Below are positions 1-64,000 of a stretch of DNA of 64,000 bases, one piece after another. The translations under genes and the position numbers were made by a program. The first letter of the stretch is position 1, and each line of letters opens with the position of its first letter. A model generated the notes under the pieces. That model had not been told where the DNA came from. It was given only the letters and a program-made list of their open reading frames with translations, and made no database searches. Where the stretch lies: assembly GCA_945861535.1 (NCBI GenBank), contig CAMAUZ010000019.1, positions 1 through 64,000 of the forward strand, in the 5' to 3' direction. This stretch comes from Akkermansia muciniphila. GTDB lineage: Bacteria; Verrucomicrobiota; Verrucomicrobiia; Limisphaerales; BJHT01.

Positions 1-180
1 CCCACGCACGTCCGGCCGGCTAAAGCGGGAACTTCGAACTCACCGACCGCGTAAACGCGGGACTCCGAACTCCAAACTCCGAACGCGGAGCCGCCTGAAG
101 GCGGGACTCCGAACTCACGGGCCGCGTAAACGCGGAACTCCAAACTCAGAACGCCAAACTCCGAACTCCGAACCATCGAA
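1..180. repeat. REP cluster upstream of the RAYT gene
   Basis: Four short stem-loops lie here: CCGGC-TAAA-G(C)CGG (slightly degenerate) near 18-30, CCGCG-TAAA-CGCGG near 48-61, CCGCC-TGAA-GGCGG near 93-106 and CCGCG-TAAA-CGCGG near 123-136. Each is followed by a tail of the type AACTCCGAACTC. The stem sequence changes between copies but both arms change together, while the TRAA loop and tail stay constant. Similar units follow the transposase gene and recur at 7.5-7.75 kb. No gene is visible in this stretch. Confidence 0.85.
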
Positions 181-246
181 TTGGACACCGCGTGGGGCGG
201 AAAGTTTGGAGTTTCGCGTTTATGCGGCTCGGATAAACATCCCGCC

Positions 247-867
247 ATGTCCCAGCCCGAATATCGCTGGCGTCAACTCACGCCCGAACAGCGCGCTGAA
301 TTGCTCGCGTGGCGCAAGGAACGCGGGCATCCGTGGCATTCGCCGCCGCATCGGCCGAACTTCGGGCATCTGCGTTTCCACATCAGCGCGGCCTGCTTCG
401 AGCACCAGCACTACATCGGCCACCGGCCGGAGCGCATGGACGGTTTCGCGCGCGATTTGCTGGCCGTGTTCGCCGCGCACGCGAGCCAGACGTTCGCGTG
501 GTGCGTGCTGCCGAATCATTACCACGCGCTGGTCGAAGCGCCGGACGTCCTCGGCCTGCTGCGCGAGTTGGGAAAGTTTCATGGCCGCACATCGCACGCG
601 TGGAACGGCGAGGAACACTCGCGGGGGCGCAAAGTCTTTTTCCGCGCCGTGGAGCGGTCGATGCGTTCGGAGCGGCATTTCTGGGCGACGCTGAATTACG
701 TGCATCACAACCCGGTGCATCACGGCTACGTCGCGCGCTGGACGGACTGGCCTTGGAACAGCGCCGCGCAATACCTCGCTCAGACCGACCCGGAGGAAGC
801 GAGACGCATCTGGCGCGAGCATCCGCTGGGAGATTACGGCAAGGGCTGGGACGACCCGGAGCTGTGA
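247..867 (+). CDS. REP-associated tyrosine transposase (RAYT, Y1 HUH family)
   Basis: This 206-residue protein is predicted to nick and join single-stranded REP DNA with a single catalytic tyrosine. The HUH metal-binding motif is N-H-Y-H (His91 and His93). The usual RAYT motif around the catalytic tyrosine follows as N-Y-V-H-H-N-P-V (Tyr151), and the W-P-W-N-S motif near 168-172 is typical of the family. I chose the ATG at 247 because the longer reading frame from 181 runs through a degenerate REP copy (about 208-230). Inverted repeats with a TRAA loop flank the gene on both sides, which is the standard arrangement of a RAYT with its substrate repeats. Length and all motifs look intact, so it may be active. 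Family assignment is secure; activity on these particular repeats is inferred. Confidence 0.9.
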   Translation: MSQPEYRWRQLTPEQRAELLAWRKERGHPWHSPPHRPNFGHLRFHISAACFEHQHYIGHRPERMDGFARDLLAVFAAHASQTFAWCVLPNHYHALVEAPDVLGLLRELGKFHGRTSHAWNGEEHSRGRKVFFRAVERSMRSERHFWATLNYVHHNPVHHGYVARWTDWPWNSAAQYLAQTDPEEARRIWREHPLGDYGKGWDDPEL

Positions 868-1330
868 CGTTTGGAGTCCCGCGTTTACGCGGTCCGGGTT
901 TGGAGTTCCGCGTTTATGCGGTCGGGTGGCGGCGCGGGAGGGTTCGGGAGTGGGGGTGGTTTGGGAGGCAGCAGTTCGCTTCGCCCGCGCACGTCGGGCC
1001 GGCTAAAGCCGGAACTCCAAACTCACCGACCGCGTAAACGCGGGACTCCGAACTCTGAACTCCGAACGCCGAGCCGCCTGAAGGCGGGACTCCAAACTCC
1101 GAACACTCAAGCAGGCCACCCGCGCGGGGCGGAAGGTTCGGAGTCCCGCGTTTACGCGGTTCCGGGAGTTTGGAGTTCCGCGTTTACGCGGTCGGGTGGC
1201 GGCGCGTGGGCGTTCGGGAGTGGGGGCGGTTTGGTAGGCAGCAGTTCTCTTCGCCCACGCACGTCGGGCCGGCTAAAGCCGGAACTCCGAACTCACCGAC
1301 CGCGTAAACGCGGAACTCCGAACCCCAAAC
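868..1330. repeat. REP/BIME cluster downstream of the RAYT gene
   Basis: At least nine stem-loops with TAAA/TTTA or TGAA/TTCA loops occur in both orientations. A composite unit of about 150 bp is repeated at about 899-1054 and 1168-1320: an inverted CCGCG stem-loop, a G-rich spacer, a CCGGC-TAAA-GCCGG stem-loop and a CCGCG-TAAA-CGCGG stem-loop. The same unit occurs again at 7.57-7.73 kb. The organisation resembles bacterial interspersed mosaic elements built from REPs. No gene is seen between 868 and 1409. Confidence 0.85.
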
Positions 1331-1409
1331 TTGTTCGCGATGAAATCCCTGCCCGCAGCGACGGCTTCGGTTCATGCCGGTTCTGAGCGTGACCGGCTAA
1401 TTTCCGGCC

Positions 1410-1617
1410 ATGAGCAGCCTCGTTGAGATTGAAAAAGCCATCGAGGAGTTGCCCACGCCGCAGGTGGACGAGTTGGCTTGATGGCTGGCTGGAGAAGCAT
1501 CGCGTCAGGCGGGCCACGTCGCCGCCGGTGGAAAACTGGCTGCAACGTGCGCGCGGGGTGGCCCGTCCGGGCGAGACTACGGCGAAGGTAATGGCGCTTA
1601 CCCGTGGTGACGGATGA
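1410..1617 (+). pseudogene. Antitoxin gene of a vapBC-like pair, frameshifted
   Basis: The ATG at 1410 opens a reading frame beginning MSSLVEIEKAIEELP, which resembles small antitoxins placed just upstream of PIN toxins. It stops at 1479-1481 after 23 codons. The expected continuation (W-L-E-K-H-R-V-R-R and onward to T-R-G-D) is present in another frame up to a stop at 1615-1617, so a frameshift lies near 1475-1485. The second half ends in an ATGA overlap with the start of a toxin remnant at 1614. The frameshift is read directly; the family name is inferred from sequence style and context. Confidence 0.65.
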
Positions 1618-1953
1618 TTCTTTTCGATAGGGCGCAGCTCAGTTTCTTGCACGCGGCTTGGCGTCCGCGCCAGCCGGGTGGGGCAGGCATCCCTGCCTGC
1701 CAGTGGGCGGGGCATCCCTGCCCCGGGTTCCCGGTTCCGCGGGGGTGCTCGGCCAGGGAAACGGGCGGCAGGGATGCCGCCCGAACTGGCAGGCAGGGAT
1801 GCCTGCCCCACTCCGCCCGCGCGCCTGCCGCCGCAGGTTGCCTCGCGCACACCACCCGTGCCTGCCGACGGTTGCAGGAAACTGAGATGCGCCCTTTTCG
1901 ATACCAACATCTTGCTGGACATCGCGGCACCAGCCGTGAGGAGATGGTCCTGA
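1614..1953 (+). pseudogene. VapC-type PIN toxin remnant split by a MITE-like insertion
   Basis: The ATG at 1614 encodes M-I-L-F-D and is then interrupted at 1630 by a 265-bp inverted-repeat element. After the element the host sequence TTTTCGATA is duplicated (1895-1903) and the frame resumes as L-F-D-T-N-I-L-L-D, the N-terminal acidic motif of PIN ribonucleases. The frame ends at 1951-1953, so most of the PIN domain, including the later acidic residues, is absent. The gene is therefore dead twice over, by insertion and by loss of its 3' part. Removing the element and one copy of the duplication restores a continuous start, which is strong evidence for insertion. Confidence 0.75.
1630..1894. 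mobile_element. MITE-like element, copy 1 (265 bp, 9-bp target duplication)
   Basis: The terminal inverted repeats are about 22 bp, with the left end beginning GGGCGCAGCTCAGTTTCTTG and the right end its near-perfect reverse complement. The nine bases TTTTCGATA occur immediately outside both ends (1621-1629 and 1895-1903). The interior is itself strongly self-complementary, with several GGCAGGCATCC-type inverted motifs. No significant coding sequence is inside, so it must be moved by a transposase encoded elsewhere. Related copies occur at 20962, 31655, 46454 and 53958, with a solo end at 43330. Confidence 0.85.
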
Positions 1954-2053
1954 TGCACCACCCGCACGCGCCGCAGCGCTCCGATTACTTCACGCCGGTG
2001 CAGTCGTGACGGATCTCTGTAACCTTTAGTAAGCCGCTACACTCTAACTCCCC

Positions 2054-3376
2054 ATGATCATTAACCGTAGAACTTGGCTGGGCACGATGGGGGCAGGCGC
2101 CGGCGCGGCCATCGGCTCTTCCCTCTTTCCCGCACTTGCCCACGCCGCAACCGGATCCTCGGGAGGCCCGAAGCGGGTGATTTTCTTCCTGCAGAACCAG
2201 GGATTTGATCCGGCGACCTGCATCCCGACGGGCATGCGAAACAGCGGCTCGCTGGCGAACGCCGCCCTACCGGAGCCGATTGCGGCATTGGAACCTTACA
2301 AGGAGCGTCTGCACATCATCAATGGACTGCACGGTCTGCACACCAGCCCCTCGCACAGCGCCTTCTTCGGTGCGCTCGGTGGCTACCGCGGCAGTGACGG
2401 CGTTCCGCCCAGCGGGCCGACCATTGACTACGAGTTGAGCAAGGTGCTGCCCCCTACCCTCCTGCCTCACCTCTGCATCGGCATGGACTCCTTGGAGAAC
2501 ATGAAGGGCAAGCCCACGGTCGCGAACCTTTCGGCGAGCGGCGCGGGCCAGCCGATCTTCATGCACTCCAATCCAAACCATCTTTACCAGATGCTCTACG
2601 GCGGCATTTCCGAGGGCGAAATCCGCCGGCAACATGAAGCCCGTTCGAGCATGTTTGATCGCATCGAGCAGCTCGCCTTCGCGAAGGGCGGTGCCCTGCA
2701 GGGTGCGGAGAAACAGCGTTACGGCCAGTTCGTCCAGGGTTTCCACGACATCAACGGCCTGCGCGATCGCCTCGGCAACGTTTCCAGCCACCTGCGCAAG
2801 TTCGCGCCGCAGGTGGACGACCGTTACACCAAGCCCCAATTCGAGACCGACTGGCACGACGTTTTGCTGGACCTGGGCATCTCGGCCCTCAAGTCCGGCA
2901 CCACCAGCGTGCTGACCATCGGCTCGGGTCGTGGTGAAATCTTCGGCGCTTGGAAAGGCCTCGGCATCACGGAGCAAGGCCACAACCTCGGCCACATGAA
3001 GCAGCCGGACAATCCGATCTGGATCAAGATCCGCCAATACAACAGCCGCATGCTGGTCAGGTTGATGCAGCAGTTGGAAAGCGTGCCCGAGGGCAGCGGC
3101 ACCATGATGGACAACACGCTGATCGTTTATACCAGCAACAACGCCGACAAACAGCACACCAACGGCGCCACCTGGCCGGTGATGCTGCTCGGCAACTGCC
3201 ACGGTGCCTTCAAGTCCGGCCGGTTCACCCAACTCGACGGCACGCGCCCGATCAACGCCCTCTATACAACCATCCTCCGATCCGCCGGAGTCCGTGGTGA
3301 CCGCTTCAACATGAGCGAGCAACTCGCCAAGAAGTTCGACTCCGGCAGCGGTCCCCTCAAAGAAGTTCTGGCGTGA
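2054..3376 (+). CDS. DUF1552 domain protein, exported
   Basis: This 440-residue protein matches the DUF1552 family, which is abundant in Planctomycetota and Verrucomicrobiota and has no firmly assigned biochemistry. The N-terminus (N-R-R-T-W-L-G followed by an Ala/Gly-rich stretch ending near Ala31) looks like a Tat-type signal, so the protein probably acts outside the cytoplasm after folding. The rest is a globular domain with the family's typical 'GLxGxHT' and 'T(S)NNAD' style segments. Its stop overlaps the GTG start of the next gene by four bases (3373-3376), so the two are translationally coupled. DUF1552 proteins are usually encoded beside DUF1592-type cytochrome proteins, as here. Function is unknown beyond that association. 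Confidence 0.9.
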
Positions 3377-5829
3377 AAAGCCTGGTCCTCACCGTCGCGG
3401 TGGCGGCCATGGTTTTGCTCGCCCCGGAAGCCCGGTCGGCCGACACCTACGCCCCCGGCGAACCCGTCCAAAGAAAGTTCAAGGACTTCGCGCAGCCATT
3501 TCTGAAACGGCATTGCTTCGATTGCCACGACGAGGGCACGAAGAAGGGCGATCTCTCACTGATCGACCTCGGCCAGGTGGACGAGACCAACGCCTCGCTC
3601 TGGAAGTCGATTTGGGCTCAGGTCACGCTTCAGGAAATGCCGCCCAAGAAGAAGTCCAAAGTGGACATCGTCGAGCGGTTGCGTTTCTCCGACTGGATCA
3701 TCGGCGAACTGCAGCGCGTCATGAAGGACAAGGGCGGCTTTCACGCCCACCGAGATCCGAAGAAGGGAAACTACGTCGCCCACCAACTCCTCTTCGGCCC
3801 CCTGCCCGCGGGCATCCAACTCCAGCCGCCCTCCTCGCCCGCACGCATCTGGCGCGTGACCCCGCAGGAACACATCACCCGGCTCAACGAGCTGATTAAC
3901 ACCGAGCCCAAATACGACCCCGAGAAGCCCGGGCTCCGCACGCATGGCGACGCGGTGCCCATCAACCACGGCGGCGAACTCAAACTCTATTTCGGCACGG
4001 ACCAGATCCTTCGCTGGGAAGGCGGCACCGTGGCCTACGCCACGGCGGTCAAGAGCGTGCCCGTGGTGCTCTCGTCGGCCCGCAAGACCGGTTTGAAGAA
4101 CTACCCGGACTTCTACTCGGTCAACAGTGCCGAGGCGACGCAGATACTCGGCAAGGCGGAGGACATCCTGAAATACATGGCCTACGGACCCCTCAGCCTC
4201 GTCGGCATGCCGGAGCAGATCACGGACGATCCAAAAACCTACGACCAGGTCAAACCCAAGGGTGATCTCCGGGGACTGCCGACCGCGATTGTTTACAGCA
4301 CGAAAGCCCTTCGTCCGCTGACCCCGGTCCTGGACCTGATGAAGGACGACATGGTCACCGATGCGCGCCTGCGCACCACAGTGGACTACTTGTTTGAAGC
4401 TCTGACCTTTCGGCCCCCCGTAGCGAAGGAATCCGACAACTACTTGCAGCTCGTCAAGGACGCCATTGCCAAGGTCGGCGTGAAGGACGGCGTGTTCATG
4501 GGCCTGTCCTCCATCTTCGTGGATCGCGATGCTCTGTTTCGGCCGGAGTTGGCGGAACACGGCAAACCGGATCAGCACGGCCGTGTGATGCTTCAGGACT
4601 GGGAGCTGGGTCTGGCTGTCAACCACGCCCTGCGCTACCTCAAGCCCGACGAGCGATTGCGCCAGGCGATCATCGCCGGGCGCATGCGGACACCGGAGGA
4701 TGTGAGCCGCGAGCTCACCCGCATGCTCGACGACGACAGCCTTCGCAAACCACGCGTCCTGCAGTTCTTCCGCGACTTCTTCGACTACGACGTGGCCGGT
4801 TACATTTGCAAGGACACCAAGGCGCTCGCCGCGACGGGAGTCTCAAGCCGAGGCGAGGCACATTACCGCGCGATGTTTGACGCCACCGCCAGCGCGGACC
4901 GCCTGATCGAGATTATCCTTCAGGAAGACAAGCACGTCCTCAAGCAACTGCTGACCACCCAGCGGGTGGTGGCCACCAAGACGGACAACAGCTACTTCGG
5001 CCGGAGACTCACCAAGGAAGAACAGGCGCTGAAGGCGGCGGCCGAAAAGCAGTCCGACAACGCCAAGAAAGACCGGAAGCGCGGAAGCGCTAACAACGTG
5101 GAAGTAGCCGTGGCCAATCTGGACGGCCCGAAAACCTACGCCCGCGTCAGCCGCCCCTCTTTCGGTGCCGGCTCCATGAAGCCCGAACGCATCCTGGCCA
5201 CCGCGCCCGAGGGCCAGCGGCTCGGCATCCTGACCCATCCCGTCTGGCTGGTCTCGCAATCCGATGCCATGGATAATCACGCCATCCATCGCGGCATCTG
5301 GATTCGCGAGCGCTTGCTCGGCGGGGGCATTCCCGATGTGCCGATCACCGTTGATGCCCAGCTCCCGGTCGAGCCGGAAAACACCCTGCGCGAGCGCATG
5401 CGCGTGACGAAGGCGCAATACTGCTGGACCTGCCATCAGAAAATGGACCCGCTCGGACTGCCCTTCGAGATGTATAACCACGCGGGACTCTTCCGCACCA
5501 CCGAGCTCAACAAACCGGTGGACGCCACCGGCGAGATCGTTGACAGCGGCGACCCGAAGCTGGATGGCCCGGTCAGCAATGCCCTGGAGATGATCAAGAA
5601 GCTCGCCGACAGCGAGCGCGTCGAGCAGGTCTTCGTCCGCCACGCCTTCCGCTTCTGGATGGGCCGCAACGAAACCCTGAACGACGCCCCCATCCTCCAG
5701 GCCGCCCACCGCGCCTACCGCGAAAACGGCGGCAGCATGAAGGCGCTCATCAAATCGCTCGTTACCTCCGACGCCTTTCTCTACCGCAAGGCGGAACGCG
5801 ACGAGCCGGCACGCGCGGCAGGCGGTTAG
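3373..5829 (+). CDS. DUF1592/DUF1588/DUF1585 planctomycete-type cytochrome c protein
   Basis: This 818-residue secreted protein has a Sec signal (residues 1-23) and a haem-binding C-F-D-C-H motif at Cys48-His52 in a segment resembling planctomycete cytochrome c domains. Next comes the DUF1592/DUF1588 region, which carries a second C-W-T-C-H motif near Cys684 followed by M-D-P-L-G, and then a DUF1585-like C-terminus. Two CxxCH sites imply at least two c-type haems and an electron-transfer role in the periplasm. The partner is probably the upstream DUF1552 protein, given the four-base overlap of the genes. The GTG start is supported by that overlap and the clear signal peptide right after it. 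The substrate is not known for this family. Confidence 0.9.
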
Positions 5830-5880
5830 CCCGTCCGGGAGCCGGCTCAATCTCTCAAACCTGCCTCCGAAATCCGCGTG

Positions 5881-7437
5881 ATGAGCCCCGCCAGAAGCAG
5901 TCGTGTTCTCCGCCTTCTTGTCGTTTCGCTGGTCGCATGGACGGGCTTTCAGTCCTGTCGCGTGCGCGCCGAGAACTGGCCGCAGGCCGCTGGTCCCAAT
6001 GGGAACTTTGCCGTGAAGGGAACCGCGCCTGCCGACTTCAGCGTGGCTCACAATCGGAACATCCTCTGGCGCACGCCGCTGCCGAGCACGGGACAGGGAA
6101 CGCCCATCATCAGCAATGGCCGGGTGTTCGTCACCAGCCACGAATCCATCACCGCGGACGCGCATTCCGGTTCGAACATCGTCGGCATGTGCTTCGATGC
6201 CGGCACCGGCAAGGAACTGTGGCGGCGGACGATTCCCGGGGTTCGCGACACCGACCTGTCCAGCCTGTTCAGCGACAACACGGCGGCATCGCCCGTGGCC
6301 GATGGCCGCCGGGTTTGCTTTGTGAATGTGGGTGGCAGCATCAAATGCTTCAACTTCGATGCCCGTGAGCTGTGGTCCTACGACTGGGTGCCGTTCGGCC
6401 GCCACCATGCGCGGCTGCACGAGCCGATTCTTCACGATGGAAACATCATCACCGTCCAGTATCCGCATCGGGATTTGAAGCCGCTCCACACCACCAAGCA
6501 GGGCGCTCAACCGCTGGGACGCGAACGCCAGTATTGGACCTATCTTCAGGCGTTCGACCTGGAAACTGGCCGCCGGAAGTGGCTCGCCGAAACCGGGACA
6601 TCCGTCCATCAGACCTCGCTCTTCGGGCGGACGGCGGCTGGCGTGAACGCCGTACTGACTGGACGGGGCGGCGGACACCAACCGCCGGAGGAACCCTACG
6701 GCCTATCCTTGGTCAACGCGGACGACGGCAAGACGATTTGGGATCTGCCGATCCAGAATTATCCATCCGCACAAAACGCGTGCTGGAGTTCCACCCACGC
6801 CTACGCATTTGCCGGGCAGGAACATCTGACCATCGAAATCGCCTCGGGCCGCATCGTCCGCCGGTCGTCGCTGGTGACCGGCGTGACCATCACACGCCGC
6901 GACGGCGGCGGCTACACCCGGATCACGAACGCGACATTACCCCGCTTTCGACAACCTCTGACCAAGAATTCGAACGTGCTCGCCGGGCGCTATCACTATT
7001 TCCGCGCCAGCGACTCCTTCATGATCAGCCGGGTCAATCTCGACAGTGGCGCGGTGGAATACCTGCAGGTGCCGGTGCAAGTCGTCCGCCGCGCGGGCCA
7101 GAAAGACGAGGTGCTCTGGGAGAAAGCCTTGCCGAATGACATGAAGAACTCCGCCGGGTTCGTCGCCTCAGAGGACAAGCGCAATGCCGGCAACGGCTGG
7201 GGGCACGTATCCGCAGCCAGCGGCACAGTGATCGGCGGGAAACTTTATCTCCCCACGATGATCGGCATGGTCTACGTCCTGGATTGGAACGCGGAACGAC
7301 TCGACGAAAACGCGCTGCTGTCCATCAGCGATCTCGGCCCCGCTACTGAAACATGGAGCCTGTCCAGCCTGTCCTTTTCCGACGGCCGAATCTACGCCCG
7401 CACGTTGAAGGAATTGATCTGCATCGGCACACCGTGA
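5881..7437 (+). CDS. Exported PQQ-like beta-propeller protein
   Basis: This 518-residue protein begins with an arginine-rich signal peptide (hydrophobic stretch V-L-R-L-L-V-V-S-L-V). It then shows repeated motifs of PQQ/BamB-like beta-propellers: 'GTPIISNGRVFV', 'DAGTGKELWRR', 'AFDLETGRRKWLAE' and 'LVNADDGKTIWDL'. Such proteins are usually periplasmic or cell-surface scaffolds or quinoprotein-like enzymes. No quinoprotein active site can be confirmed by eye. It lies 51 bp after the DUF1592 gene on the same strand, so it is probably the third gene of that operon. A GTG three bases earlier (5878) could also serve as the start. Confidence 0.85.
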   Translation: MSPARSSRVLRLLVVSLVAWTGFQSCRVRAENWPQAAGPNGNFAVKGTAPADFSVAHNRNILWRTPLPSTGQGTPIISNGRVFVTSHESITADAHSGSNIVGMCFDAGTGKELWRRTIPGVRDTDLSSLFSDNTAASPVADGRRVCFVNVGGSIKCFNFDARELWSYDWVPFGRHHARLHEPILHDGNIITVQYPHRDLKPLHTTKQGAQPLGRERQYWTYLQAFDLETGRRKWLAETGTSVHQTSLFGRTAAGVNAVLTGRGGGHQPPEEPYGLSLVNADDGKTIWDLPIQNYPSAQNACWSSTHAYAFAGQEHLTIEIASGRIVRRSSLVTGVTITRRDGGGYTRITNATLPRFRQPLTKNSNVLAGRYHYFRASDSFMISRVNLDSGAVEYLQVPVQVVRRAGQKDEVLWEKALPNDMKNSAGFVASEDKRNAGNGWGHVSAASGTVIGGKLYLPTMIGMVYVLDWNAERLDENALLSISDLGPATETWSLSSLSFSDGRIYARTLKELICIGTP

Positions 7438-7529
7438 ACGAAAACCAGGTTGTGACGGGCGAATCATCGCGATGACCCTTCGCCGTGCAGGGGGCAGCGC
7501 TAGAGCTTGGCACATCCTGGCCACCGCGC

Positions 7530-7760
7530 GGGGCGGAAAGTTCGGAGTTCCGCGTTTACGCGGTCCGGGAGTTTGGAGTTCCGCGTTTACGCGGTCGGGC
7601 GACGGCGTGTTGGCGACCGGGAGCGGGGGCGGTTTGGGAGGCAGCAATCATCCCCGCCCCCGCACGGACGGGACCGCCTGAAGGCGGAACTCCGTACTCC
7701 CGGACCGCGTAAACGCGGAACTCCGAACGCCAGAGCCGCGTGAACGCGGCACTCCAAACC
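7530..7760. repeat. REP/BIME cluster between propeller and DUF4838 genes
   Basis: Five stem-loops of the TRAA-loop family are present: inverted CCGCG stems near 7546 and 7580, CCGCC-TGAA-GGCGG near 7672, CCGCG-TAAA-CGCGG near 7705 and a CCGCG-TGAA-CGCGG variant near 7735. The spacer between 7600 and 7670 is related to the spacer in the RAYT cluster at 0.9-1.3 kb, so this is a dispersed copy of the composite unit. The rest of 7438-7844 shows no gene. Confidence 0.8.
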
Positions 7761-7844
7761 AGCCGAACGGCAAACCCGGCGCGGCCCCCACTCGGGCATG
7801 AAAATTCATCGACACTCAATGCCCTGCGGCGAAGACTTCGCGCC

Positions 7845-10265
7845 ATGATCCCGCTGCCGTCGGCGTTCCCCGCACCCGGGCGACGCCTGAATTTTCCTTT
7901 CACCGCCGCGGTGCCCGCTTCCGCCCGCGCCGTGCGCCGCCGTGTCTGCCACCGAGCGGCGCTTTGGACCATGCTGCTGACGCTCGCTCTCGCACTGGCC
8001 GTGCCGGGTTCGGCGGCGACGGTGGCGTTGACTGAAAATGGCGAGCCGCGGTGTTGCGTGGTGGTGGGCGCGGAAAGTTCCTTCCCGGAGCCGGAACTCT
8101 TCAACTGGACCCCGCGGGCGACCTTGCTGCAATGGGCGGCGGAAGACATCGCGACGTATCTCGGCCGGATGAGCGGCGCCACCATTCCGGTCGGTCCCAA
8201 ACCGGTGGCCGGACTGCTGCCCATCTATGTCGGTTGTGCGCCGGAAGCCGGGCCGATCACGCGTCCCACCGAGTTCGGCGACACCTACGTCGTGGACTCG
8301 TCGGCGCAGCGCATCGTGCTCCACGGCCAGTCGCGGCGCGCGGTCTGTTACGCGGCCGCCCACTTCCTGCATGAACTGGGCGTGCGCTGGTACGCACCCG
8401 GAACCATCGGTGAAATCGTGCCGCCGCGGAAAACCATCGCGGTGGTCGCAGGCCGTGTGGAATCCGCGCCCGAGTTCCTCACCCGCCGGCTCTGGTGCGC
8501 CGGCCCCGAGCAAACCCGGTGGATGTACCGCAACCGGCTGGGCGAACCCACCCTGCCCGCCGGCCATTCGGTGCATGCCTACTCGCGCACCCTGCCCGGC
8601 TACACCGCCGGCCCCGCGGGCCGCGCGGAGCACCCCGAATATTACGCCCGCATGAATGGCAAACCGGGCCGCATCAACCTCGCGAATCCCGAAGTCGTGC
8701 GGCACTTCGCCACCAACGTCCTCGCGGCGACCCGCTCCGTCCCGCGCGGCAACGCCGGTGGCAAGCGCGGGCGTAACGCCCTGAGCGTCTCGCCCGACGA
8801 TGGCTATCTGGACGATGAACGCCCCGAGGTGCGCGCCTTGAACAGCGGGGAACTGGACCCGGTCATGGGCCTGCTTTCCTTCTCCGATGGATGGTTCGGC
8901 TTTCTCAACGCTGTCTGCGCCGAGCTCCAGCGGCAGGCTCCGGGCGAGTCATTCAAACTTGGATCGCTGGCCTACATGAATTACCTCCAGCCGCCGACCA
9001 AGGTGCGGCCCGATCCCCGGATCATCCCGGTCATTGCACCCATCGCCTTCAATCGCTACGTCAGCATCGGCACACCCGGCGCGCTCACTTCCGAACTGGA
9101 AGAGCAGATCATCAAAGGCTGGACGGCATTGTCCCCGCGCGTCGGGATGTATCTCTATAATTTCAACCTGGCCGACATGGCCATGCCCTATACCCCGCGG
9201 CTCCACTGGACGACCTATTTCCCCAAGCTCGCCGCGCTCGGCGTGCGGGACATGACCATCGAATCTCATCCCAACTGGCACACCATGATGCCCGGCAATT
9301 ATGTCGCCGCCCGGCTGCTCTGGGACACGAAGACCGATGTGACCGCCCTGCTCGACGAATATTATCCCGCGTACTACGGCCCCGCCGCCGCGGCCATGCG
9401 GCGCTATGACACCACTCTGGAGAACGCCTACGAATCCACCCGGGCCTTTGCCGGCGGGGTCTGGGCCATGCACCGCATCCTGCATCCCGAGATCATGTCT
9501 AAGTTGGAAGGCGCGCTGTCCGAGGCCGAAGCGAAAGTGAAAGACCAGGGTGTCTTGGCACAACGCGTCGAGATCATGCGCTACAGCCTGAATTTCGCCC
9601 GCCTCTGGTTCGCCGCGCGCGCGGCGCTCAATCGCTTCGATCTCGCCGAGGCCGAGCGGCAGGGTGCGGCCTTCGTGGCGAACTACCAGGTCGGCTACGC
9701 GAAATACCCGGTATTCTTCGGACCCAACCGCGAGTGGTCGCCGAACATCGAGCGCTACTTCGAGTTGTTCCATCATCGCGCCCTCAAGGATGCCGGACGC
9801 ATCGCCCGCGAAGGCGTCGTTGTGTACCAATTTCCCGACACTTGGACCGCGCATCTCGAAGCCGTCCCCGGCGGAACGAAATCCTCGGGCAATATCCCGG
9901 ACGCCACGTCGGCCCGCTGGCAGCCGCTCAAGACCTACTCGGCCAGTCTCGACGAGCAGGGTCTCCCGCTCTTCCGTGGAGTCATCTGGTATCGTCACGA
10001 GTTCACGCTCCCGCCCGGCACCAGCACGTCCCGCACGTCCAAGTTCTGGTGTGGTGGCGTGGACACCATGGCCCGCCTCTGGCTCAACGGCCAGGACCTC
10101 GGCGAACACCGGCCCGGCACCCGCCCGCTGGAAGTGGACCTCAGCCCGGCGCTCCAACCCGACCGGCCCAACACCTTGCTCGTGGCCGTGGACAACACCT
10201 TCCCCAATGAGATCGGCACCGGCGGAATGCTGCGACCGGCACTGATTTATATGCCGAAACCGTAG
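7845..10265 (+). CDS. DUF4838 domain protein with C-terminal sugar-binding-like domain, exported
   Basis: This protein of about 806 residues carries a signal-peptide-like hydrophobic run (M-L-L-T-L-A-L-A-L-A-V-P-G-S-A-A; the ATG at 7971 is an alternative start). It then has an N-terminal fold like that of alpha-glucuronidase accessory domains and a DUF4838 core (around 'LSVSPDDGYLDDERPE' to 'YYPAYYGPAAAAM'). The last 110 residues resemble the jelly-roll sugar-binding domain of GH2 enzymes ('WYRHEFTLPPGT' and 'ARLWLNGQDLGEHRPG'). Members occur in polysaccharide-degrading bacteria and are presumed to act on glycans; the reaction is unproven. An upstream GTG at 7740 falls inside a REP and is unlikely to be the real start. 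Confidence 0.85.
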   Translation: MIPLPSAFPAPGRRLNFPFTAAVPASARAVRRRVCHRAALWTMLLTLALALAVPGSAATVALTENGEPRCCVVVGAESSFPEPELFNWTPRATLLQWAAEDIATYLGRMSGATIPVGPKPVAGLLPIYVGCAPEAGPITRPTEFGDTYVVDSSAQRIVLHGQSRRAVCYAAAHFLHELGVRWYAPGTIGEIVPPRKTIAVVAGRVESAPEFLTRRLWCAGPEQTRWMYRNRLGEPTLPAGHSVHAYSRTLPGYTAGPAGRAEHPEYYARMNGKPGRINLANPEVVRHFATNVLAATRSVPRGNAGGKRGRNALSVSPDDGYLDDERPEVRALNSGELDPVMGLLSFSDGWFGFLNAVCAELQRQAPGESFKLGSLAYMNYLQPPTKVRPDPRIIPVIAPIAFNRYVSIGTPGALTSELEEQIIKGWTALSPRVGMYLYNFNLADMAMPYTPRLHWTTYFPKLAALGVRDMTIESHPNWHTMMPGNYVAARLLWDTKTDVTALLDEYYPAYYGPAAAAMRRYDTTLENAYESTRAFAGGVWAMHRILHPEIMSKLEGALSEAEAKVKDQGVLAQRVEIMRYSLNFARLWFAARAALNRFDLAEAERQGAAFVANYQVGYAKYPVFFGPNREWSPNIERYFELFHHRALKDAGRIAREGVVVYQFPDTWTAHLEAVPGGTKSSGNIPDATSARWQPLKTYSASLDEQGLPLFRGVIWYRHEFTLPPGTSTSRTSKFWCGGVDTMARLWLNGQDLGEHRPGTRPLEVDLSPALQPDRPNTLLVAVDNTFPNEIGTGGMLRPALIYMPKP

Positions 10266-10463
10266 CCGGAGACTGATCCCCAAACCGTTGGTTTAATTAC
10301 GGGCAGAGATGGATCAACGCGGATAGGCACGGGGATTTCACCAGTCCGGCGGTCATCCATCCGGTGCGGCAATGGAAACCGGTTGCCCCTGTCACAGCCC
10401 GAAACATGAAGCCCATTGGTGGGCATCTTGACCGCTGAATCTGCGGACATCATGATGCCGACC

Positions 10464-10736
10464 ATGAGAACCACGGTGACGTTGGAAAAAGACGTTGAAC
10501 GGATGCTGCGCGACGCGATGCATCGTTCGCGGAAATCGTTCAAACACACCCTCAATGCCGCGCTACGAACCGGTCTGGCCGGGAAGACCGCCCTGGCCAA
10601 GGCGAAGCGATTTGTCGTCAAGGCCCGTCCGCTGGGTTTGCGCGCGGGCATTAATCCCGCCGGCTTCAATAAGTTGGCGGACGACTTCGAGGTGGATGCT
10701 TTCCTGACGAAACACGCGCGTACGAAGAAGTCATGA
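10464..10736 (+). CDS. Ribbon-helix-helix antitoxin (VapB-like)
   Basis: This 90-residue protein starts M-R-T-T-V-T-L-E-K-D-V-E-R-M-L, the typical beta strand and first helix of an RHH DNA-binding antitoxin. The C-terminal part would wrap the toxin. Two earlier in-frame ATGs (10452 and 10455) exist, but the RHH domain normally begins at 10464. Its stop codon overlaps the ATG of the following vapC remnant (ATGA at 10733-10736). The toxin partner is inactivated, so this antitoxin is probably an orphan that may still repress its own promoter or neutralise related toxins. Confidence 0.8.
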   Translation: MRTTVTLEKDVERMLRDAMHRSRKSFKHTLNAALRTGLAGKTALAKAKRFVVKARPLGLRAGINPAGFNKLADDFEVDAFLTKHARTKKS

Positions 10737-11190
10737 TTGTCCCCGACATCAATCTGCTGCTCGACGCTTACGATGCGGATTCCCCATTTCACGCGCAGTC
10801 AGCGGCGTGGTGACAGCAGTGTCTGTCGGGTGCGGATCCGGTGGCGCTGCCGCCGGTGGTGCTGTTCGGCTTCGTGCGCCTCAGCACGAACGCGCGCGTG
10901 CTCAAAAATCCGATCACTCCCGCCGAGGCGGCGCAGCACATCCGTCCTGGCTGGTGCAACCCGGCGTGCAGATTCTGGAACCGCGAAGCGATCACCTGGA
11001 GCAAATGCTCAAGTCACTGGAGCAACTCGGCACGGCGGGAAATCTGGTGACCGACGCGCAAATCGCCGCGCTGGCGATCGAGCACGCCGCCACTCTTCAC
11101 ACGAACGACACGGACTTCATGCGGTTCACCGGCTTGCGATGGTTTAATCCTCTGACCGGCGCGGCCAGCGCGAAGCTGCGCAGGGATTGA
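10733..11190 (+). pseudogene. vapC: VapC-type PIN toxin, broken by nonsense and frameshift mutations
   Basis: The frame starts M-I-V-P-D-I-N-L-L-L-D-A-Y, the N-terminal motif of PIN-domain RNases, but meets a TGA at about codon 27 (tgg tga, near 10757-10816). Reading through, it continues A-D-P-V-A-L-P-P-V-V-L-F-G-F-V-R-L-S-T-N and then shifts frame near 10940-10945. The rest appears in another frame as W-L-V-Q-P-G-V-Q-I-L and onward, including T-N-D-T-D-F, the conserved acidic motif near the C-terminus. Both lesions are read directly. Loss of the toxin while the antitoxin remains intact is a common decay path for such pairs. Confidence 0.8.
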
Positions 11191-11413
11191 GGCCGGGCCG
11201 AACCGTGCCGCTGGCAGATTCGCGCCGCGCTTCATGCCGCAGGCGGAAGCGGGCGTTGGACGACGCCCGCCCCCCCAGCGCGCACAACCGCCGCACCCCG
11301 GTTCCGCGGAAGTCCCCGGCTGGGTGTGGCCCGACATCCGCACCCCCGCCACCAATCCGGGCGACTAACCCGGACATTTCATAGTCGCATCACAACCGCA
11401 GGCCGCCCGCCCT

Positions 11414-11534
11414 TGTAGCGCAGGTTTCCAAACCTGCTGTGTCGCCGACTTCCAAGTCGGCAGGGCGTCGGCCTCGCCGAGCGCGCGGCGGGTTTAGAAA
11501 CCCGCGATACAGCAGGCTTGGAAGCCAGCGCTAC
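11414..11534. repeat. GTAG-headed inverted repeat pair before the R-M gene
   Basis: The left arm begins GTAGCGCAGGTTTCCAAACC and the right arm ends with the matching GGCTTGGAAGCCAGCGCTAC, with further small hairpins (GACTTCCAAGTCGG, GGGTTTAGAAACCCG) between. The GTAG/CTAC ends match the head tetranucleotide known from REP elements. The remaining sequence of 11191-11823 holds GC-rich hairpins and no credible gene. Confidence 0.7.
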
Positions 11535-11823
11535 AGAATGAGCAGGAACTATCCGGACTAGCCGCCGCCCGAACTCGCGCGCGGGGACACCTGCGGTACC
11601 CGCAAGCAGTGCGCGGATGCGCCCGAAACCGAGCCACCAGAACCAAGTCGAACTCAAAACCCGGCCCAAAAGGAATCCGGTCAAAGTAGCCTTCGCGGCA
11701 CGGTTTCGAACGGAGATAAGACTGGCGCAAGTCACCATTCTTAAGTGTGGCGCGCCTCCCGCCCCCTCGCCGGCTTGCGGACAAAAATCTCGCCGCCACC
11801 GGGCCGCCCGATAGCTTGCCGCC

Positions 11824-14800
11824 ATGTCCAGCGCCGCCAGCTTTGAAACGTTCGAGAAGGAACTCACCCGGCTGGTGGAATCCTTCAGCCACCGCCTCGC
11901 GGAACTGAAGAAACCCACCTACGGCGAAGCCCAGCTCCGCGCGGATTTTCTCGATCCCTTCTTCGCCGCCCTCGGCTGGGACATGACCAATCGCGCGGGA
12001 CTGATTCAAAAACATCGCGAGGTCGAGATCGAAAGCCGCACGGAAGTCGCCGGTCGCAAGAAACGAGCCGACTATCTGTTCCGCACCGACGCCCGCGACC
12101 GGTTCGTCTGCGAAGCCAAGAAGCCCGCCGAATCCTTGACCGCAAAATACGCCTTCCAGGCCAAGCGCTACGCTTGGAACAAAGACCTCGCGCTCGCCAT
12201 CCTCAGCGACTTCGAGGAGATCAAAATCTACATCGTCGGTGGCCGGCCTCGGCTGGACGAGCCGCTCATCGGCCTTTGGAAAATCTGGCATTTCCAAGAG
12301 TTCCCCGCCGCCGCGCGCGAACTCTGGGACCTGCTCTCCCGTGGCGGCGTCGCGGCGGGCAGCATTGACCGGCTCATCGAGTCCCTGCCCAAAAAGCCCG
12401 CTGGCAAAGGCCGGGCCAAGGACCAATGGATCATCAAGCCCGACCGCTCCCGCGCACTCGACGTGGATTTCCTCGCGTTCCTGGACGAGTCGCGCCGCGC
12501 GCTCGCCGCCGACCTCCTCCGTCATAACGACCGCGCCGATCTGCTGGCCGGCAACCAATTGAACGAAGCCGTCCAGCGCATCCTCGACCGGCTGCTCTTC
12601 CTCCGCATCTGCGAGGACCGGGACATCGACACCGGTCTGCGGCTCGACAGCATGCTCGCCCTCTGGCGCAAACAACACGCGGACAGCGCGCCGGACGAGC
12701 TGCGCGAGGAACCGCCTGCGTGGTACGGGGCCAGCGGCGTGCAGGCCCCGCGCGGCACTCTCTGGCACAAGCTCGTGTGCCACCTCCGCGCCCTGGACCG
12801 GCGGCCGCCGACGCACGCCCCGTTTTTCAACGGCACCCTGTTCAAACCCCACTTCAGCGAGGAACTGGTCGTGGGCGACGACTGGCTTGCCACCTTTCTG
12901 GCCAAACTCGGCGACGAGGACTCCCCGTATCTGTTCGCCGTCATGCCGGTGGAAATGCTCGGCAGTGTCTATGAACGCTTCCTTGGCAAGGTCGTCCGCC
13001 CGCACGGGCGCGGCGTGACGATCGAGGAAAAGCCCGAGGTGCGGAAGGCTGGCGGGGTCTATTACACGCCGCGCTATATCGTGGACTACATCGTCGAGCA
13101 GACGGTGGGAAAGCTGCTGGCGGAGATCGCCTCAGGAGCGCCGAGCATTGCTCGGCACGAACCGTCGTTGTCCTCCGCCCCGGCCGAGCAATGCTCGGCG
13201 CTCCGCCCGTCGTTGAAAGACTTCGAGAAACGCACCGCCGCCCTGCGCCTCCTCGACCCGGCGTGCGGCTCCGGCTCTTTCCTTATTCGTGCCTTCGAGC
13301 GTGTCTGCGAACACTGGCAGCAGCGGCTCACCACCGACCTGCCGACCAAGGAGCACAAAACGGAACGCGCCGCCTGGGAGAAGAAACACCGCCCCCTCTG
13401 CTGGGTCGATGACCGAACCGGCGACGTCCACCTCACGGTTCATCTCAAGCGCCAGATACTTACCCAAAACATCTACGGCGTGGACCTGGACGCCGCCGCC
13501 GTGGAAGTCACCCAGCTCTCACTCTACCTCAAGCTGCTGGAGGACGAGAACCGCACCACGCTGGCGCGGGAACGCGAACTCATTGCCGAGGCCGTGGCCC
13601 TGCTGCCGGAGTTGAAAGACAACATCAAGCGCGGCAACTCCCTCATCGCCTCCGATTTCTCGATGATGCCCGAAGATCTCATGCGCATGCATGCCTTCGA
13701 CTGGGATGTCGGTTTCAGGGAGATCATGCGAGCGGGCGGCTTCGATGCGGTCGTGGGCAATCCACCTTACAACCTGTTGCAACCGCAGAACGTCGCGCAG
13801 GAAGAACTCGACTACTACCATCAGAAATTCTCCGGCGCTCAATACAAGGTGGATATCTATCACCTGTTTATCGAGCAATCACTCCGCCTCGTGCGGAACA
13901 ATGGTCAATTCAGCTTTATCACGCCCGCCCCATTCACCACGAATAACTACACGACCAATCTGCGGAAGCTACTTCTCGACACTGTCCGGATTCGGCAACT
14001 CGTCACGGTGCCCGATGGAGTCTTTGACCAGGCGAGTGTGGACAATGCCATCTTCACGTTTCAGAAATCGGGCGATGCCAAAAGTCGTGATGAGAATGAG
14101 ATCGACTTCGTAGAAGCGGGCGCGGGCAAAGAACAGTTGGTGATAAAAGAGCGTCTTTCGGTCCAGCAAGCTGTGTTCAAAACAACGCCGGGGATGATTT
14201 TCCGGCCACCCAAGGCGGCTGGTTTTGCCGCGGTAGAAACCGCATTCTTACGGCACTCCAAGCTGCTGGGAGAGGTGGCGCGAGTGAACTTTGGGATGCA
14301 GTTACGCGACCGAAAGAAATTCCCTGACGATGTAGTAGAGACCGACAAACCGAGAAGCTTGAAGGCCAGCTACCGACCATGCCTGACCGGCAGGAACGTC
14401 AATCGTTACGTCACGGAGTTTGCCAATCTATACTGTCTCTTTGACCGGGTGGCCCAACAGGGTGGTTGTTGGGATGAAGCCATCCAGTTTGCCAAGAGCA
14501 AGGTAATCGTCCGGCAGATTGGAGAGATACCCATCGCGTCCTTCGATGCCAAAGGACTTTGTTGTCTCAACACCGTGTTTATGATCAAGGCGACAATTCC
14601 GGGACTGGAGGAGCGGTTTCTGCTGGGAATTTTGAACAGCAAAGCCATGGGTTTTTACTGGCGGAATAAGTTTTCAGATTTCAAGGAGACTTTCCCGAAA
14701 ATCAAAGGCACCTATCTCCAGCAATTGCCCATTCCGATCGCAGATAGGTCGCGACAAGACAAGCTGGTGTTGCTGGTGGACAAGTTGCTGGCCTTGATGC

Positions 14801-14946
14801 CCAAGCTGCGCGGGGCCAAGTATGACTCAGAAAAGGCCGTGCTCCAAAACGCCGTCACCGCCACCGACCAGCAGATCGACGCGCTGGTCTATGAACTCTA
14901 TGGCCTCACGCCGGAGGAGATCGCGCTGGTGGAGGGCACGCAGTGA
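11824..14946 (+). CDS. Type IIG-like fused restriction-modification enzyme
   Basis: This 1040-residue protein combines nuclease, methyltransferase and specificity functions. Residues 40-100 hold a PD-(D/E)xK-like site (Asp83 and Glu97-x-Lys99 in R-A-D-Y and C-E-A-K-K). Methyltransferase motif I, D-P-A-C-G-S-G-S-F, begins at about 478, and motif IV, N-P-P-Y, at about 646, which indicates adenine N6 methylation. The C-terminal 350 residues resemble TaqI/Eco57I-type target-recognition regions and end in 'ALVYELYGLTPEE'. An R-M role against incoming DNA is well supported by family knowledge; the recognition site is unknown. Oddly, residues about 438-461 are encoded by a REP doublet inserted in frame just before motif I. 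The stop overlaps the next gene (ATGA-like, 14943-14946). Confidence 0.9.
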   Translation: MSSAASFETFEKELTRLVESFSHRLAELKKPTYGEAQLRADFLDPFFAALGWDMTNRAGLIQKHREVEIESRTEVAGRKKRADYLFRTDARDRFVCEAKKPAESLTAKYAFQAKRYAWNKDLALAILSDFEEIKIYIVGGRPRLDEPLIGLWKIWHFQEFPAAARELWDLLSRGGVAAGSIDRLIESLPKKPAGKGRAKDQWIIKPDRSRALDVDFLAFLDESRRALAADLLRHNDRADLLAGNQLNEAVQRILDRLLFLRICEDRDIDTGLRLDSMLALWRKQHADSAPDELREEPPAWYGASGVQAPRGTLWHKLVCHLRALDRRPPTHAPFFNGTLFKPHFSEELVVGDDWLATFLAKLGDEDSPYLFAVMPVEMLGSVYERFLGKVVRPHGRGVTIEEKPEVRKAGGVYYTPRYIVDYIVEQTVGKLLAEIASGAPSIARHEPSLSSAPAEQCSALRPSLKDFEKRTAALRLLDPACGSGSFLIRAFERVCEHWQQRLTTDLPTKEHKTERAAWEKKHRPLCWVDDRTGDVHLTVHLKRQILTQNIYGVDLDAAAVEVTQLSLYLKLLEDENRTTLARERELIAEAVALLPELKDNIKRGNSLIASDFSMMPEDLMRMHAFDWDVGFREIMRAGGFDAVVGNPPYNLLQPQNVAQEELDYYHQKFSGAQYKVDIYHLFIEQSLRLVRNNGQFSFITPAPFTTNNYTTNLRKLLLDTVRIRQLVTVPDGVFDQASVDNAIFTFQKSGDAKSRDENEIDFVEAGAGKEQLVIKERLSVQQAVFKTTPGMIFRPPKAAGFAAVETAFLRHSKLLGEVARVNFGMQLRDRKKFPDDVVETDKPRSLKASYRPCLTGRNVNRYVTEFANLYCLFDRVAQQGGCWDEAIQFAKSKVIVRQIGEIPIASFDAKGLCCLNTVFMIKATIPGLEERFLLGILNSKAMGFYWRNKFSDFKETFPKIKGTYLQQLPIPIADRSRQDKLVLLVDKLLALMPKLRGAKYDSEKAVLQNAVTATDQQIDALVYELYGLTPEEIALVEGTQ
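13135..13204. repeat. REP doublet inside the R-M gene
   Basis: Two inverted copies of GCCGAGCATTGCTCGGC face each other, bounded by GGAGC and GCTCC. A related doublet lies intergenically at 48341-48407 with a matching central segment in the opposite orientation. Here it is translated as part of the R-M protein (A-P-S-I-A-R-H-E-P and A-E-Q-C-S-A-L-R-P) without breaking the frame. Confidence 0.85.
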
Positions 14947-15194
14947 AATTTGAGCTGACCAAACACGCCCAGAAAGCGTTGGGCGAGCGGGAGATTCCCG
15001 CCGAGTGGATGGAGCGAACGTTGTCCGCGCCCGAATTGGTCCTTCCCGATCCCGATGATGCCACGATGGAACGACGTTTCCGGCGGATACCTGAATTTGG
15101 GAACCGGGTCCTGCGGGTGGCCGTCAACACGGCGGTTGAACCAAACCGGGTGGTCACCGTATTTTTCGACCGTCAAATGAAAGGCAAACTATGA
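14943..15194 (+). CDS. DUF4258 domain small protein (toxin-like)
   Basis: This 83-residue protein reads M-K-F-E-L-T-K-H-A-Q-K-A-L-G-E-R-E-I and ends with 'PNRVVTVFFDRQM', the layout of DUF4258 proteins, which are distantly RelE-like and often sit beside DUF2283 proteins. The start overlaps the R-M stop by four bases and its own stop overlaps the next start by four bases, so all three are probably cotranslated. A toxin-antitoxin role with the DUF2283 neighbour has been proposed for such pairs but is not proven; here it could equally regulate the R-M gene. Confidence 0.8.
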   Translation: MKFELTKHAQKALGEREIPAEWMERTLSAPELVLPDPDDATMERRFRRIPEFGNRVLRVAVNTAVEPNRVVTVFFDRQMKGKL

Positions 15195-15391
15195 GATTGC
15201 ATGTGGACAAGGAGGCCGACGCGCTCTACCTGCGGCTGGATGATTCCAAGATCATCGAGTCGGAAGAGGTGTCGCCGGGCGTGGTGCTGGATTTCAACGA
15301 ACACAACCAGGTGGTGGGCATCGAAATGCTGCATCTTTCCAAACGCGCGCCCGCGCTGGATTTGCGCGCGTTCCAGTATCAGGCCGCTTGA
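15191..15391 (+). CDS. DUF2283 domain small protein (antitoxin-like partner)
   Basis: This 66-residue protein contains the DUF2283 signature 'VDKEADALYLRLDDSKI' followed by 'GVVLDFNEHNQVVGIEML'. The family is small, cytoplasmic and usually paired with DUF4258, exactly as here, with an ATGA overlap at 15191-15194. The pair lies between the 3' end of the R-M gene and a second, diverged copy of that 3' end, which suggests it was inserted by recombination. Function is inferred from pairing only. Confidence 0.8.
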   Translation: MRLHVDKEADALYLRLDDSKIIESEEVSPGVVLDFNEHNQVVGIEMLHLSKRAPALDLRAFQYQAA

Positions 15392-15431
15392 CGAAAGACA
15401 CCATCGGGCCGGGGATGCGGATGGGATTGTG

Positions 15432-15581
15432 ATGCCCAGGCTACGCGCGGTCGCGCCCGATTCGGCCAAGGCCTTGCTCCAATACTCCATCACCGCCACC
15501 GACCAACGGATTGGCGCGCTGGTTTATGAACTCTACGGCCTGACGGAAGAGGAGAGGCAGCTTGTGGAGAGCAGCCAATGA
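15432..15581 (+). pseudogene. Fragment of a second R-M enzyme C-terminus
   Basis: Starting at the ATG at 15432, 49 codons encode a sequence that aligns without gaps to the last residues of the upstream R-M protein: about 32 of 49 positions are identical by eye, including 'ALVYELYGLT'. Nothing upstream in this frame resembles the rest of the enzyme. This is either the remnant of a second, diverged R-M gene or of a duplication of its 3' end. Its stop overlaps the ATG of the next gene (15578-15581). It might still be translated as a short peptide. Confidence 0.7.
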
Positions 15582-16195
15582 AAACCACCCAACGCACCCG
15601 GAACGCGGCGTTTACGCCGCTTCACCGTCCGCCAACCAAGGCGCGTCGGACCAGTCCATCCCGTTCCCGCCAGCTTGTCGTGAAACGGCCGCGCCGCGCT
15701 CCGGCCCGGACCGCGCGCAAAGCCAAGCCCGCATGGTGGAAGGAATTTCACGACGACCTCCGTCCCGGCCTCGAACAGGACACGGAACTCATGCCATGGC
15801 TGATCGCCGAAACGGTGTGCGGCGAGGTCGAGCGCTTTCTCGCGGTCGAACTCCCCGACCGCTACGCCGTGTGGCTGGATGCGAAGGCGGAACGCTGTTA
15901 CTCCGGGCGCCGGCATTTCTACAAATTGATGCAGGGCCGGGGCAACGCGGCGCGCGACCGGCTCTACATGTTTATGCGCCACTGGCTCGCCAGTTTTCTG
16001 CATCTCGAGCGCCCGGATTTGTTCCGTTGCCTGCCGGTGCCCTTCGGCAATGGCCAGCGTTTGCCCCCCGGCCAGCATCCGCACAGCAATGGCATCGGCA
16101 CTCCGGTGCGCCCGCTCCCCGCACCGCGCGACTGGGATGCGTCGCGAGTAACCCGGCATCACCGCTGGGCCTGGCTGGCCACGCTGGAAGAATGA
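15578..16195 (+). CDS. Hypothetical protein in the R-M island
   Basis: This 205-residue protein was not recognised. The first 50 residues are basic and low in complexity and are partly encoded by a REP-like stem (GGCGTTTACGCC near 15606), so the true domain probably begins near 'AWWKEFHDDLRPGLEQDTELMPWLIAETVCGEVERF'. The middle contains the conserved-looking 'RHFYKLMQGRGNAARDRLYMFMRHWL'. It is rich in Trp, His and Arg with no membrane segment. ATGA overlap with the preceding fragment suggests cotranslation with the R-M operon. No function is assigned. Confidence 0.6.
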   Translation: MKTTQRTRNAAFTPLHRPPTKARRTSPSRSRQLVVKRPRRAPARTARKAKPAWWKEFHDDLRPGLEQDTELMPWLIAETVCGEVERFLAVELPDRYAVWLDAKAERCYSGRRHFYKLMQGRGNAARDRLYMFMRHWLASFLHLERPDLFRCLPVPFGNGQRLPPGQHPHSNGIGTPVRPLPAPRDWDASRVTRHHRWAWLATLEE

Positions 16196-16198
16196 AAT

Positions 16199-16245
16199 AG
16201 CCGTGCTCCAAAACGCCGTCACCGCGATCGACCTGAGAAGCAGAC
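16199..16245 (+). pseudogene. Third remnant of the R-M gene 3' end
   Basis: The bases GCCGTGCTCCAAAACGCCGT followed by CACCGC (about 16201-16226) are identical to bases about 14838-14863 near the end of the R-M gene, and the similarity then fades. It is a short trace of the same terminal sequence, directly after the unknown 205-residue gene. Confidence 0.6.
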
Positions 16246-16368
16246 GGGCTGTTTTTTGAACTTCCCACCCTCCCGCCGGAGGAAAACGCCCGCGCGGCAC
16301 CGGCGAAAAAAGTTGAGGGGTAGCCCCGTAGATGACCCACCCCTGCGTGCATACTGGGGCGAAAAACT

Positions 16369-16959
16369 ATGGGACTCACCATTCATTACACCATCACGGC
16401 CACGCACAGCCTGGCCGAAAAAGCGGTTCTCCAACGGGTTCAGAAAACGGCGCGGCTGGCCCGCCAGATTGGCTGCGCACACGTCGGCAAGGTGCTGCCC
16501 TCCGCCGGCAGCGACCCCGATGCGCCAAAGTTCTTCGACAGTGTTGCGGGGCGCGAACGGCGGAGGTTCGGGGGTCCGCGCACGCAGGGCTGGTTGGTGG
16601 AGATCTGGCCCGGCCAAGGCTGCGAGACGCTCACGCTCGGTTTGTGCCGGCGATACCGCCTGATCACGCGCGATCCCAAGGGCCGGGAGAAACACTGGTG
16701 GCCGGTTTACCAACCGGACGGCTGGCGGCTGACGGCTTGGTGCAAAACCTATTACGCCGCCGAGTTCGGCATTGAACACTTTGTGCAATGCCATGAGCGC
16801 GTGGTTCGGCTGTTGGAACTGTGGCGCGGAGCGGGCGTCCGGCTGACCGTGCTTGACGCGAGCGGCTTCTGGAAATCCCGCTCCCGCGAGCAACTGGTCG
16901 CGCAGATTGGTGACCACGAGCAGTTTCTCAAGGCGGGACTCCAACGGGTCTGTAGTTGA
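16369..16959 (+). CDS. Hypothetical protein at the end of the R-M island
   Basis: This 196-residue protein begins M-G-L-T-I-H-Y-T-I-T and was not assigned to a family. It appears cytoplasmic, with a central W/G-rich part ('TQGWLVEIWPGQGCETLTLGLCRRY') and C-terminal helices ('HFVQCHERVVRLLELWRGAGV', 'EQLVAQIGDHEQFLKAGL'). The coding potential is credible because codon use and length fit its neighbours and the start follows a short gap. It may belong to the accessory island or be an unrelated neighbour. No function is proposed. Confidence 0.6.
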   Translation: MGLTIHYTITATHSLAEKAVLQRVQKTARLARQIGCAHVGKVLPSAGSDPDAPKFFDSVAGRERRRFGGPRTQGWLVEIWPGQGCETLTLGLCRRYRLITRDPKGREKHWWPVYQPDGWRLTAWCKTYYAAEFGIEHFVQCHERVVRLLELWRGAGVRLTVLDASGFWKSRSREQLVAQIGDHEQFLKAGLQRVCS

Positions 16960-17136
16960 GGTCTCCCCGGCGGCACAGCCAGGTCACACGTTGGCAAAGC
17001 CTCCCGCCAAGACCTTGCTTGCCAACCAACCATGCAGGCGCGGATTCAACTCCAATGATCCCGCCGCAAAAGCCATTGGCGCCGAACCGCACCCGGCACA
17101 GTTCGGCTTACCCGTAACCATTCAGTGAGGGCGACA

Positions 17137-17298
17137 GGAGCGCGGCCTTCAGGCCGCAGCAGCGTGCGTCCTGTCGATGGCGAGCGAATTTCCGAACCGT
17201 GTTATTGAACTCACCCAATGGTGAGCGGGAGGACGCGTTTGGACTGTATGACGCGGTCGCTGCGGGCGGACGTTTCTGCGGCCTGAAGGCCGCGCTCC
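17137..17298. repeat. 162-bp inverted-repeat element, copy 1
   Basis: The element is bounded by facing stem-loops GCGGCC-TTCA-GGCCGC and GCGGCC-TGAA-GGCCGC with GGAGC/GCTCC outside. Here the inverted repeat extends further outward, since CGTAACCATTCAGTGAG (17113-17129) is mirrored at about 17306-17322. A copy of the same counted length lies at 58846-59007 with a recognisably related interior. The remainder of 16960-17566 shows no gene. Confidence 0.8.
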
Positions 17299-17566
17299 TG
17301 TCGCTCTCACTGAATGGTTACGGCTTACCTCACCTGCCCGGCGACATCACCCGCTTCCCCAGTCGTTTCCCCGTTCGTGTCGTGCGTGTGTTTCGAGGTT
17401 CATCTCAACTGCCGTTTTCAGGTTTATCGGTGTCAGCCGTGGATGAACCGCCGTCTTTGGAATCACCATTCCGTTGCCTCAACGTTTCCCGACCGCCGCA
17501 GCCAGCCAGCCGCCGGACTCGATGGGCGACCGCGAGCCGATGACCGCCGAGCAGGACCGAGAAGCG

Positions 17567-18811
17567 CTACGCGGGTGGCCGATCGCCGGGTCCATCGTGG
17601 CGCGGTGGGCCAACTCGGGCTTCCGCGAGGGCGTGCAAGAGCACTGCCACATCCGCCGCCGTGTGGGCCGCTGTGAGGCTCAAGCGCAGGCGCGCCGCAC
17701 CGCGGGCGACGGTCGGATACCGGATGGCGGGCAGAAAAACTCCGCGTTCGCGCAGCGCCGCAGCGGCCGCGAGCGCCGCTTCCTCCGGTCCCAAAACCAG
17801 CGGCAGGATCGGCCCGCACGCGGCCGCGCAATTCCAGCCGAGCTGCGCCAGACCCGCCCGCGCCTGCGCCACGCGCTCGAACAACTGCGTCCGCCGCGCC
17901 TGCCCCTCGGCGCTCTGCAACAGCTCGACGCCCGCGCGCGCCGCCGCCGCGGCCGCCGGGGCCGGCGCGGTCGAGAAAATGAACGAGCGCGCCGAGTTCA
18001 CGAGATAATCGACCAGCACCTGCGGCCCGGCGACGAAACCGCCCGCCGCGCCGATCGCCTTGCCCAGCGTGCCCATCTGCACCTCGATCCGATCCGCGAC
18101 ACCCGCCGCCTCCGCCAGCCCGCGCCGGTCCGGCCCGAGCACGCCCGTCGCGTGCGCCTCATCGACCATCAGCCACGCGCCGAAGCGATCTTTCAGGTCG
18201 ACCAGTTCCCGCAGCGGTGCGGCGTCGCCATCCATGGAGAACACAGACTCGGTGACGATCAGCGTGCGGCCCCGCGGGGCGCCGTGGGTCACCGCTCCCG
18301 TTCGCCGCTGATCCAGCCGCAACAGCAGCTTCTCCAGCTCCGCGAGATCGTTGTGCGGAAACACCTGCAATTTCGCGCCGCACAATTTCGCCGCGTCCAC
18401 CACGCACGCGTGGACGAGCCGGTCGATGATGATCACATCCCCGCGCCCCACGAGCGCGCCGATCGTTCCCAGCGCCGCCGCGTAACCGGAGGAGAATGAC
18501 AGCGCGGCCTCCGTCCCCTTGAACCGCGCCAGTGCCGCCTCCAGTTCGTGATGCGGCGCGAGCGAGCCGCAGATCAGCCGCGATGCCCCCGAGCCGGCAC
18601 CGTACCGTCCGACCGCGTCCACCGCCGCCGCGCGCAATGCCGGATGCCCCGCCAGACCGAGATAATCGTTCGACGCAAAGTTCAGCAGCTCGCGGCCCGC
18701 GACCGTGATGCGCGCCCCGACCGCCGAGTCCACGCGCCGCAACTCGCGCAGCAAGCCGCGCGCGCGGATCGCCGCCAGCCGCCGGGTCAGGTCATCGACA
18801 AAGTCGTTCAT
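17567..18811 (-). CDS. bioF: Alpha-oxoamine synthase (8-amino-7-oxononanoate synthase-like)
   Basis: This 414-residue PLP enzyme would condense an amino acid with an acyl thioester, releasing CO2. In biotin synthesis this is pimeloyl thioester plus alanine. Family motifs are clear: 'NDYLGL' (48-53), 'GAGSGASRLICG', 'TESVFSMDGD', 'VDEAHATG' with the PLP-contacting Asp218 and His221, and the Schiff-base lysine Lys251 in 'GTLGKAIG'. The start at 18811 (MNDFVDD) fits family length; a longer frame to 18871 adds an unlikely leader. It follows an amidohydrolase and HPF on the same strand. No other certain biotin genes are adjacent, so a different alpha-oxoamine product cannot be excluded. Confidence 0.85.
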   Translation of the reverse strand: MNDFVDDLTRRLAAIRARGLLRELRRVDSAVGARITVAGRELLNFASNDYLGLAGHPALRAAAVDAVGRYGAGSGASRLICGSLAPHHELEAALARFKGTEAALSFSSGYAAALGTIGALVGRGDVIIIDRLVHACVVDAAKLCGAKLQVFPHNDLAELEKLLLRLDQRRTGAVTHGAPRGRTLIVTESVFSMDGDAAPLRELVDLKDRFGAWLMVDEAHATGVLGPDRRGLAEAAGVADRIEVQMGTLGKAIGAAGGFVAGPQVLVDYLVNSARSFIFSTAPAPAAAAAARAGVELLQSAEGQARRTQLFERVAQARAGLAQLGWNCAAACGPILPLVLGPEEAALAAAAALRERGVFLPAIRYPTVARGAARLRLSLTAAHTAADVAVLLHALAEARVGPPRHDGPGDRPPA

Positions 18812-18975
18812 GGGATCGCAGGTTTTCGCATCGGCGCAGCAGAGGCGGGTTGGCCGGGGAATTCGGGGCAAGGGAATGAGGACTGGAGAGGTTTTTCATT
18901 CGCATTCAGTTGGCCCAGTTTTCCTTTGTTCCATTCAGCCAAATTCCCTCGCCCCAAATCCTCCTGCCGAAAAAT

Positions 18976-20364
18976 TCACCCGGTCCCCTGCGCACCCGGT
19001 TCCCGCGCCCAGCGTCCGTCGATCAGCACGCCGCCCACCGCGCCGGTGTGTCCGAGACACGCCTCGTAAGCCGCGCCCACCGGGCCGTCGTAGGGCAGCG
19101 CGGTCAGGTCCGCCAGCGCGCCGGGGATGAGTTCGCCCAGCTCGCCGCCGCGGTGCAAGGCCCGCGCCGCGTTCACCGTGACCATGCGCACGATGTCCTC
19201 CGGCGCCAGCGCGCGGTAGGCGTTGGCAAACGCGCGCATCTCGACAAACAAATTCAGCTCGACCTCGTCCGTGCCGTCCCCGCGCGGCGTCCACCGCCGT
19301 TGCGCCCGCGGCCCGGCGTCGCCGGACGACGTGTTTTGCGGCAGCAGATGATGGACGATGAAATTCATCGAGCGCGCCGGGTTCTCGGGCGCGGTCAACG
19401 TCGCGAGACTGTCCGTGCCCAGACACAGGTTCACGCCGGCCATCGCCAGCTCTTCGAGCGGAAATCGCCGGTGCCCGAAAAACGCGTGGCTGCGCGGGCA
19501 ATGCACCACGCTGGCCCCGCTGCGCCCCAGCCGCGCGGCATCCCCGTGGGTCAGATAATTCGCGTGAACCGCCAGCAGCCGGTCGCACAGCAATCCCGTC
19601 CGCTCCAACTGCTGGACCGGCGACACGCCGCCGCAGTCGGCCATGTCGCGGTCATTGCGCCGCAGCCAGTCGTGCATTCCGCCGCGGCCGAGCATCGCCA
19701 TCTCGAATTCCTCCGCCGACTCCGCGACGTGGGTCATCAGCGGCAGCCCCCGCTCGCGCGCCGCCGCGCCCGCCAGCCGCAGCAGTTCCGGCGTCGTCGA
19801 ATAGGGCGCGTGCGGCGACAGCCCCAGCGTGTTGCGCCAGCCCGCGAAGGATTCCACCGTGTCCAGCGCCTCGCGCAAGATCAGCGCCGGCTCGCGCCGG
19901 CTTTTCACCCCGGTCATTTCCAAAAATGAAATCACTCGCAACGGCGTGACCTGCCAGACCTCGGGGAGCAACGCCGGCACCGCCTCGACATCGGCCACCG
20001 TCGTCACGCCATTGCGCAGCAGCATCCGCGCGCCGCCCAGCCACGACGCCGCGAAATCGGAAAAATCCCACTCCGCCTTGAAGCTCGTGATCCAGTTGAT
20101 CCAGTCCACGAACGACCGCTGCTGCGGGATCGCGCCGCCCATGCCCGTGTAGTCGAGATGGCAGTGGGCGTTGATCAAACCCGGCAGCAGGATCACCTCC
20201 CCCAGGTCCGTCACCGGCCCGTCGGCCTGCGCCTGCAAGTCGCGCCACGGGCCGACCGCCGCGATGCGATTGCCGGAAATAAAAACCGCGCCATCGTGAA
20301 TCGGCGGCCGGGAGACCGGCAGGACGATACGGGCGCGGAGCGCGAAACGGCTCGCGGGCGGCAT
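18976..20364 (-). CDS. Amidohydrolase superfamily deaminase-like enzyme
   Basis: This 462-residue metal-dependent hydrolase belongs to the TrzN/SsnA/guanine-deaminase branch. Metal ligands are seen in 'INAHCHLD' (His67 and His69), 'MTHVAES', 'CPRSH' and 'LCLGTDSLAT'. Members deaminate or dechlorinate heterocycles, purine nucleosides or aminofutalosine; the substrate cannot be decided by eye. Its ATG overlaps the stop of the HPF gene (TGATG at 20362-20366), so the two are coupled. BioF lies 164 bp downstream. It appears cytoplasmic, without a signal peptide. Confidence 0.85.
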   Translation of the reverse strand: MPPASRFALRARIVLPVSRPPIHDGAVFISGNRIAAVGPWRDLQAQADGPVTDLGEVILLPGLINAHCHLDYTGMGGAIPQQRSFVDWINWITSFKAEWDFSDFAASWLGGARMLLRNGVTTVADVEAVPALLPEVWQVTPLRVISFLEMTGVKSRREPALILREALDTVESFAGWRNTLGLSPHAPYSTTPELLRLAGAAARERGLPLMTHVAESAEEFEMAMLGRGGMHDWLRRNDRDMADCGGVSPVQQLERTGLLCDRLLAVHANYLTHGDAARLGRSGASVVHCPRSHAFFGHRRFPLEELAMAGVNLCLGTDSLATLTAPENPARSMNFIVHHLLPQNTSSGDAGPRAQRRWTPRGDGTDEVELNLFVEMRAFANAYRALAPEDIVRMVTVNAARALHRGGELGELIPGALADLTALPYDGPVGAAYEACLGHTGAVGGVLIDGRWAREPGAQGTG

Positions 20365-20717
20365 CAGAGGTCCGCTTCCTGCCGCTTGATTTTCACATGG
20401 GCCGCCTCGGTGTGCTTGCGGGCTTTGTATTTGTTGTGCCGCTTGCGGATCTGCTGCTCGATCTTCTTCGTCACCAGGTCAATCGCGGCATACAGGTCGC
20501 TCTCATGATCTTCCGCGAAGAGGTCCGGCCCCGGCACCGACACCCGCAGCGAGCAACTGAACTGCCGGTCTGGCGTCGTGGTGGGATCATGCTTGAGCGT
20601 GGCGCGGACATTGATCGCGCTACGGTCCAGATGCTCCAAGTTGTCGATGCGCGCAAGGATGTGGTCCTCGATGGCCTGGGTCAAAGTCAGGTTGTGAGTG
20701 GATAGGATCAATTTCAT
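20364..20717 (-). CDS. hpf: Short ribosome hibernation promoting factor
   Basis: The 117-residue protein starts M-K-L-I-L-S-T-H-N-L-T-L-T and contains the S30AE/RaiA fold pattern ('INVRATLKHD', 'FSCSLRVSVPGPDLFAEDHESDLYAAIDLVTKKIEQQIRKRHNK' in pieces). It would bind the 30S subunit in resting cells. The length corresponds to short HPF rather than long HPF, because the dimerising C-terminal domain is missing. The same frame extends upstream through a MITE-like element, but the ATG at 20717 is clearly the family start. It is the first gene of a minus-strand operon and its stop is coupled to the amidohydrolase start. Confidence 0.9.
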   Translation of the reverse strand: MKLILSTHNLTLTQAIEDHILARIDNLEHLDRSAINVRATLKHDPTTTPDRQFSCSLRVSVPGPDLFAEDHESDLYAAIDLVTKKIEQQIRKRHNKYKARKHTEAAHVKIKRQEADL

Positions 20718-20961
20718 TGGTGCCAATTTGCGCCCGCGCAAAAATAAAATCCAGCCAAACTCCGCGGCGCGTGGTTCCCATGCGCATCGCAGTTGCTGGC
20801 CACGAGCCGGGTGCCCGTCCCCGGGCCGCACTCCGGGACCGAAGCGTGCCGATCGCTCCTGCCCAGCGCTTGCACACGGCGGCGACTTGGCCAGAGCAGA
20901 ACCGCTCGCGGGCATTGACCAGCAACTTCGGGATGCGCCCCGGGCACGCCGGGGGCTGACA

Positions 20962-21226
20962 GGACGCATCTCAGTTTCCTGCAACCTTCGGCAGGCACGG
21001 GTGCCGTGCTCGCGGAAACCTGCGACGGCACGCGCGCGGGTGTGGTGGGGCAGGCATCCTTGCCTGCCAGTTCGGGCGGCATCCCTGCCGCCCGTTTCCA
21101 TGGCCGAGCACCCCCGCGGAACTGGGAACACGGGGCAGGGATGCCCCGCCAACTGGCAGGCAAGGATGCCTGCCCCACCCGGCTGGCGCGGCCGCCAAGC
21201 CGCGGGCAAGAAACTGAGCTGCGCCC
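20962..21226. mobile_element. MITE-like element, copy 2 (265 bp, 9-bp target duplication)
   Basis: The terminal repeats match copy 1 (left GGACGCATCTCAGTTTCCTG; right end the complement, ending GAGCTGCGCCC). The length equals copy 1 exactly by my count. The nine flanking bases are GGGCTGACA on the left (20953-20961) and GCGCTGACA on the right (21227-21235), an 8/9 match that supports a target duplication. It lies in the shared upstream region of the divergent hpf and radical SAM genes, where it may affect transcription. No coding sequence is inside. Confidence 0.85.
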
Positions 21227-21277
21227 GCGCTGACAATTGGTTTGCCGCTCCTCCGGACACCGCGTCTAATCCTCGCC

Positions 21278-22297
21278 ATGGTTTCACACTCCCAACCCGA
21301 CCGCCGTTGGCTCACCGCACACGGCGCGGAACAGGAGGCGTTGCACGGGCGCGCCGCGGAGCTGACCCGGTCCCACTTTGGCCGGCGGGTGTTTGTGCGC
21401 GGGGTGGTCGAGGTGTCCAATCACTGCCGGGAAAATTGCCACTACTGCGGCATGCGCCGCGACAACCGTGCGCTCGCCCGCTTCCGCGCCCGGCACGATC
21501 AACTCGCCGAGCTGCTCATCCACCACCGCCCTGCGAGCCTGACGGATGTGAACATTCAGACCGGCGAGGATCCCGTGGCGGTGCGCGAAGTGGTGGTGCC
21601 GCTCGTGCGCACGCTGCGCCGCGAAACGCCCCTCGGCGTGAGCGTCTGCCTCGGCACGCTGACCGAGGCGCTCTACGACGAACTCCAAGCCGCCGGGGCT
21701 TCGCTCTACATCATCAAGTTCGAACTCAGTGACGCGGCGCGCTACGAGCAGCTCGAAGCCCCCGGCACGCTGGCCGAGCGCCTGCGCCACATCCGGCTGC
21801 TGGCCGCGCGCGGCTGGCGGGTCAGCTCGGGTTTCATCGCGGGCCTGCCGGACCAGGGCGCGGACGACCTGCTCGCCAACCTGCGGCTGGCGCGGGAGCT
21901 GCCGCTGGATGGGTGCAGCGTCAGCCCGTTCATCCCGGGTGAAGCGACGCCGCTCGGCCACGCCCCGGTCGGCGCGGTGGACGCCGCGTTGAACTGCATG
22001 GCCGCGCTCCGTCTGCTGCGGTCCGAATGGGTCATCCCCGCCGTGAGCGCGCTGAATCTCACGGGCGCGGACGACGGCTATCAGCGCGGGCTGCGCGCGG
22101 GCGCCAACCTCTGCACGATCAATCTCACGCCGTCCGAAATCCGCGGCGACTACCTGCTCTACAAACGCGAGCGCTTCATCATGAACGAGGAGCGCGTGCT
22201 GCACGCGATCAGCGCCGCCGGCCGCGAAGTTTCCCGCACGAGCCTGGCGGAACACTGGCCGGCGAAACCGCTCGCGATCCCCGTGCTGGCCGGGTGA
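21278..22297 (+). CDS. Radical SAM enzyme of the HydE/PylB/BioB group
   Basis: This 339-residue protein has the radical SAM cluster motif C-R-E-N-C-H-Y-C (Cys50, Cys54, Cys57) preceded by 'VEVSNH' and followed by 'GMRRDN' and 'QTGEDP', the pattern of HydE and PylB rather than classical biotin synthase. It would use a 4Fe-4S cluster and S-adenosylmethionine to make a 5'-deoxyadenosyl radical. The substrate is unknown; there is no sign of [FeFe]-hydrogenase or pyrrolysine genes nearby. The ketosynthase gene begins 27 bp downstream on the same strand, so it probably belongs to that pathway. I chose the ATG at 21278; an upstream alternative at 21242 adds twelve residues. Confidence 0.85.
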   Translation: MVSHSQPDRRWLTAHGAEQEALHGRAAELTRSHFGRRVFVRGVVEVSNHCRENCHYCGMRRDNRALARFRARHDQLAELLIHHRPASLTDVNIQTGEDPVAVREVVVPLVRTLRRETPLGVSVCLGTLTEALYDELQAAGASLYIIKFELSDAARYEQLEAPGTLAERLRHIRLLAARGWRVSSGFIAGLPDQGADDLLANLRLARELPLDGCSVSPFIPGEATPLGHAPVGAVDAALNCMAALRLLRSEWVIPAVSALNLTGADDGYQRGLRAGANLCTINLTPSEIRGDYLLYKRERFIMNEERVLHAISAAGREVSRTSLAEHWPAKPLAIPVLAG

Positions 22298-22324
22298 CGG
22301 ACCCTTCGCGCTCTGCTTGTTCCC

Positions 22325-23566
22325 ATGCTTTTCCCCCCTGCCCCAGCCGCCCGCGTTGCGCCACGGGTTGTGGTCACGGGCTGTGGTCTGGTGTCGCCGC
22401 TGGGCGTGGGGCTGGCGGCGAATGCGGAGGGTTTCCGCACGGGCCGGACGGCGTTCCGCGCGGTCACGGCGTTCGATGTCGCGCGGCAGCGCGTGCGCAC
22501 GGCGGCGCAGGTGGACCTCCCGGACGCGCTGCCCGCGACGGCCCTCGCGCCCAAGGCGGCGCGGCGGCTCGACCGCGCCGGCGCGATGCTGCTCTGGGCC
22601 GCGCACGAGGCGACGCAGCAGGCGCGGTGGGACGGGGCGCCGCGCGCCGCCTTCGTGGTCGGCACCACCGGGGGCGGCATGAGCCTCGGTGAAGCTTACT
22701 ACCGCACCGCGTTGGAAACTCCGCTCACCTGCCGCCAGCAGCCGACCCGTACGCTCGGCTATCAGGCGTACCGCCAGACCGCCCTGGTGGCGCAGGCGTG
22801 CGATCTGCGCGGGCCGGTGACGGTGATCGCCAACGCGTGCGCGTCCGGCGCGAACGCCGTGGGCCACGCGTGGGAACTCCTCCGCACGGGCCGCGCCGAG
22901 CGCGTGCTCGCCGCCGGCTACGATGCCTTGAGCCAGTTGATTTTTGCGGGCTTCGATTCCTTGCAGGCGCTGTCGCCGACGCAGTGCCGGCCCTTTGATG
23001 CGGGGCGCGACGGCCTCGCGCTGGGCGAGGGCGCGGCGGCGCTGGCGCTCGAGACGCTTGCGGGCGCGGAGGCGCGCGGCGCGGAAATTTTTGCGGAAAT
23101 TGTCGGCTACGGTGCGGCGACGGATTTGCATCATCTCACCCAGCCGCAGCCGCAGGGCGCGGCGGCCGTCGCCACCATGACGGAAGCGTGTCGCGTTGCG
23201 GGGATCGAGCCGCGCGACATCGACTACGTGAACGCGCACGGCACCGGCACGGTGCTCAACGACGGCGCGGAAGCCGCCGCCATCACGCGCTGGGCGGGCG
23301 CGGCGAGCGCGCAGTTGGTGGTGAGTTCCACCAAGGCGGGCATTGGCCATCTGCTCGGGGCGGCGGGCGCGGTCGAGGCGGTGGTGTGCGTGCTCGCGCT
23401 GCGCGGCCAATGGCTGCCGCCGATGCTGGCGACGCAGACGCCGGACCCCGCCTGCGGCTTCCGGCTGGTCACGCGGCCCGCGGCGGCGCGGCTGGAAAAC
23501 GTGCTCACGAATTCGTTCGGCTTCGGCGGCGCGAACGCGAGCGTTATCCTGCGGAGGTGGGTGTGA
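22325..23566 (+). CDS. Beta-ketoacyl-ACP synthase (FabF-like, KS-alpha)
   Basis: This 413-residue condensing enzyme keeps the full catalytic triad: Cys at about 172 in 'NACASG', His in 'VNAHGTGT', and the Lys/His pair in 'SSTKAGIGHLLGAAG'. It would elongate an acyl-ACP by decarboxylative condensation with malonyl-ACP. Its stop overlaps the GTG of the next gene by four bases, and that partner lacks catalytic residues. KS-alpha/KS-beta pairs occur in type II polyketide, aryl polyene and related pathways rather than in housekeeping fatty acid synthesis. No acyl carrier protein gene is seen in the window, so the carrier must come from elsewhere. Confidence 0.9.
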   Translation: MLFPPAPAARVAPRVVVTGCGLVSPLGVGLAANAEGFRTGRTAFRAVTAFDVARQRVRTAAQVDLPDALPATALAPKAARRLDRAGAMLLWAAHEATQQARWDGAPRAAFVVGTTGGGMSLGEAYYRTALETPLTCRQQPTRTLGYQAYRQTALVAQACDLRGPVTVIANACASGANAVGHAWELLRTGRAERVLAAGYDALSQLIFAGFDSLQALSPTQCRPFDAGRDGLALGEGAAALALETLAGAEARGAEIFAEIVGYGAATDLHHLTQPQPQGAAAVATMTEACRVAGIEPRDIDYVNAHGTGTVLNDGAEAAAITRWAGAASAQLVVSSTKAGIGHLLGAAGAVEAVVCVLALRGQWLPPMLATQTPDPACGFRLVTRPAAARLENVLTNSFGFGGANASVILRRWV

Positions 23567-24528
23567 GCGCGATTTTTCTTTCGGGTTTCGGCGCGGTATC
23601 GCCGGCGGGCTGGGGAATGAACGCGTTGCTCGGTGCGGACGGCGCTGCGGCTTGGCCGGCACCGCAACCGCTCGAACGCCCCGGCTGGACGCGCCCGCTC
23701 GTGGTGCGGCGGGTGCCCGCGCCGGCGACGCGGCCCGCGTGGGCGGCTCATGCGCGGATGCGGCGCGCGGCGGCCATCAGCCAGTTCGCTCTGGGCGCGG
23801 CGCTGGAGGCAGTGGGCGGTTCGACCGGCGGCCCGCTGGGCGTGGTTTTCTGCACGACATGCGGCGGCGTGAACTACTCGCGGCGCTTCTACGACGAGGT
23901 GCTGCGCGATCCGGCGGTGGCCAGCCCGCTGTTGTTTCCCGAAACGGTTTTCAACGCGCCGGCCAGTCATCTCGCCGCCGTGCTCGCCACGGGCGCACCC
24001 AATTACACGCTGCTCGGGGACGCGGGCGTGTTCCTGCACGGACTGGCGCTGGCGGCGGGCTGGCTGGCGGACGACCGGGTCGAGCGCTGCCTCGTGGTCG
24101 CGGCGGAGGAAGCGGACTGGATCACCGCCGATGCGCTGCGCCATTTTCAGAAATCCGTCACGCTCGCAGAAGGCGCGGGCGCGGTGCTGCTCACGCGCGA
24201 ACGCACGGCGCAGACCTGGGCCGCGCTGGAATGCGTGACCGACCCGGAGCCGTTTGGTTATGGGGCGTCGCAACCCGCGCGCGCCGCGGCGCTGCGGCGC
24301 GTGGCGGCGGCACTGCCCGCCGGGGCGGTGGCCGCGGCGGGTGCCTCGCCGGGTGCCGGACCCGCGCTGCCGGGCGAGGCTTTTGCCGCGGGCGCGGCGT
24401 GGCAGGTGCTCGCCGGGATTCACGCGGCGCGGACGCAGCGGCTGCCGCGCGCGACGGTGCTGGTGCCGGGGGCTTATCAGGAAGCCATCGGCGCGAGCTT
24501 CACGGTGTTTGGCAACGCGAACTTATGA
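23563..24528 (+). CDS. Ketosynthase-like chain-length factor (KS-beta) without catalytic residues
   Basis: This 321-residue thiolase-fold protein is shorter than the neighbouring ketosynthase. At the position of the active cysteine it reads 'TLLGDAGVFLHGL' (Gly152-Asp153), so the nucleophile is missing, and the usual 'STKAGIGH' lysine/histidine motif is replaced by 'ASPGAGPALPG'. These losses are typical of chain-length factors that dimerise with an active KS. The GTG start at 23563 overlaps the KS stop, and its own stop overlaps the ketoreductase ATG, so the three genes are tightly coupled. Family role is inferred; product length cannot be read. Confidence 0.8.
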   Translation: MSAIFLSGFGAVSPAGWGMNALLGADGAAAWPAPQPLERPGWTRPLVVRRVPAPATRPAWAAHARMRRAAAISQFALGAALEAVGGSTGGPLGVVFCTTCGGVNYSRRFYDEVLRDPAVASPLLFPETVFNAPASHLAAVLATGAPNYTLLGDAGVFLHGLALAAGWLADDRVERCLVVAAEEADWITADALRHFQKSVTLAEGAGAVLLTRERTAQTWAALECVTDPEPFGYGASQPARAAALRRVAAALPAGAVAAAGASPGAGPALPGEAFAAGAAWQVLAGIHAARTQRLPRATVLVPGAYQEAIGASFTVFGNANL

Positions 24529-25256
24529 ACCTCCGCGTCATCCTCATCACGGGTGCGAATGGCGGCCTCGGGCAGGCCATCGCGCGCGCCTTCCTCGCCG
24601 AGTCGCCGGAGAATTTTGTCTGGCTCGGCGTCCGCCAGCGCCGCGACGCGGCGGAAAAACTGGCGGCGGAATTTCCCGGCCGCTGCGAGCTGGCCGAACT
24701 CGACGTGACGCAGCCGGAGGCGTGGCGCGCGCTCGTGGAGCGCGTCCTTGCGCGGCAACAACGGCTCGAGGTGCTGGTGAACAACGCGGGGTTTCACGCG
24801 GATTCGCTGCTCGCGCAAATGCCGGCCGACGACTGGCGCGGCGTGCTGGCGACCAATCTGGACGGCACCTTTCACGGCTGTCAGGCGGTGTTGCCGGCGA
24901 TGATCTCGCAGCGGCACGGGCGCATTGTGAACATCGCGTCGCTCAGTGCGCTGGCCGCGCCGGCGGGGCAGACGAATTACGCGGCGGCCAAGGCCGGCGT
25001 GGTGGCGCTCACCCAGTCGCTGGCGAAAGAGGTCGCGCGCATCGGCATCACGGTGAACGCGATTTGTCCCGGCTTCATCGAGACGGAGAGCCTGGCGTCG
25101 CTGGCCCCGGACGCGCGCAAGGCGCTGGCCATGCGCATTCCCATGCGCCGGGTGGGCCGGCCCGAGGAGGTCGCCGCCGCCGTCCGGTTTCTGGCGGGCG
25201 CGGAGGCGGGCTACATCACGGGCGCCACGTTGAAGGTGGATGGAGGAATTTTGTGA
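24525..25256 (+). CDS. 3-oxoacyl-ACP reductase (FabG-like SDR)
   Basis: This 243-residue short-chain dehydrogenase has the nucleotide-binding motif T-G-A-N-G-G-L-G (9-16), the 'NNAG' motif (86-89) and the catalytic residues Ser139, Tyr152 and Lys156. It would reduce beta-ketoacyl-ACP with NAD(P)H. The start overlaps the stop of the chain-length factor (ATGA at 24525-24528), so it is dedicated to the same pathway rather than being the housekeeping FabG. The C-terminal 'GYITGATLKVDGGIL' is the standard end of the family. Confidence 0.9.
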   Translation: MNLRVILITGANGGLGQAIARAFLAESPENFVWLGVRQRRDAAEKLAAEFPGRCELAELDVTQPEAWRALVERVLARQQRLEVLVNNAGFHADSLLAQMPADDWRGVLATNLDGTFHGCQAVLPAMISQRHGRIVNIASLSALAAPAGQTNYAAAKAGVVALTQSLAKEVARIGITVNAICPGFIETESLASLAPDARKALAMRIPMRRVGRPEEVAAAVRFLAGAEAGYITGATLKVDGGIL

Positions 25257-25282
25257 AAACAAACTGCGAAACGGGAATTGGA

Positions 25283-25676
25283 AAACCACGGCTGGACACG
25301 GATGAACACGGATGGGGACGGGGGCGGAAACGGGTGGGGATTTTTACCGCCCAGCGCGGCGGATGGCTCCGCGAGAAACCCTACGATCTCGCTGCCATGA
25401 GTCCCTGCGAAAGTTCGCGCAGTCCGCACCAGTGCCTCGGTCTCCCTCTCCTCCGTTCGGAACGGAGGAGAGGGTTGGGGAGAGGGTTGGGGAGAGGAGG
25501 CGCTCCGCAAAGCTGGGCCGCTCGCAAGGGTGCAGCACCCCTCTCCCCGGCCCTCGCCCCGTTCGTGCCTCACGGGGCGAGGGAGACGGACGCACTTCTT
25601 TTTACAACGGTCCCGGAGGAACGAACGTTCGCAACCATCGGCATCCGTGTCCATCCGTGTCCATCCGTGGTTCAAG
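25283..25676. repeat. Composite inverted-repeat region
   Basis: A left arm with repeated GGACACGGATGAACACGGATG is mirrored at the right by CATCCGTGTCCATCCGTGTCC. Inside lies a second paired repeat built on CCCTCTCCTCCGTTCGGAAC with its complement, and a third on CTCGCCCCGT/ACGGGGCGAG. This fills the gap between the ketoreductase and methyltransferase genes. No gene is visible. Confidence 0.7.
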
Positions 25677-25698
25677 TTTAGCGTCCGGTCTGAAACTC

Positions 25699-26436
25699 AT
25701 GCGTCCTCACGAATCCATCTCGGGCCGGTACGAAAATGACGACGGCAAGCGGACGTTTGTCCGCGAACTCTTCAATCGCGGCGCGCCGCATTACGACCGG
25801 ATCGGGCGCGTCGGTTTTTTGGGCACGGGGCAGTTTCATCGGCGGCGGGCGCTCGAGCGGGCGGGACTGCGGCCGGGCATGGACGTGCTCGACGTGGCCT
25901 GCGGCACCGGCGCAGTCACGCGCGCGGCGGTGGAAATCCTCGGCGGACGCGGGCGGGTGTGCGGGGTGGACCCGAGCGACGGGATGCTGGCGGAGGCGCG
26001 GAAAATCGCGGGCGCGGAGTTTCACGTCGGCCACGCCGAGGCGCTGCCGTTTCCCGATCAGAGCTTTGATTTTGTGTCGATGGGCTACGCGCTGCGGCAT
26101 GTGGCGGATTTGCAGCGGGCCTTCACCGAGTACCGGCGTGTGCTGCGGCCCGGTGGCCGGCTGTTGATCCTGGAAATCAGCCGGCCGCGAACCTGGCTGG
26201 GGCTGGTCGGCGCGCGGTTTTATTTTCGCGATCTGCTGCCGGGGTTGTCGTGGCTGCTCACCGGCAGCGGCGACGCGCGGCTGATGATGTCCTACTACTG
26301 GGAGACCATCGACGCGTGCGTGCCGCCGGACGCGATTCTGGCGGCGATCGCGGGCGCGGGTTTTGCGCAGGTCGAGCGCCACGTCGAGTTGGGAATCTTC
26401 AGTTCTTACACCGGACGCACGGGGGAGCGGGGGTAA
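25699..26436 (+). CDS. Class I SAM methyltransferase, UbiE/MenG-like
   Basis: This 245-residue enzyme has motif I 'VLDVACGTGAV' (63-73), the acidic SAM-ribose residue in 'VCGVDPSDGML', and the UbiE-style segments 'FVSMGYALRHVADLQRAFTEYRRVLRPGG' and 'ISRPR'. A menaquinone C-methylase is possible, but the position after the ketosynthase/ketoreductase operon (same strand, with a repeat-rich gap of 440 bp) also fits a tailoring methyltransferase of that pathway. The ATG at 25699 begins M-R-P-H-E-S-I-S-G. I cannot decide between the two roles from sequence alone. Confidence 0.85.
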   Translation: MRPHESISGRYENDDGKRTFVRELFNRGAPHYDRIGRVGFLGTGQFHRRRALERAGLRPGMDVLDVACGTGAVTRAAVEILGGRGRVCGVDPSDGMLAEARKIAGAEFHVGHAEALPFPDQSFDFVSMGYALRHVADLQRAFTEYRRVLRPGGRLLILEISRPRTWLGLVGARFYFRDLLPGLSWLLTGSGDARLMMSYYWETIDACVPPDAILAAIAGAGFAQVERHVELGIFSSYTGRTGERG

Positions 26437-26630
26437 GCGCCGGGCAGTCTCCGCGGGAGTCGGCGCACTGCGAGGGCGGGGTCGCGGGGGAGGATTGGCA
26501 AGGGAATTGAGGGCAGGGGAATGGGGGCGGGAAAAATTTTCGTCTTCGTTCCGTTGCCTCCATTCCTTCGCCAGCCTTTTCCCTGCCGATCATTTCTCTG
26601 TCGATTAATCCGCTGCCAAGCATCCGCCCA

Positions 26631-29279
26631 TCACGGTGTCTTGAGTCGGAAGAAGCGCGGGGAGCCGGAGGCGTCTTGTGTGAGGGAGTGGTACACGACG
26701 GCGTTGTTGGTCACGAAACCCGGCGGGGGAGGCACGTCGAGCCACAGGAGCGGGTTGGCGAGATTGGTCGTGGATTGCAGGAGGAGGGTCACGGGCGCGA
26801 GCACGAGCGGCCAGGCAATTTCCACATTCGATGAGTCGGAGAGGGTGCGCGCGGAGAGGGTGCGCTGGGCGGTGCTCAGGACGGCGATGAGGGATTGGGA
26901 AAGGTTGTCGGCGGAGTGCGTGTCGCCTTCGAGCGCGGCGACGCTGACTTGATGAAACGCGACGCCGGCCGGGGTGTTGAAGACCGTGAGGGTGATGGTC
27001 GCGGAGGCGGCGTTGGAGAACACGCCGAGCGAGCAGGTCAATCTTCCACCGCTGAACGAGCAGGTGCCGACGGTCGAGGTCGCGGAGACGAATTGCATTC
27101 CCGCGGGAAACGTGTCCTGCACGGTGACGCCGGTGACGGTCGAGGGTCCGCGGTTGGTGATGGTGATGTACAGGGTCGCGGGCTGGTTTTGCAGGAAGAC
27201 GGGGGGCGCGTTGGAGGTGGTGATGACGAGGTCGGTCGGGCGCGTGACGAGGAAGGTGGCGGTGCTGGTCGTGGTGCCGTCGGCGTTGGCTACTTGGAGC
27301 GTTCCGGTGGTGGCCCCGGCGGGCACGGTCGCGGTGAGCTGCGCGGGGGAATCGATCGTGAACGCGGCCGCGGTGCCGTTGAAACGCACGGCGGTGGCGC
27401 TGGAAAAGTTCTGACCTTGCAGCACGACGGCCGTGCCCGCCGGTCCCAACGTGGGCGCGAAATTATCCAGCCGCGGCAGGACGGCGAACGAGCCTGCGCT
27501 GTAAATGACGCCGCCGGGTGTGGTCAGCACGAGCGGGCCGGTCACGGCATTGGTCGGGACCGTCGCGGTGAGCTGGCTGGCGGAATTGAGGGTGAAGGGG
27601 GCGACGATGCGCGTGGCGTTGGTGCTGGCGAAAGTGAGCGACGTGGCGGCCGTGAAATTGGTGCCGGTGATGGAGAAGACCGTGCCGACCACGCCGCTGG
27701 CGGGGGCGAAAGCGGTCAGCCGCGGCGGCGCATAAAACGGGACGCCGCTCGTGCCGGTGCCGGACGGCGAGGTGATGCTGATCGGTCCGGTGAGCGCGCC
27801 GGGCGGCACGTCCACGCGGAGTTGGGAATCGGCCGTGACGGCGGCTCCGGCGGCCGGCACGCCGTTGAAGAGCACGCCGGTGGCGATGGTGAAATTGATG
27901 CCGGTGATGGTGATCGATGTGCCGCGCGGGCCGTTGGTGGGCGTGAACCCGAGGAGGAACGGCGCGGACCCGGTGACGAAGAAATTGCTCGTCGTGGTCG
28001 CACCGCCCGCAGTGGTGGTCACGCTGAGCGGCCCGGTGGTTGCCCCATTGGGAACGCGGGCCTGGATCTGCCCCGGGGCCGGTGCCACGGCGGTCGCATC
28101 GGTGACGCCGTTGAATTTCACCACCAGCCCGCCCGCCGCCAGATTCAGGCCGCTGATCAAAATGGGAGCGCCGGCCGAACCCGCCACGGGCGCGAAGCCC
28201 GTGATGATCGGACCCGCTCCCGTGATGAAATTGGTGACGCTCGTGCCGGTGCCCGTCGAGGTCGTGACGGAGATGGGGCCGGTGGTCGCGCCGGCGGGAA
28301 CGAACGCTTGGATGGAATTCGCCGCGAGCGCCGAGTACGCGGCGGTGACGCCATTGAATTTTACCACTGTCGTCCCGCCCAGAAAATTGAGGCCGTGGAT
28401 CACGACCGCGTCGCCGACGGCGCCCAGCAAGGGGAAGAAATCGGTGACGATGGGCTTGGTGCCGGTGACGAAGGTCTGCGCGTTCGTGGCGGTGCCGCCG
28501 GTGGTGGTGACGGTCAGCGGGCCGGTGGTGGCATTCGCCGGAACGACGACGCTCAACTGCGTCCCCTGCCCCGTGAGCGTGACACTCGTGGCCGCGACGC
28601 CGTTGAACCGCACGGTGGACGCGCCCGAGAAATTCGCGCCATACACCGTCACGATGTTTCCCGGTGCGGCGGCCAGCGGTACCACGTCGGTGACGACTGG
28701 CCGCGAGGACGCGAGAAAGTTCGTGACGCTGTCCGCGCTCCCCACGGTGGTCACGACGGTGATCGGGCCGTCCGTCGCGCCGGTGGGGACGGTGGCGGAG
28801 ATTTGCTTTTCCGCGGTGACGCTAAAGATCGCCGCCGTGCCATTGAAACGGACCGCGGTGGCGTTGGTGAAGTTGGCGCCCGTGATGATCACGGGCGTTC
28901 CGGGCGCGCCCAGCGGTGGCGAGAACATCTCGATCCGCGGCGGCACGGTGAAGTTCGCGGTGCTGTTCCCGACGCCGGAGGAGTTGCTCGCGAAGAGGCG
29001 GCCGGAGGTCGCGGCCACGGGCACGAAGGCGACGAGTTGGTTGGCGCTCAGGGCGGTGAAATCGGCGAGCGCGTCGTTGAAACGAAGCTGGGTCGTGGTG
29101 GAAAAACCGCTGCCATTGATCGTGACCGGCGTGCCCGGCGGGCCGCTGGCAGGCACGAACGACGTGATGCCCGGCACCTGCGCCACGGCAATTTCGAGGC
29201 ACGCGATCCAAGCCAGCCAGATGCCGGCACACCGGCGCGCGCCGGTCAGCACCGCGGTCAGGGAGTCGAAAATGCTCAT
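26631..29279 (-). CDS. Exported IPT/TIG-repeat protein with DUF11 domain
   Basis: This 882-residue protein has an N-terminal hydrophobic segment (W-L-A-W-I-A-C-L-E-I-A-V-A-Q) and eight consecutive IPT/TIG immunoglobulin-like repeats of about 80 residues. Each carries 'P..G..GT.V.I.G.NF....V.FNG' and '(A)TVP.GATTGP(I/L)'. A DUF11-type repeat follows ('ITNRGPSTVTGVTVQDTFPAGMQF'), then a C-terminal segment ending 'SPRFFRLKTP', an ending often seen in secreted proteins of this phylum. It is probably a cell-surface or secreted binding or structural protein. I used the ATG at 29279; a longer frame to 29378 has no signal-like start. Repeats are similar but not identical. Confidence 0.85.
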   Translation of the reverse strand: MSIFDSLTAVLTGARRCAGIWLAWIACLEIAVAQVPGITSFVPASGPPGTPVTINGSGFSTTTQLRFNDALADFTALSANQLVAFVPVAATSGRLFASNSSGVGNSTANFTVPPRIEMFSPPLGAPGTPVIITGANFTNATAVRFNGTAAIFSVTAEKQISATVPTGATDGPITVVTTVGSADSVTNFLASSRPVVTDVVPLAAAPGNIVTVYGANFSGASTVRFNGVAATSVTLTGQGTQLSVVVPANATTGPLTVTTTGGTATNAQTFVTGTKPIVTDFFPLLGAVGDAVVIHGLNFLGGTTVVKFNGVTAAYSALAANSIQAFVPAGATTGPISVTTSTGTGTSVTNFITGAGPIITGFAPVAGSAGAPILISGLNLAAGGLVVKFNGVTDATAVAPAPGQIQARVPNGATTGPLSVTTTAGGATTTSNFFVTGSAPFLLGFTPTNGPRGTSITITGINFTIATGVLFNGVPAAGAAVTADSQLRVDVPPGALTGPISITSPSGTGTSGVPFYAPPRLTAFAPASGVVGTVFSITGTNFTAATSLTFASTNATRIVAPFTLNSASQLTATVPTNAVTGPLVLTTPGGVIYSAGSFAVLPRLDNFAPTLGPAGTAVVLQGQNFSSATAVRFNGTAAAFTIDSPAQLTATVPAGATTGTLQVANADGTTTSTATFLVTRPTDLVITTSNAPPVFLQNQPATLYITITNRGPSTVTGVTVQDTFPAGMQFVSATSTVGTCSFSGGRLTCSLGVFSNAASATITLTVFNTPAGVAFHQVSVAALEGDTHSADNLSQSLIAVLSTAQRTLSARTLSDSSNVEIAWPLVLAPVTLLLQSTTNLANPLLWLDVPPPPGFVTNNAVVYHSLTQDASGSPRFFRLKTP

Positions 29280-29668
29280 CGCGCGCGCCAGACTAGCCGG
29301 GGGAATTTCGTCGTGAAATAGGGAAGAACCTGAGCCGCAGCCAACACAGCGGGTGCAGTGGAAAACGCATGATCCCAAAAAAAGCGGCTGGAACCACGAA
29401 AGGAGCAGGGCTGGCGGAATCGGGGGTTGTCACCTAGCGGTGAGCTATTCGGAGGTCGAGCCACCGCGCTTCCGCCCTTTGTTTTCCAGCTTTTCGTGCT
29501 TTTCGTGTCTTTCGTGGTTCAACCCGACTGCCATTTCCAAGATGATTTGACTGAAGGCGCTGGCTGCGGCGGTTCATAAGCACAGCCGAGTTGGGCAGGG
29601 GAATTGGGGGCAAGGGAATGGGGGGAGAGGAACTGGGGGCGGGCGGGGCTGCGGTCTCATCATTCCAA

Positions 29669-29698
29669 GAAAAAAGCCTGAACCACCCGGTTCAGGCT
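29669..29698 (-). terminator. Intrinsic terminator of the sigma factor gene
   Basis: On the minus strand, AGCCTGAACC and GGTTCAGGCT form a 10-bp stem with a 4-base loop, followed by a run of T (A-run at 29669-29674 on the plus strand). It starts 28 bases after the sigma factor stop codon. Confidence 0.9.
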
Positions 29699-29726
29699 CT
29701 GTTTCGAGACTCGCGCGAAGAAGCGC

Positions 29727-30827
29727 TCACGCCGCCAGCGACATTCTTTCCAAGCGGTTGATCTTGTTCCGCAGTTTGCGCAGCGCGATCTCCTGAATCT
29801 GCCGGATACGCTCGCGGGTGACGCCGAACTTCATGCCGACTTCCTCGAGGGTTTTCTCGTCGTCGCCGTCCAGCCCGAACCGATAGCGCAGGATGGTCGC
29901 TTCGCGCGGGTTCAAGGTCAGGACCATGCGGCGCACCATGTCGCAATTGGTCTTCTCCTCGTATTCGCGATACGGATTTTCGGCGTTCTCATCGGCCACC
30001 ACATCGGCGAGCCGGTTGGAATCTTCGTCGTTGCCCAAGTTGGCATCCAGCGGCGCCGGGGTGACGGCCGAGCGACGCAGATCGGCGATGCGGTCGGCGG
30101 TCGTGGCCAGTTCGTCGGCCAGTTCGGCATCCGTGGGTTCGCGACCGAGCAGTTCCTGCAATTTCACGGTCGTGCGGCGGAGGTGAAACAGCTTGTCCAC
30201 CACATGCACGGGCAGGCGGATGGTCTTGGACTGGTTGGCCAGGGCGCGCTTGATCGCCTGCTTGATCCACCATGCCGCGTAGGTCGAGAGCTTGGCACCC
30301 TTGGCGGGATCGAAGCGCTCGACGGCCTTCATGAGGCCGATGTTGCCCTCGCTGACGAGGTCGAGCAGGGGCACGCCGTAGTTTTCGTAGTCGCGGGCGA
30401 TTTTGACCACGAGCCGGAGGTTGGCCTTGATCATGTGTTCCCGCGCCGCCTTGTCGCCCCGCTTGATGCGCGCGGCCAGGTCGATCTCTTCCTGCACGGT
30501 CAGGAGCGGGGTCTCGGCAACTTCGCGCAGATAGAGATTAAAAGCCGTGCTGCCATCGTAGCTGCCGCGCACGATCACGGGTTCGGACGGGAGCACGCCC
30601 TCGCGCGGGTATCGCGGCACGGGCGCCACAATCACGACCGGCGGGACCACCGGCGCCTTGGCCACCAGCCGGACGCGCTTCGCGACCCGCTTGCGGATGC
30701 CCTGCCGCGCCGACACCTTGGCCCGACCGCCGCTGCGCACGGCGACCTTTGCCTTCGGAGTGCGAGCCACCACCCGGCCACCCGCACGCTTGCCCAATTC
30801 GGTTTCAATGAGGTGTTTCATAAACAT
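29727..30827 (-). CDS. RNA polymerase sigma-70 factor, RpoD/RpoS-type
   Basis: This 366-residue sigma factor contains region 1.2 ('DGSTAFNLYLREVAETPLLTVQEE'), region 2 ('HMIKANLRLVVKIARDYENYGVPLLDLVSEGNIGLMKAVERFDP' in pieces, with 'YAAWWIKQAI'), region 3 and region 4 with 'RFGLDGDDEKTLEEVGMKFGVTRERIRQIQ' split over the helix-turn-helix. It would direct RNA polymerase to promoters with -10 and -35 boxes. Region 1.1 is absent, replaced by a 90-residue Lys/Arg/Ala/Val-rich leader. That is more like a group 2 or short primary sigma factor. AGGA precedes the ATG on the minus strand by about six bases. It ends at a strong intrinsic terminator. Confidence 0.9.
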   Translation of the reverse strand: MFMKHLIETELGKRAGGRVVARTPKAKVAVRSGGRAKVSARQGIRKRVAKRVRLVAKAPVVPPVVIVAPVPRYPREGVLPSEPVIVRGSYDGSTAFNLYLREVAETPLLTVQEEIDLAARIKRGDKAAREHMIKANLRLVVKIARDYENYGVPLLDLVSEGNIGLMKAVERFDPAKGAKLSTYAAWWIKQAIKRALANQSKTIRLPVHVVDKLFHLRRTTVKLQELLGREPTDAELADELATTADRIADLRRSAVTPAPLDANLGNDEDSNRLADVVADENAENPYREYEEKTNCDMVRRMVLTLNPREATILRYRFGLDGDDEKTLEEVGMKFGVTRERIRQIQEIALRKLRNKINRLERMSLAA

Positions 30828-30961
30828 TCCTATGCTCTAGTTTCAGGCTGTGTGATACCGTCATCATTGTTGACCACTTGGACAAGAAACTATTCAAGAA
30901 TCGCCCTCAGGCTTACTCCGTAGGGTCGGGACGGTAGGGGCGAAGGGTGGAAGAAGGAGGC

Positions 30962-31570
30962 TCAGGCCGCCATAGCCAGCTTGGCATCAAGCAGATGCAA
31001 CGCAACGGCGCCGAGGCTGCGCAACGAGGAAGCGTCGTTTTCGATCCGGGCCTGGGTGAGCGCGCCCTCGAAATAACTGAACAACCAGCGGGCTTTCAGG
31101 CCGGCATTGTCGCCCGCAACGCTGCCCTCCTCCTGGGCGTCGCGGATGGCCGACTCGAAATAGCGGATGTAGCCCTTGACCAGGGCGAGCACCTTTTTGC
31201 GGATCTTTTCATCCCGCGTGCAGACTTCCGAGCCAAGGTTGAACAACGGGCAGCCGAGGACGTAGCCACATTCTTTCTGCAGCTTCTTCTGGCACTGATA
31301 AACGTGCTCGAAAAAATTCTGCAACCGGTCCAGCGGCGGGTGATTGCGCGAAAAAATCTCGGCCAACACCGGCTGCCGCGCCTGCCAGTCCGCCTCCAAA
31401 CTGGCGACCGCCAGCTCGGATTTGTCGTCGAAGAAATGGTAGAAACTCCCCTTCTGCACTTTGGCCCGGCGGCAGATCGCATCGACCGTCACCGCGCCAT
31501 AGCTCTGCTCCCAGATGAGGCCCTTGGCCGCTTCCAGCAGGCGTTCTTTTGCATCGCTGACTCGTCCCAT
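30962..31570 (-). CDS. TetR/AcrR family transcriptional regulator
   Basis: This 202-residue regulator has an N-terminal helix-turn-helix (V-T-V-D-A-I-C-R-R-A-K-V-Q-K-G-S-F-Y-H-F-F) and a ligand-binding C-terminal half with the 'GCPLFNLGSEV' motif seen in one subgroup of TetR proteins. It probably represses its own or neighbouring genes in response to a small molecule. No efflux pump or obvious target is adjacent, since the sigma factor lies downstream and a truncated MITE-like element upstream. The cysteines at 'KECGYVLGCP' may be relevant for redox or ligand sensing, but this is speculation. Confidence 0.85.
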   Translation of the reverse strand: MGRVSDAKERLLEAAKGLIWEQSYGAVTVDAICRRAKVQKGSFYHFFDDKSELAVASLEADWQARQPVLAEIFSRNHPPLDRLQNFFEHVYQCQKKLQKECGYVLGCPLFNLGSEVCTRDEKIRKKVLALVKGYIRYFESAIRDAQEEGSVAGDNAGLKARWLFSYFEGALTQARIENDASSLRSLGAVALHLLDAKLAMAA

Positions 31571-31654
31571 TTGCGCGCAGCGTAACGAACGCCCCCGCCC
31601 GCCACAAGGAGCAATCCCGCTAACGCGCTCTATTGCAACAACGTGGACGGCGGA

Positions 31655-31845
31655 AGGCGCAGCTCAGCTTCTTGCATGCGGCCTCGCGCCCCGCGCGGGG
31701 CCGTGTGGGGCAGGCATCCCTGCCTGCCGGTTCACGGGGCATCCCTGCCCCGTGTTCCCGGCTCCGTCGCGCCACACGTCCGCCGTGGGAACGGGCGGCA
31801 GGATGCCGCCCGAACCGGCAGGCTGGAAGCCTGCCCTACAGCACC
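31655..31845. mobile_element. MITE-like element, truncated copy
   Basis: The left end reads AGGCGCAGCTCAGCTTCTTG, matching the family terminal repeat, and the interior has the same self-complementary GGCAGGCATCCC motifs. The right terminal repeat is missing. The element ends close to the stop codon of the next minus-strand gene at 31864. Confidence 0.7.
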
Positions 31846-31863
31846 GGGGCATCCGCACGTCGG

Positions 31864-33765
31864 TCAGTTTCGCAGCGCCGGCGGTGTGGGGGCGAAACTC
31901 CGGAAGGTGATGCCGTCATTCGCCGTCCGGGCACCAAACACGGTGAAGTGAAAATAGCGCGCCACGGCCTCGAACGGCGGCAGCAGCGTCGGGTCCAGCC
32001 ACTCACGGAAGCCGCGCTCGGCGGTGCGCCCACCCATGCTCGGCAGCGGGTTGAACGACAGCAACGCGTCCAGCGCGGCCGGATCTTTCTTCATCGCCTC
32101 GAAGCTGAGCCGGATGATTTCGCTCTGGTTTTCGTAGCCGAACCAGCCCGTGTCCGTGCCGCCGACTTTCTGCGCCGCCTCCGCCAGGCCGGCCGTTTCC
32201 CGCAGCGATTTGCCCGTCGCCTCGCCCGTGCGCAGGTATTCCTCCAGCGCCCCGCCATCCGTCGCCATCGCGACGTAGCCACCGCTGGCCGCGAAATGCA
32301 GCGCCAGCGCCTGCGGCTTGCCGCGCTCGAAGCCGGTCATCGGGATCATTTTCAGGGAATAAATTTTGCGCCCGAGAAACTCGCGCTCGGCCACCGGCTC
32401 GGAACTGAGCAACGCCGAACCCGTCCGCAGCGCCTGCACGAGCAGATCCGGTTTGGGCGAACCGATGAGATTGATCGACGGCGGCGAATTCAAATCCTCC
32501 AACCGGCTGCTGCGCGGCACTTTTTCGTAATGCACCAGGTCGTTGCCGAGGTTGCCGATGAGCTGTTTGCGCAGGTCAAAATTCGGATCGCGATCTTTCC
32601 CCGCCGCCTCCATCACGAACTTCACCACGCCGGCCATCGCCGGGGAAAACTCGTTCAGGATGGTTTCGATGGCGCTCCACGCCTTCTGCCCATCCTGCCG
32701 CCACCGCGAAAACTTCACCACGTCCGCCGACACGAACGCCGGCGGCGCGGCTTCCTTCGGGTCCATCGCCAGAATCTTGAGCAGGCCCTTCCGCGTCGCC
32801 TCGGGCGCATCGAGATACACCGTGCCCAGGGTTCCCTCGGCCGAATGATTCAGGCTGAACGAAACACTCTTCAGCGCGTTCAAGCCGAACGCCTGCATCA
32901 TTTTCTCCGGCTTCGGCGCGAGCGGATTCGCCGGCCGCCCGCCGTCGCCGCTCTCCTGCGCGAGGAGATCGTTGATGACCTGGAAATTCGCCCACCCGAA
33001 CGCCAGCGAATTGCGAAAGAGCGAATTGTAAATGCTCTCGAACTCTGGCCGGTCCGCCAGCACCGGCAGCAATCCGCCCGCGTGCCCGATCAGCACCTTT
33101 TCGAAATCCTTCGGGTTATTTCCCACCAACAGCAGCGACCCGAGCTGGCCGACGGAAATCTCGTGCTTCTTTTCCGCACCCTTCGCCGGCGCGCCGTCGA
33201 GGTCCGGCTTCGCGCTCTTGAAGCCCGGCAGCGCCTTCTCGAATGGTCCCTTGAGGTCGCCCGACGAGATGACCAGCGTGATGATCTCCATGTCGCGGAC
33301 GCGGTCGGTCTTCAGCGGCCTGCCGTTCTCGAGCCACTTCTTCTTCAGTTCCGCGAGGTTCTTGCGGAGCTGCTCGGTCTTGTCCCGGCTGTCGAGCATC
33401 ACCAGCCACGAGCTTTGCCCCGCGCCCTTGTTGCCGCGCTGATAGCCGGTCATCGCGTAGGTCACCTGGCCCTGCAACAGCTCGGCGTAGTCGCTCAGTT
33501 TCACGCCCAGCTCCTTCTCCAACGGCGCGATCACCTCGGCCTTGAAGCGCGTCTCGAACTTCTCCGTGAACTTGCGCATCGCCGGATCGCGCCACAATTG
33601 CGCCATGGAAAAATCCTTCCACGCCGCCGTGGCCTTCGCCCAGTCGGGCACGGTGACAATGGCCGCCGTGTCCGCCGGCAGCAACCGCTCGGCGGAGGTG
33701 ACAGCGCCGCGGACCAGCGGCGGGGCGCAGAGCAGGAGCGCGGAAAGAACGAGTAGCGATTTCAT
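31864..33765 (-). CDS. Exported hypothetical protein, DUF3352-like
   Basis: This 633-residue protein has a clear signal peptide (M-K-S-L-L-V-L-S-A-L-L-L-C-A-P-P-L-V-R-G) followed by 'RLLPADTAAIVTVPDW', which resembles the beginning of DUF3352-type proteins of unknown function. The mature part is globular with several 'LxSxDLKGPFEKAL' and 'GYVAMATDGGALEEYL' segments repeated in style, suggesting an internal duplication. No catalytic motif was recognised and there is no membrane anchor. It precedes an HtrA-like protease gene on the same strand but 218 bp away, so operon membership is uncertain. Confidence 0.65.
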   Translation of the reverse strand: MKSLLVLSALLLCAPPLVRGAVTSAERLLPADTAAIVTVPDWAKATAAWKDFSMAQLWRDPAMRKFTEKFETRFKAEVIAPLEKELGVKLSDYAELLQGQVTYAMTGYQRGNKGAGQSSWLVMLDSRDKTEQLRKNLAELKKKWLENGRPLKTDRVRDMEIITLVISSGDLKGPFEKALPGFKSAKPDLDGAPAKGAEKKHEISVGQLGSLLLVGNNPKDFEKVLIGHAGGLLPVLADRPEFESIYNSLFRNSLAFGWANFQVINDLLAQESGDGGRPANPLAPKPEKMMQAFGLNALKSVSFSLNHSAEGTLGTVYLDAPEATRKGLLKILAMDPKEAAPPAFVSADVVKFSRWRQDGQKAWSAIETILNEFSPAMAGVVKFVMEAAGKDRDPNFDLRKQLIGNLGNDLVHYEKVPRSSRLEDLNSPPSINLIGSPKPDLLVQALRTGSALLSSEPVAEREFLGRKIYSLKMIPMTGFERGKPQALALHFAASGGYVAMATDGGALEEYLRTGEATGKSLRETAGLAEAAQKVGGTDTGWFGYENQSEIIRLSFEAMKKDPAALDALLSFNPLPSMGGRTAERGFREWLDPTLLPPFEAVARYFHFTVFGARTANDGITFRSFAPTPPALRN

Positions 33766-33983
33766 GGAGTTGTCGGGGACGGGTGAAAAGGGGTTGAACA
33801 GCTGAAGCGTTGAAAAGTTAAAAGGGCAGCACGCGCCGGGGCGGCTTCGTCATTTCGCGTTTTGGCGGCGTGCTCAACCAACTCCACATGCCGGGGCCAG
33901 CCGGACCCAACGTGGGCGCTGGCTTTCTGGATCACGCCGGCGCGAGCGCGGTGGGGCAGCGCGGACAATCACAACCGGGCAGC

Positions 33984-34976
33984 TCACGATTTCTTCGGCG
34001 TCTTCGGCTCCTTCGCCTCTTTGATGCGGCTGGGCGGCTCGAGATAGCGGTAGGCATTGCTCGGATTGTCGTTGTCGTAGGCGTAGGCCACGCGGTGATC
34101 GAGGAAGTATTTCACCGACTCGACCGGGATTGCGAACCCGAGGCCCTCGCCAAACGTGATCTTCATGTTCGTCACGCCCACCACCTCGCCGCGCATGTTG
34201 AACAACGGTCCGCCGCTGTTGCCGGGATTGATCTGCGCCGTCGTCTGCAAATAAAGCGCCCCCTGCATCTGCCGCGTCTTCGTGCTCACGATCCCCTCCG
34301 TCACCGTGCGTTCCAGTCCAAGCGGACTGCCGATCGCGAAGACCCGCTCGCCCACCGCCAGCACGTCCGCATCGCCCAACCGCACGCTCTTGAACTTCGG
34401 CGCGTCCTTGTCCGTGATCTGCAGCAGCGCCAGGTCCGCGAACTTGTTCATCGCCACGATGCGAATCTGTTTGAAACTCGTGCGCTCCAGCGACGCGCCC
34501 TTCTGGTGATACACCTCGACGGAAATCTGCGTCTCGCCCTCGATCACATGGAAATTCGTGATGAGATAGCCCTCTTCATTGAGAATAAACCCCGACCCCA
34601 ACCCGCCCGGCGTCCGCACCTGCACCACCGCTTCGCCCAACTGCGCCACCTGCTCCCGCACGCTCCGCTCGGCCGGCGGCGTCACATTGATGCTGTAAAG
34701 CTCGCGCTTCGTTTCCGTCGCCGCCGCGCCGACGGCCACGCGCTTCGGACCGTTCGCGCCCTCGGCCCCCGCGCCGTCGCCCCGCACCGTTTTGACAATG
34801 TGCGAGCGGGGAATCGCCAGCACCGTGAAGCCGAGATCGACTATCACCTGATCGGCTTTCTCCGCCAGAATCTTGCCCGTCACCCCCGCGCGATCCCGCA
34901 ACTGCACCTCGTCACCGCGCGCGGCAAAGGGGATGCAGACACAAGCCGCCAACCACAAAGAAATCCGTGAAAACAT
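33984..34976 (-). CDS. Exported trypsin-like serine protease (S1C, HtrA-like, no PDZ)
   Basis: This 330-residue secreted protease has a signal peptide (1-21) and a small N-terminal beta-rich domain ('VQLRDRAGVTGKILAEKADQVIV' split by one turn). Its trypsin-fold catalytic triad is His143 ('TNFHVI'), Asp181 ('ADLALLQI') and Ser254 ('NPGNSGGPL'). HtrA/DegP enzymes degrade misfolded envelope proteins, but here the C-terminus stops after 'GLGFAIPVESVKYFL' plus a charged tail, so no PDZ domain is present. It is either a PDZ-less HtrA or a specialised signalling protease. The N-terminal domain may replace PDZ function. Confidence 0.9.
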   Translation of the reverse strand: MFSRISLWLAACVCIPFAARGDEVQLRDRAGVTGKILAEKADQVIVDLGFTVLAIPRSHIVKTVRGDGAGAEGANGPKRVAVGAAATETKRELYSINVTPPAERSVREQVAQLGEAVVQVRTPGGLGSGFILNEEGYLITNFHVIEGETQISVEVYHQKGASLERTSFKQIRIVAMNKFADLALLQITDKDAPKFKSVRLGDADVLAVGERVFAIGSPLGLERTVTEGIVSTKTRQMQGALYLQTTAQINPGNSGGPLFNMRGEVVGVTNMKITFGEGLGFAIPVESVKYFLDHRVAYAYDNDNPSNAYRYLEPPSRIKEAKEPKTPKKS

Positions 34977-35078
34977 GCGCGGACGCTAAATGCCCCCATC
35001 TTCAAAAACAAGCGGGCTTTCCTTGTCCCCCAGGAGCGCTCGCGGCCCGCCCGCGACGTGTTTCCACGCCCGCCATCG

Positions 35079-35360
35079 TCACTTCGAAACCCGCAGCAGC
35101 GAAAACACCACGGCCGCCATCACCGCCACCAACGCGAGCACCAGCACCACGCCCACGCATCCCGCTTTGGCCGGCGCCGCTGTGAATTTCTCCGGCGAAC
35201 TGACGCGCAGCTCGGCCTCCAGTTTCTCAATGGCGACCTTCGCGTCCGCCAGTCCGGAGTTCGTCTGCTCGCGATAGATCTTGATCGCCGCAATCTTCTC
35301 CCCGGCGAACAGCGCGCGCTTGATCTGCTCGATCTTGGGTTCGGGAGTGCTCGGATTCAC
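35079..35360 (-). CDS. Small membrane protein with an L7/L12 C-terminal-like domain
   Basis: This 93-residue protein starts 'MNPSTPEPKIEQIKRALFAGEKIAAIKIYREQTNSGLADAKVAIEKLE' (in pieces), which resembles the ribosomal bL12 C-terminal fold ('IKxYRExTGxGLxEAKxxVE'). One transmembrane helix near the C-terminus follows (V-G-V-V-L-V-L-A-L-V-A-V-M-A-A-V-V-F). Similar proteins are found scattered in bacteria without known function and are not ribosomal. A paired repeat (35381-35520) lies just upstream of the start. Confidence 0.75.
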   Translation of the reverse strand: MNPSTPEPKIEQIKRALFAGEKIAAIKIYREQTNSGLADAKVAIEKLEAELRVSSPEKFTAAPAKAGCVGVVLVLALVAVMAAVVFSLLRVSK

Positions 35361-35380
35361 AGGTTTTGGCTCAACGGTTT

Positions 35381-35520
35381 TGCCTCACGCAAAGGCCAGC
35401 AAGGACGCAAAGGTGAGGGTCAAAAAATGCGTGCTCATCACCCACGTCCCAAACAACGCCAAGCGGAAATCTGCTTTCAGCTTCATTCCTTTGCGTCCTT
35501 CGCGTCCTTTGCGTGAGGCA
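35381..35520. repeat. Inverted repeat pair (TGCCTCACGCAAAGG family)
   Basis: TGCCTCACGCAAAGG at the left end and CCTTTGCGTGAGGCA at the right end are exact complements, with further AGGACGCAAAGG and CCTTTGCGTCCTTCGCG motifs inside. It lies between two minus-strand genes. The unit is about 140 bp. Confidence 0.8.
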
Positions 35521-35551
35521 TATCAGCCATCGCCTCGCTAAGTTTCTCCAC

Positions 35552-36886
35552 TCACTGCGGCACCAGCTTGAACACCTTCCCGGTCTCGCCCTCCAGCCCG
35601 CGCCCGTCGTTCGTCATCACATACAGTTCGCCATCCGCGCTCTCGCCGAGCGCCACAACGCACTTGTTCAACTGCCCGTCCGGATGACTCGCCAGCGACA
35701 GCAACTCGATCTTCCACGGCTTGTTCGACCCCGCCTCCGACCGCGTCGCCACATACACCGCGCCGTCCGACTTGGTCCAAATCCGCGACCAGTCCGCGAA
35801 CACATATTTGCCCGTCAAATGCGGAATCGCCTTGCCGCGATACACATACCCGCCCGTGATACACGTCCCGGCCGCGTCAGTGTCCTTCGGGAAACCCTTC
35901 GCGTTCTTGTAAACAATGGCCGGGTCCACAAACGGCCGCCCCTCGGCATCCTTCGCCGCCATCGCCTCGGGCTTTTTCAACGGTGCCTTCGGATCAAACC
36001 CCTCCATCCCTTCCCGCAAATTCCAGCCATAATTGCCCCCCTTCACGATGATGTTCACCTCCTCGAACCGGTTCTGCCCCACGTCCGCCACAAACAGTTC
36101 GCGCTGGCCGCCACGATCAAACGACAGCCCCCACGGATTGCGCAGCCCGAACGCATAAATCTCCGGCCGCACCTTGCTGTTCCCGACAAACGGATTGTCC
36201 TTCGGCACGCTGTACGGATTCCCCGAATCCACGTCGATGCGCAGGATCTTCCCGAGATGCGTCGTCAGGTCCTGGCCATTGCCCTGCGGCGCATGACCGA
36301 GGCCTACATCGCTGCCACCGCCGCCATCGCCCACGCCGAAATAAAGCAGCCCATCCGGCCCAAACGCCATGCGCCCCGAGTTGTGATTCGCCTGCGGCTC
36401 GTCGATCTGGAGCAGCAGTTTTTCGTAAGCCGGATCGGCCTGCGAGCGGTCGTTCGCCAGCGTGCGAAACTCCGACAAATGGCTCGTGTGATCCCACTTC
36501 TCCGGCCCGCCCGCCCGCAGCGGTGCGCTGTAGTAAATATAGAACTTCCCGTTGTCATTGAACTTCGGATGCAGCGCGATCCCCAGCAACCCGCGCTCAT
36601 CAAAGCCGTTCTTGAGCTTCGTAAGCTTCGGGCGCAGATCGAAAAATACCTTCGCCGGCCCCTCCTTCGACAACAGCTTGATCACGCCGATCTGATCCCC
36701 GATCAACACCCGCCCCGAGCCATCCTCGAATGGAATCAAATTGATCGGCGAAACATATCCCTCGGCCACCAACCGCAACCCCACCGGCTTGGGCGCCTGC
36801 GCGGACAACGACACAACGCTGAGGGAAAAACCGACGGCCAAAACCAGGCCGACGCGAACGAACTTGCAGAGCGAAACAGGATTCAT
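35552..36886 (-). CDS. Exported PQQ-dependent sugar dehydrogenase-like protein
   Basis: This 444-residue protein has a signal peptide (1-30) and the six-bladed propeller motifs of the soluble glucose/aldose dehydrogenase family: 'DERGLLGIALHPKF', 'HNSGRMAFGPDGLLYFGVGDGG', 'IYAFGLRNPWGLSFD' and 'ADVGQNRFEEVNII' with 'GGNYGWN'. It would oxidise sugars or related alcohols in the periplasm using PQQ and pass electrons to a carrier. PQQ synthesis genes are not in the window. Such genes are numerous in this phylum and the true substrate is unknown. Confidence 0.9.
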   Translation of the reverse strand: MNPVSLCKFVRVGLVLAVGFSLSVVSLSAQAPKPVGLRLVAEGYVSPINLIPFEDGSGRVLIGDQIGVIKLLSKEGPAKVFFDLRPKLTKLKNGFDERGLLGIALHPKFNDNGKFYIYYSAPLRAGGPEKWDHTSHLSEFRTLANDRSQADPAYEKLLLQIDEPQANHNSGRMAFGPDGLLYFGVGDGGGGSDVGLGHAPQGNGQDLTTHLGKILRIDVDSGNPYSVPKDNPFVGNSKVRPEIYAFGLRNPWGLSFDRGGQRELFVADVGQNRFEEVNIIVKGGNYGWNLREGMEGFDPKAPLKKPEAMAAKDAEGRPFVDPAIVYKNAKGFPKDTDAAGTCITGGYVYRGKAIPHLTGKYVFADWSRIWTKSDGAVYVATRSEAGSNKPWKIELLSLASHPDGQLNKCVVALGESADGELYVMTNDGRGLEGETGKVFKLVPQ

Positions 36887-37075
36887 CCGGGCACACTAGC
36901 CACCGCCCCCACCGCGACACAAGAACGCTGCGAAAAAATGTCGCGCCCGCCGGTCTCCTAATCTCCCCGCAGCCCCGGGGCATCCCCACTCCGTATCGTC
37001 CTTGCGGAACCGCGCCACTGCACACCAATGGTCGCCGGAAACGGTGCCCTATGTATTCAGCCGAGCCGAATTCTC

Positions 37076-37725
37076 GACCACCGAGACGCGAGGAACACAG
37101 CGCGGCGGAGCCGTAACCCAAGGAGCGCGGCCGTCCCGACCGCAGCGGCAACATCGGAGCCGGGGCGCTGGAAATTTGTTGCCCCCTTGCGGGTGCGTAG
37201 CTGCTGCGGGGGAACCCCGCGCTCCGGAATTCCTCGCGGCCCCCGGGGATTTCTCCCGGAGCGCGGCTGTGTGCGCGGCGCACCAACCGCAGCAGGTTGG
37301 CCGCACGGGAAGCGTCTGATTTCCACCGGCGCCTACGGCGTTTCGGGGCCGCTGCGGCTGGTCCTCGGCGGACACAGCCGCGCTCCTTTGGCTGCGGCTC
37401 CGCCGCTCGGTCCTGCAACTCTGCAAAATCCTCGCACCACGCGAGGATGTTACCATCGCACGAACGGCCAGCCCGGCCCGCAGCCAACTCGCCAATTCCC
37501 ATTCCTTTGCCCAAAATTCCCCTGCCCAACTCGGCCCTGCTCCCGAGCGGCTCCGTCCACCGCCGCCACCCAAATCACGCAGCTCCCTCCGCGCCGGCAG
37601 CGGGTACGCCCGGCGCAGGTCGTCGCCAATTCCCCTTGCGCCATTCCCTCCTCACGCGCTCCGCATGGGTTGCGGCTCTGCCGCCGTGTGTTCATCGTGT
37701 CGCTGTGGTTCTCACCTCGGTTTCC
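37076..37725. repeat. Large composite inverted-repeat region
   Basis: The outer arms are related: CCACCGAGACGCGAGGAACA with ACAGCGCGGCGGAGCCGTAA at the left is mirrored by TTGCGGCTCTGCCGCCGTGT and GTGGTTCTCACCTCGG at the right. Inside are GGAGCGCGG hairpins in both orientations and CCATTCC/GGGCA-type repeats. The whole of 36887-37819 contains no convincing gene. Confidence 0.6.
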
Positions 37726-37819
37726 GCTGTATAGATACCGCTGAGATTTCTCCCTTTCCGTCATCGAGCCAAATTGCCGCTTGTCATCGGGTTGGTGATT
37801 GGTACGGTCCGCCCCTCTT

Positions 37820-38074
37820 ATGAAAGCTGACATTCATCCCAAATACGAGGATGCGGAAATCCGTTGCGCCTGCGGCAACTCGATCAAGACCCGCTCCACC
37901 CGAAAATCTCTGGTGATCGGTATCTGCAACATGTGCCACCCGTTCTACACGGGCACCCAGAAGTTCGTGGACACCGCCGGCCGCGTGGACAAGTTCCAGC
38001 AACGCATGGCCAAGACCCAGGCCGTGCAGGCCGCCGCCGCCGCGGCCGATGCGTCGAAAAAGAAACGCAAGTAG
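37820..38074 (+). CDS. rpmE: 50S ribosomal protein bL31 (zinc form)
   Basis: This 84-residue protein shows the bL31 pattern M-K-A-D-I-H-P-K-Y with the zinc ligands Cys16, Cys18, Cys36 and Cys39, then '[21 protein letters not shown]'. It is the zinc-binding (C+) type. The tail is extended by an Ala/Lys-rich segment. It is followed by an intrinsic terminator and then the RF1 gene, an order (rpmE-prfA) found in many bacteria. Confidence 0.95.
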
Positions 38075-38087
38075 TTCCTCTTTGCTC

Positions 38088-38131
38088 ACCGCCCGCCCGC
38101 CGGACACCCGGTGGGCGGGCGGTTTTGTTTT
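38088..38131 (+). terminator. Intrinsic terminator after rpmE
   Basis: ACCGCCCGCCC (38088-38098) pairs with GGGCGGGCGGT (38113-38123), followed by TTTTGTTTT. It begins 13 bases after the bL31 stop codon, so prfA may have its own promoter or rely on read-through. Confidence 0.85.
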
Positions 38132-38245
38132 GCCGATCCGTCCCGCGCCTTCCGGCACCGGCGCGGAGGAGCATTGCGTTGGATCGGTTTCATCGCCTGC
38201 CAACCACGGCTGCAAACTGCCAACCTGATTCCCGCTTCCGGCCGC

Positions 38246-39325
38246 ATGGACCTCCGTCCCTACATTGATAAATTCGCCCGCCGCCTGTTTGAGGTGGAAA
38301 GCGCGTTGAGCGACCCGAAGGTCTTCGGCAACCCGCAGAAGGCTCAGGAACTGGCACGCGAACATGCCCGGCTCAAGGCCCTCGTCACCACCGGCCACAG
38401 CTATCTGAAGGTCCACCACGACCTCGACGAGAACCGCGCCCTGCTCGCCGCCGAGGCTCCCGAATCCGAACTCGCCGCGATGGCGCGCGAAGAAATCGCC
38501 CGGCTCGAACCGCAGGACACCCGCCTGGCGCGCGAAGTGCAATTCGGCCTCGTGCCGCCCGACCCGGTGGATTCGCGCAACACCATCATCGAAATCCGCG
38601 CCGGGGCCGGCGGCTCCGAGTCCGCCCTGTTCGCCGCTGACTTGTACCGGATGTACATGCGCTACACCGACGCGCTGGGCTGGAAGGTCGAGACGCTGGA
38701 TTGCAGCCCGTCGGATTTGGGCGGCTTCAAGGAAATCATTTTCAGCGTGATCGGGCAGGACGTTTACAAGCGGCTCAAATACGAGAGCGGCGTGCATCGC
38801 GTCCAGCGCGTGCCGGCGACCGAGGCGCAGGGGCGCGTACATACCAGCACCGTCACCGTCGCCGTGCTCCCCGAGGCCGAGGAGGTCGATGTCGAAATCC
38901 GCACCGAGGACCTGACCATCAGCGTCTGCCGCGCCTCCGGCCACGGCGGGCAGGGCGTGAACACCACCGATTCGGCCGTGCGCATTTTCCACAAGCCCAC
39001 CGGGGTCGAGGTGCGCTGCCAGGACGAGCGCTCCCAGATCAAAAACAAAGCCAAGGCCATGATCGTCCTGCGCACGCGCCTCCTCGACCGCAAGGTGGCC
39101 GAGGAAAAATCCAAATACGACGCCCAGCGCAGCCAGCAGGTCGGCACCGGCGAACGCAGCGAAAAAATCCGCACCTACAATTTCCCGCAGAACCGCGTGA
39201 CCGATCACCGCATCGAACTCACGCTCTACAACCTCTCCAACGTCATCAACGGCGACCTCGACGGCCTGATCACACCGCTCATCGCCGACGACCTCAACCG
39301 CCGCCTGACCGCGCTGCAATTGTGA
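38246..39325 (+). CDS. prfA: Peptide chain release factor 1
   Basis: This 359-residue protein terminates translation at UAA and UAG. The codon-reading P-A-T tripeptide is in 'QRVPATEAQGRVHTS' and the catalytic G-G-Q motif is in 'SGHGGQGVNTTDSAVR' at about 233-235, where its glutamine would be methylated. P-A-T rather than S-P-F identifies RF1 and not RF2. I placed the start at 38246 (MDLRPYIDKFARRL), the normal family N-terminus; the frame is open further upstream. The partner methylase gene prmC, often next, is not here. Confidence 0.95.
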   Translation: MDLRPYIDKFARRLFEVESALSDPKVFGNPQKAQELAREHARLKALVTTGHSYLKVHHDLDENRALLAAEAPESELAAMAREEIARLEPQDTRLAREVQFGLVPPDPVDSRNTIIEIRAGAGGSESALFAADLYRMYMRYTDALGWKVETLDCSPSDLGGFKEIIFSVIGQDVYKRLKYESGVHRVQRVPATEAQGRVHTSTVTVAVLPEAEEVDVEIRTEDLTISVCRASGHGGQGVNTTDSAVRIFHKPTGVEVRCQDERSQIKNKAKAMIVLRTRLLDRKVAEEKSKYDAQRSQQVGTGERSEKIRTYNFPQNRVTDHRIELTLYNLSNVINGDLDGLITPLIADDLNRRLTALQL

Positions 39326-39351
39326 GGCGGCCTTCGGAAATCAGGCGCCCC

Positions 39352-39427
39352 GTAGCCGCCGACGTGAGGAGGCGGCTGGCCCTGCGAGTGCGCGCGTCCC
39401 CATCCGCCTCGTCACCTCGGCGGCTAC
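39352..39427. repeat. GTAG-headed REP doublet, family 1 copy A
   Basis: GTAGCCGCCGACGTGAGGAG followed by GCGG faces its complement ending CTAC. The right arm is slightly diverged (CCGCCTCGTCACCTCGGCGGCTAC). Copies B and C are at 49884 and 52372. It sits between prfA and the HAD gene. Confidence 0.85.
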
Positions 39428-39457
39428 ATTTTCGCACAGCCTCGAACCAATTCTGAC

Positions 39458-40024
39458 ATGACTCCCCGCGCCCTGATTTTCGATTGCGACGGCACCCTCG
39501 CCGACACCATGCCGCTCCACTGGCGCGCGTGGCAGGTCGTCACCGAACGACACGGCATCCACTTCACCGAAGCGCGCTTTTACTCGCTCGGCGGCGTGCC
39601 CTCGCGCGACATCCTCCGCATGTTGGTGGCCGAACAGGGCCTCGCCATCGATCCGCTGGTCGTGTCGAAAGAAAAAGAAGCCGCCTATCTCCCGCTCATG
39701 CCGCAGGTCGGGCCGATCCATCCCGTCGTCGCCATCGCCCGTGAACACCGGGGCAAACTGCCGCTCGCCGTCGCCTCGGGCGGCAGCCGACGCGCCATCG
39801 AAGAAGTGCTGACCCACCTCGGCATCCGCGGCTGGTTCGATGCCGTCGTCACCAACGAAGACATCGTCCGCCAGAAACCCGCGCCCGACATTTTCCTCGA
39901 AGCCGCCCGCCGCCTCAGCGTGCCCGCCGAATTCTGCCGCGCCTTCGAGGACACCGACCTCGGCATGACCGCCATCCGCGCTGCCGGCATGGACGCGGTG
40001 GATGTGCGGACGCTCCTGGGTTAG
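39458..40024 (+). CDS. HAD-superfamily phosphatase (beta-phosphoglucomutase-like)
   Basis: This 188-residue enzyme has the HAD nucleophile motif F-D-C-D-G-T (Asp9, Asp11), motif II 'VASGGS', the lysine in 'QKPAPD' and the acidic motif 'FEDTDLGMTAIRAAGM'. It resembles YqaB-type fructose-1-phosphate/6-phosphogluconate phosphatases. The small alpha-helical cap is present, so small sugar phosphates are likely substrates. There is no clear pathway context. Confidence 0.9.
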   Translation: MTPRALIFDCDGTLADTMPLHWRAWQVVTERHGIHFTEARFYSLGGVPSRDILRMLVAEQGLAIDPLVVSKEKEAAYLPLMPQVGPIHPVVAIAREHRGKLPLAVASGGSRRAIEEVLTHLGIRGWFDAVVTNEDIVRQKPAPDIFLEAARRLSVPAEFCRAFEDTDLGMTAIRAAGMDAVDVRTLLG

Positions 40025-40189
40025 CGGGCCCGCAGCTTCGGAGCACTCGCCACGCAGGGTTACGACGGATTTCTCCCCACCGAGACCACCCACGTCGAAC
40101 GCGCGGAGAGTCGCGCGCCGCTCAGCGCTTCATGGCCAAGCTGCGGTCGGCCTGATTCCGCAAGAGCCTTCGGGCCAGGCAAAAGACGG

Positions 40190-41743
40190 TCAGAGTCTGC
40201 GGACCTCGTCTCCTGCACGGGCCAGTGGTGGCGCATCGACGCGGTGGCGGGCGCGTTCGGTGGCGGAGCGGACGATCACGCGGACGGGGTGCTGGCCGGA
40301 GGGGAGCTGGAGTTTGAAGGCAGAATTGAAGCCGCGCCGGGCGAGTTCGTCGCGCAGCCGCGCGTGGTCGCCGCACCAGCTTTCCTCCTGTTCGCAATCG
40401 CGGAGGCGTTGCTGCTCGGTCAACTCGGCGGTGTCGGCGTGGCGCACCATCGCGGTCTGGAGCAGGCTCAGGTCGGAGTTCACCACCATTTCAACGGCGT
40501 ATTCGGCATTGCCCGGTTTGCGGATGACGAGCTTCCCGGCGCTCACCAAGGCGGTCTCCATCGGCGCGCCGTCCAGCTCGTAGCCGATGGCGGCGAGGGA
40601 TTCGAGAATGGCCTGCCGCCGCTCGTCGGCGAGGCGGCGCTGGTCGTCGGTGGCGACGGCGGCGGTCAGTTCGCGTTCGAGATCGCCGAGGTCCACGACG
40701 TTGCCCGCGCGCAGCAGAGTTTGAAGCTGCGCGCGCAGCCGCTCGACGACCGGGCCGGTCGCCGCGGACGTGCGGTCGAGCACGGCCTCGAGGCGGGCGC
40801 GCCATTCGGAGTGCGCCTGCAAGTTCTTGAGCCGGGTGCTGCAATCCAACGCTAGGGCTTCGTATTGCGTGCGGCGGAAGGCGGGATCGGTCTCGCGCTC
40901 AATGGCCGCGGCACGTTCGCGCAGGGAACTCCAGCCCGCGTGATTTTGGAGGAGGGAAAGTTCGGCGAGAAGCCGCTCGGCTTTTTCCGCGTAGGTGTCG
41001 GCGGATGTTTTCGCGGTGGTGGTGGCGACCGCGACGGGTGCTTGTTTCGCGAGATAATCCTGGAGCGTCTCCACCGGCGCGCGGCCGGCGGCCAGATGCG
41101 CGGTGACGAGGCGGGCGTGGGTGTCGCGCACCGCCTGCTCGAACTGCCCCACGGCGGCCGTCAGCCCGCACCGGGCCGCGGCGACGGCGCTCTCGGTGGC
41201 GCGCAGGCACGCGATTTCATCGGGCGATTCCGCCGACTCGACCGGGACCGGGATGACGAGTCGCTGCAGCCGCGCCGCCGCGCTGGCACGGATGCTGGCG
41301 ACTTCGGCGACCGGCCAGTTGGCGGGCAGGGCGGTCTCCAAACCGCGCTCCAGTTTCGCCCGCTCCTCGTGGAGTTTGCCAACGTGCTGGCGCAGCTCGC
41401 GCACGCGGCGTTGCAACGTGGCGACTTGTTCGCGGACGGCGGCGGTGAGTTTGCCCAGGCCCGCCTCCAGCAATTCTTTCTCCCGGCGAATCTGCAGCAC
41501 CACGTCGAGACCGTCATTCCGCGCATTGGCAAAACCGGCCTCGACGCGCCTGGTCAGCAGCGCGGGATCGGCGGTGGGCGACGGCGCGGTGAGTTCCAAG
41601 TTGCGCGCCCGCTCCGCAAGTTCGGAGCACTGGCCGAACAGGCGGCGATACTCGGCGAGCGTGGTAGCGCACTGGGCGCGATTGGAACGCCGGGCCAGGT
41701 GGAGGGTGGTTGCCGTAACCTCGAAGCATTTGGGGCCGCTCAT
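40190..41743 (-). CDS. Coiled-coil hypothetical protein (MSGPK start)
   Basis: This 517-residue cytoplasmic protein starts M-S-G-P-K-C-F-E-V-T and is largely helical, with long Leu/Arg/Glu/Ala-rich stretches predicted as coiled coils (about 60-150 and 280-370). A more globular C-terminal end carries 'GKLVIRKPGNAEYAVEMVVNSDLSLLQTA' (in pieces). No enzyme motif was recognised. It lies downstream of a toxin-antitoxin pair and a large Ser/Thr kinase gene on the same strand, which may be a functional neighbourhood, but gaps of 325 and 740 bp filled with repeats separate them. The ATG at 41743 is preferred over a frame reaching 41893 through a REP doublet. Confidence 0.65.
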   Translation of the reverse strand: MSGPKCFEVTATTLHLARRSNRAQCATTLAEYRRLFGQCSELAERARNLELTAPSPTADPALLTRRVEAGFANARNDGLDVVLQIRREKELLEAGLGKLTAAVREQVATLQRRVRELRQHVGKLHEERAKLERGLETALPANWPVAEVASIRASAAARLQRLVIPVPVESAESPDEIACLRATESAVAAARCGLTAAVGQFEQAVRDTHARLVTAHLAAGRAPVETLQDYLAKQAPVAVATTTAKTSADTYAEKAERLLAELSLLQNHAGWSSLRERAAAIERETDPAFRRTQYEALALDCSTRLKNLQAHSEWRARLEAVLDRTSAATGPVVERLRAQLQTLLRAGNVVDLGDLERELTAAVATDDQRRLADERRQAILESLAAIGYELDGAPMETALVSAGKLVIRKPGNAEYAVEMVVNSDLSLLQTAMVRHADTAELTEQQRLRDCEQEESWCGDHARLRDELARRGFNSAFKLQLPSGQHPVRVIVRSATERARHRVDAPPLARAGDEVRRL

Positions 41744-41850
41744 GGTGCGACGGGTTCTACGGCCTCGCCGAACCCATCGCAATCCCGGAACGGGCCGAAG
41801 CTGTGCGGTCGTGATGAAGCAAGCAGCAGGTGAGAAAAAGACGGGCCGTG

Positions 41851-41927
41851 GTAGGGCGCGCCTGTCCCCAGCGCGCCGTTCCGGTATACGCACGCCCCGC
41901 GGCGCGCTGAGGACAGACGCGCCCTAC
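41851..41927. repeat. GTAG-headed REP doublet, family 2 copy A
   Basis: GTAGGGCGCGCCTGTCCCCA and GCGCGCC at the left face GGCGCGC and TGAGGACAGACGCGCCCTAC at the right. Copy B is at 57180-57255. Nearby, GCGGCGTGAACGCCGC at about 41971 is a variant of the TRAA-loop REP family. No gene is seen in 41744-42068. Confidence 0.85.
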
Positions 41928-42068
41928 CAACTTGGGGGGAGCGCACGCAGTGGGACATTCGGACGGTGAAGCGGCGTGAACGCCGCGCGCCGGTACCGCA
42001 GCCGTCCCCGGCTGCGAGTTGCGGGGCGTCCTCGCCCCAGCATTCGGTCCGCGCGGCGAGACGCCGCC

Positions 42069-42368
42069 TCACCCTCCCGGCGTGAGCTGCCGTTGATGCT
42101 CCTGCTTCGTGTGCAAAATGCGGAAGACCACGACGCGGCTGGCGTCAATCCGATAGAAGAGTTTGTAGGGAAAACGCTGGGTGATGATCCGGCGGAAACC
42201 GCGGTAATAAATTGGCCGACGCTCCGGCGTCTCCTCCAGCACGCGAATGGCGCGCCCCACTTCCGCCAGCAACTCGTCACCCAAACCCGTCCGCCGGGAT
42301 TCATACCAAGCGCGGGCGGCCTGCAAATCCGCCTCCGCCTTCGGCCGGATGACGACGCGCCAGCTCAC
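42069..42368 (-). CDS. ParE/RelE-family toxin
   Basis: This 99-residue protein has the ParE pattern: 'PKAEADLQAARAWYESRRTGLGDELLAEV' (in pieces), then 'PERRPIYYRGFRRIITQRFPYKLFYRID' and 'VVVFRILHTKQ'. ParE-type toxins poison gyrase and RelE-type toxins cleave mRNA; the C-terminal pattern suggests the ParE branch. Its start overlaps the antitoxin stop (ATGA at 42365-42368). It appears intact. Confidence 0.9.
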   Translation of the reverse strand: MSWRVVIRPKAEADLQAARAWYESRRTGLGDELLAEVGRAIRVLEETPERRPIYYRGFRRIITQRFPYKLFYRIDASRVVVFRILHTKQEHQRQLTPGG

Positions 42369-42598
42369 GAACGCGAGGACTGGCGCAGGCGGGCTTCGAC
42401 TTCCGGCCAGGTCGATCCGGCGTCGGGGTTCTTTCGGTAGTCCTCCAGTTCGCGGTCCAGCAACGCCCTTTCCTCAGCGCCGGGCTGGCCACCGGCCAGC
42501 AAGTCGCGTTCTTCCATCTCGCAAATGCGGTCAAAGATTTCGCGCCGATCGGTCAAATCCAACTTGGGGAGTTCCGCCAGGATTTCCACTTTGCTCAT
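42365..42598 (-). CDS. Antitoxin of the ParE-type pair
   Basis: This 77-residue protein starts M-S-K-V-E-I-L-A-E-L-P-K-L-D-L-T-D-R-R-E-I and ends with an acidic segment and 'STWPEVEARLRQ', as in addiction-module antitoxins of the type paired with ParE toxins. The 4-base overlap with the toxin ensures coupled translation. Upstream (42599-43337) is a repeat-filled region that may contain its promoter. Confidence 0.85.
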   Translation of the reverse strand: MSKVEILAELPKLDLTDRREIFDRICEMEERDLLAGGQPGAEERALLDRELEDYRKNPDAGSTWPEVEARLRQSSRS

Positions 42599-42899
42599 GG
42601 CCGCAGGCTAGGTTTCGCCTACCCCGATGGCAAGCGCTGCCCTGCGGGGCGCGGCATCTATGCCGCTTCAGCATTCGCGTGTCGGGGCGGGTGCGAGCAG
42701 GGTGAGGTATTTGAACCGTGAAGCCGCGTGAACGCTGCGCGCCCCGGAGCGCGGGCGTCCCGCACGCAGCAGCAACGAAATTGCGGCGGTGTGGGAAAGT
42801 TCCAAGCATCCCGGCGTGTCTGGAGCCGCTGCGGCCCGGAGGGCCGCGCTCCGACCGAATCGCGGACGGCGCGCCGGCTGGGACGACCGAAAATCGTCC

Positions 42900-43330
42900 G
42901 ACACTTCGTATCTGTTTAGCCCCAACGGGGCGGACCTATTCCAGCCCAGGGCAAAGCGTAGCGCCGCCCTGGGTTGGTCCGCCAAAGGGAACCCAGCCCT
43001 GAAGGGGCGGGTCATGGGCGGTGCGGCGCGAGGGGATGGGTCGCCCCTTCAGGGCTTTGAGTCTTCGCCAACGCCAACCCACGGCGATGCCGTGGGCTGG
43101 TATGGCACCGCCCCGTTGGGGCTAAACCGAGACGCACTTCCGTGCTGGGTTGGCGGCCGGTGAACCGGAAAGTCCCGGCAGGGACAGCGGAGATTCGCGG
43201 CTCACGCTTCTGGCGTCCCCGCCGGGACTTGGTTCGCCACCAACGCCGACCCAGCACTGAAGTGCGGGGCTGTTGGCTGCGGCCCTCCGGACTGGGAATC
43301 CGACCACTGGCAAGAAACTGAAATGCGTCC
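42900..43330. repeat. Array of paired hairpins ending in a solo MITE terminal repeat
   Basis: Facing copies of TTTAGCCCCAACGGGGC(GGACC) and GCCCCGTTGGGGCTAAA bracket inner pairs AGCCCTGAAGGGGCG/CGCCCCTTCAGGGCT. A further hairpin series (GTCCCGGCAGGGAC, GTCCCCGCCGGGAC, AGCACTGAAGTGC) follows. At 43309-43330, GGCAAGAAACTGAAATGCGT then CC is a diverged right end of the MITE-like family with no left partner in sight. No gene is visible in 42599-43337. Confidence 0.75.
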
Positions 43331-43337
43331 GGTTCCG

Positions 43338-46196
43338 CTAGCGCGCACCACCAGGACCCACCAACACCAACCGAAAACCGATGCTGATGTTCGCCGTATC
43401 GGGGGCGTGGTTGTAGCGTTTGGAAGACAACAAGTGGTCCGAGTCGTCATCGATAAACGACCCGCCACGCAGAACCCGATATTTCTGCTCGCTGTAGTAC
43501 CGATCTTCACACCACTGCCACACATTTCCGCCCATGTCGTAGAGACCAAAGTGATTCGCTGCAAAGCTCCCGACAGGCGACGTGTATTCGTAGTCATCCA
43601 CTTTCATGTCCTGCTCATAGTTCCCCGCGCCGCGGGGCGGCGGCCATTGCGTGCCCCACGGATACACGTTTGGGATTTTCATATTCTTCTCCTGCGGCGT
43701 CCCGTCGCGCGGCTCGTTCAGCCCGACCGCCACGCTCCATTCCCAATCCTGCGGCAGCCGGTAGCCTTGCCCCGCGGTCAGCTTCCCCTCTTGCTGTTCT
43801 TTCTCCGTCAGCCATTTCGCAAACGCCTGCGCATCATCCCAACTAACGTCCACCGCCGGATGCGCCGGGCCGGAGACCGAGAGCCGGTCCCAACTTCGGC
43901 GCGTCGCGATGGCAAATGCCTCGTAGTCCTGCACCCGCGTGTCCCACACGCTGAACAAAACCGCTGTTCCGGCCACTGGCACAAATTTCATTCCCAAGCT
44001 GTTGGCCCACGGCTGCTCCTTCGTCGCTGTGGCAATGCGTAATGCTTCCGCTTTGGCCCTGGCGTCTGCATCCGCTCGGGCTTTTGCTTCCGCCTCCTTG
44101 GCTACCGCCTCGATCTGTTTCCTTTCTGCTTCCAACCGTTGCGCTTCAGCCCGTGTCTTGTTTTCCACGTCAACCCGCCAAGCCAGCCCAACAATTACGA
44201 ACACCACGAAAGCAGCCAATCCCAACCTTCCCAACATGGTTGCCCGGCGCCGCCGTGATTCTTCTCGTTCCGCCGCGAGTTGCTGCTGCCGTCTTCCTTC
44301 CGCTTGTCGCTGGCGTTTTTCCTCCGCCAGTCTTTTCCGTTCCTCCACCGCGTGGGCTGGAACAAAAGCGGCGATCATGGCAACCAGATTCGGGAAGGTC
44401 ATTTCCTGCGCCCCGCGCAACTCCTCCAGCTGCTGATGGCTCCGGAGCAGGTGCGGCCAGTCGCGCAATGCCGCTACCAATTGCGTTTGCGCCGCTTCGA
44501 CGTTTCCTTCCCGAAGCAGGGTCTCGGCAACCGCCCAGTCCATCTCAACACCGAAACCTCGCAGATAGGCCATGCCGTCCACGTACCGCTTCTGGGGCGG
44601 GGTCTGCAACAGTTCGCGCGGGCAGGTGGCGAGCAGGATCGCCTCCTCCGGCTGCAGCGATTCACGCCGAAATAATTCGTCGAGGTCAGGGTTCGTACTC
44701 CCGGCATACGCCGTGCGCGTCTCTGCGCCCTCGGCCATGACCGCCTCGCGCGGACTGAGCGCCAATCGATCAACCAAGCTGCGGTCGCACGCCACCTTCG
44801 CCGCCTTCACTCGCGCGAGGACTTGGTCGCGCCAGACCCGAAGCTCCAGCAGTCCCCGATCACTCCGCAGTTGCGCCACCCACTCAGGGAGGGTGCTGCC
44901 CAGGATGGCCGTCGCGGTGGGAACATTGTCTGGCAGCCAGTTCGCGTTCACCACCTCGCCCTTCCATGTCAGCGGCAATTGCGGGTGCAGTGCGAGCAGC
45001 GCGACCGCGAGCCTCATGTCGGCGTCCAGCTTCTTGTCCTCCGCCACGTCGGTCAGCGTGCTGGTCAGTTGCTGGTCGTAAACCTGGGTGGCAACCCATT
45101 CCCGGATCATTCCGCGCGCGAATTGTTTCACGCTCTCCGCCCAGTTCCCGCCCAGCGCCACTGCGAGTTCCTCCGGCGTCAGGAATTCTTTACCGCAAAA
45201 TTTGTAGGGCTTGTGCGCGGGGCGATGGCTGGCGATTTCCTCCGCCGGTCCGCGATAATGCACCTGCATATCCCGTCGTCCGGCGAGCCACGCTTTCACT
45301 TGTTCCGCGCCCCAGCGGTGGGCGTGGTCGCGGGTGAGGAGGCCCTTGAGGAGCAACTGCCATTCGGCGGCGAGCGTCGCGGGGACTTCGATGCCGCGGG
45401 TGACGAGGGTGAAGTTCACGGCGCGTTCGTCGAGGCCGGCGAGGGGATGGCGGCGCTGCAAGAGTTCGAGGACGATCACGCCCACGCTCCACCAGTCGCT
45501 GGCCTGGCTCACCACGCCGGTCATGGCCTCGGGCGCGCCGTAGGCCGCGGTGCGCTGCACGCCGGTGACGTGCAAGGTGAGTTGCGCCACGCTGGAAATT
45601 CCGAAGTCGGTGAGCACGAGGTCCAGCGGCGCGAGGGTGCGGACGAGGATGTTGGCGGGCTTGAGGTCGCGGTGGAGGATGTCGCCGGCGTGCAGCGCGG
45701 CCACGGCGTCGGTCAGTTCGGCGAGCACTTCGCGGAGCCGCGGCTCAGCCAGTCCGGGCTGCGCGAGGTCGGCGAGGCTGCCGTGTTGGATGCGTTCGAG
45801 GAGTTCGTAATGGCGACCGTCGGGCGCGAGGCCCTGCGCATACACGTCCACGACATGGCTGCGGGAGACGGCGGAGAGTTTCACCCCGAGTTCGGCCTTC
45901 GGGCGCAGGCCCCAGTTGTAGAGTTTCAGGACGGCGGGGCGTCCGTCGGGCTGGCGGGCGAACCACAGTTCCGCCTCGCCGGAGGCAACCTTGATGCGCT
46001 CGATCAACCGGCAGCCAAGGAAGGTCCCGCCGGGCGTGAGCTTCACGTCGTGAATCGCGCCGGGTGGTGCGGAAGCATTGGCCTCGATGCGGGTGCGGGC
46101 CGCGTCGGCGGGGTGCTCGATGATGGTCACGGCTGCGCCGCCGGGTGTCTCGCGCGTGCCGCCGCCGCCTTCGATGATCGTGGGATCGGAGTTCAT
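43338..46196 (-). CDS. Ser/Thr protein kinase with C-terminal formylglycine-enzyme-like domain
   Basis: This 952-residue protein has an N-terminal kinase: Lys91 in 'AVLKLYN', catalytic Asp177 in 'LHRDLKPANI', and Asp197 in 'TDFGIS'. A long helical linker follows ('EEKRQRQAEGRRQQQLAAERE'), then one membrane helix near 'GRLGLAAFVVFVIVGLAWRV' and a second coiled coil. The C-terminal SUMF1/FGE-sulfatase domain runs from 'NSLGMKFVPVAG' to 'GFRLVLVG', with 'GYRLPQDWEWSVAVG' and 'GGNVWQWCED'. The kinase would face the cytoplasm and the FGE-like domain the outside, so it may be a receptor. Only one clear cysteine occurs in the FGE part, so oxidising activity is unlikely. I chose the ATG at 46196; the frame is open far upstream through a MITE-like element. 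Confidence 0.85.
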   Translation of the reverse strand: MNSDPTIIEGGGGTRETPGGAAVTIIEHPADAARTRIEANASAPPGAIHDVKLTPGGTFLGCRLIERIKVASGEAELWFARQPDGRPAVLKLYNWGLRPKAELGVKLSAVSRSHVVDVYAQGLAPDGRHYELLERIQHGSLADLAQPGLAEPRLREVLAELTDAVAALHAGDILHRDLKPANILVRTLAPLDLVLTDFGISSVAQLTLHVTGVQRTAAYGAPEAMTGVVSQASDWWSVGVIVLELLQRRHPLAGLDERAVNFTLVTRGIEVPATLAAEWQLLLKGLLTRDHAHRWGAEQVKAWLAGRRDMQVHYRGPAEEIASHRPAHKPYKFCGKEFLTPEELAVALGGNWAESVKQFARGMIREWVATQVYDQQLTSTLTDVAEDKKLDADMRLAVALLALHPQLPLTWKGEVVNANWLPDNVPTATAILGSTLPEWVAQLRSDRGLLELRVWRDQVLARVKAAKVACDRSLVDRLALSPREAVMAEGAETRTAYAGSTNPDLDELFRRESLQPEEAILLATCPRELLQTPPQKRYVDGMAYLRGFGVEMDWAVAETLLREGNVEAAQTQLVAALRDWPHLLRSHQQLEELRGAQEMTFPNLVAMIAAFVPAHAVEERKRLAEEKRQRQAEGRRQQQLAAEREESRRRRATMLGRLGLAAFVVFVIVGLAWRVDVENKTRAEAQRLEAERKQIEAVAKEAEAKARADADARAKAEALRIATATKEQPWANSLGMKFVPVAGTAVLFSVWDTRVQDYEAFAIATRRSWDRLSVSGPAHPAVDVSWDDAQAFAKWLTEKEQQEGKLTAGQGYRLPQDWEWSVAVGLNEPRDGTPQEKNMKIPNVYPWGTQWPPPRGAGNYEQDMKVDDYEYTSPVGSFAANHFGLYDMGGNVWQWCEDRYYSEQKYRVLRGGSFIDDDSDHLLSSKRYNHAPDTANISIGFRLVLVGPGGAR

Positions 46197-46453
46197 TCGG
46201 GGAAGGAAAGTGCGAGGGGAGGAGAGCACAGGGGCGGGGGAATGGAAAGGATTTGGGGCGGTGGGGGCGGAATGGCCGGAGCGGGGCGGTGGGGAGCACA
46301 CGCGCCCTCGCGTGTCGCCGGATGCGCCCTCGCAGCCGGCGTCGGGGCGCGCACGACGGTCGTCGAACGTCCGCACGCTCTCGGGCCGCCCAAGTTTTCC
46401 GCGAGGGCGCGAAAAACTGCACCCGAGGGCGGGTGCGCTCCCCGGCGGTGGGT

Positions 46454-46693
46454 AGGCGCGTCTCAGTTTCCTGCAACCTTCGGCGGGCACGGGTGGCGTG
46501 CGCGAGGAAACCTGCGACGGCACGCGCGCGGGCGGGGTGGGGCAGGCATCCCTGCCGCCCGTTTCCATGGCCAAGCACCCCCGCGGAACCGGGAACACGG
46601 GGCAGGGATGCCCCGCCATCTGGCAGGCAAGGATGCCTGCCCCACCCGGCTGGCGCGGACGCCAAGCCGCGGGCAAGAAACTGAGATGCGCCC
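46454..46693. mobile_element. MITE-like element, copy 3 (240 bp)
   Basis: The ends match the family (left AGGCGCGTCTCAGTTTCCTG; right GGGCAAGAAACTGAGATGCG then CCC). The interior follows copy 2 closely but lacks about 25 bases between two GGCATCC motifs, explaining the length of 240 instead of 265. No clear target duplication is visible. It lies between divergent kinase and aldehyde dehydrogenase genes. Confidence 0.8.
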
Positions 46694-46844
46694 TGCCCGC
46701 TGCCGTCCGCCGTTTCATTTTGCATGACTTCACCAACCGCGCGTGCCTACCTTCTCCGCACCAAAATCCACGCCTGCCGGACCCGCGATTCGTCTCGCGT
46801 CGGCCGCCGGGCACCCAACGCAAACCATCAACTCCCTCGCCGCC

Positions 46845-48332
46845 ATGATCGCCCTTCATCCCGCCGTCAAAAAATTCCTCGGCACCCAACCCCTCAAGTT
46901 GCTCATCGGCGGCGAATGGTCCGCTGCCGCCGGTGGCGCGACCTTCGAGACCCGCGACCCCGGCAATGGCAAGGTCATCGCCACCGTCGCCGCGGGCGAT
47001 GCGGTCGATGTGGATCGCGCGGTCACCGCGGCGGGCGAGGCGTTTCGCAGGAGCGGCTGGGCCACGCTGCCCGCCAATGACCGCGCCGTTTTCCTCCATC
47101 GCCTCGCCGATCTCGTGGACAAACACCGCGAAATCCTCGCGCAGATCGAATCGCTCGACGTGGGCAAACCGCTGCCGCAGGCGCGCGGCGGCGACATCCC
47201 GAACGTCGCGGCCACGCTGCGCTATTTCGCCGATCTCTCCGTCCACACGCGCCGCCGCGAGCCGATCGCGGTGTCGGGCTTCGAGGCCCGCTCGGTGCGG
47301 CTGCCATACGGAGTGTGCGGCTTTATTTTTCCGTGGAACTTCCCGTTGCTGCTGGTCGGCTGGGGCATCGCGCCCGCGCTGGCGGCGGGCAACACCGTCG
47401 TCATCAAGCCCGCCGAGGACACGCCGCTCTCGACCCTTTACTTCGCGCAACTCGTCAAGGAAGCCGGCATCCCCGACGGCGTGGTGAATGTCGTCACCGG
47501 CCTCGGCGAGACCGCCGGTGCCGCGCTGACGCAGCATCCCGGCCTCAAGCGCATGTCGTTCACCGGCTCGCCCGAGGTCGGCAAGCTGGTCGGCGAAGCA
47601 TGCGGCCGGAATCTCGTGCCGGTGAAACTCGAACTCGGCGGCAAAGGCGCGGCCGTGCTGTTCGATGACATCGATGTGGACCACGCCGCCAGCGCGCTGT
47701 CCTCCGCGCTCACGCTCAACTCCGGTCAGGTCTGCTGCACGGCCACGCGCTGGCTCGTTCACGAAAATATTTACAAACGCTTCGTCACCCGCGCCGCGAA
47801 GGCGCTGTCCGCGCTGCACATCGGCCACGGCTTCGATCCCGCCACGCAAATGGGACCGGTGGTCAGTGAGAAGCAGCGCCGCCGCGTCCTAAGCTATCTC
47901 GAACGCGGCGAGCACGAGGGCGCGAAGGTGCTCCTGCGCGGCGGTCCCGCGACGGTGAAAGGCCACGCCGGCGGCTTCTACGTGAAGCCCGCGCTGCTCG
48001 GCGGCGATTGCAACAACGTCGCCTGCCGCGAAGAAATCTTCGGCCCCGTCGCGTATGTCCTGCCGTTCAAACAGGAAGATGAAGCCGTGGAAATCGTGAA
48101 CCGCTCCACTTACGGCCTCGCCAACAGCGTGTGGTCCGCCGACCTCGTGCGCGCCAACCGCGTCGCCGAGACGATGGTCGCCGGCAACAGTTGGATCAAT
48201 GCGCACAACCTCTTCCCGCACGGCGTGCCCTATGGCGGCTGCAACCTCAGCGGCCTCGGCGGCGGCGTGAACAGCCCCGAGACGCTGCTCGATTATCTGC
48301 GCCCGCAGTCCGTCGTGCGCCCGCTCGGGTGA
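46845..48332 (+). CDS. NAD(P)-dependent aldehyde dehydrogenase
   Basis: This 495-residue enzyme oxidises an aldehyde to an acid. The catalytic cysteine is Cys297 in '[11 protein letters not shown]', the general base Glu263 is in 'KLELGGKG', and the cofactor motif 'FTGSPEVG' (239-246) and 'PWNFPL' (163-168) are in place. Length and motifs match betaine-aldehyde or indole-acetaldehyde dehydrogenase relatives, but the substrate is not evident. The ATG at 46845 is the family start; an upstream extension to 46743 is possible. It stands alone, with repeats on both sides. Confidence 0.9.
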
Positions 48333-48340
48333 GCGCTGCT

Positions 48341-48407
48341 GGACCGCCGAGCATTGCTCGGCCTGGCCGCAGCTGGTGGGTTCGTGCCGAGCAATGCTCG
48401 GCGCTCC
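48341..48407. repeat. REP doublet, GCCGAGCATTGCTCGGC family
   Basis: CGCCGAGCATTGCTCGGC and GCCGAGCAATGCTCGGCGCT face each other, beginning nine bases after the aldehyde dehydrogenase stop codon. This is the family seen inside the R-M gene at 13135, in opposite orientation. Confidence 0.85.
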
Positions 48408-48428
48408 GGCCGGTCGCTCCTCTCGGTG

Positions 48429-48523
48429 CCGCAGGCGTCCTCGCTTGCGAGTTCGCGGGGCGTTTCGCCTCGAGTCGATACGGACGTCGAAACGCCGCCC
48501 GAACTCGCAGGCGAGGACGCCTG
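48429..48523. repeat. Inverted repeat pair (GCAGGCGTCCTCGC family)
   Basis: GCAGGCGTCCTCGCTTGCGA at the left faces CGAACTCGCAGGCGAGGACG and CCTGC at the right, with an inner GGGCGTTTCG/CGAAACGCC pair. Together with the doublet at 48341 it fills the gap between the aldehyde dehydrogenase and IscA-like genes. Confidence 0.8.
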
Positions 48524-48659
48524 CATGTACCCCGGCCGCGGACCGCCCGCGTTGGATTTCTTGCAGCTTCCCTGATCCTTTGAGCTTCTCCCGCCTCCCC
48601 TCCGCTCCCCGGCCCCACGATTGACGCCTCCCGCCGCCGCCAGTACCTTGCGCCCGCTT

Positions 48660-49052
48660 ATGATCGCCCCGACCGCTCCCAAACCCGCCGCCGCCGCACC
48701 GCAAGGATTCCGCGTCGGCGACGAACGCCTCATCCGCCTCACCGCTTCGGCCGCGAACAAAGTCACCACGCTCCTCACCAAACAGGGCCGCAAAAACGGC
48801 GTCCTGCGCGTCGCCGTCGTCGGCGGCGGCTGCTCGGGCCTGCAATACAAGATGGACCTCCAGGACGCCCCGGCCAGCCGCGACATCCTCGTCGAGACCG
48901 CCGGCGTGCGCGTTGTCGTCGATCCCAAGAGCGCGCTCTACGTCACCGGCTCGGAACTCGATTACGCCGACACGCTCCAGGACGGCGGTTTCAAGGTGAA
49001 GAATCCCAACGCCGCGACCAGTTGCTCCTGCGGCGAGAGCTTCAGCGCCTGA
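48660..49052 (+). CDS. A-type iron-sulfur cluster carrier (IscA/ErpA/HesB family)
   Basis: The 130-residue protein carries the three conserved cysteines of A-type carriers, Cys58 in 'GGGCSGLQY', and Cys122 and Cys124 in 'SCSCGESF'. It would receive and deliver Fe-S clusters in the cytoplasm. An extra 15-residue Ala/Pro-rich N-terminus precedes the domain. The HscB gene starts 46 bp downstream, which supports a role in Fe-S assembly; IscS and IscU are not in the window. Confidence 0.9.
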   Translation: MIAPTAPKPAAAAPQGFRVGDERLIRLTASAANKVTTLLTKQGRKNGVLRVAVVGGGCSGLQYKMDLQDAPASRDILVETAGVRVVVDPKSALYVTGSELDYADTLQDGGFKVKNPNAATSCSCGESFSA

Positions 49053-49098
49053 CCGCCCGCACTTCCGTCTCCACGCGCCCGCCCGCCGCGCCCCGCGC

Positions 49099-49722
49099 AT
49101 GACCGACCACTTCCGGCTGCTCGACGAACCCCGCCAGCCGTGGCTCGACCCCGAGGCGCTCAAGGCGCGCTTCCTCACGCTCTCGGCAGCCGTTCACCCC
49201 GACCGTTTCCACACCGCGGACGCCGCCGCGCAAGCCGCCGCCAACGAGCGTTATCTCGCGATCAACACCGCCCACCAATGCCTGCGCGAAACCAAGCCGC
49301 GCCTCCAGCATCTCCTTGAACTCGAACTCGGCGCCAAGCCCGCCCAGCTCCAGCAAATCCTCCCCGAGACCATGGACCTCTTCATGGAAGTCGGTCAGCT
49401 CTGCCGCCAGGTCGATGCCTTTCTCGCCGAGAAAACCGCCGCGACCGCGCCCATGCTGAAAGTGAAATTTTTCGCCCTCGGCCTCGACTGGCTCGACCAG
49501 CTCAACGCCCTGCAACAGAGACTCGGTCCGCGCCGCGCCGCGCTCGACGCCGAACTCCAATCCCTCAATCCCGCGTGGCAAACCGCGCCATCCCCCGACA
49601 CCGCCGAAGCGCGCCGCGCCGCGCTCCCGCTGCGCCGCCTCGAGGAAATCTACCGCCTCTTCAGCTACTACGACCGCTGGGCCGGACAGCTCCAGGAACG
49701 CGCGGTGCAACTGTCACTGTGA
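49099..49722 (+). CDS. hscB: Fe-S assembly co-chaperone HscB (DnaJ-like)
   Basis: This 207-residue protein has an N-terminal J domain with the His33-Pro34-Asp35 motif ('SAAVHPDRFHTAD') and 'NERYLAINTAHQCLRETKPRLQHLLEL' in pieces, typical of HscB, followed by the helical C-terminal domain that binds IscU. It would stimulate HscA during cluster transfer. It follows the A-type carrier gene on the same strand. Confidence 0.85.
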   Translation: MTDHFRLLDEPRQPWLDPEALKARFLTLSAAVHPDRFHTADAAAQAAANERYLAINTAHQCLRETKPRLQHLLELELGAKPAQLQQILPETMDLFMEVGQLCRQVDAFLAEKTAATAPMLKVKFFALGLDWLDQLNALQQRLGPRRAALDAELQSLNPAWQTAPSPDTAEARRAALPLRRLEEIYRLFSYYDRWAGQLQERAVQLSL

Positions 49723-49724
49723 GA

Positions 49725-50741
49725 ATGAGCGCCCCGCCGCATTGCTCCGAACGCGCCGGCGCTCCTCCCTCAAAGCGCGACGTTCACGCCGCCGCAGCCT
49801 GGTCCGCGAGGAACGCGCGCGAATTTCCCGACGCTCCAGTTGCACGGGACCGTCTCTGCGGCCTGAAAAGCTTGTGTGACATCGTGGCCGCCGACGTGAG
49901 GAGGCGGACGGCACACGCGCAAAATGCGAAGCAATCCGCCTCCTCACGTCGGCGGCTACACAGACACGACGGATGGTTCACACAGGCGCTCAAGGCCGCG
50001 CTCCGGCCGCACAGTGCCATCCCGCCACGACTGGCAGCGGCGCTCACCCTCGCATTTCTCCTCCTCGCCACCCTCACCTTTTCCACCCGTGCCGCTGAAC
50101 CGTGGGAAACCGCCCTGGCCCGGATGCCTCTCGCCACCGGCACGCGCGAACTCAACGGCACCAACTTCGGCCCCACGCTCCTCGACGCCTTCCAATCCAA
50201 CGCCGTCGTCAAAGCCCTCGTCCTCATGCCCGGTGCCATCGACGAATTTTATTTCTTCCGCCGTGCTCGCGCGCAGCTCCCGTCCGCGCCAACGCTGCTC
50301 GACGCCGTCCGTGCCCTCGAAAACCAAACCCGCATCCGCGCCGCGTTTCGCCCGCCGTGTCTGCTCCTCCACGCCCCGCCCGACCCGCTGACACCCGCCA
50401 TCCGCGTCACCGACGAAGCCACCGCCGACCGCCTCCACACCCGTCGCTTTCCCGACCCGCTCAACTTCTTCGATCGCGACTGGCCGCGCCTCCAATCGCT
50501 GCTCACGCGCACCTTCACCTCGATCTGGAGCGGCTATCCCGAGATCGTCCCCGCCGCCCAATCCCCCGACTCATGGCACTTCTACCGCGCGAGCATCCGC
50601 GCCTGGAATCTCACCCCGCGCGAAGGCCTCGAAGCCCTCACCCTCGCCACCCGCACCGCCGTCACCATCGAGAAGCGCCGCCTCGTCTTCGAATGCGACC
50701 CGCGCGCCGCCGCCCCCGCTGCGCCGCCGAACTGCCCCTGA
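49725..50741 (+). CDS. Exported hypothetical protein with uncertain start
   Basis: The credible part starts near 50010-50030 with a signal-like hydrophobic run (L-A-A-A-L-T-L-A-F-L-L-L-A-T-L-T-F-S-T-R-A-A-E), followed by about 210 residues including 'ELNGTNFGPTLLDAFQSNAVVKALVLMPGAIDEFYFFRRARA' in pieces. No family was recognised. The nearest in-frame ATG upstream of the signal is at 49725, and the intervening 95 codons run through a REP doublet (49884-49959), so they are unlikely to be native. The original start may have been displaced by repeat insertion, or an unusual start codon near 50030 is used. It ends 'AAPAAPPNCP'. Confidence 0.5.
   Translation: MSAPPHCSERAGAPPSKRDVHAAAAWSARNAREFPDAPVARDRLCGLKSLCDIVAADVRRRTAHAQNAKQSASSRRRLHRHDGWFTQALKAALRPHSAIPPRLAAALTLAFLLLATLTFSTRAAEPWETALARMPLATGTRELNGTNFGPTLLDAFQSNAVVKALVLMPGAIDEFYFFRRARAQLPSAPTLLDAVRALENQTRIRAAFRPPCLLLHAPPDPLTPAIRVTDEATADRLHTRRFPDPLNFFDRDWPRLQSLLTRTFTSIWSGYPEIVPAAQSPDSWHFYRASIRAWNLTPREGLEALTLATRTAVTIEKRRLVFECDPRAAAPAAPPNCP
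49884..49959. repeat. GTAG-headed REP doublet, family 1 copy B
   Basis: GTGGCCGCCGACGTGAGGAG then GCGG faces CCGCC and TCCTCACGTCGGCGGCTAC. It is flanked at 49851-49867 and 49994-50010 by what look like the two halves of a GCGGCCTGAAGGCCGCGCTC stem-loop as found in the 162-bp element, suggesting a nested insertion. Confidence 0.8.
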
Positions 50742-50994
50742 CTTTCCGCAGACCGCACGCCGCCCGCCGGCGAGCGCCCTCCACCGCTGTTCCCAAGGAC
50801 GACGCTCGAAATTCCTCTCCCGTGATCTGCCTGCACGATTCCCTGTCCGCCCGCGTCCGTGCTGCGCAAATCCAGACACGTTGTCCAACAACAAGACAAC
50901 CGCCACCCCTGGTTTCCGCCCAATTCCGGCCATACGCCTGCAAATCACGCCCGGTCCGTCATGGCATCGCGCCTGCTAAATCCCCTCCCATGCA

Positions 50995-51172
50995 GATGAA
51001 ACATTCTTTCGCCAAACGAAAAAATGTCACACCCACCGCCCCGGTCATCATGGCTGGGGCAACCAGTCCCACCTGCATCCTACCAACCAGCGTTGGGCTT
51101 TCAGCCTGACGTCCTGCTGACACGAAAGTGTTGCCTGGCGGCCTGCGCAAGCAGCCGCCAGTTTCTTTTTTT
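50995..51172 (+). ncRNA. Candidate small transcript with intrinsic terminator
   Basis: A strong intrinsic terminator lies at 51135-51172: CTGGCGG pairs with CCGCCAG around an inner CTGC-GCAA-GCAG hairpin with a GNRA tetraloop, followed by TTTCTTTTTTT. The nearest upstream plus-strand gene ends about 400 bp earlier, and the downstream gene is on the other strand. The preceding bases contain a possible 37-codon frame (ATG at 50995, stop near 51110) and several GC-rich hairpins. It could be a small RNA, a short peptide gene or simply a distant terminator. No known RNA family was recognised. Confidence 0.4.
51135..51172 (+). terminator. Intrinsic terminator without a close upstream gene
   Basis: The stem CTGGCGG/CCGCCAG continues in CTGC/GCAG with a GCAA loop (one bulged C) and is followed by eleven bases of which ten are T. 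Orientation is plus only, since the minus strand has no T-run after the stem. Confidence 0.85.
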
Positions 51173-51303
51173 ATGGGGGCCATCCCGCGTCGCGGCGCTG
51201 TCGCCGGTCCCCGTCCGGCGGGTGAAACGGGCAACCTGCCGCGCGGAAGGAGGAAGGCATGCGAAACTTCCGCCTCGTTCTTTTCCGAGTGCGGCGTCCC
51301 CTC

Positions 51304-51350
51304 CATTCCGCCGGGCTGGCAGCCCGGCGGCACAGGCTGGTCGCCTGTGC
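51304..51350. repeat. GTAG-headed hairpin pair on the minus strand
   Basis: Read on the minus strand it starts GTAGCACAGGCGACCAGCCT and then GTGC, followed by a GCCGGGCTGCCAGCCCGGC hairpin. It lies just after the stop of the minus-strand amidohydrolase. The rest of 50742-51384 shows no firm gene. Confidence 0.65.
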
Positions 51351-51384
51351 TACCGATTCCGATTCGGCGTTCAGGTCGGGCGCC

Positions 51385-52347
51385 TCACGCCGCGCCGAAA
51401 CCGAACACCCGCGCTGCCGTGCCGCCCAGCACCTTCGCCTGGTCCGCCGCCGACATTCCCACCAACACCCCCCGCGTCCGCTCCCGATACGCGCGATACG
51501 ACTCCGCCGTTGCGTTCTCATCGAAGCCCCCGCCGTAAATCATCCGCCCAGCGCCAAACGCCCCCGCCAGTTCGCGGATCACCGCCGTCACTTTTTCCAA
51601 CGGCTGTTCCTCCGGCGTCGGCAGCGAGGAAATTTTCATCACCGTGTTCGGGAACCGCGCCCACCGCACGATCGCCGCATGATCCTCCCGCGTCCCCTGA
51701 AACGGCCGCCCCAAGTGATCGATCACCACCGTCGTCTGCGCGAACTCCTTGATCAGCGGCTCGAAGCCGATCCCGAAGCGCGGCTCGAAATGCAACTGCA
51801 CGCCCAGCCCCAGCTCCGCCGCCGCGCGCCACAGCTCGCGCAACTCCGGCTTCCCGAACGGCGGCAACCGGTCCGCCTGATACGCATGAATCCGCGCCGC
51901 CACGACGCGCCCCGGGTTGCGTTTCACCAACGCCTGCATGGCGGGTATCGATCCCGGCCGCCCGGCGAAAAACAAACACGTCCCCTTCAGCCGCTTCCCG
52001 CCGACCGCGAAGCACCGCTCCAGAAACCGGTGGTCATCCTGATACGGCTCAGGATGCACGATCACCGCGAAGTCCACGCCCGCGCCATCCATCCGCTGCA
52101 ACAGCAACTCCGGCGGCGACGCCTTCTCCGGCCGATACGGCCCCTGCGGATGATACGGAAATCGCGCATCGCCCCCGCCCGCGAAGCAATGCACATGCGC
52201 ATCCACCACCGGCACGCGCGGCTCCGCCCCACGCGCCAGCGCTCCCGCCCCCAACACCGCGCCCACCGCCATGGTCTTCAGAAAATCCCGCCGCGCGCAG
52301 TCGCCCGCGCCCTCCGCCACCCGGTTCAACTCTGTTCTCATAATCAT
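51385..52347 (-). CDS. Tat-exported amidohydrolase-2 family protein
   Basis: This 320-residue protein has a Tat-type signal (A-R-R-D-F-L-K-T-M-A-V-G-A-V-L-G-A) followed by 'PVVDAHVHCF', the metal-binding H-x-H motif of the amidohydrolase-2 (TIM-barrel, decarboxylase/lactonase-like) family. Further residues are 'LHFEPRFG', 'VIDHLGRPF' and the C-terminal 'MIYGGGFDENAT' with a glycine where many relatives have 'GSDxP'. It probably hydrolyses a lactone or decarboxylates an aromatic acid outside the cytoplasm. The ATG at 52347 was chosen; the open frame reaches 52431 through a REP doublet. Confidence 0.85.
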   Translation of the reverse strand: MIMRTELNRVAEGAGDCARRDFLKTMAVGAVLGAGALARGAEPRVPVVDAHVHCFAGGGDARFPYHPQGPYRPEKASPPELLLQRMDGAGVDFAVIVHPEPYQDDHRFLERCFAVGGKRLKGTCLFFAGRPGSIPAMQALVKRNPGRVVAARIHAYQADRLPPFGKPELRELWRAAAELGLGVQLHFEPRFGIGFEPLIKEFAQTTVVIDHLGRPFQGTREDHAAIVRWARFPNTVMKISSLPTPEEQPLEKVTAVIRELAGAFGAGRMIYGGGFDENATAESYRAYRERTRGVLVGMSAADQAKVLGGTAARVFGFGAA

Positions 52348-52371
52348 TTTCCCTTTCCCAAATCGCTCACC

Positions 52372-52443
52372 GTAGCCGCCGACGTGAGGAGGCGGATCGG
52401 CCGCCGCGACGTGGCCCGTCCGCCTCCTCACGTCGGCGGCTAC
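52372..52443. repeat. GTAG-headed REP doublet, family 1 copy C
   Basis: GTAGCCGCCGACGTGAGGAG then GCGG faces CCGCC and TCCTCACGTCGGCGGCTAC with a 24-base centre. Both arms are nearly perfect. It sits just upstream of the amidohydrolase start (52347), inside what should be its leader. Confidence 0.9.
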
Positions 52444-52522
52444 TATGCCACAGGCGGTGAGACGCCTGCGGTACCCCGCCCGCCGTCACTCAGCCACTCG
52501 CCGCCTCGCCACCAATCACGAA

Positions 52523-53791
52523 TCACTTTCCCCCACCCGCCTCCCTCCGCACCAAATCCAGCCCCTGCTGCGCCGTCACAAACTTGAACGTCTCCCGCTC
52601 ATACCGATTCACCCGCGCCAGCACGCTTGTCCCGCGCGGGCCGGCCAGCGCAAGGAACACCGTCCCCACCGGCTTGCCCGGCGTCCCGCCCGTCGGCCCC
52701 GCGATGCCCGTCGTCGCCAGCGCGTACGTCGCGCCGGTTCGTTGCCGCGCGCCCTCGGCCATCTCGCGCGCCACCGCCTCGCTCACCGCGCCGTGCGCCG
52801 CCAGCGTTTCCTCGCGCACGCCGAGGAACGTCTGCTTCGCCGCATTGCTATACGTCACCAGCCCCGCCAGAAAAACAGCCGACGCCCCCGGCACATTCGT
52901 GATGCGGTTCGCCACGAAACCGCCCGTGCAAGACTCCGCCACCGCCAGCGTCTCGCCCCGCGCCGTGAGCAACTGCACCAGCACCGACTCGATCTGATCA
53001 TCGCCTTCGCCATACACCGCCGCCCCGAGCAACCGCCGCGAGATCGTCGCCGCCTCCGCCACCAACGCCGCGCCTTTCATCCCGTGCGCAACGAACCGCA
53101 AATCCACCTCGCCCGTCCGCGCGCAATACCCCAGCTCCAGTCCCGTATCCGTCAGCGCCTTCAGCGGCCCCGCCACCGTCTCCTCCACCACCGATTCGCC
53201 AATGCCCGTCGTCTTCAGCGTGCGACACACGAACTCGTCCGCGAGCGGAAATTCCCGCGTCACCAGCGGCACCACGCTGTCCGTGAACATCGGCCGCAAT
53301 TCCCGCGGCGGACCCGGCAACATCACCAGCAGCGACCGCCTCCCAGCCCCGCGAAACGCATTCGGCGCGACCGTCATCGCCAGCCCCGGCGCCGTCCCGT
53401 TGGGATTCGGCAGAATCACCGCGCCCGCGGGAATCATCGCCTGCACCCGCGTGCTCGGCGGCATCACGCGATGCCGACCTGCGAAAAACTGCTCGATGTG
53501 CGCCACCATCCCCGCGTCCTCGTGCAGCGGGCACCCCAGCAACTGCGCGATCAAATCCCGCGTGATGTCATCCGAGGTCGGCCCCAGCCCGCCCGTCGTG
53601 ATGATCAAATCCGCGCGCCCCAAAGCCTCGCGCACCGCCTGCTGAATGTCCGCTCCCGTGTCCGCCACCGCCACCTGCCGCGTCACCACATACCCGCGGT
53701 CCGCGAGCTGCCGACAGAGCCACTGCTGATGCGTGTTGAGCACCCGGCCCAACAGCAGTTCCGAGCCGGTGTTGATGAGTTCAATGTTCAT
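52523..53791 (-). CDS. cinA: CinA-like protein (nicotinamide-nucleotide amidase)
   Basis: This 422-residue protein combines an N-terminal MoCF-like domain ('INTGSELLLGRVLNTHQQWL', 'TTGGLGPTSDDITRD'), linked to ADP-ribose hydrolysis, with a C-terminal amidase domain ('AVAESCTGGFVANRITNVPG' and 'GLVTYSNAAKQTFLGV'). The latter deamidates nicotinamide mononucleotide for NAD recycling. Both domains look complete. The ATG begins M-N-I-E-L-I-N-T-G-S, the standard family start. Confidence 0.95.
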   Translation of the reverse strand: MNIELINTGSELLLGRVLNTHQQWLCRQLADRGYVVTRQVAVADTGADIQQAVREALGRADLIITTGGLGPTSDDITRDLIAQLLGCPLHEDAGMVAHIEQFFAGRHRVMPPSTRVQAMIPAGAVILPNPNGTAPGLAMTVAPNAFRGAGRRSLLVMLPGPPRELRPMFTDSVVPLVTREFPLADEFVCRTLKTTGIGESVVEETVAGPLKALTDTGLELGYCARTGEVDLRFVAHGMKGAALVAEAATISRRLLGAAVYGEGDDQIESVLVQLLTARGETLAVAESCTGGFVANRITNVPGASAVFLAGLVTYSNAAKQTFLGVREETLAAHGAVSEAVAREMAEGARQRTGATYALATTGIAGPTGGTPGKPVGTVFLALAGPRGTSVLARVNRYERETFKFVTAQQGLDLVRREAGGGK

Positions 53792-53957
53792 GCCGCGAAC
53801 CTTGGCACGCGCCCGCCCGGTGTCTCAACCTGGAAACCACGGTTGAGGCGAACCCCGAAAGGCACGAAAATAAAGGGCCGGGTCGCGGTTGGGCAGGACC
53901 GCATTACCTTCCCACCGATGGCACTTCCCGTTTCGGCCAGCACCTCTTCCTTCGTGC

Positions 53958-54209
53958 GGGCGCATCTCAGTTTCTTGCAATGCGAACGGGCGGCTGCGGT
54001 GCAGCGTCGCCGGACTGGCGCAACGGACGCGTTCTCGCTCGCCCCGTCATTCTCCCGTTGAGAGGGAGAATTTTCGGCCGCGCTCGGCGGAGCGGAAGCG
54101 TTCGGATTGGCGCAGAGCGAGCGAACCGGCTCCTACTCCCCGCGGGAGGGGGGGTGAGTGAGAACGGAGACGAATTGCCAACCAAGGTGCAAGAAGCTGC
54201 GCTGCGCCC
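53958..54209. mobile_element. MITE-like element, variant copy with a different interior (252 bp)
   Basis: The ends belong to the family (left GGGCGCATCTCAGTTTCTTG; right GCAAGAAGCTGCGCTGCGCC then C), but the interior lacks the GGCAGGCATCC motifs and carries other hairpins, such as CTCCCGTTGAGAGGGAG. The flanking nine bases (CCTTCGTGC and CTTTGTTCC) match at only five positions, so any target duplication has decayed. No gene is seen in 53792-54278. Confidence 0.7.
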
Positions 54210-54278
54210 CTTTGTTCCTTGGCCATTGCTCCTTCCCTTGAACTTTGAGCTTTATCCTTTGAGCTTTCGCCCCCCGCT

Positions 54279-57032
54279 TCACACCGCGTGCTGCTGGTTG
54301 CCGTCCGCACCGCCGCCGTCGAGGTCGATCAGGATTTCGCGCGGCTCGGCGCCGTTGCTCGGGCCGACGATGCCGCGTTGTTCCAGCTCGTCCATGATGC
54401 GCGCCGCGCGGCCGTAGCCGAGCCGCAGGCGGCGCTGCAACAGCGACACGCTGGCCTTCTGCTCGCTGCGGATGACTTCGATGCACTGCTCGATGACGCC
54501 CTCGTCCTCGTCGAGTCCGCCTTCCTCGCCATCCATGCTGCTGACCGGCTTTTGCAACTGCTGATGAATCTCGACCTCGTAGCTGGGCTTGCCCTGCTTC
54601 GCGATGAAGTCCACGACGTCCTGGATTTCCTGGTCGGTGATGAGCACGCCCTGCGCGCGGATCAGCCGCGCCGAGCCGGGCGGCAGATAGAGCATGTCGC
54701 CTTTGCCGAGCAGTTTGTCCGCGCCCATCGCATCGAGAATCGTGCGCGAGTCCACGCGCGCGGCGACCTGGAACGCGATGCGCGCCGGGATGTTCGCCTT
54801 GATGACGCCGGTGATGACATCGACCGACGGCCGCTGCGTGGCGACGATGCAGTGGATGCCCGCCGCCCGCGCCATCTGCGTGATGCGCGCGATGGCCATC
54901 TCGACATCCGCCGGCGCGACGAGCATCAGGTCCGCCAGCTCGTCGATGATCACCACGATGTAACTGAGCTTCTCGGGAATGATGATATCGTCGTCGCGCG
55001 GCACCACGATCTGCTCGTCCACCTCGACCGCGAATCCATCCGCGCCCGCCTCGACTTTTTCCTTCTTCGCCATCAGCGGCAGCTCGGGTTCGCTCTGCGG
55101 CAGCGGCTTGTCCTTCGGGCGTTCGTTGAATGACTTGATGTTGCGCACGCCGACGCGCGCGAAAATCTGGTAGCGCTTCTCCATCTCGTTCACGACCCAG
55201 CGCAGCGCGAGGATGACTTTCTTCGGATCGTTTACCACCGGCACGACCAGGTGTGGCAGCGAGTTGTATTGCTGCAGCTCGACGACCTTGGGATCGATCA
55301 TCACGAAGCGCAGTTGGTCGGGGCTGAACTTGTAGAGCAGCGACGCGATGATGGCGTTGATGCACACGGATTTGCCCGACCCGGTGCTGCCGGCGATCAG
55401 GCAGTGCGGCATCTCGGCGAGGTCCGCGATGATCGGATGGCCGTACACGTCCTTGCCCAGCGCGAGCGGGATGCGGCACTTGGTGTTCTTCCATTCATCC
55501 GACTCGAGCAGGTCGCGCATGATGACCTTGGTCTTGATGAGGTTGGGGACCTCGATGCCGACCGAACTTTTGCCGGGCACGGGCGCGAGAATGTGGATGC
55601 GCTCGGCCTTCAGCGCGGCGGCGATGTTGTTGGTGAGGCCGGAGATTTTTTCGAGCTTCACGCCGGGCGCGGGATGCAGCTCGTAGCGCGTGATGGTCGG
55701 GCCTTTGGTGATGTCGCCGAGCGCCACGTCGATGTCGAATTGCGCCAGCGTTTGCTGCATGAGCCGGGCGTTGGCCATCAGCTCCTCCTTCGATTCCGTG
55801 GGCCGCAAGGTCATGTCCGGCTGCTGGAGAAAATCCATCGGCGGCACCTTGTAGTTCCCGATCAAGGGCGTGGCCGCCACGGTGATGGGCTTGGGCTTTT
55901 TCGGCACGAGCTTGGGCCGCGGCGACATGGCCACCGGCGCGAACGGCGGCGCGGACGACGACGCGGCGGCACCGTTGGCGTCCGGCTTGTTGGCGGAATC
56001 GGCTGCGTTGCCGGGCTTCGGCGCGTCGGTTTTTTCGCCGGACTTTTCGCCCGGTTTTCCGGCCGAACGCCCGAGCACCTGCTCGGTGGTGGCCGCGGCG
56101 AGTTCCTGCGCGGTGATGATGAGCGCGGCTTTTTCTTTTTCCTTCGCGGCGGCCGCGGCGGCGGCGGCGGCGGTCTCCGCCGCGGGTTTGGCTGCTTTGC
56201 CACCGGCTTCGGGCCAGGAATTGGCGACGCTCAGATCGCGCACCCGCGGCTCCGGCACGGGCTTCATGTCCGGCCCGAGTGTGGGACCGGTCGGGGCTTC
56301 CTTGCCCGCTCCGGCAGCCTCGGCCTTCGCGTCGGCCTTCACGTCGGTCTTGGCTTCCGGCTTGCCGGACTTCGCGCCCTTGGCGAGCTGCTGTTCCAGG
56401 CGGCGGGCTTCGCGTTCGAGCTCGCGCGTCCGCTGTTGCAGCGCGAATTCCTCCGCCTCAGAGGGCGCACGGAAACGGAACCAGGCATCCTCGACCCACG
56501 CAAAGACCTTGAAGTTGGTGAAGCAGACCAGGCTGATCAGATAGAGCGTCGCGACGAGAATGGTCGCGCCCACCGTGCCGAAATGGCTGAACACATAATC
56601 GTTGAAGAACTGGCCCACGACCCCCCCGGCGCTCGGGGCGTTGAGCCGCCGCCCGAGGTCATCGAACAGCGTCGGATACAGCGCCAGCCAGACCATGCTG
56701 CACAAAAACATCAGCGCCGCCCAACCCCAGCGCGTGCGCAGATAAGCCAGCGCCGTGAAAAACTGCGCCAGCCCCAGCGCCAGCAGCAGCGGCGGCAACA
56801 GGTACGCCGCCGCGCCGAACAGGAAGAAAAAACCATGCGCCGTCCACGCGCCGAACAGCCCGATCAGGTTGTGCCGGGGAACATTGACGTCCGTGCGGTT
56901 GAACGAGACATCGCCCTTGTCGAACGAGAACATCGCGATCAGCAGCAGCACCGACAGGCTGACCAGCACGATGCCGAGGATTTCCCCGGACCGCTGTTCG
57001 CCCGCCGTGTTGCCCGCATCTTTTCTCGCCAT
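54279..57032 (-). CDS. ftsK: DNA translocase FtsK/SpoIIIE
   Basis: This 917-residue protein moves chromosomal DNA at the division septum. The N-terminus holds about four membrane helices (residues 20-180). A long Ala/Pro/Lys-rich linker follows (about 200-390), then the motor domain with Walker A 'GSTGSGKS' near 550 and Walker B 'VVIIDELADLML' near 690. The C-terminal winged-helix gamma domain ('QCIEVIRSEQKASVSLLQRRLRLGYGRAARIMDEL' in pieces) recognises orientation sequences. All parts look intact. Confidence 0.95.
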   Translation of the reverse strand: MARKDAGNTAGEQRSGEILGIVLVSLSVLLLIAMFSFDKGDVSFNRTDVNVPRHNLIGLFGAWTAHGFFFLFGAAAYLLPPLLLALGLAQFFTALAYLRTRWGWAALMFLCSMVWLALYPTLFDDLGRRLNAPSAGGVVGQFFNDYVFSHFGTVGATILVATLYLISLVCFTNFKVFAWVEDAWFRFRAPSEAEEFALQQRTRELEREARRLEQQLAKGAKSGKPEAKTDVKADAKAEAAGAGKEAPTGPTLGPDMKPVPEPRVRDLSVANSWPEAGGKAAKPAAETAAAAAAAAAKEKEKAALIITAQELAAATTEQVLGRSAGKPGEKSGEKTDAPKPGNAADSANKPDANGAAASSSAPPFAPVAMSPRPKLVPKKPKPITVAATPLIGNYKVPPMDFLQQPDMTLRPTESKEELMANARLMQQTLAQFDIDVALGDITKGPTITRYELHPAPGVKLEKISGLTNNIAAALKAERIHILAPVPGKSSVGIEVPNLIKTKVIMRDLLESDEWKNTKCRIPLALGKDVYGHPIIADLAEMPHCLIAGSTGSGKSVCINAIIASLLYKFSPDQLRFVMIDPKVVELQQYNSLPHLVVPVVNDPKKVILALRWVVNEMEKRYQIFARVGVRNIKSFNERPKDKPLPQSEPELPLMAKKEKVEAGADGFAVEVDEQIVVPRDDDIIIPEKLSYIVVIIDELADLMLVAPADVEMAIARITQMARAAGIHCIVATQRPSVDVITGVIKANIPARIAFQVAARVDSRTILDAMGADKLLGKGDMLYLPPGSARLIRAQGVLITDQEIQDVVDFIAKQGKPSYEVEIHQQLQKPVSSMDGEEGGLDEDEGVIEQCIEVIRSEQKASVSLLQRRLRLGYGRAARIMDELEQRGIVGPSNGAEPREILIDLDGGGADGNQQHAV

Positions 57033-57179
57033 TGCCGCAGATTAGTAAGCCGCACCCGGATTAGCAACACGGCGCGCGGGGGGAGGAAAGCTCCAAGGCT
57101 AAAGCTCACAGCTCAAGGGAAGGGTCAAGGATCAAGGTTCCAGACTGGGCTGGTCATTCAGTGGCTGGCACTGCGGTGG

Positions 57180-57255
57180 GTAGGGCGCGTCTGTCCCCAG
57201 CGCGCCGGTGGGAGGTCCACCCGCCCGCGGCGCGCTGAGGACAGACGCGCCCTAC
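57180..57255. repeat. GTAG-headed REP doublet, family 2 copy B
   Basis: GTAGGGCGCGTCTGTCCCCA and GCGCGCC face GGCGCGC and TGAGGACAGACGCGCCCTAC. The immediate flanks are also complementary (GCGGTGG and CCACCGC), extending the inverted repeat. Other short repeats (AAAGCTCA/TGAGCTTT series at 57090-57125 and 57334-57362) flank it. No gene in 57033-57339. Confidence 0.85.
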
Positions 57256-57339
57256 CCACCGCGCCGAGAGCTTGATTGGCCAGCGGCAAGGCGATCCGTT
57301 TCGTTCCAAACAGCGGAGAATCGGAGTTGTCTTTGAGCT

Positions 57340-58020
57340 TTAGCCTTTGAGCTTTGAGCTTTGCTCGTCTCCGCCGTCGCCGACTTTCAAGCGCACTTCG
57401 CATTGCGTGGACATGCGAAGGGAATGGTTCCCGGTGAGAGGTTGGGGGGTGCCGCGGGGGAGTTCGCGGCCGTCGAGCTGGGTCGTGTTTTGCACGCCGG
57501 CGAGGGCGGTGAGGAACCATTGGCCGTCGCGCTGCGCAAGAGCGACGTGGCGGCGGGAAACGGTGCCGAGGCCGGCGAATATCTGGCAGCCGACGGTGCC
57601 TTCGCGGCCGATGATGTCGCCGTCGCGACACGCGAATCGTTGCGCGCCGACGGTGAGATGCAGCGCGGGTGCCACCGGAGAAGCGGCGACAGGTGTGGCT
57701 GTGCGTGTGGCGGCGGGCGCGGGTGGCGCGGTGCCGCCGCTCGGGGTCACGGCGCTCAGGTCATTGCCGCAACCCGCGCCGCCGCAGAGGAGGGCGTAGG
57801 ATTCGTTGATGGTGCCGCAGAGGGGACAGACTTTGCGCGGAAGCGCGGGGGCGGCGGGGAGCGGTGCGGCTGACGCAGGTGCAGTCGCGGCGGGCGGCGC
57901 GGATCCGGGCGGGCGGGCGCTGTGGCCGCGGTCGAGGATGGGCTGGCCGCAGCCGCCGCAGATGGAGTCGTGGGGGGCGTTTTCGTGGCCACAGATCGGG
58001 CACGGGAGGCGTTGGCTCAT
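57340..58020 (-). CDS. Zinc-ribbon and FHA domain protein
   Basis: This 226-residue protein has an N-terminal zinc ribbon (Cys7, Cys10, Cys21, Cys24), a Pro/Ala linker, a second zinc-ribbon-like motif ('CPLCGTINESYALLCGGAGCG') and another linker. The C-terminal FHA domain carries 'DGDIIGREGTVGCQIFAGLGTVSRRHVAL' in pieces and would bind phosphothreonine. The radical SAM gene upstream ends inside its start (overlap 58017-58020), so both are cotranslated. The FHA domain suggests control by a Ser/Thr kinase, such as the one at 43.3-46.2 kb, but no direct link is shown. Confidence 0.85.
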   Translation of the reverse strand: MSQRLPCPICGHENAPHDSICGGCGQPILDRGHSARPPGSAPPAATAPASAAPLPAAPALPRKVCPLCGTINESYALLCGGAGCGNDLSAVTPSGGTAPPAPAATRTATPVAASPVAPALHLTVGAQRFACRDGDIIGREGTVGCQIFAGLGTVSRRHVALAQRDGQWFLTALAGVQNTTQLDGRELPRGTPQPLTGNHSLRMSTQCEVRLKVGDGGDEQSSKLKG

Positions 58021-58667
58021 GCGCGGACTTTCACGGGTTGATCGGAGGTGGTGCTGTCATAGCCGAGGGCGCGGAGTTTTTCACGCAGCTTGGCCATTGC
58101 CCCCGGCTCGGGGATGCCGGCCATCCAGATCGCGTCGCCTTCGAGCATGAGATCGAGCTGCCGCTGCGGCGACCACGGGCGCTGGTCGAGATCGGTCGGG
58201 TAGCGTTCACGGGCGAGCGGCGAGAGGAGAAAAATGCGCTGATTGTCGGAGCCGCGCAGGGCGAGGGTCTGGCCGGCGTGGGCGACGAACGGCTCGGAGA
58301 TGAGCACGTCGGCGAGCGCGAGGATGTCGGCGTGCTGGGCGAAGAGGCGTTCGTTGGGATAGCCGGAGAACACGAGCAAATCGCCGGCGGTCCGGGTGCG
58401 CAGGAGTTTCAGCAATTCGCGCAGCGCGTCGGGTTGGTCAAAGGGTTCGCCGCCGGAGATGGTGACGCCGTCGGCCTGCGCGAGCCACTGGGCGCAGCCC
58501 GAGAGCAGTTCGTCGAGGGCGATGCGGTGGTCGGGCAGGGCATCCCAAGTGTCGCGACTGACGCAGCCGGGGCAGTGGATCGAGCAGCCCTGAGTCCAGA
58601 TGCCGAGGCGCCGCCCAAAGCCGAGCGTGGTGACCGGGAAGTGAACTTTGTTGATCGCGATGTGCAT
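58017..58667 (-). CDS. Small radical SAM protein (NrdG/PflA-like activase)
   Basis: This 216-residue protein has the radical SAM motif Cys28-x3-Cys32-x2-Cys35 in 'TQGCSIHCPGC' and the SAM-binding 'ISGGEPF' motif. Size and pattern match the anaerobic ribonucleotide reductase/pyruvate formate-lyase activating enzymes, which install a glycyl radical. No glycyl-radical enzyme gene is in the window. Pairing with a zinc-ribbon/FHA protein is unusual for a standard activase and suggests a different role. The start at 58667 (M-H-I-A-I-N-K-V-H-F) is clear. Confidence 0.85.
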   Translation of the reverse strand: MHIAINKVHFPVTTLGFGRRLGIWTQGCSIHCPGCVSRDTWDALPDHRIALDELLSGCAQWLAQADGVTISGGEPFDQPDALRELLKLLRTRTAGDLLVFSGYPNERLFAQHADILALADVLISEPFVAHAGQTLALRGSDNQRIFLLSPLARERYPTDLDQRPWSPQRQLDLMLEGDAIWMAGIPEPGAMAKLREKLRALGYDSTTSDQPVKVRA

Positions 58668-58845
58668 GGTGTGGGGAGAGGGATAGCACCTTGGAGCGGG
58701 GCGGGACAGTGGCAATCGGGGGAGAAGGATCGGGGCCGCTGCGAGTTGGCGGTGGCACCGCGCGCGAGCCGGTGTTTAGAGCATGGGCGACGGCGGGCGA
58801 CCGCGGCGGAAAAATCGGTGCGGTGCGGCCGCGCGGTGCGGTGCC

Positions 58846-59007
58846 GGAGCGCGGCCTTCAGGCCGCAGAAACGTGCGTCTCGTATGCGATCAACGAATTT
58901 CCAGACGATCGTTTCCGACGCACCAAATCGTGAGCGGCGGGACACATTCAGGTTGGTGGGAACGGCCGCTGCGGGCGGGCGTTTCTGCGGCCTGAAGGCC
59001 GCGCTCC
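58846..59007. repeat. 162-bp inverted-repeat element, copy 2
   Basis: It has the same bounding stem-loops GCGGCC-TTCA-GGCCGC / GCGGCC-TGAA-GGCCGC and the same counted length as the copy at 17137, with related interior words (GAATTTCC, GTGAGCGG, GCTGCGGGCGG). The outer arm homology extends on the right to about 59033, next to the DUF1501 stop codon at 59035. Confidence 0.8.
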
Positions 59008-59034
59008 GGTCGCCTTGACTGCATCGTTACGCCT

Positions 59035-60159
59035 TCAGCCGTAGAGCGGCATCGGCTCCAGCTTGAACTCGGGGAACACGCGGGCGAGGTCCGCATCGGG
59101 GCTGTGCCTTTTCAGAACCGCGGCGAGGACGTTGCGGTAGTTCGTGGTCACGGGGAGATCGCCGGGGTCTTCGAGAATCTCGGGCTTGAGCGTCGGCCAG
59201 TCGCCGAGGACGCGCCCGCCTTTCACGCCGCCGCCGACAACAAACATCACGCTGCCGCGTCCGTGGTCCGTGCCGAACGCCGAGTTCTCCGTCACGCGCC
59301 GCCCGAACTCGGTCATCACCACGACCGTCGTCGAGTCCATCGCCGCACCCATGTCGCGATAGAACGCGCCCAGCCCGCGCCCGAGCCGCGCCATCAGCGG
59401 GTCCATGATCGTCCCCTGGTTCAGATGCGAATCCCAGCCGCCAAGGTCAATCGACGCGGCCTCCATGCCGACGCGCGCCTTGATCAGGCGGGCCACCTGC
59501 TGCATCCCCTGGCCGAAATCATCCTTCGCATATTCCGCCCCGCCCGCGGGCTGATACGCCGTGGCGCGCAGGCGCTCGATGCGCCGCAACGCGTCCAGCG
59601 TGTCGCGGCCCGCCGCACCAAGCAATCCGCCCTCGCGCTGGTACAGGCTCTCGAGTTCCTTCTGTATCGGTGCGGCCTTGGTGCCGAGGGAGAATTCGTC
59701 GAGCGATCGCAACACCGTCGCCGCGGGTGCGCCGCGCAGGCACTCGGGGACCGCGCGCCCAAACGCAATCGCCGACAGCGCGCCGGCGGACAGATTCGGC
59801 CGGTAGCGGAGGAACCTTCCGAGCCAGCCGCCCGCGACCTCGCCGCCGTGCTCCATCAAATCCTGCGCCTCGAAATGCGAGCGCGTGCTGTCCTCCGAGC
59901 CGACGGCGTGAACAATCGCCAAGGCCCCCTCCGTGTAGGCGGGCGCGAGGTCCTTGAGCAGCGGGTTCAGGCCGAAGAAACCATCGAGCTTCACCGCCTC
60001 CGCCTGGCGCACCGCGATGCGCGGACGCGCCCGATAGTAGCCGTCGTCCTGCAACGGCGCGACGAGGCTCAGGCCGTCGGCACCACCGCGCAGAAAAACC
60101 ACGACGAGTGCATGAGCGCTGTCACCATTGCCGGTGATGAGGGTCTTGGGCGCAGCCAT
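59035..60159 (-). CDS. DUF1501 domain protein
   Basis: This 374-residue protein matches DUF1501, a family of the alkaline-phosphatase/sulfatase-like fold that is common in Planctomycetota and Verrucomicrobiota. Motifs are 'VVVFLRGGADGLSLVAP', 'DLGGWDSHLNQG', 'TTVVVMTEFGRRVTENSAFGTDHGRG' (in pieces) and 'VTTNYRNVLAAVL'. There is no obvious signal peptide in this version. The gene follows the DUF1800 gene by three bases, as usual for this pair. The biochemical role of the pair is unknown; extracellular polymer metabolism has been suggested. Confidence 0.9.
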   Translation of the reverse strand: MAAPKTLITGNGDSAHALVVVFLRGGADGLSLVAPLQDDGYYRARPRIAVRQAEAVKLDGFFGLNPLLKDLAPAYTEGALAIVHAVGSEDSTRSHFEAQDLMEHGGEVAGGWLGRFLRYRPNLSAGALSAIAFGRAVPECLRGAPAATVLRSLDEFSLGTKAAPIQKELESLYQREGGLLGAAGRDTLDALRRIERLRATAYQPAGGAEYAKDDFGQGMQQVARLIKARVGMEAASIDLGGWDSHLNQGTIMDPLMARLGRGLGAFYRDMGAAMDSTTVVVMTEFGRRVTENSAFGTDHGRGSVMFVVGGGVKGGRVLGDWPTLKPEILEDPGDLPVTTNYRNVLAAVLKRHSPDADLARVFPEFKLEPMPLYG

Positions 60160-60162
60160 AAA

Positions 60163-61677
60163 TCAGCACTTTTGAAATCCCGGCGACGCCAGTAGCAGCG
60201 GCACGAGCGCGCCGGACGCCTTGCCGCCGGCGGTTTCTTCCGCCGTCGGTTTGCGCCCGAGGAAATGCGCGAACAACTCGTCATCGCCGCGGAAACATTT
60301 CCGCAGCGCCGCGTCCTCGAATTTCACGCCGTGAATCTTCCCGTCGGTCAGCGCGACGGCGAAATTCCAGCGCCACAGCAGCGTGCCCATCCACGGCGCG
60401 GCGGCCTCGGGATAGCCGTCCGGCGTCGGGTAATGGAACGGCGCGTGGCCCATGCGCACGAGGAATTCCATCAAGGCCGGCGGGGCGTCGGTCGCGGTGT
60501 CGGTGGCGCGCAGGGCGGACACGATGAAATGAAACGGGCGCTTGAACTTGTTCGCGCGCGTGGTGCGAAACTCGGTCGTGGCGAACAGCGCGCGCAAGGT
60601 GCTGCCGAGGTCGCCGCGCGTGCGCAGGAAAACGTCGGCGACCGCAGTCACGGCGGCGGCCGGCGGCTCGTCAGCGATGAAGCGGCGGCAGAGCTTGGTT
60701 GCGATATGCTTCGCAGTGGCGGAATGCAGGCCGACGATTTCGAGCACCTGATCGAGTTCGTTGCGGCCGAGGATTTCCGCCTCCTCGCGCTTCACGCCGG
60801 CGGGGATTGCGGGGATGATTTTGCCGAGGACTTCCTTCGCGTCCTTGTCGTGCTGGTCGGGGTTGAACTCGACCTTGCCGAGGCTGTGCTTCGATTGGTT
60901 GGTGCCGCGCACGGTCCAGCCGGTGAGGCAGCGCGCGACTTCCATCACGTCCTTTTGCGAGTAGCCGCCGTGAACGCCGAGGGTGTGGAGTTCGAGGAGT
61001 TCGCGGCCGTAATTTTCGTTGGGTTTGTCGGCGGATTTCGCGCGGCGGTTCACGCGGCCGTCGAGATACCAGAGCATCGCGGGACTCAGCGCCGACGCGC
61101 GCAGCATTTCGGGAAAACGGCCGAGCGCATGGGCGCGGATCACGTCGCGGTCGTCGGCGGTCTTGAGCCATTTACAGTCGCCCTTCGAGGGGTCGATGTT
61201 GAAGTGGTCGGACCAGAAATGGACCATCACCTCGTAAAGCTGGCGCTCGGACAACACCGCGCGCAGCAGCGTGCCGCGCGTGAGTTCGGTGAGCAGCAGT
61301 TTCTCCTGATACTCGAACAATTCGCCCGGCGGCTCGCCGAGCGTCTCGAACCGGCGGAGCGCGTTTTCAGCGGCGGGATAATTGATCGCGGACGGATTCA
61401 ACTGCTCGTCGAGGAAGGCGGCAAAGGCCGCGTCTTCATCCGCGCCAAGCCGGCGCACGCGCTCGTAGTCACCGGGACGCGGGCCGAAGGTGAGGCGGTT
61501 CAACGCGTGGGCCACGAGGTCGGTGGTCTCGCCGGTGGGAACTTGAAACGGACCTTCCCCGCGCGGGGGGACGCGCCGCCCGATCAGCAGCGCCTCGGGA
61601 ATCGCATCGCACGCCGTCGTGGCGGCGAGCGCGGTGACGCCGCCGGCGTGGAGGAATTGCCGACGCGTGAAGTTCAT
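60163..61677 (-). CDS. DUF1800 domain protein, Tat-exported
   Basis: This 504-residue protein starts M-N-F-T-R-R-Q-F-L-H, a Tat-like twin-arginine signal with a cysteine that may be lipidated, and continues with the DUF1800 core: 'HALNRLTFGPRPGDYERVRRLG', 'MVHFWSDHFNID', 'NENYGRELLELHTLGVHGGYSQKDV' and 'CLTGWTVRG'. It is cotranscribed with the DUF1501 gene. The start at 61677 overlaps the end of the upstream membrane protein gene (61674). An open frame further upstream is not coding. Confidence 0.9.
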   Translation of the reverse strand: MNFTRRQFLHAGGVTALAATTACDAIPEALLIGRRVPPRGEGPFQVPTGETTDLVAHALNRLTFGPRPGDYERVRRLGADEDAAFAAFLDEQLNPSAINYPAAENALRRFETLGEPPGELFEYQEKLLLTELTRGTLLRAVLSERQLYEVMVHFWSDHFNIDPSKGDCKWLKTADDRDVIRAHALGRFPEMLRASALSPAMLWYLDGRVNRRAKSADKPNENYGRELLELHTLGVHGGYSQKDVMEVARCLTGWTVRGTNQSKHSLGKVEFNPDQHDKDAKEVLGKIIPAIPAGVKREEAEILGRNELDQVLEIVGLHSATAKHIATKLCRRFIADEPPAAAVTAVADVFLRTRGDLGSTLRALFATTEFRTTRANKFKRPFHFIVSALRATDTATDAPPALMEFLVRMGHAPFHYPTPDGYPEAAAPWMGTLLWRWNFAVALTDGKIHGVKFEDAALRKCFRGDDELFAHFLGRKPTAEETAGGKASGALVPLLLASPGFQKC

Positions 61678-62204
61678 GAAGCGGCGGGCGCAGGGTTGGT
61701 TTTCAGCGCCGGCGGCACTTCGGCCTTGGGCCGGCCGCGAATGGCGAGCACGGCCGCACCGACGCCGCTGACGAGCGTGCCGATGGTCAGGCCGAACCAG
61801 CCAACAAACGGCAGGAGAAATGTCAGCGCAAGCACGATCCCGCCGCGCAAGGTGCGCCGCCACGGTTGCTGCGCATCCAGCGGCGAGGGCATCCCGAAGC
61901 CGATGCGCTGCGCCAGGCCGCCCGAGCCGGCCAGGCCGAGCAGGATGGAGATCGCGATGGTGACCACGCCCGCGATGTTCACGACCGGGTTCCGCGCATT
62001 TTTGAACAACGCGAGGGCGAGCAGCAGGAAGGGCAGGGTGCCCAGCACGCCGATGCCCAGGGTCCGCCAGGGTCGTCCATAGTGCGAGCGGGCGCGCGAG
62101 ACAAACCCCGGAAACAACGCCTGCGCCGCCAACCAATAGGCGACGAACATGATGAGCGTGCCAAGGATCAGCAGGAAAATCTTCAGGACATCGGCCATGA
62201 TCAT
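61674..62204 (-). CDS. Small integral membrane protein
   Basis: This 176-residue protein has about four or five membrane helices (first at 'VLKIFLLILGTLIMFVAYWLAAQALF' in pieces, then 'GIGVLGTLPFLLLALALF', 'VVNIAGVVTIAISILLGLAG', 'GIVLALTFLLPFVGWFGLTIGTLVSGVGAAVLA' in pieces). The family was not recognised. The start was placed at 62204 (M-I-M-A-D-V-L-K), with GTG at 62249 as an alternative. Its stop overlaps the DUF1800 ATG by four bases, so the three genes form an operon. It may be an anchor or transporter partner. Confidence 0.7.
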   Translation of the reverse strand: MIMADVLKIFLLILGTLIMFVAYWLAAQALFPGFVSRARSHYGRPWRTLGIGVLGTLPFLLLALALFKNARNPVVNIAGVVTIAISILLGLAGSGGLAQRIGFGMPSPLDAQQPWRRTLRGGIVLALTFLLPFVGWFGLTIGTLVSGVGAAVLAIRGRPKAEVPPALKTNPAPAAS

Positions 62205-62573
62205 AAGCGTGCGGGTAGCGAGGTTTCTGAGCGGCGGCAATCGTGCCACCAGTCGGGAGACTCCGCAAACCTCGGGCGGTTACGATGATTTTTCCGGGCG
62301 CGACGGCCGGATGGCGGTGAGGGGAGGTGAGGAAAGCTCAAAGGATAAAGCTCAAAGCTCAAGGGAAGGAACAAGGAACAGGGGCCGAGGACCAGGTTGG
62401 TTTCCGGACCACGGCGGGGACGGCGCGGCTGAAAACGGGGCCGGACAGAACGGGACCGAACCCGGCCGCAACCATGCGATCAGGAGTGGCTGTTCCCGCA
62501 CGACGGCCCCTGACACGGCGGGCGGCGAATGCCCTTGCCCGCACCCGGCGCTTCCGGCAAAGACGGCTCCCTC

Positions 62574-64000
62574 ATGAAAGACCACTGGGTGCTCCATCTC
62601 CTGCTGACGCTGTGCTTTCTCCTCGCCGCCGCCGCCTATCTGCGCGCGGCGGCTCCGCGTGAAAACCCGCAGCCCGCCGCGCCCCCCGCGCCAGTCGGCA
62701 CGTCCGGTGACGACGGCAACGTGCGCCGCTTCGGCGCGGTCGGCGACGGGAAGACGGACGACACGGCGGCGATTCAGCGGGCGGTGGTTGAATCGCGCGC
62801 GGGCCGGCTGGAGTTTCCGCGCGGGGATTTCCGCATCACCAGGACCATCGAACTCAAGCTGGGCGCGCGCGGGCCGACGGCGTTGAGCGGGCAGGGCGGC
62901 GTGGGCCGCGTGACGATGGCGGGGCCGGGGCCGGCCTTTCGCATCACCGGCACGCACACGGGCAGCGCGGATCCGGCGTCGTTCAAGAGCGGCGTTTTGG
63001 AGCGCGAGCGGATGCCCGTGGTGCAGGACCTGGAGATTGTCGGCGCGCATCCCGAGGCCGATGGCATTGAGTTTTTTCAGGTGATGCAGCCGACGCTGGC
63101 CGGGGTTTTCATCCGCGAGGTCCGGCACGGCGTGCATCTGGTCACGCGCAACCGCAACGTGCTGCTGACCGGCTGCCACATTTACAACTGCCGCGGCGTG
63201 GGCGTGTTCTTCGACCGCGTGAATCTGCACCAGGCCATCATCAGCGGCTGCCACATCAGCTATTGCAAAGGCGGCGGGATCAAGGTGGCGGACAGCGAGA
63301 TTCGCAACCTCCAGATCACGGGCAACGACATCGAGTACAACTACGATCTCGAGGCGAAGGCCTCGGCGGACATCTGGATCGATGTGACGAGCGGCACGGT
63401 GCGCGAGGGCACGATTGTGTCGAACACCATCCAGGCCAAGCCCAGCCCCGGCGGCGCGAACATCCGCTTCACCGGCTCGCCCGCGCAGAAGGACGCCGGC
63501 CTGTGGAGCATCACGGGCAATCTCATCAGCAGCCAGAACGTGAACGTGCATCTCGAGAACTGCCGCGGGATCGTCCTCTCTGGGAACAGCATCTTCAGCG
63601 GGCACGAGCGCAGCCTGCTGTTCGAGGGCTGCCGGCACCTCGTCGTCGCGCAGCAATCGCTCGACCGCAATCCCGATTACAAAGGCGGCATCACCGGCGG
63701 CATCACGCTGCGCGACTGCGATGGCGTCATTCTCAATGCGCTGCAAATGAGCGGCACCGAAGCGGGCGCAGCGGAAGCGGGCGGTGCCATCGAGGTGCTG
63801 AACTCGCGCGAGATCAGTCTCACCGGCTGTCAGATTTTCGAGCCGAAGTTTCGCGGGGTTTATGTCCGCGACAGTCGCAACACGAAAATCAGCGATTGCA
63901 CGATCATGGAACGCGACGGCCCCGCGCGAATGCTCGCGGCCGTCGAGATCGCCGGGAAATCGCCGGGGACGGTGGTGCAGAACAATCAGCTCGGGCAGGG
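62574..64000 (+). CDS. Exported right-handed beta-helix protein, partial at the window end
   Basis: The frame from the ATG at 62574 is open to the last base of the window (475 complete codons). It has a signal peptide (W-V-L-H-L-L-L-T-L-C-F-L-L-A-A-A-A-Y) and then 'VRRFGAVGDGKTDDTAAIQRAV', the start of pectate-lyase-3/glycoside-hydrolase-28-like beta-helix domains. Many coils of the type 'ISGCHISYCKGGGIKV', 'ITGNDIEYNY' and 'LSGNSIFSG' follow. It may act on or bind polysaccharides. The C-terminus lies beyond the window. Confidence 0.85.
   Translation, partial: MKDHWVLHLLLTLCFLLAAAAYLRAAAPRENPQPAAPPAPVGTSGDDGNVRRFGAVGDGKTDDTAAIQRAVVESRAGRLEFPRGDFRITRTIELKLGARGPTALSGQGGVGRVTMAGPGPAFRITGTHTGSADPASFKSGVLERERMPVVQDLEIVGAHPEADGIEFFQVMQPTLAGVFIREVRHGVHLVTRNRNVLLTGCHIYNCRGVGVFFDRVNLHQAIISGCHISYCKGGGIKVADSEIRNLQITGNDIEYNYDLEAKASADIWIDVTSGTVREGTIVSNTIQAKPSPGGANIRFTGSPAQKDAGLWSITGNLISSQNVNVHLENCRGIVLSGNSIFSGHERSLLFEGCRHLVVAQQSLDRNPDYKGGITGGITLRDCDGVILNALQMSGTEAGAAEAGGAIEVLNSREISLTGCQIFEPKFRGVYVRDSRNTKISDCTIMERDGPARMLAAVEIAGKSPGTVVQNNQLGQ

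Follow-up and report, generated by a model that had tools for sequence, protein, structure and literature searches.

We consider the locus at the very start of the window, the 64,000-nt stretch of an Akkermansia muciniphila assembly analysed here, to be a REPtron, in which the enzyme likely binds the TTYA loop and the tag side of its REPs and the stem need only pair; we give this reading a probability of roughly three in four. The locus combines a single-copy HUH/Y1 RAYT with what appear to be its cognate REPs, of the form GTTY-GGAG-TN-(5-bp stem)-TTYA-(stem) and often arranged as inverted pairs (REPINs). By analogy with known systems, the enzyme would most likely grip the folded single strand via the TTYA loop and the tag side. 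The stem would only have to pair, and its upper pairs may drift by compensation, so that several stems could be served by one RAYT. The tag probably also guides the choice of cleavage site, as in IS200/IS605 and REPMb. Binding, cleavage and mobilisation by the window RAYT are steps that we infer from sequence comparison.

The RAYT gene and its product

The gene occupies positions 247-867 on the + strand as a complete ORF of 206 aa, and encodes a TnpAREP-like Y1/HUH transposase with the motifs NHYH at residues 90-93 and YVHHNP at residues 151-156. The NCBIfam model REP_Tyr_transpos scores the protein at 71.2 bits, below its curated cut-off of 80, and matches 49/49 scanned family proteins at E <= 1e-3; Pfam Y1_Tnp returned nothing for the window RAYT at 1e-3 and 13.5 bits at a loose threshold. 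A profile of 49 family members (our protein alignment holds 49 of the 81 family proteins) finds the E. coli TnpAREP, 4er8, with an E-value of 8.5e-9. The AlphaFold model of the protein, which has a mean pLDDT of 86.9, places this structure at the top of both rankings with a Z of 14.2 over 144 residues and an rmsd of 2.9; the unrelated folds of Thg1 and ribosomal S6 are also listed, far under it. The product of 247-867 is a RAYT with the TnpAREP fold.

Family motifs are NHYH, present in 77/80 aligned proteins, [WF][HFYC] and Y[IV]H[HN]NP. Among the best 80 of 122 matches, the nearest named homologues come from verrucomicrobial MAGs, the closest being a 'Verrucomicrobia subdivision 3' protein at 81% identity (L081). 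The window RAYT is single in its own genome, where the next matches show 27-32% identity at E >= 2.5e-5, a count bounded by the 96.6% completeness of the assembly (7.94 Mb in 169 contigs).

REP units in the window

As the sequence-only reading had proposed, the RAYT at 247-867 sits amid REP hairpins. About 14 units surround it, 13 with at most one stem mismatch and one degenerate, spanning positions 16 to 1319. The strand form relevant to the RAYT is GTTY-GGAG-TN-CCGNN-TTYA-N5, that is, a tag, 2 nt, a 5-bp stem and a loop. The earlier form of the repeat, CCGCG-TAAA-CGCGG-GACTCCGAAC, becomes GTTC-GGAG-TC-CCGCG-TTTA-CGCGG when read on the complementary strand; the AACTCCGAACTC tail that it described is thus conserved, but is really the 5' tag GTTY-GGAG-TN of the other strand.

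Upstream of the gene, a decayed unit with tag GAAG and one stem mismatch (16-35), GGAG-TC-CCGCG-TTTA (47-66), GGAG-TC-CCGCC-TTCA (91-110) and GGAG-TT-CCGCG-TTTA (122-141) lie on the - strand, and the degenerate unit GGAG-TT-TCGCG-TTTA-TGCGG (208-227) lies on the + strand. Position 1 of the window is also the first base of contig C19, so this upstream cluster may be cut. Downstream, two + strand units, GGAG-TC-CCGCG-TTTA (873-892) and GGAG-TT-CCGCG-TTTA with one mismatch (902-921), are followed on the - strand by GGAG-TT-CCGGC-TTTA (999-1018), GGAG-TC-CCGCG-TTTA (1030-1049) and GGAG-TC-CCGCC-TTCA (1074-1093). Then come GGAG-TC-CCGCG-TTTA (1140-1159) and GGAG-TT-CCGCG-TTTA (1172-1191) on the + strand, and GGAG-TT-CCGGC-TTTA (1269-1288) and GGAG-TT-CCGCG-TTTA (1300-1319) on the - strand. 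All three stems that had been named before, CCGCG, CCGCC and CCGGC, therefore occur around one RAYT. A second cluster of the same REPs spans 7544-7755, with + strand units starting at 7544 and 7575 (CCGCG) and - strand units at 7674 (CCGCC), 7705 and 7736 (CCGCG). With up to 2 mismatches allowed, the 21-nt REP pattern matches the window 24 times, against 0.16 expected and at most 2 in any shuffle. Positions 1678-1820 hold another dispersed repeat, GC-rich and with palindromic repeats around GGCAGGCAGGGATGCCTGCCCC, and similar DNA is present in a stretch of a congener.

Conservation and variation across 81 RAYT loci

We compared the window with the best 80 of 122 matched homologous loci, whose source records are verrucomicrobial, acidobacterial, planctomycete, KSB1, lentisphaeral, Desulfonema and others; the resulting 81 loci, which are not all independent lineages, amount to a natural mutagenesis of a REP. 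A 5-bp TTYA hairpin lies within 800 bp of the gene in 77 of the 81, and at least two do so in 73. The other four lack such a hairpin in perfect form at that distance; three of them contributed an unpaired unit to the 78-locus set described below. When the best 80 of 122 were scanned free of any loop or tag, the near flanks yielded 381 hairpins with a TTCA or TTTA loop and 8 with the next loop; the far flanks, twice as long, yielded only 30 TTCA/TTTA hairpins. Conversely, a search of the flanks of all 81 loci for the five tags followed by T and 5 bp, with any loop, returned TTYA in 366/388 cases.

In the same set (window plus best 80 of 122), the first spacer base is T in 366/371 units, and the main tag classes share a conserved GTT 5' of the tag. 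The commonest tag of each locus, where present in at least two copies, is GGAG in 28 loci, GTAG in 24, AGAG in 10, GGTG in 5, TGAG in 2 and others in 2. Among the 58 GKAG-type loci, 57 have one tag per locus and 34 carry at least two stems. No CT or CA cleavage dinucleotide is conserved at a fixed offset in the two main tag classes.

Pairing was assessed in an alignment of one unit per locus, chosen with pairing not required, from 78 of the 81 loci (58 distinct rows; 11 chosen units not fully paired). Here 97.2% of the cells are paired, compared with 62.2% when shuffled and at most 47.4% when slid, and the covariation score of 0.803 drops to 0.156 on shuffling and never exceeds 0.222 on sliding. 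Since these sequences share ancestry, the shuffle gives no probability, but the slid control is clear. All five stem pairs change on both sides. Sequence comparison at this scale demonstrates the architecture, the constancy of the loop, the single tag per locus, the kept pairing and the several stems per gene. The loci thus separate what is near-invariant (loop T, T and A, the spacer T and GTT) from what is set per gene (the tag) and what is freely compensated (the stem). Pairs of close homologues, for example L090 (GGAG, E136) versus L091 and L092 (GTAG, D136), make the recognition of small, perfect REPs directly testable. The published RAYT-REP search rule requires a GTAG or GTGG tag and a stem of at least 7 (PMC6006769); as there described, it would miss GGAG, AGAG, GGTG and TGAG tags and 5-bp stems, implying that such systems are probably under-counted.

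REPs across the host genome and its relatives

Genome-wide, SSSSSTRAASSSSSRAMTYY has 125 matches, versus 7 for the reversed pattern. Stretches of the host genome contain 135 GGAG-TY-N5-TTYA-N5 units, pairing not required, of which 111 are fully paired. These stretches were picked around sites already matched, and are therefore biased to known stems. In the 35 distinct units, stem pairs 1-3 barely vary, being C-G, C-G and G-C in 31, 29 and 31; pair 4 is C-G or G-C, and pair 5 is mainly G-C or C-G, with A-T twice. Fifteen of the 35 are fully paired, against a shuffled mean of 5.3 and a largest shuffled value of 11. The claim of covarying stems therefore holds for all five pairs across the 78 loci, where pairing is kept, but in the host genome only the two loop-proximal pairs, 4 and 5, really covary. 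Because pairs 1-3 are near-fixed there, recognition could extend to the lower stem as well. The loop, which had been called fixed, keeps TTYA, but its position 3 is T or C.

Head-to-head pairs number 64 in 72 host-genome stretches (GCGGC family included, see below). The spacing of CCGCG pairs is 43-44 nt, that of CCGCC/CCGGC pairs mostly 78-87 nt, and hybrid pairs such as CCGCA/CCGCC at 43 nt exist.

The genome also holds a second, larger REPIN family, GGNGCGCGGC-N-TTYA-N'-GCCGC, whose loop-free pattern has 441 genome matches against 6 in the control. Its 6-bp stem starts with GCGGC, its TTYA loop is near-constant, its apex pair is G-C, C-G or A-T, and its pair spacings are ~76-86 and 140-142. 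In the window it occurs at 17137-17298, 41972-41991 and 58846-59007. No RAYT flanked by GCGGC-family REPs was found in the host genome.

Among 58 genomes, the host's included, three hold a RAYT at E <= 1e-20, namely the host's own, G026 and G016 (a fragment), with hairpin counts of 121, 26 and 14. Two genomes without a RAYT at that threshold, G001 and G052, have 130 and 63 hairpins, and most others have few. This mismatch between REP numbers and RAYTs makes the association a loose one. The assembly of G001, a congener, is fragmented, with one contig starting inside such a REP array, so its RAYT may be missed; the REPs of G052 are perhaps relics, or go with a RAYT that is more distant. G001 is ~89% identical to the host genome in aligned stretches, and clean empty sites between the two were not found, the intergenic DNA being too diverged. 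CCGCC/CCGGC REPINs are kept at sites common to both genomes and are tandemly multiplied in G001, as at L249:4015-4591 and L236:4046-4460, with tandem periods of 246 and 138 bp, where the host genome has single copies.

Why one gene is accompanied by several stems

Compensatory drift may have company. A possible addition to it, which we hold only tentatively, is arm identity: the two arms of a REPIN would differ so that each folds separately. Stems differ in 48/69 outward (inverted) neighbours but in 12/59 tandem ones (Fisher p 2e-8, with repeats within a locus not independent) and in 38/46 inward neighbour pairs, and this dependence on orientation implies that two REPIN arms often have different stems. 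With DNA parameters, the two-hairpin fold lies above the best fold by a median of 3.3 kcal/mol in the 48 pairs with unequal arms and of 13.6 in the 21 with equal arms, a gap that arises largely by construction. Bertels and Rainey proposed that a two-hairpin 'clover', not a long hairpin, is the transposase substrate (PMC3116915). Against arm identity, the commonest host-genome pair has equal arms (CCGCG/CCGCG, 21/64), and heterodimers had already been noted, with their preference given 'no obvious explanation' and protection from clearance suggested, in the account of PMC3733652.

It is unlikely that the stem variants are separate REP families, belonging to different RAYTs or to none and clustered by insertion. 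The genome-wide split of the stems would fit this, with CCGCG mostly at 43-44 nt in the TIR element described below and CCGCC/CCGGC at 78-87 nt; the copies thus sit in different element types, a complication for any single account. REPs also do insert into REPINs, a GCGGC-family unit lying inside a REPIN at L172:4111. However, all three stems surround the sole gene of its type found, at least two stems occur in 34 of the 58 GKAG-type loci (from the window and best 80 of 122), and hybrid CCGCA/CCGCC pairs exist at 43 nt. The stems hence do not segregate with different RAYT genes, only one gene of this kind having been found. At least two other Y1 genes of the host genome carry quite different REPs: a RAYT-like gene on contig C94 (L262) has GGAG-C-GCCGAGC-ATT-GCTCGGC and one on C118 (L265) has GTAG-CTCGACAT-TCCA-ATGTCGAG. 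We therefore rejected an origin of the stem variants from several host RAYTs in this 96.6% complete assembly, since REP kinds go with genes and these stem variants do not. The other Y1 genes have none of the window hairpins within 1.5 kb, in scans that cover a part of the possible REPs.

It is more improbable still that the hairpins are kept for the host roles attributed to REPs (transcription termination, mRNA stability, supercoiling; PMC8266576, PMC3733652), with pairing selected at the RNA or DNA level without a RAYT, because the loop, the T spacer and a locus-specific tag are conserved beside the RAYT in 77/81 loci (window plus best 80 of 122), and terminator or mRNA use gives no cause for an invariant TTYA and a per-locus tag.

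Relation to known REP systems

What stays constant here is best explained by the recognition mode of REPMb, because the invariant loop bases match its essentials. REPMb, from the group 3 REPtron of Marinomonas sp. MWYL1, consists of a tag, 2 nt, 5 bp and a TTTA loop (Corneloup et al. 2021; PMC8266576). Loop bases T12, T13 and A15 are described there as essential and position 14 as free. The stem mostly tolerated changes that kept its pairing: those at positions 2 and 3 left activity unaltered, whereas one at position 4 reduced cleavage; mismatches were harmful, and the tag helps choose the cleavage site. The window REPs share the perfect 5-bp stem, the TTTA loop and the tag 2 nt off, and differ in having GGAG rather than GTAG as tag and in a loop position 3 that is nearly always T or C. 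They are likewise short, with the tag no more than 2 nt from the stem, as in group 3 / subclass 2.5. The family's motifs, NHYH and Y[IV]H[HN]NP, differ however from the subclass 2.5 set in Table 1 of PMC6006769 (DH[LF]H, WQ, YI[VI]ANP). The combination of non-2.5 motifs with Mb-like REPs suggests that the architecture is older than the subclasses or convergent, a placement made by way of the motif table.

By its motifs the family resembles subclass 2.8 of Quentin et al. (2018), listed in that table with NHYH, W then often Y or H, Y-I/V-H-x-N-P and ~200 aa. As described there, however, subclass 2.8 has long GT[AG]G REPs and 8 cyanobacterial members, whereas here 5-bp REPs occur across many phyla. 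With the E. coli REPtron (group 2 / subclass 2.2; 4er8), the window locus shares the fold, the position of the tag before the stem and the presence of several REP types for one RAYT, in E. coli within mixed BIMEs. In the account of PMC8266576, REPs of E. coli have a long, bulged form in which the bulge matters and the loop is not read; the window system lacks both the long bulged REP and the DHLH motif of group 2. REP families 17, 19 and 20 of Opitutus terrae, compared by their description in PMC3733652, are also verrucomicrobial and share the many copies, the dimers and the stem subfamilies, but have GTAG or GTGG tags.

Two further claims of the sequence-only reading are not supported. Known REPs were said usually to have a fixed stem, yet within most GTAG families there are subfamilies whose stems carry alternative, complementary residues, and Di Nocera et al. 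describe REP homo- and heterodimers (PMC3733652). Recognition by loop plus pairing was published in 2021 for group 3 REPs (PMC8266576). The system was also held to differ from the GTAG type. REPs are defined by a GTAG/GTGG tetranucleotide 5' of a palindrome (PMC3686654); the GGAG of the window is a variant of it, still 5' of the stem and an ordinary REP tag, and the GTAG homologues L091 and L092 share stems and loop with the GGAG locus L090. Earlier papers thus already cover stem subfamilies, heterodimers, REPs with 5-bp stems and reading of the loop. The literature searched, outside which much subscription literature lies, gives no account of the window RAYT family, of GGAG, AGAG or GGTG tags, or of a tag-residue change.

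Tag and protein residue 136

The second base of the tag tracks residue 136 of the protein, a lead from the sequence alignments that is not established against phylogeny. Residue 136 is E in 24 and D in 8 of the GGAG loci, and D in 23, E in 1 and N in 1 of the GTAG loci; the column was picked from all columns and is fifth by mutual information. In the profile alignment, E136 aligns with residue 100 of E. coli TnpAREP (paper numbering), which is among the tag-contacting residues reported (PMC8266576; PMC6006769). That aligned residue is E in E. coli though the tag is GTAG, which counts against a universal residue-136 rule. On the best tree, built without the partial protein of L142, the tag changes at least 11 times, with few branches well supported. 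The supported branches give 3 independent tag/136 contrasts only, without significance; when branch support is ignored, the best tree gives 11 pairs, of which about 6.3 fit, 1.5 go another way and 3.3 show no difference.

A speculative joint reading, which we hold to be possible but doubtful, would make TTYA a universal contact and the stem a pair-only spacer, and would give each gene one tag whose second base (G/T) is read by residue 136 (E/D), with the hairpin also taken by the unrelated TIR element described below. If true, one REP may owe its spread to transposases of two kinds, and a simple specificity code would hold over a large RAYT family in many phyla.

A TIR element carrying CCGCG REPINs

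Many CCGCG copies outside the RAYT cluster have probably been spread by another transposase, because they sit in a TIR element of ~130 bp that is bordered by target duplications of 3 bp. In REPINs drawn from the host genome and the congener G001, both GAGCCTGTTTGAAAA-like TIRs (at most 5 mismatches each) bound 22/36 of those with 43-44 nt spacing and 0/36 of those with 78-87 nt spacing; in the GCGGC family they bound 0/12. All 22 TIR-bounded elements measure 129-132 bp, and identical 3-bp flanks, mostly TNA, occur in 8 of the 22 (shuffled mean 3.57; 8 reached in 30/5000). Its terminal inverted repeats, fixed size and short target duplications give the element the features of a MITE. The 3-bp TNA duplications and GAG ends recall subgroups of the IS5 family. 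Matches to the TIR pattern number 49 in the genome and 0 in the control, and no autonomous partner was recognized among these 49. The RAYT cluster in the window is without GAGCCTGTTTGAAAA ends.

MITEs, and the REP-TIR composites of P. putida and P. fluorescens described in PMC3733652, are comparable in that a REP unit is joined to unrelated terminal repeats in many copies; here, by contrast, it is a whole REPIN that is enclosed, in an element of 129-132 bp that ends in GAGCCTGTTTGAAAA and has TNA duplications. Three loci (L193, L194 and L213) have 43-nt REPINs with CCGCA/CCGCC arms, lack GAGCCTGTTTGAAAA ends and share common outer repeats that are TTGACACTGCCCC-like, a sequence pattern suggesting that a TIR element of another kind has captured them.

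Follow-up and report, generated by a model that had tools for sequence, protein, structure and literature searches.

Several elements of the ISKra4 group insert upstream of sigma-A promoters, with the promoter 13–17 bp from the element end, and those with ends forming near-perfect inverted repeats can have the promoter on either side (Guerillot et al. 2014, PMC3942029). In the Mutator superfamily, duplications of 8 or 9 bp are formed and circular intermediates have been documented (PMC3942029). The host list given in the same study for the ISKra4 elements names no Verrucomicrobia, and MITEs fall outside its treatment. Also the TnGBS/ISLre2 elements (p-MULT 3) keep a constant distance when they insert upstream of sigma-A promoters, the -35 there lying 15–17 bp away (PMC3942029). 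Among bacterial MITEs, MITEAba12 of Acinetobacter makes a 9-bp duplication like the element described here, but it has other ends and another size and is derived from another IS (PMC6382973). The likewise hairpin-forming QMITE2 of Coxiella burnetii, with duplications of 7–9 bp and ends of 23–29 bp (PMC10969869), differs in that its host lineage is unrelated. The literature search returned nothing joining ISKra4 with Verrucomicrobia, and the works treating both ISKra4 and MITEs concern, to judge from titles and abstracts, other elements.

The MITE studied here lies close to the left end of the window, by which we mean the whole 64-kb stretch of DNA that was analysed. Its family is very probably mobilised in trans by a DDE transposase of the ISKra4 family (p-MULT 4, Mutator superfamily) and inserted preferentially upstream of sigma-70-like promoters. 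The likeness to the ISKra4 family comprises a transposase scoring above the NF033572 cut-off, inverted ends of 22 bp, duplications of 9 bp and the preference for inserting upstream of sigma-A promoters, with the promoter on either side of the element. The distance differs, as the -35 is here 27 bp from the element end while 13–17 bp has been reported (PMC3942029), the comparison becoming 18 versus 13–17 bp if the earlier distances were counted past the duplication. The fixed distance is shared also with TnGBS/ISLre2, but compared with ISLre2 the autonomous elements found here reach only 78 bits against a cut-off of 200, and either end may face the promoter. The window element itself is a real and well-supported MITE of a known superfamily and ordinary as a class; what is notable is the assignment of a helper and the precision, to the base, of the promoter register.

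Structure, copies and interior of the MITE

The sequence TTTTCGATA occurs exactly twice in the window, at 1621–1629 and 1895–1903 (plus strand), as the left and right copies of a 9-bp target site duplication enclosing 265 bp. The enclosed element (1630–1894, plus strand) is 95.1% identical to the family consensus. Its terminal inverted repeats, GGGCGCAGCTCAGTTTCTTGCA on the left (1630–1651, plus strand) and GGGCGCATCTCAGTTTCCTGCA on the right (1873–1894, minus strand), are imperfect, matching at 20 of the 22 first positions, and each of them has one mismatch relative to the IS end GGGCGCATCTCAGTTTCTTGCA described below. A 265-bp element with approximately 22-bp terminal inverted repeats and a perfect 9-bp target duplication had been reported in the first-pass annotation, and both its coordinates and its ends agreed with our analysis. 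The small size, the absence of coding capacity, the 22-bp ends, the target duplication and the presence in multiple copies are together the features of a MITE.

The BLAST search of the element's own genome with the whole element gave 364 candidates, and many of the best 40, which were scored, were full length with identities of 85–95%. The 17-bp end had 214 genome-wide matches with at most two mismatches, while the reversed pattern had none, and in the window it was found 11 times with at most three mismatches (1.1 expected). The mean pairwise divergence of the 265-bp type was 9.5% (24 copies), and other size classes (155–460 bp) have only the ends in common with it. Further copies in the window include a second full copy at 20962–21226 (minus strand; duplication 8/9), a third, diverged copy at 46454–46693 (minus strand; no recognisable duplication) and a fourth, representing a subfamily, at 53958–54209 (plus strand; duplication 5/9).

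At least 37 distinct copies bear target duplications. The flanks of 36 distinct copies agreed at 68% of positions in the 9-bp register and at about 30% at every other length tested, and 22 of the 36 copies matched in at least seven of the nine duplication positions, compared with 0.32 in shuffled pairings. Since the flanks agree at 9 bp alone, the staggered cut of the family is 9 bp.

The interior forms a hairpin with its left arm, containing GGCAGGGATGCC-type palindromes, at 1675–1722 and its right arm at 1767–1815 (both plus strand), and folding of the element strand gave z = -10.4 in relation to 200 shuffles. Column conservation within the hairpin (1675–1815 of the window and the corresponding parts of other copies) was about 97–99%, versus about 92% in the ends; either selection or gene conversion between the arms could account for this. 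In the window copy, one hairpin pair is changed on both sides, from T-A to C-G.

The element could also be viewed as an extragenic structured repeat that is retained because of a function in regulation or as an RNA, for example as a terminator or a processing hairpin, and is mobile only incidentally. The better conservation of the hairpin columns, the both-side changes in three hairpin pairs (window copy included) and the location of the copies between genes would all agree with this. However, the ends, the duplications and the copies at unrelated sites fit transposition, and in other genomes the same ends surround unrelated interiors. The covariation term was also unfavourable (+1.25), giving no support to the hairpin being selected for a role as RNA. 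We consider such a role quite improbable and treat the element as a transposed MITE.

Palindromes of the GGCAGGGATGCC type, similar to those of the MITE interior, were detected also in the genomes G013, G018, G010 and G024, of which G013 and G024 have them without the MITE ends. The MITE interior may therefore be a captured independent repeat family.

Matching insertion sequences and the source of the transposase

The 22-bp end was present in 74 of the 320 genomes of the order, and a collection scan with it gave records mostly titled Verrucomicrobia. The matching IS found in related genomes is 1473–1500 bp long and has one ORF of 473–482 aa. In three genomes (G211, G063 and G096) its ends were identical to the family-type MITE end at all 22 positions. 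Perfect 9-bp duplications were found at four loci (L222, L224, L226 and L227), those flanking the IS including TGCGGCACA in L153/L222 and AACCTGATC in L216/L224. The transposases scored 233.5, 209.7 and 208.5 bits against the NF033572 ISKra4 model of NCBIfam, the curated cut-off of which is 205 bits. The 9-bp duplications and the inverted ends, which fall within the 18–39 bp of the definition in PMC3942029, likewise place the IS in the ISKra4 family.

An internally deleted IS of 1059 bp with both ends kept (L164) represents an intermediate step. More distant transposases (53–59% identity) had diverged ends, such as GGGCGCAGATCA, and 9-bp duplications that were kept where readable; ends and transposase thus diverge together. 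The MITE has only the terminal 22–23 bp in common with the IS, and given the unrelated interiors it is no plain deletion product of the known IS.

The search for this IS transposase gave no match at E 10 in the window's own genome assembly (96.6% complete), and the ISKra4 model found there only a weak remnant (C4:80231) without these ends. It follows that the MITEs either have been left stranded or depend on a copy that the assembly lacks. Because the host assembly has no copy of this transposase, mobilisation in trans is what we infer. The first-pass annotation had placed the transposase outside the window and pointed to the rest of the genome as the place where an IS with these ends and 9-bp duplications might be found. 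The separate source is supported, but the IS with the same ends and 9-bp duplications came from related genomes and not from the own assembly.

A RAYT-like ORF (REP-associated tyrosine transposase) lies 750 bp upstream of the MITE at 181–867, amid palindromic repeats, and the palindromic interior of the MITE is as a REP/BIME-type origin through HUH single-strand transposition would have it. To our knowledge, HUH transposases make no target duplications, unlike the present family with its 9-bp duplications. In addition, the MITE ends are unlike the GGAACTCCAAACTC-type repeats beside the RAYT-like gene, and the IS with identical ends encodes a DDE transposase and not a RAYT. Mobilisation by the nearby RAYT is thus extremely improbable, and assignment to the REP/RAYT elements, which have hairpin ends and no target duplication, was ruled out by the 9-bp duplications and the ISKra4 IS; the ISKra4-family transposase is retained as the helper.

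The RAYT-like gene (plus strand) scored 70.9 bits against NF047646, just under the cut-off of 80. Around it, over positions 1–1340, there are many palindromic repeats of the types GGAACTCCAAACTC and CCGCGTAAACGCGG, which are probably REP/BIME arrays of this gene.

Four ISKra4-like matches in a genome of the same genus (G001; 29–40% identity) were rejected, as they belong to other elements. One ISKra4-like element of this genome (L220, 1221–2951; G001:C51) has other ends, GGGTGTGAGACAAAATTC, matching at 19 of 20 positions, and no matching ends were found for its remaining ISKra4-like matches. Another candidate, an end pair 1327 bp apart (L075), enclosed no transposase.

The same ends are present in high copy also elsewhere in the order: in G151 (175 end matches), G098 (129), G150 (53) and G073 (44). 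Most of these assemblies have no close transposase, G073 having four matches. The high copy numbers in these genomes are independent amplifications of different interiors.

Register of insertion relative to promoters

Aligned flanks of the duplication-bearing copies had TTG at offset 27 and TAnnnT around 50–55. Counted from the element end, the -35 TTG starts at exactly 27 bp, and counted from the outer edge of the duplication at 18 bp. In 200 flanks from other genomes, T was present at offset 27 in 53% (p = 8e-24), and TTG was found at this offset 45 times, compared with 3.9 at other offsets. The corresponding numbers for the own genome were 32 and 2.0. TAnnnT at a spacing of 16–18 bp accompanied 14 of the 45 and 8 of the 32 TTGs, versus 4 of 171 and 1 of 97 when TTGs elsewhere were used as controls. 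A sigma-70-like promoter at offset 27 was detected in 19 of the 37 duplication-bearing elements, never on both sides, the mean for other offsets being 0.64. Also the autonomous copy in L153 has the same register (TTGTCG and TAATCT separated by 17 bp). Insertion upstream of sigma-A promoters, a trait of a subset of the ISKra4 family, was thus found here, but at 27 bp. At single-base resolution, the two independent data sets show that promoter-directed insertion is inherited by the MITE family.

The genes beyond the promoter point outward. Outward coding frames prevailed at 34:1 and 41:6 on the promoter-side flanks and at 49:21 and 80:38 on the other flanks. Gene direction was scored by codon usage in this test, an earlier version based on the longest ORF having been uninformative owing to the length of GC-rich antisense frames.

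Insertions within genes are under-represented, and the promoter register might therefore be a by-product of selection, in-gene insertions having been purged, instead of target choice. Purging cannot, however, make a single-base peak at 27 with the neighbouring offsets at background: the promoter counts at offsets around 27 were 0, 1, 2, 19, 1, 0 and 0. We find selection as the source of the register very improbable and favour target choice by the transposase.

No clear promoter at offset 27 is present in about half of the copies. The window copy is one of them, with GGTAAG and TCGCGG at this offset, and it is therefore among the less typical insertions.

In the mechanism that we propose, the transposase would recognise the 22-bp end GGGCGCATCTCAGTTTCTTGCA and pair both ends, after which the ends would be joined to the target with 9-bp staggered cuts just upstream of promoters. 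The most likely reason for the fixed register would be contact of the transposase with promoter-bound RNA polymerase or with a feature of the promoter DNA. The element possibly passes through a copy-out circular intermediate. The 9-bp duplication had been taken in the first-pass annotation as proof of transposition by cut-and-paste or a similar mechanism, but it shows staggered strand transfer only; cut-and-paste is not proven, since circular intermediates are documented in the superfamily and copying would equally agree with the high copy number.

It is possible, although we put this forward only tentatively, that a Verrucomicrobiota-wide ISKra4-type system places high-copy MITEs at a promoter-anchored 27-bp register, approximately one helical turn beyond the 15–17 bp known from promoter-targeting elements of the Mutator type. 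If this were true, the transposase would dock in a new geometry on RNA polymerase bound to the promoter, and the family could be used for a genome-wide promoter read-out in uncultured bacteria. Through the helper assignment, an orphan MITE is linked to a transposase of which its own genome has no copy. Promoter-directed insertion is a natural explanation for the accumulation of hundreds of ends with little harm, and the family offers many natural insertion sites for testing how Mutator-type transposases find promoters.

The vapBC site

A vapB-type antitoxin remnant lies outside the element at 1410–1617 (plus strand), and the 5' remnant of vapC (PIN; 1614–1926, plus strand) is split by the element, with about 14 PIN-like codons in all and the body missing. 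A same-genus vapB homologue aligned to window positions 1407–1618 with a net frame change near 1481–1484. Beyond the right end of the element, no more than about 10 PIN-like residues (FDTNILLDIA) were found, and the body of the approximately 140-aa protein is absent from the next 150 bp. An intact pair in a related genome (G035) consists of an antitoxin of 67 aa and, overlapping with it, a PIN protein of 142 aa (PF01850, E 1.4e-7), confirming the vapBC identity of the genes at the site. This homologue has the VapBC arrangement of a PIN toxin after an overlapping antitoxin, of which the window keeps the start only. The vapBC pair carries at least three lesions.

The frameshift of the paired antitoxin and the PIN-like start rejoined across the element, both reported earlier from the window alone, were borne out by comparison with the homologues. 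The claim that the element kills vapC stood as regards the interruption of the frame, a vapC-like one that the element entered at its start, beside the frameshifted antitoxin. Killing by the element cannot be shown, as only about 14 codons survive. With the vapC body absent, the pair has been broken by other events too, and together with the frameshift this means that inactivation is not creditable to the element alone.

A dated order of events had also been proposed, but a single genome does not allow the antitoxin frameshift, the loss of the vapC body and the insertion to be put in sequence. According to the proposed order, vapBC was intact until the insertion inactivated it, and the remainder was lost through later decay; the perfect duplication of the window copy (9/9) and the intact homologue in a related genome would fit this. 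The frameshift and the missing body could, however, predate the insertion, the dead pair then having been a neutral landing site, and we regard the proposed order as unlikely. An orthologous empty site was not found in G001 and three relatives from the order, where only MITE copies and a vapB homologue matched.

Also the same-genus vapC homologue in G001 (L261, 496–960, minus strand; G001:C61) is frameshifted, in its second half, and decay of such vapBC loci is therefore not unique to the window.
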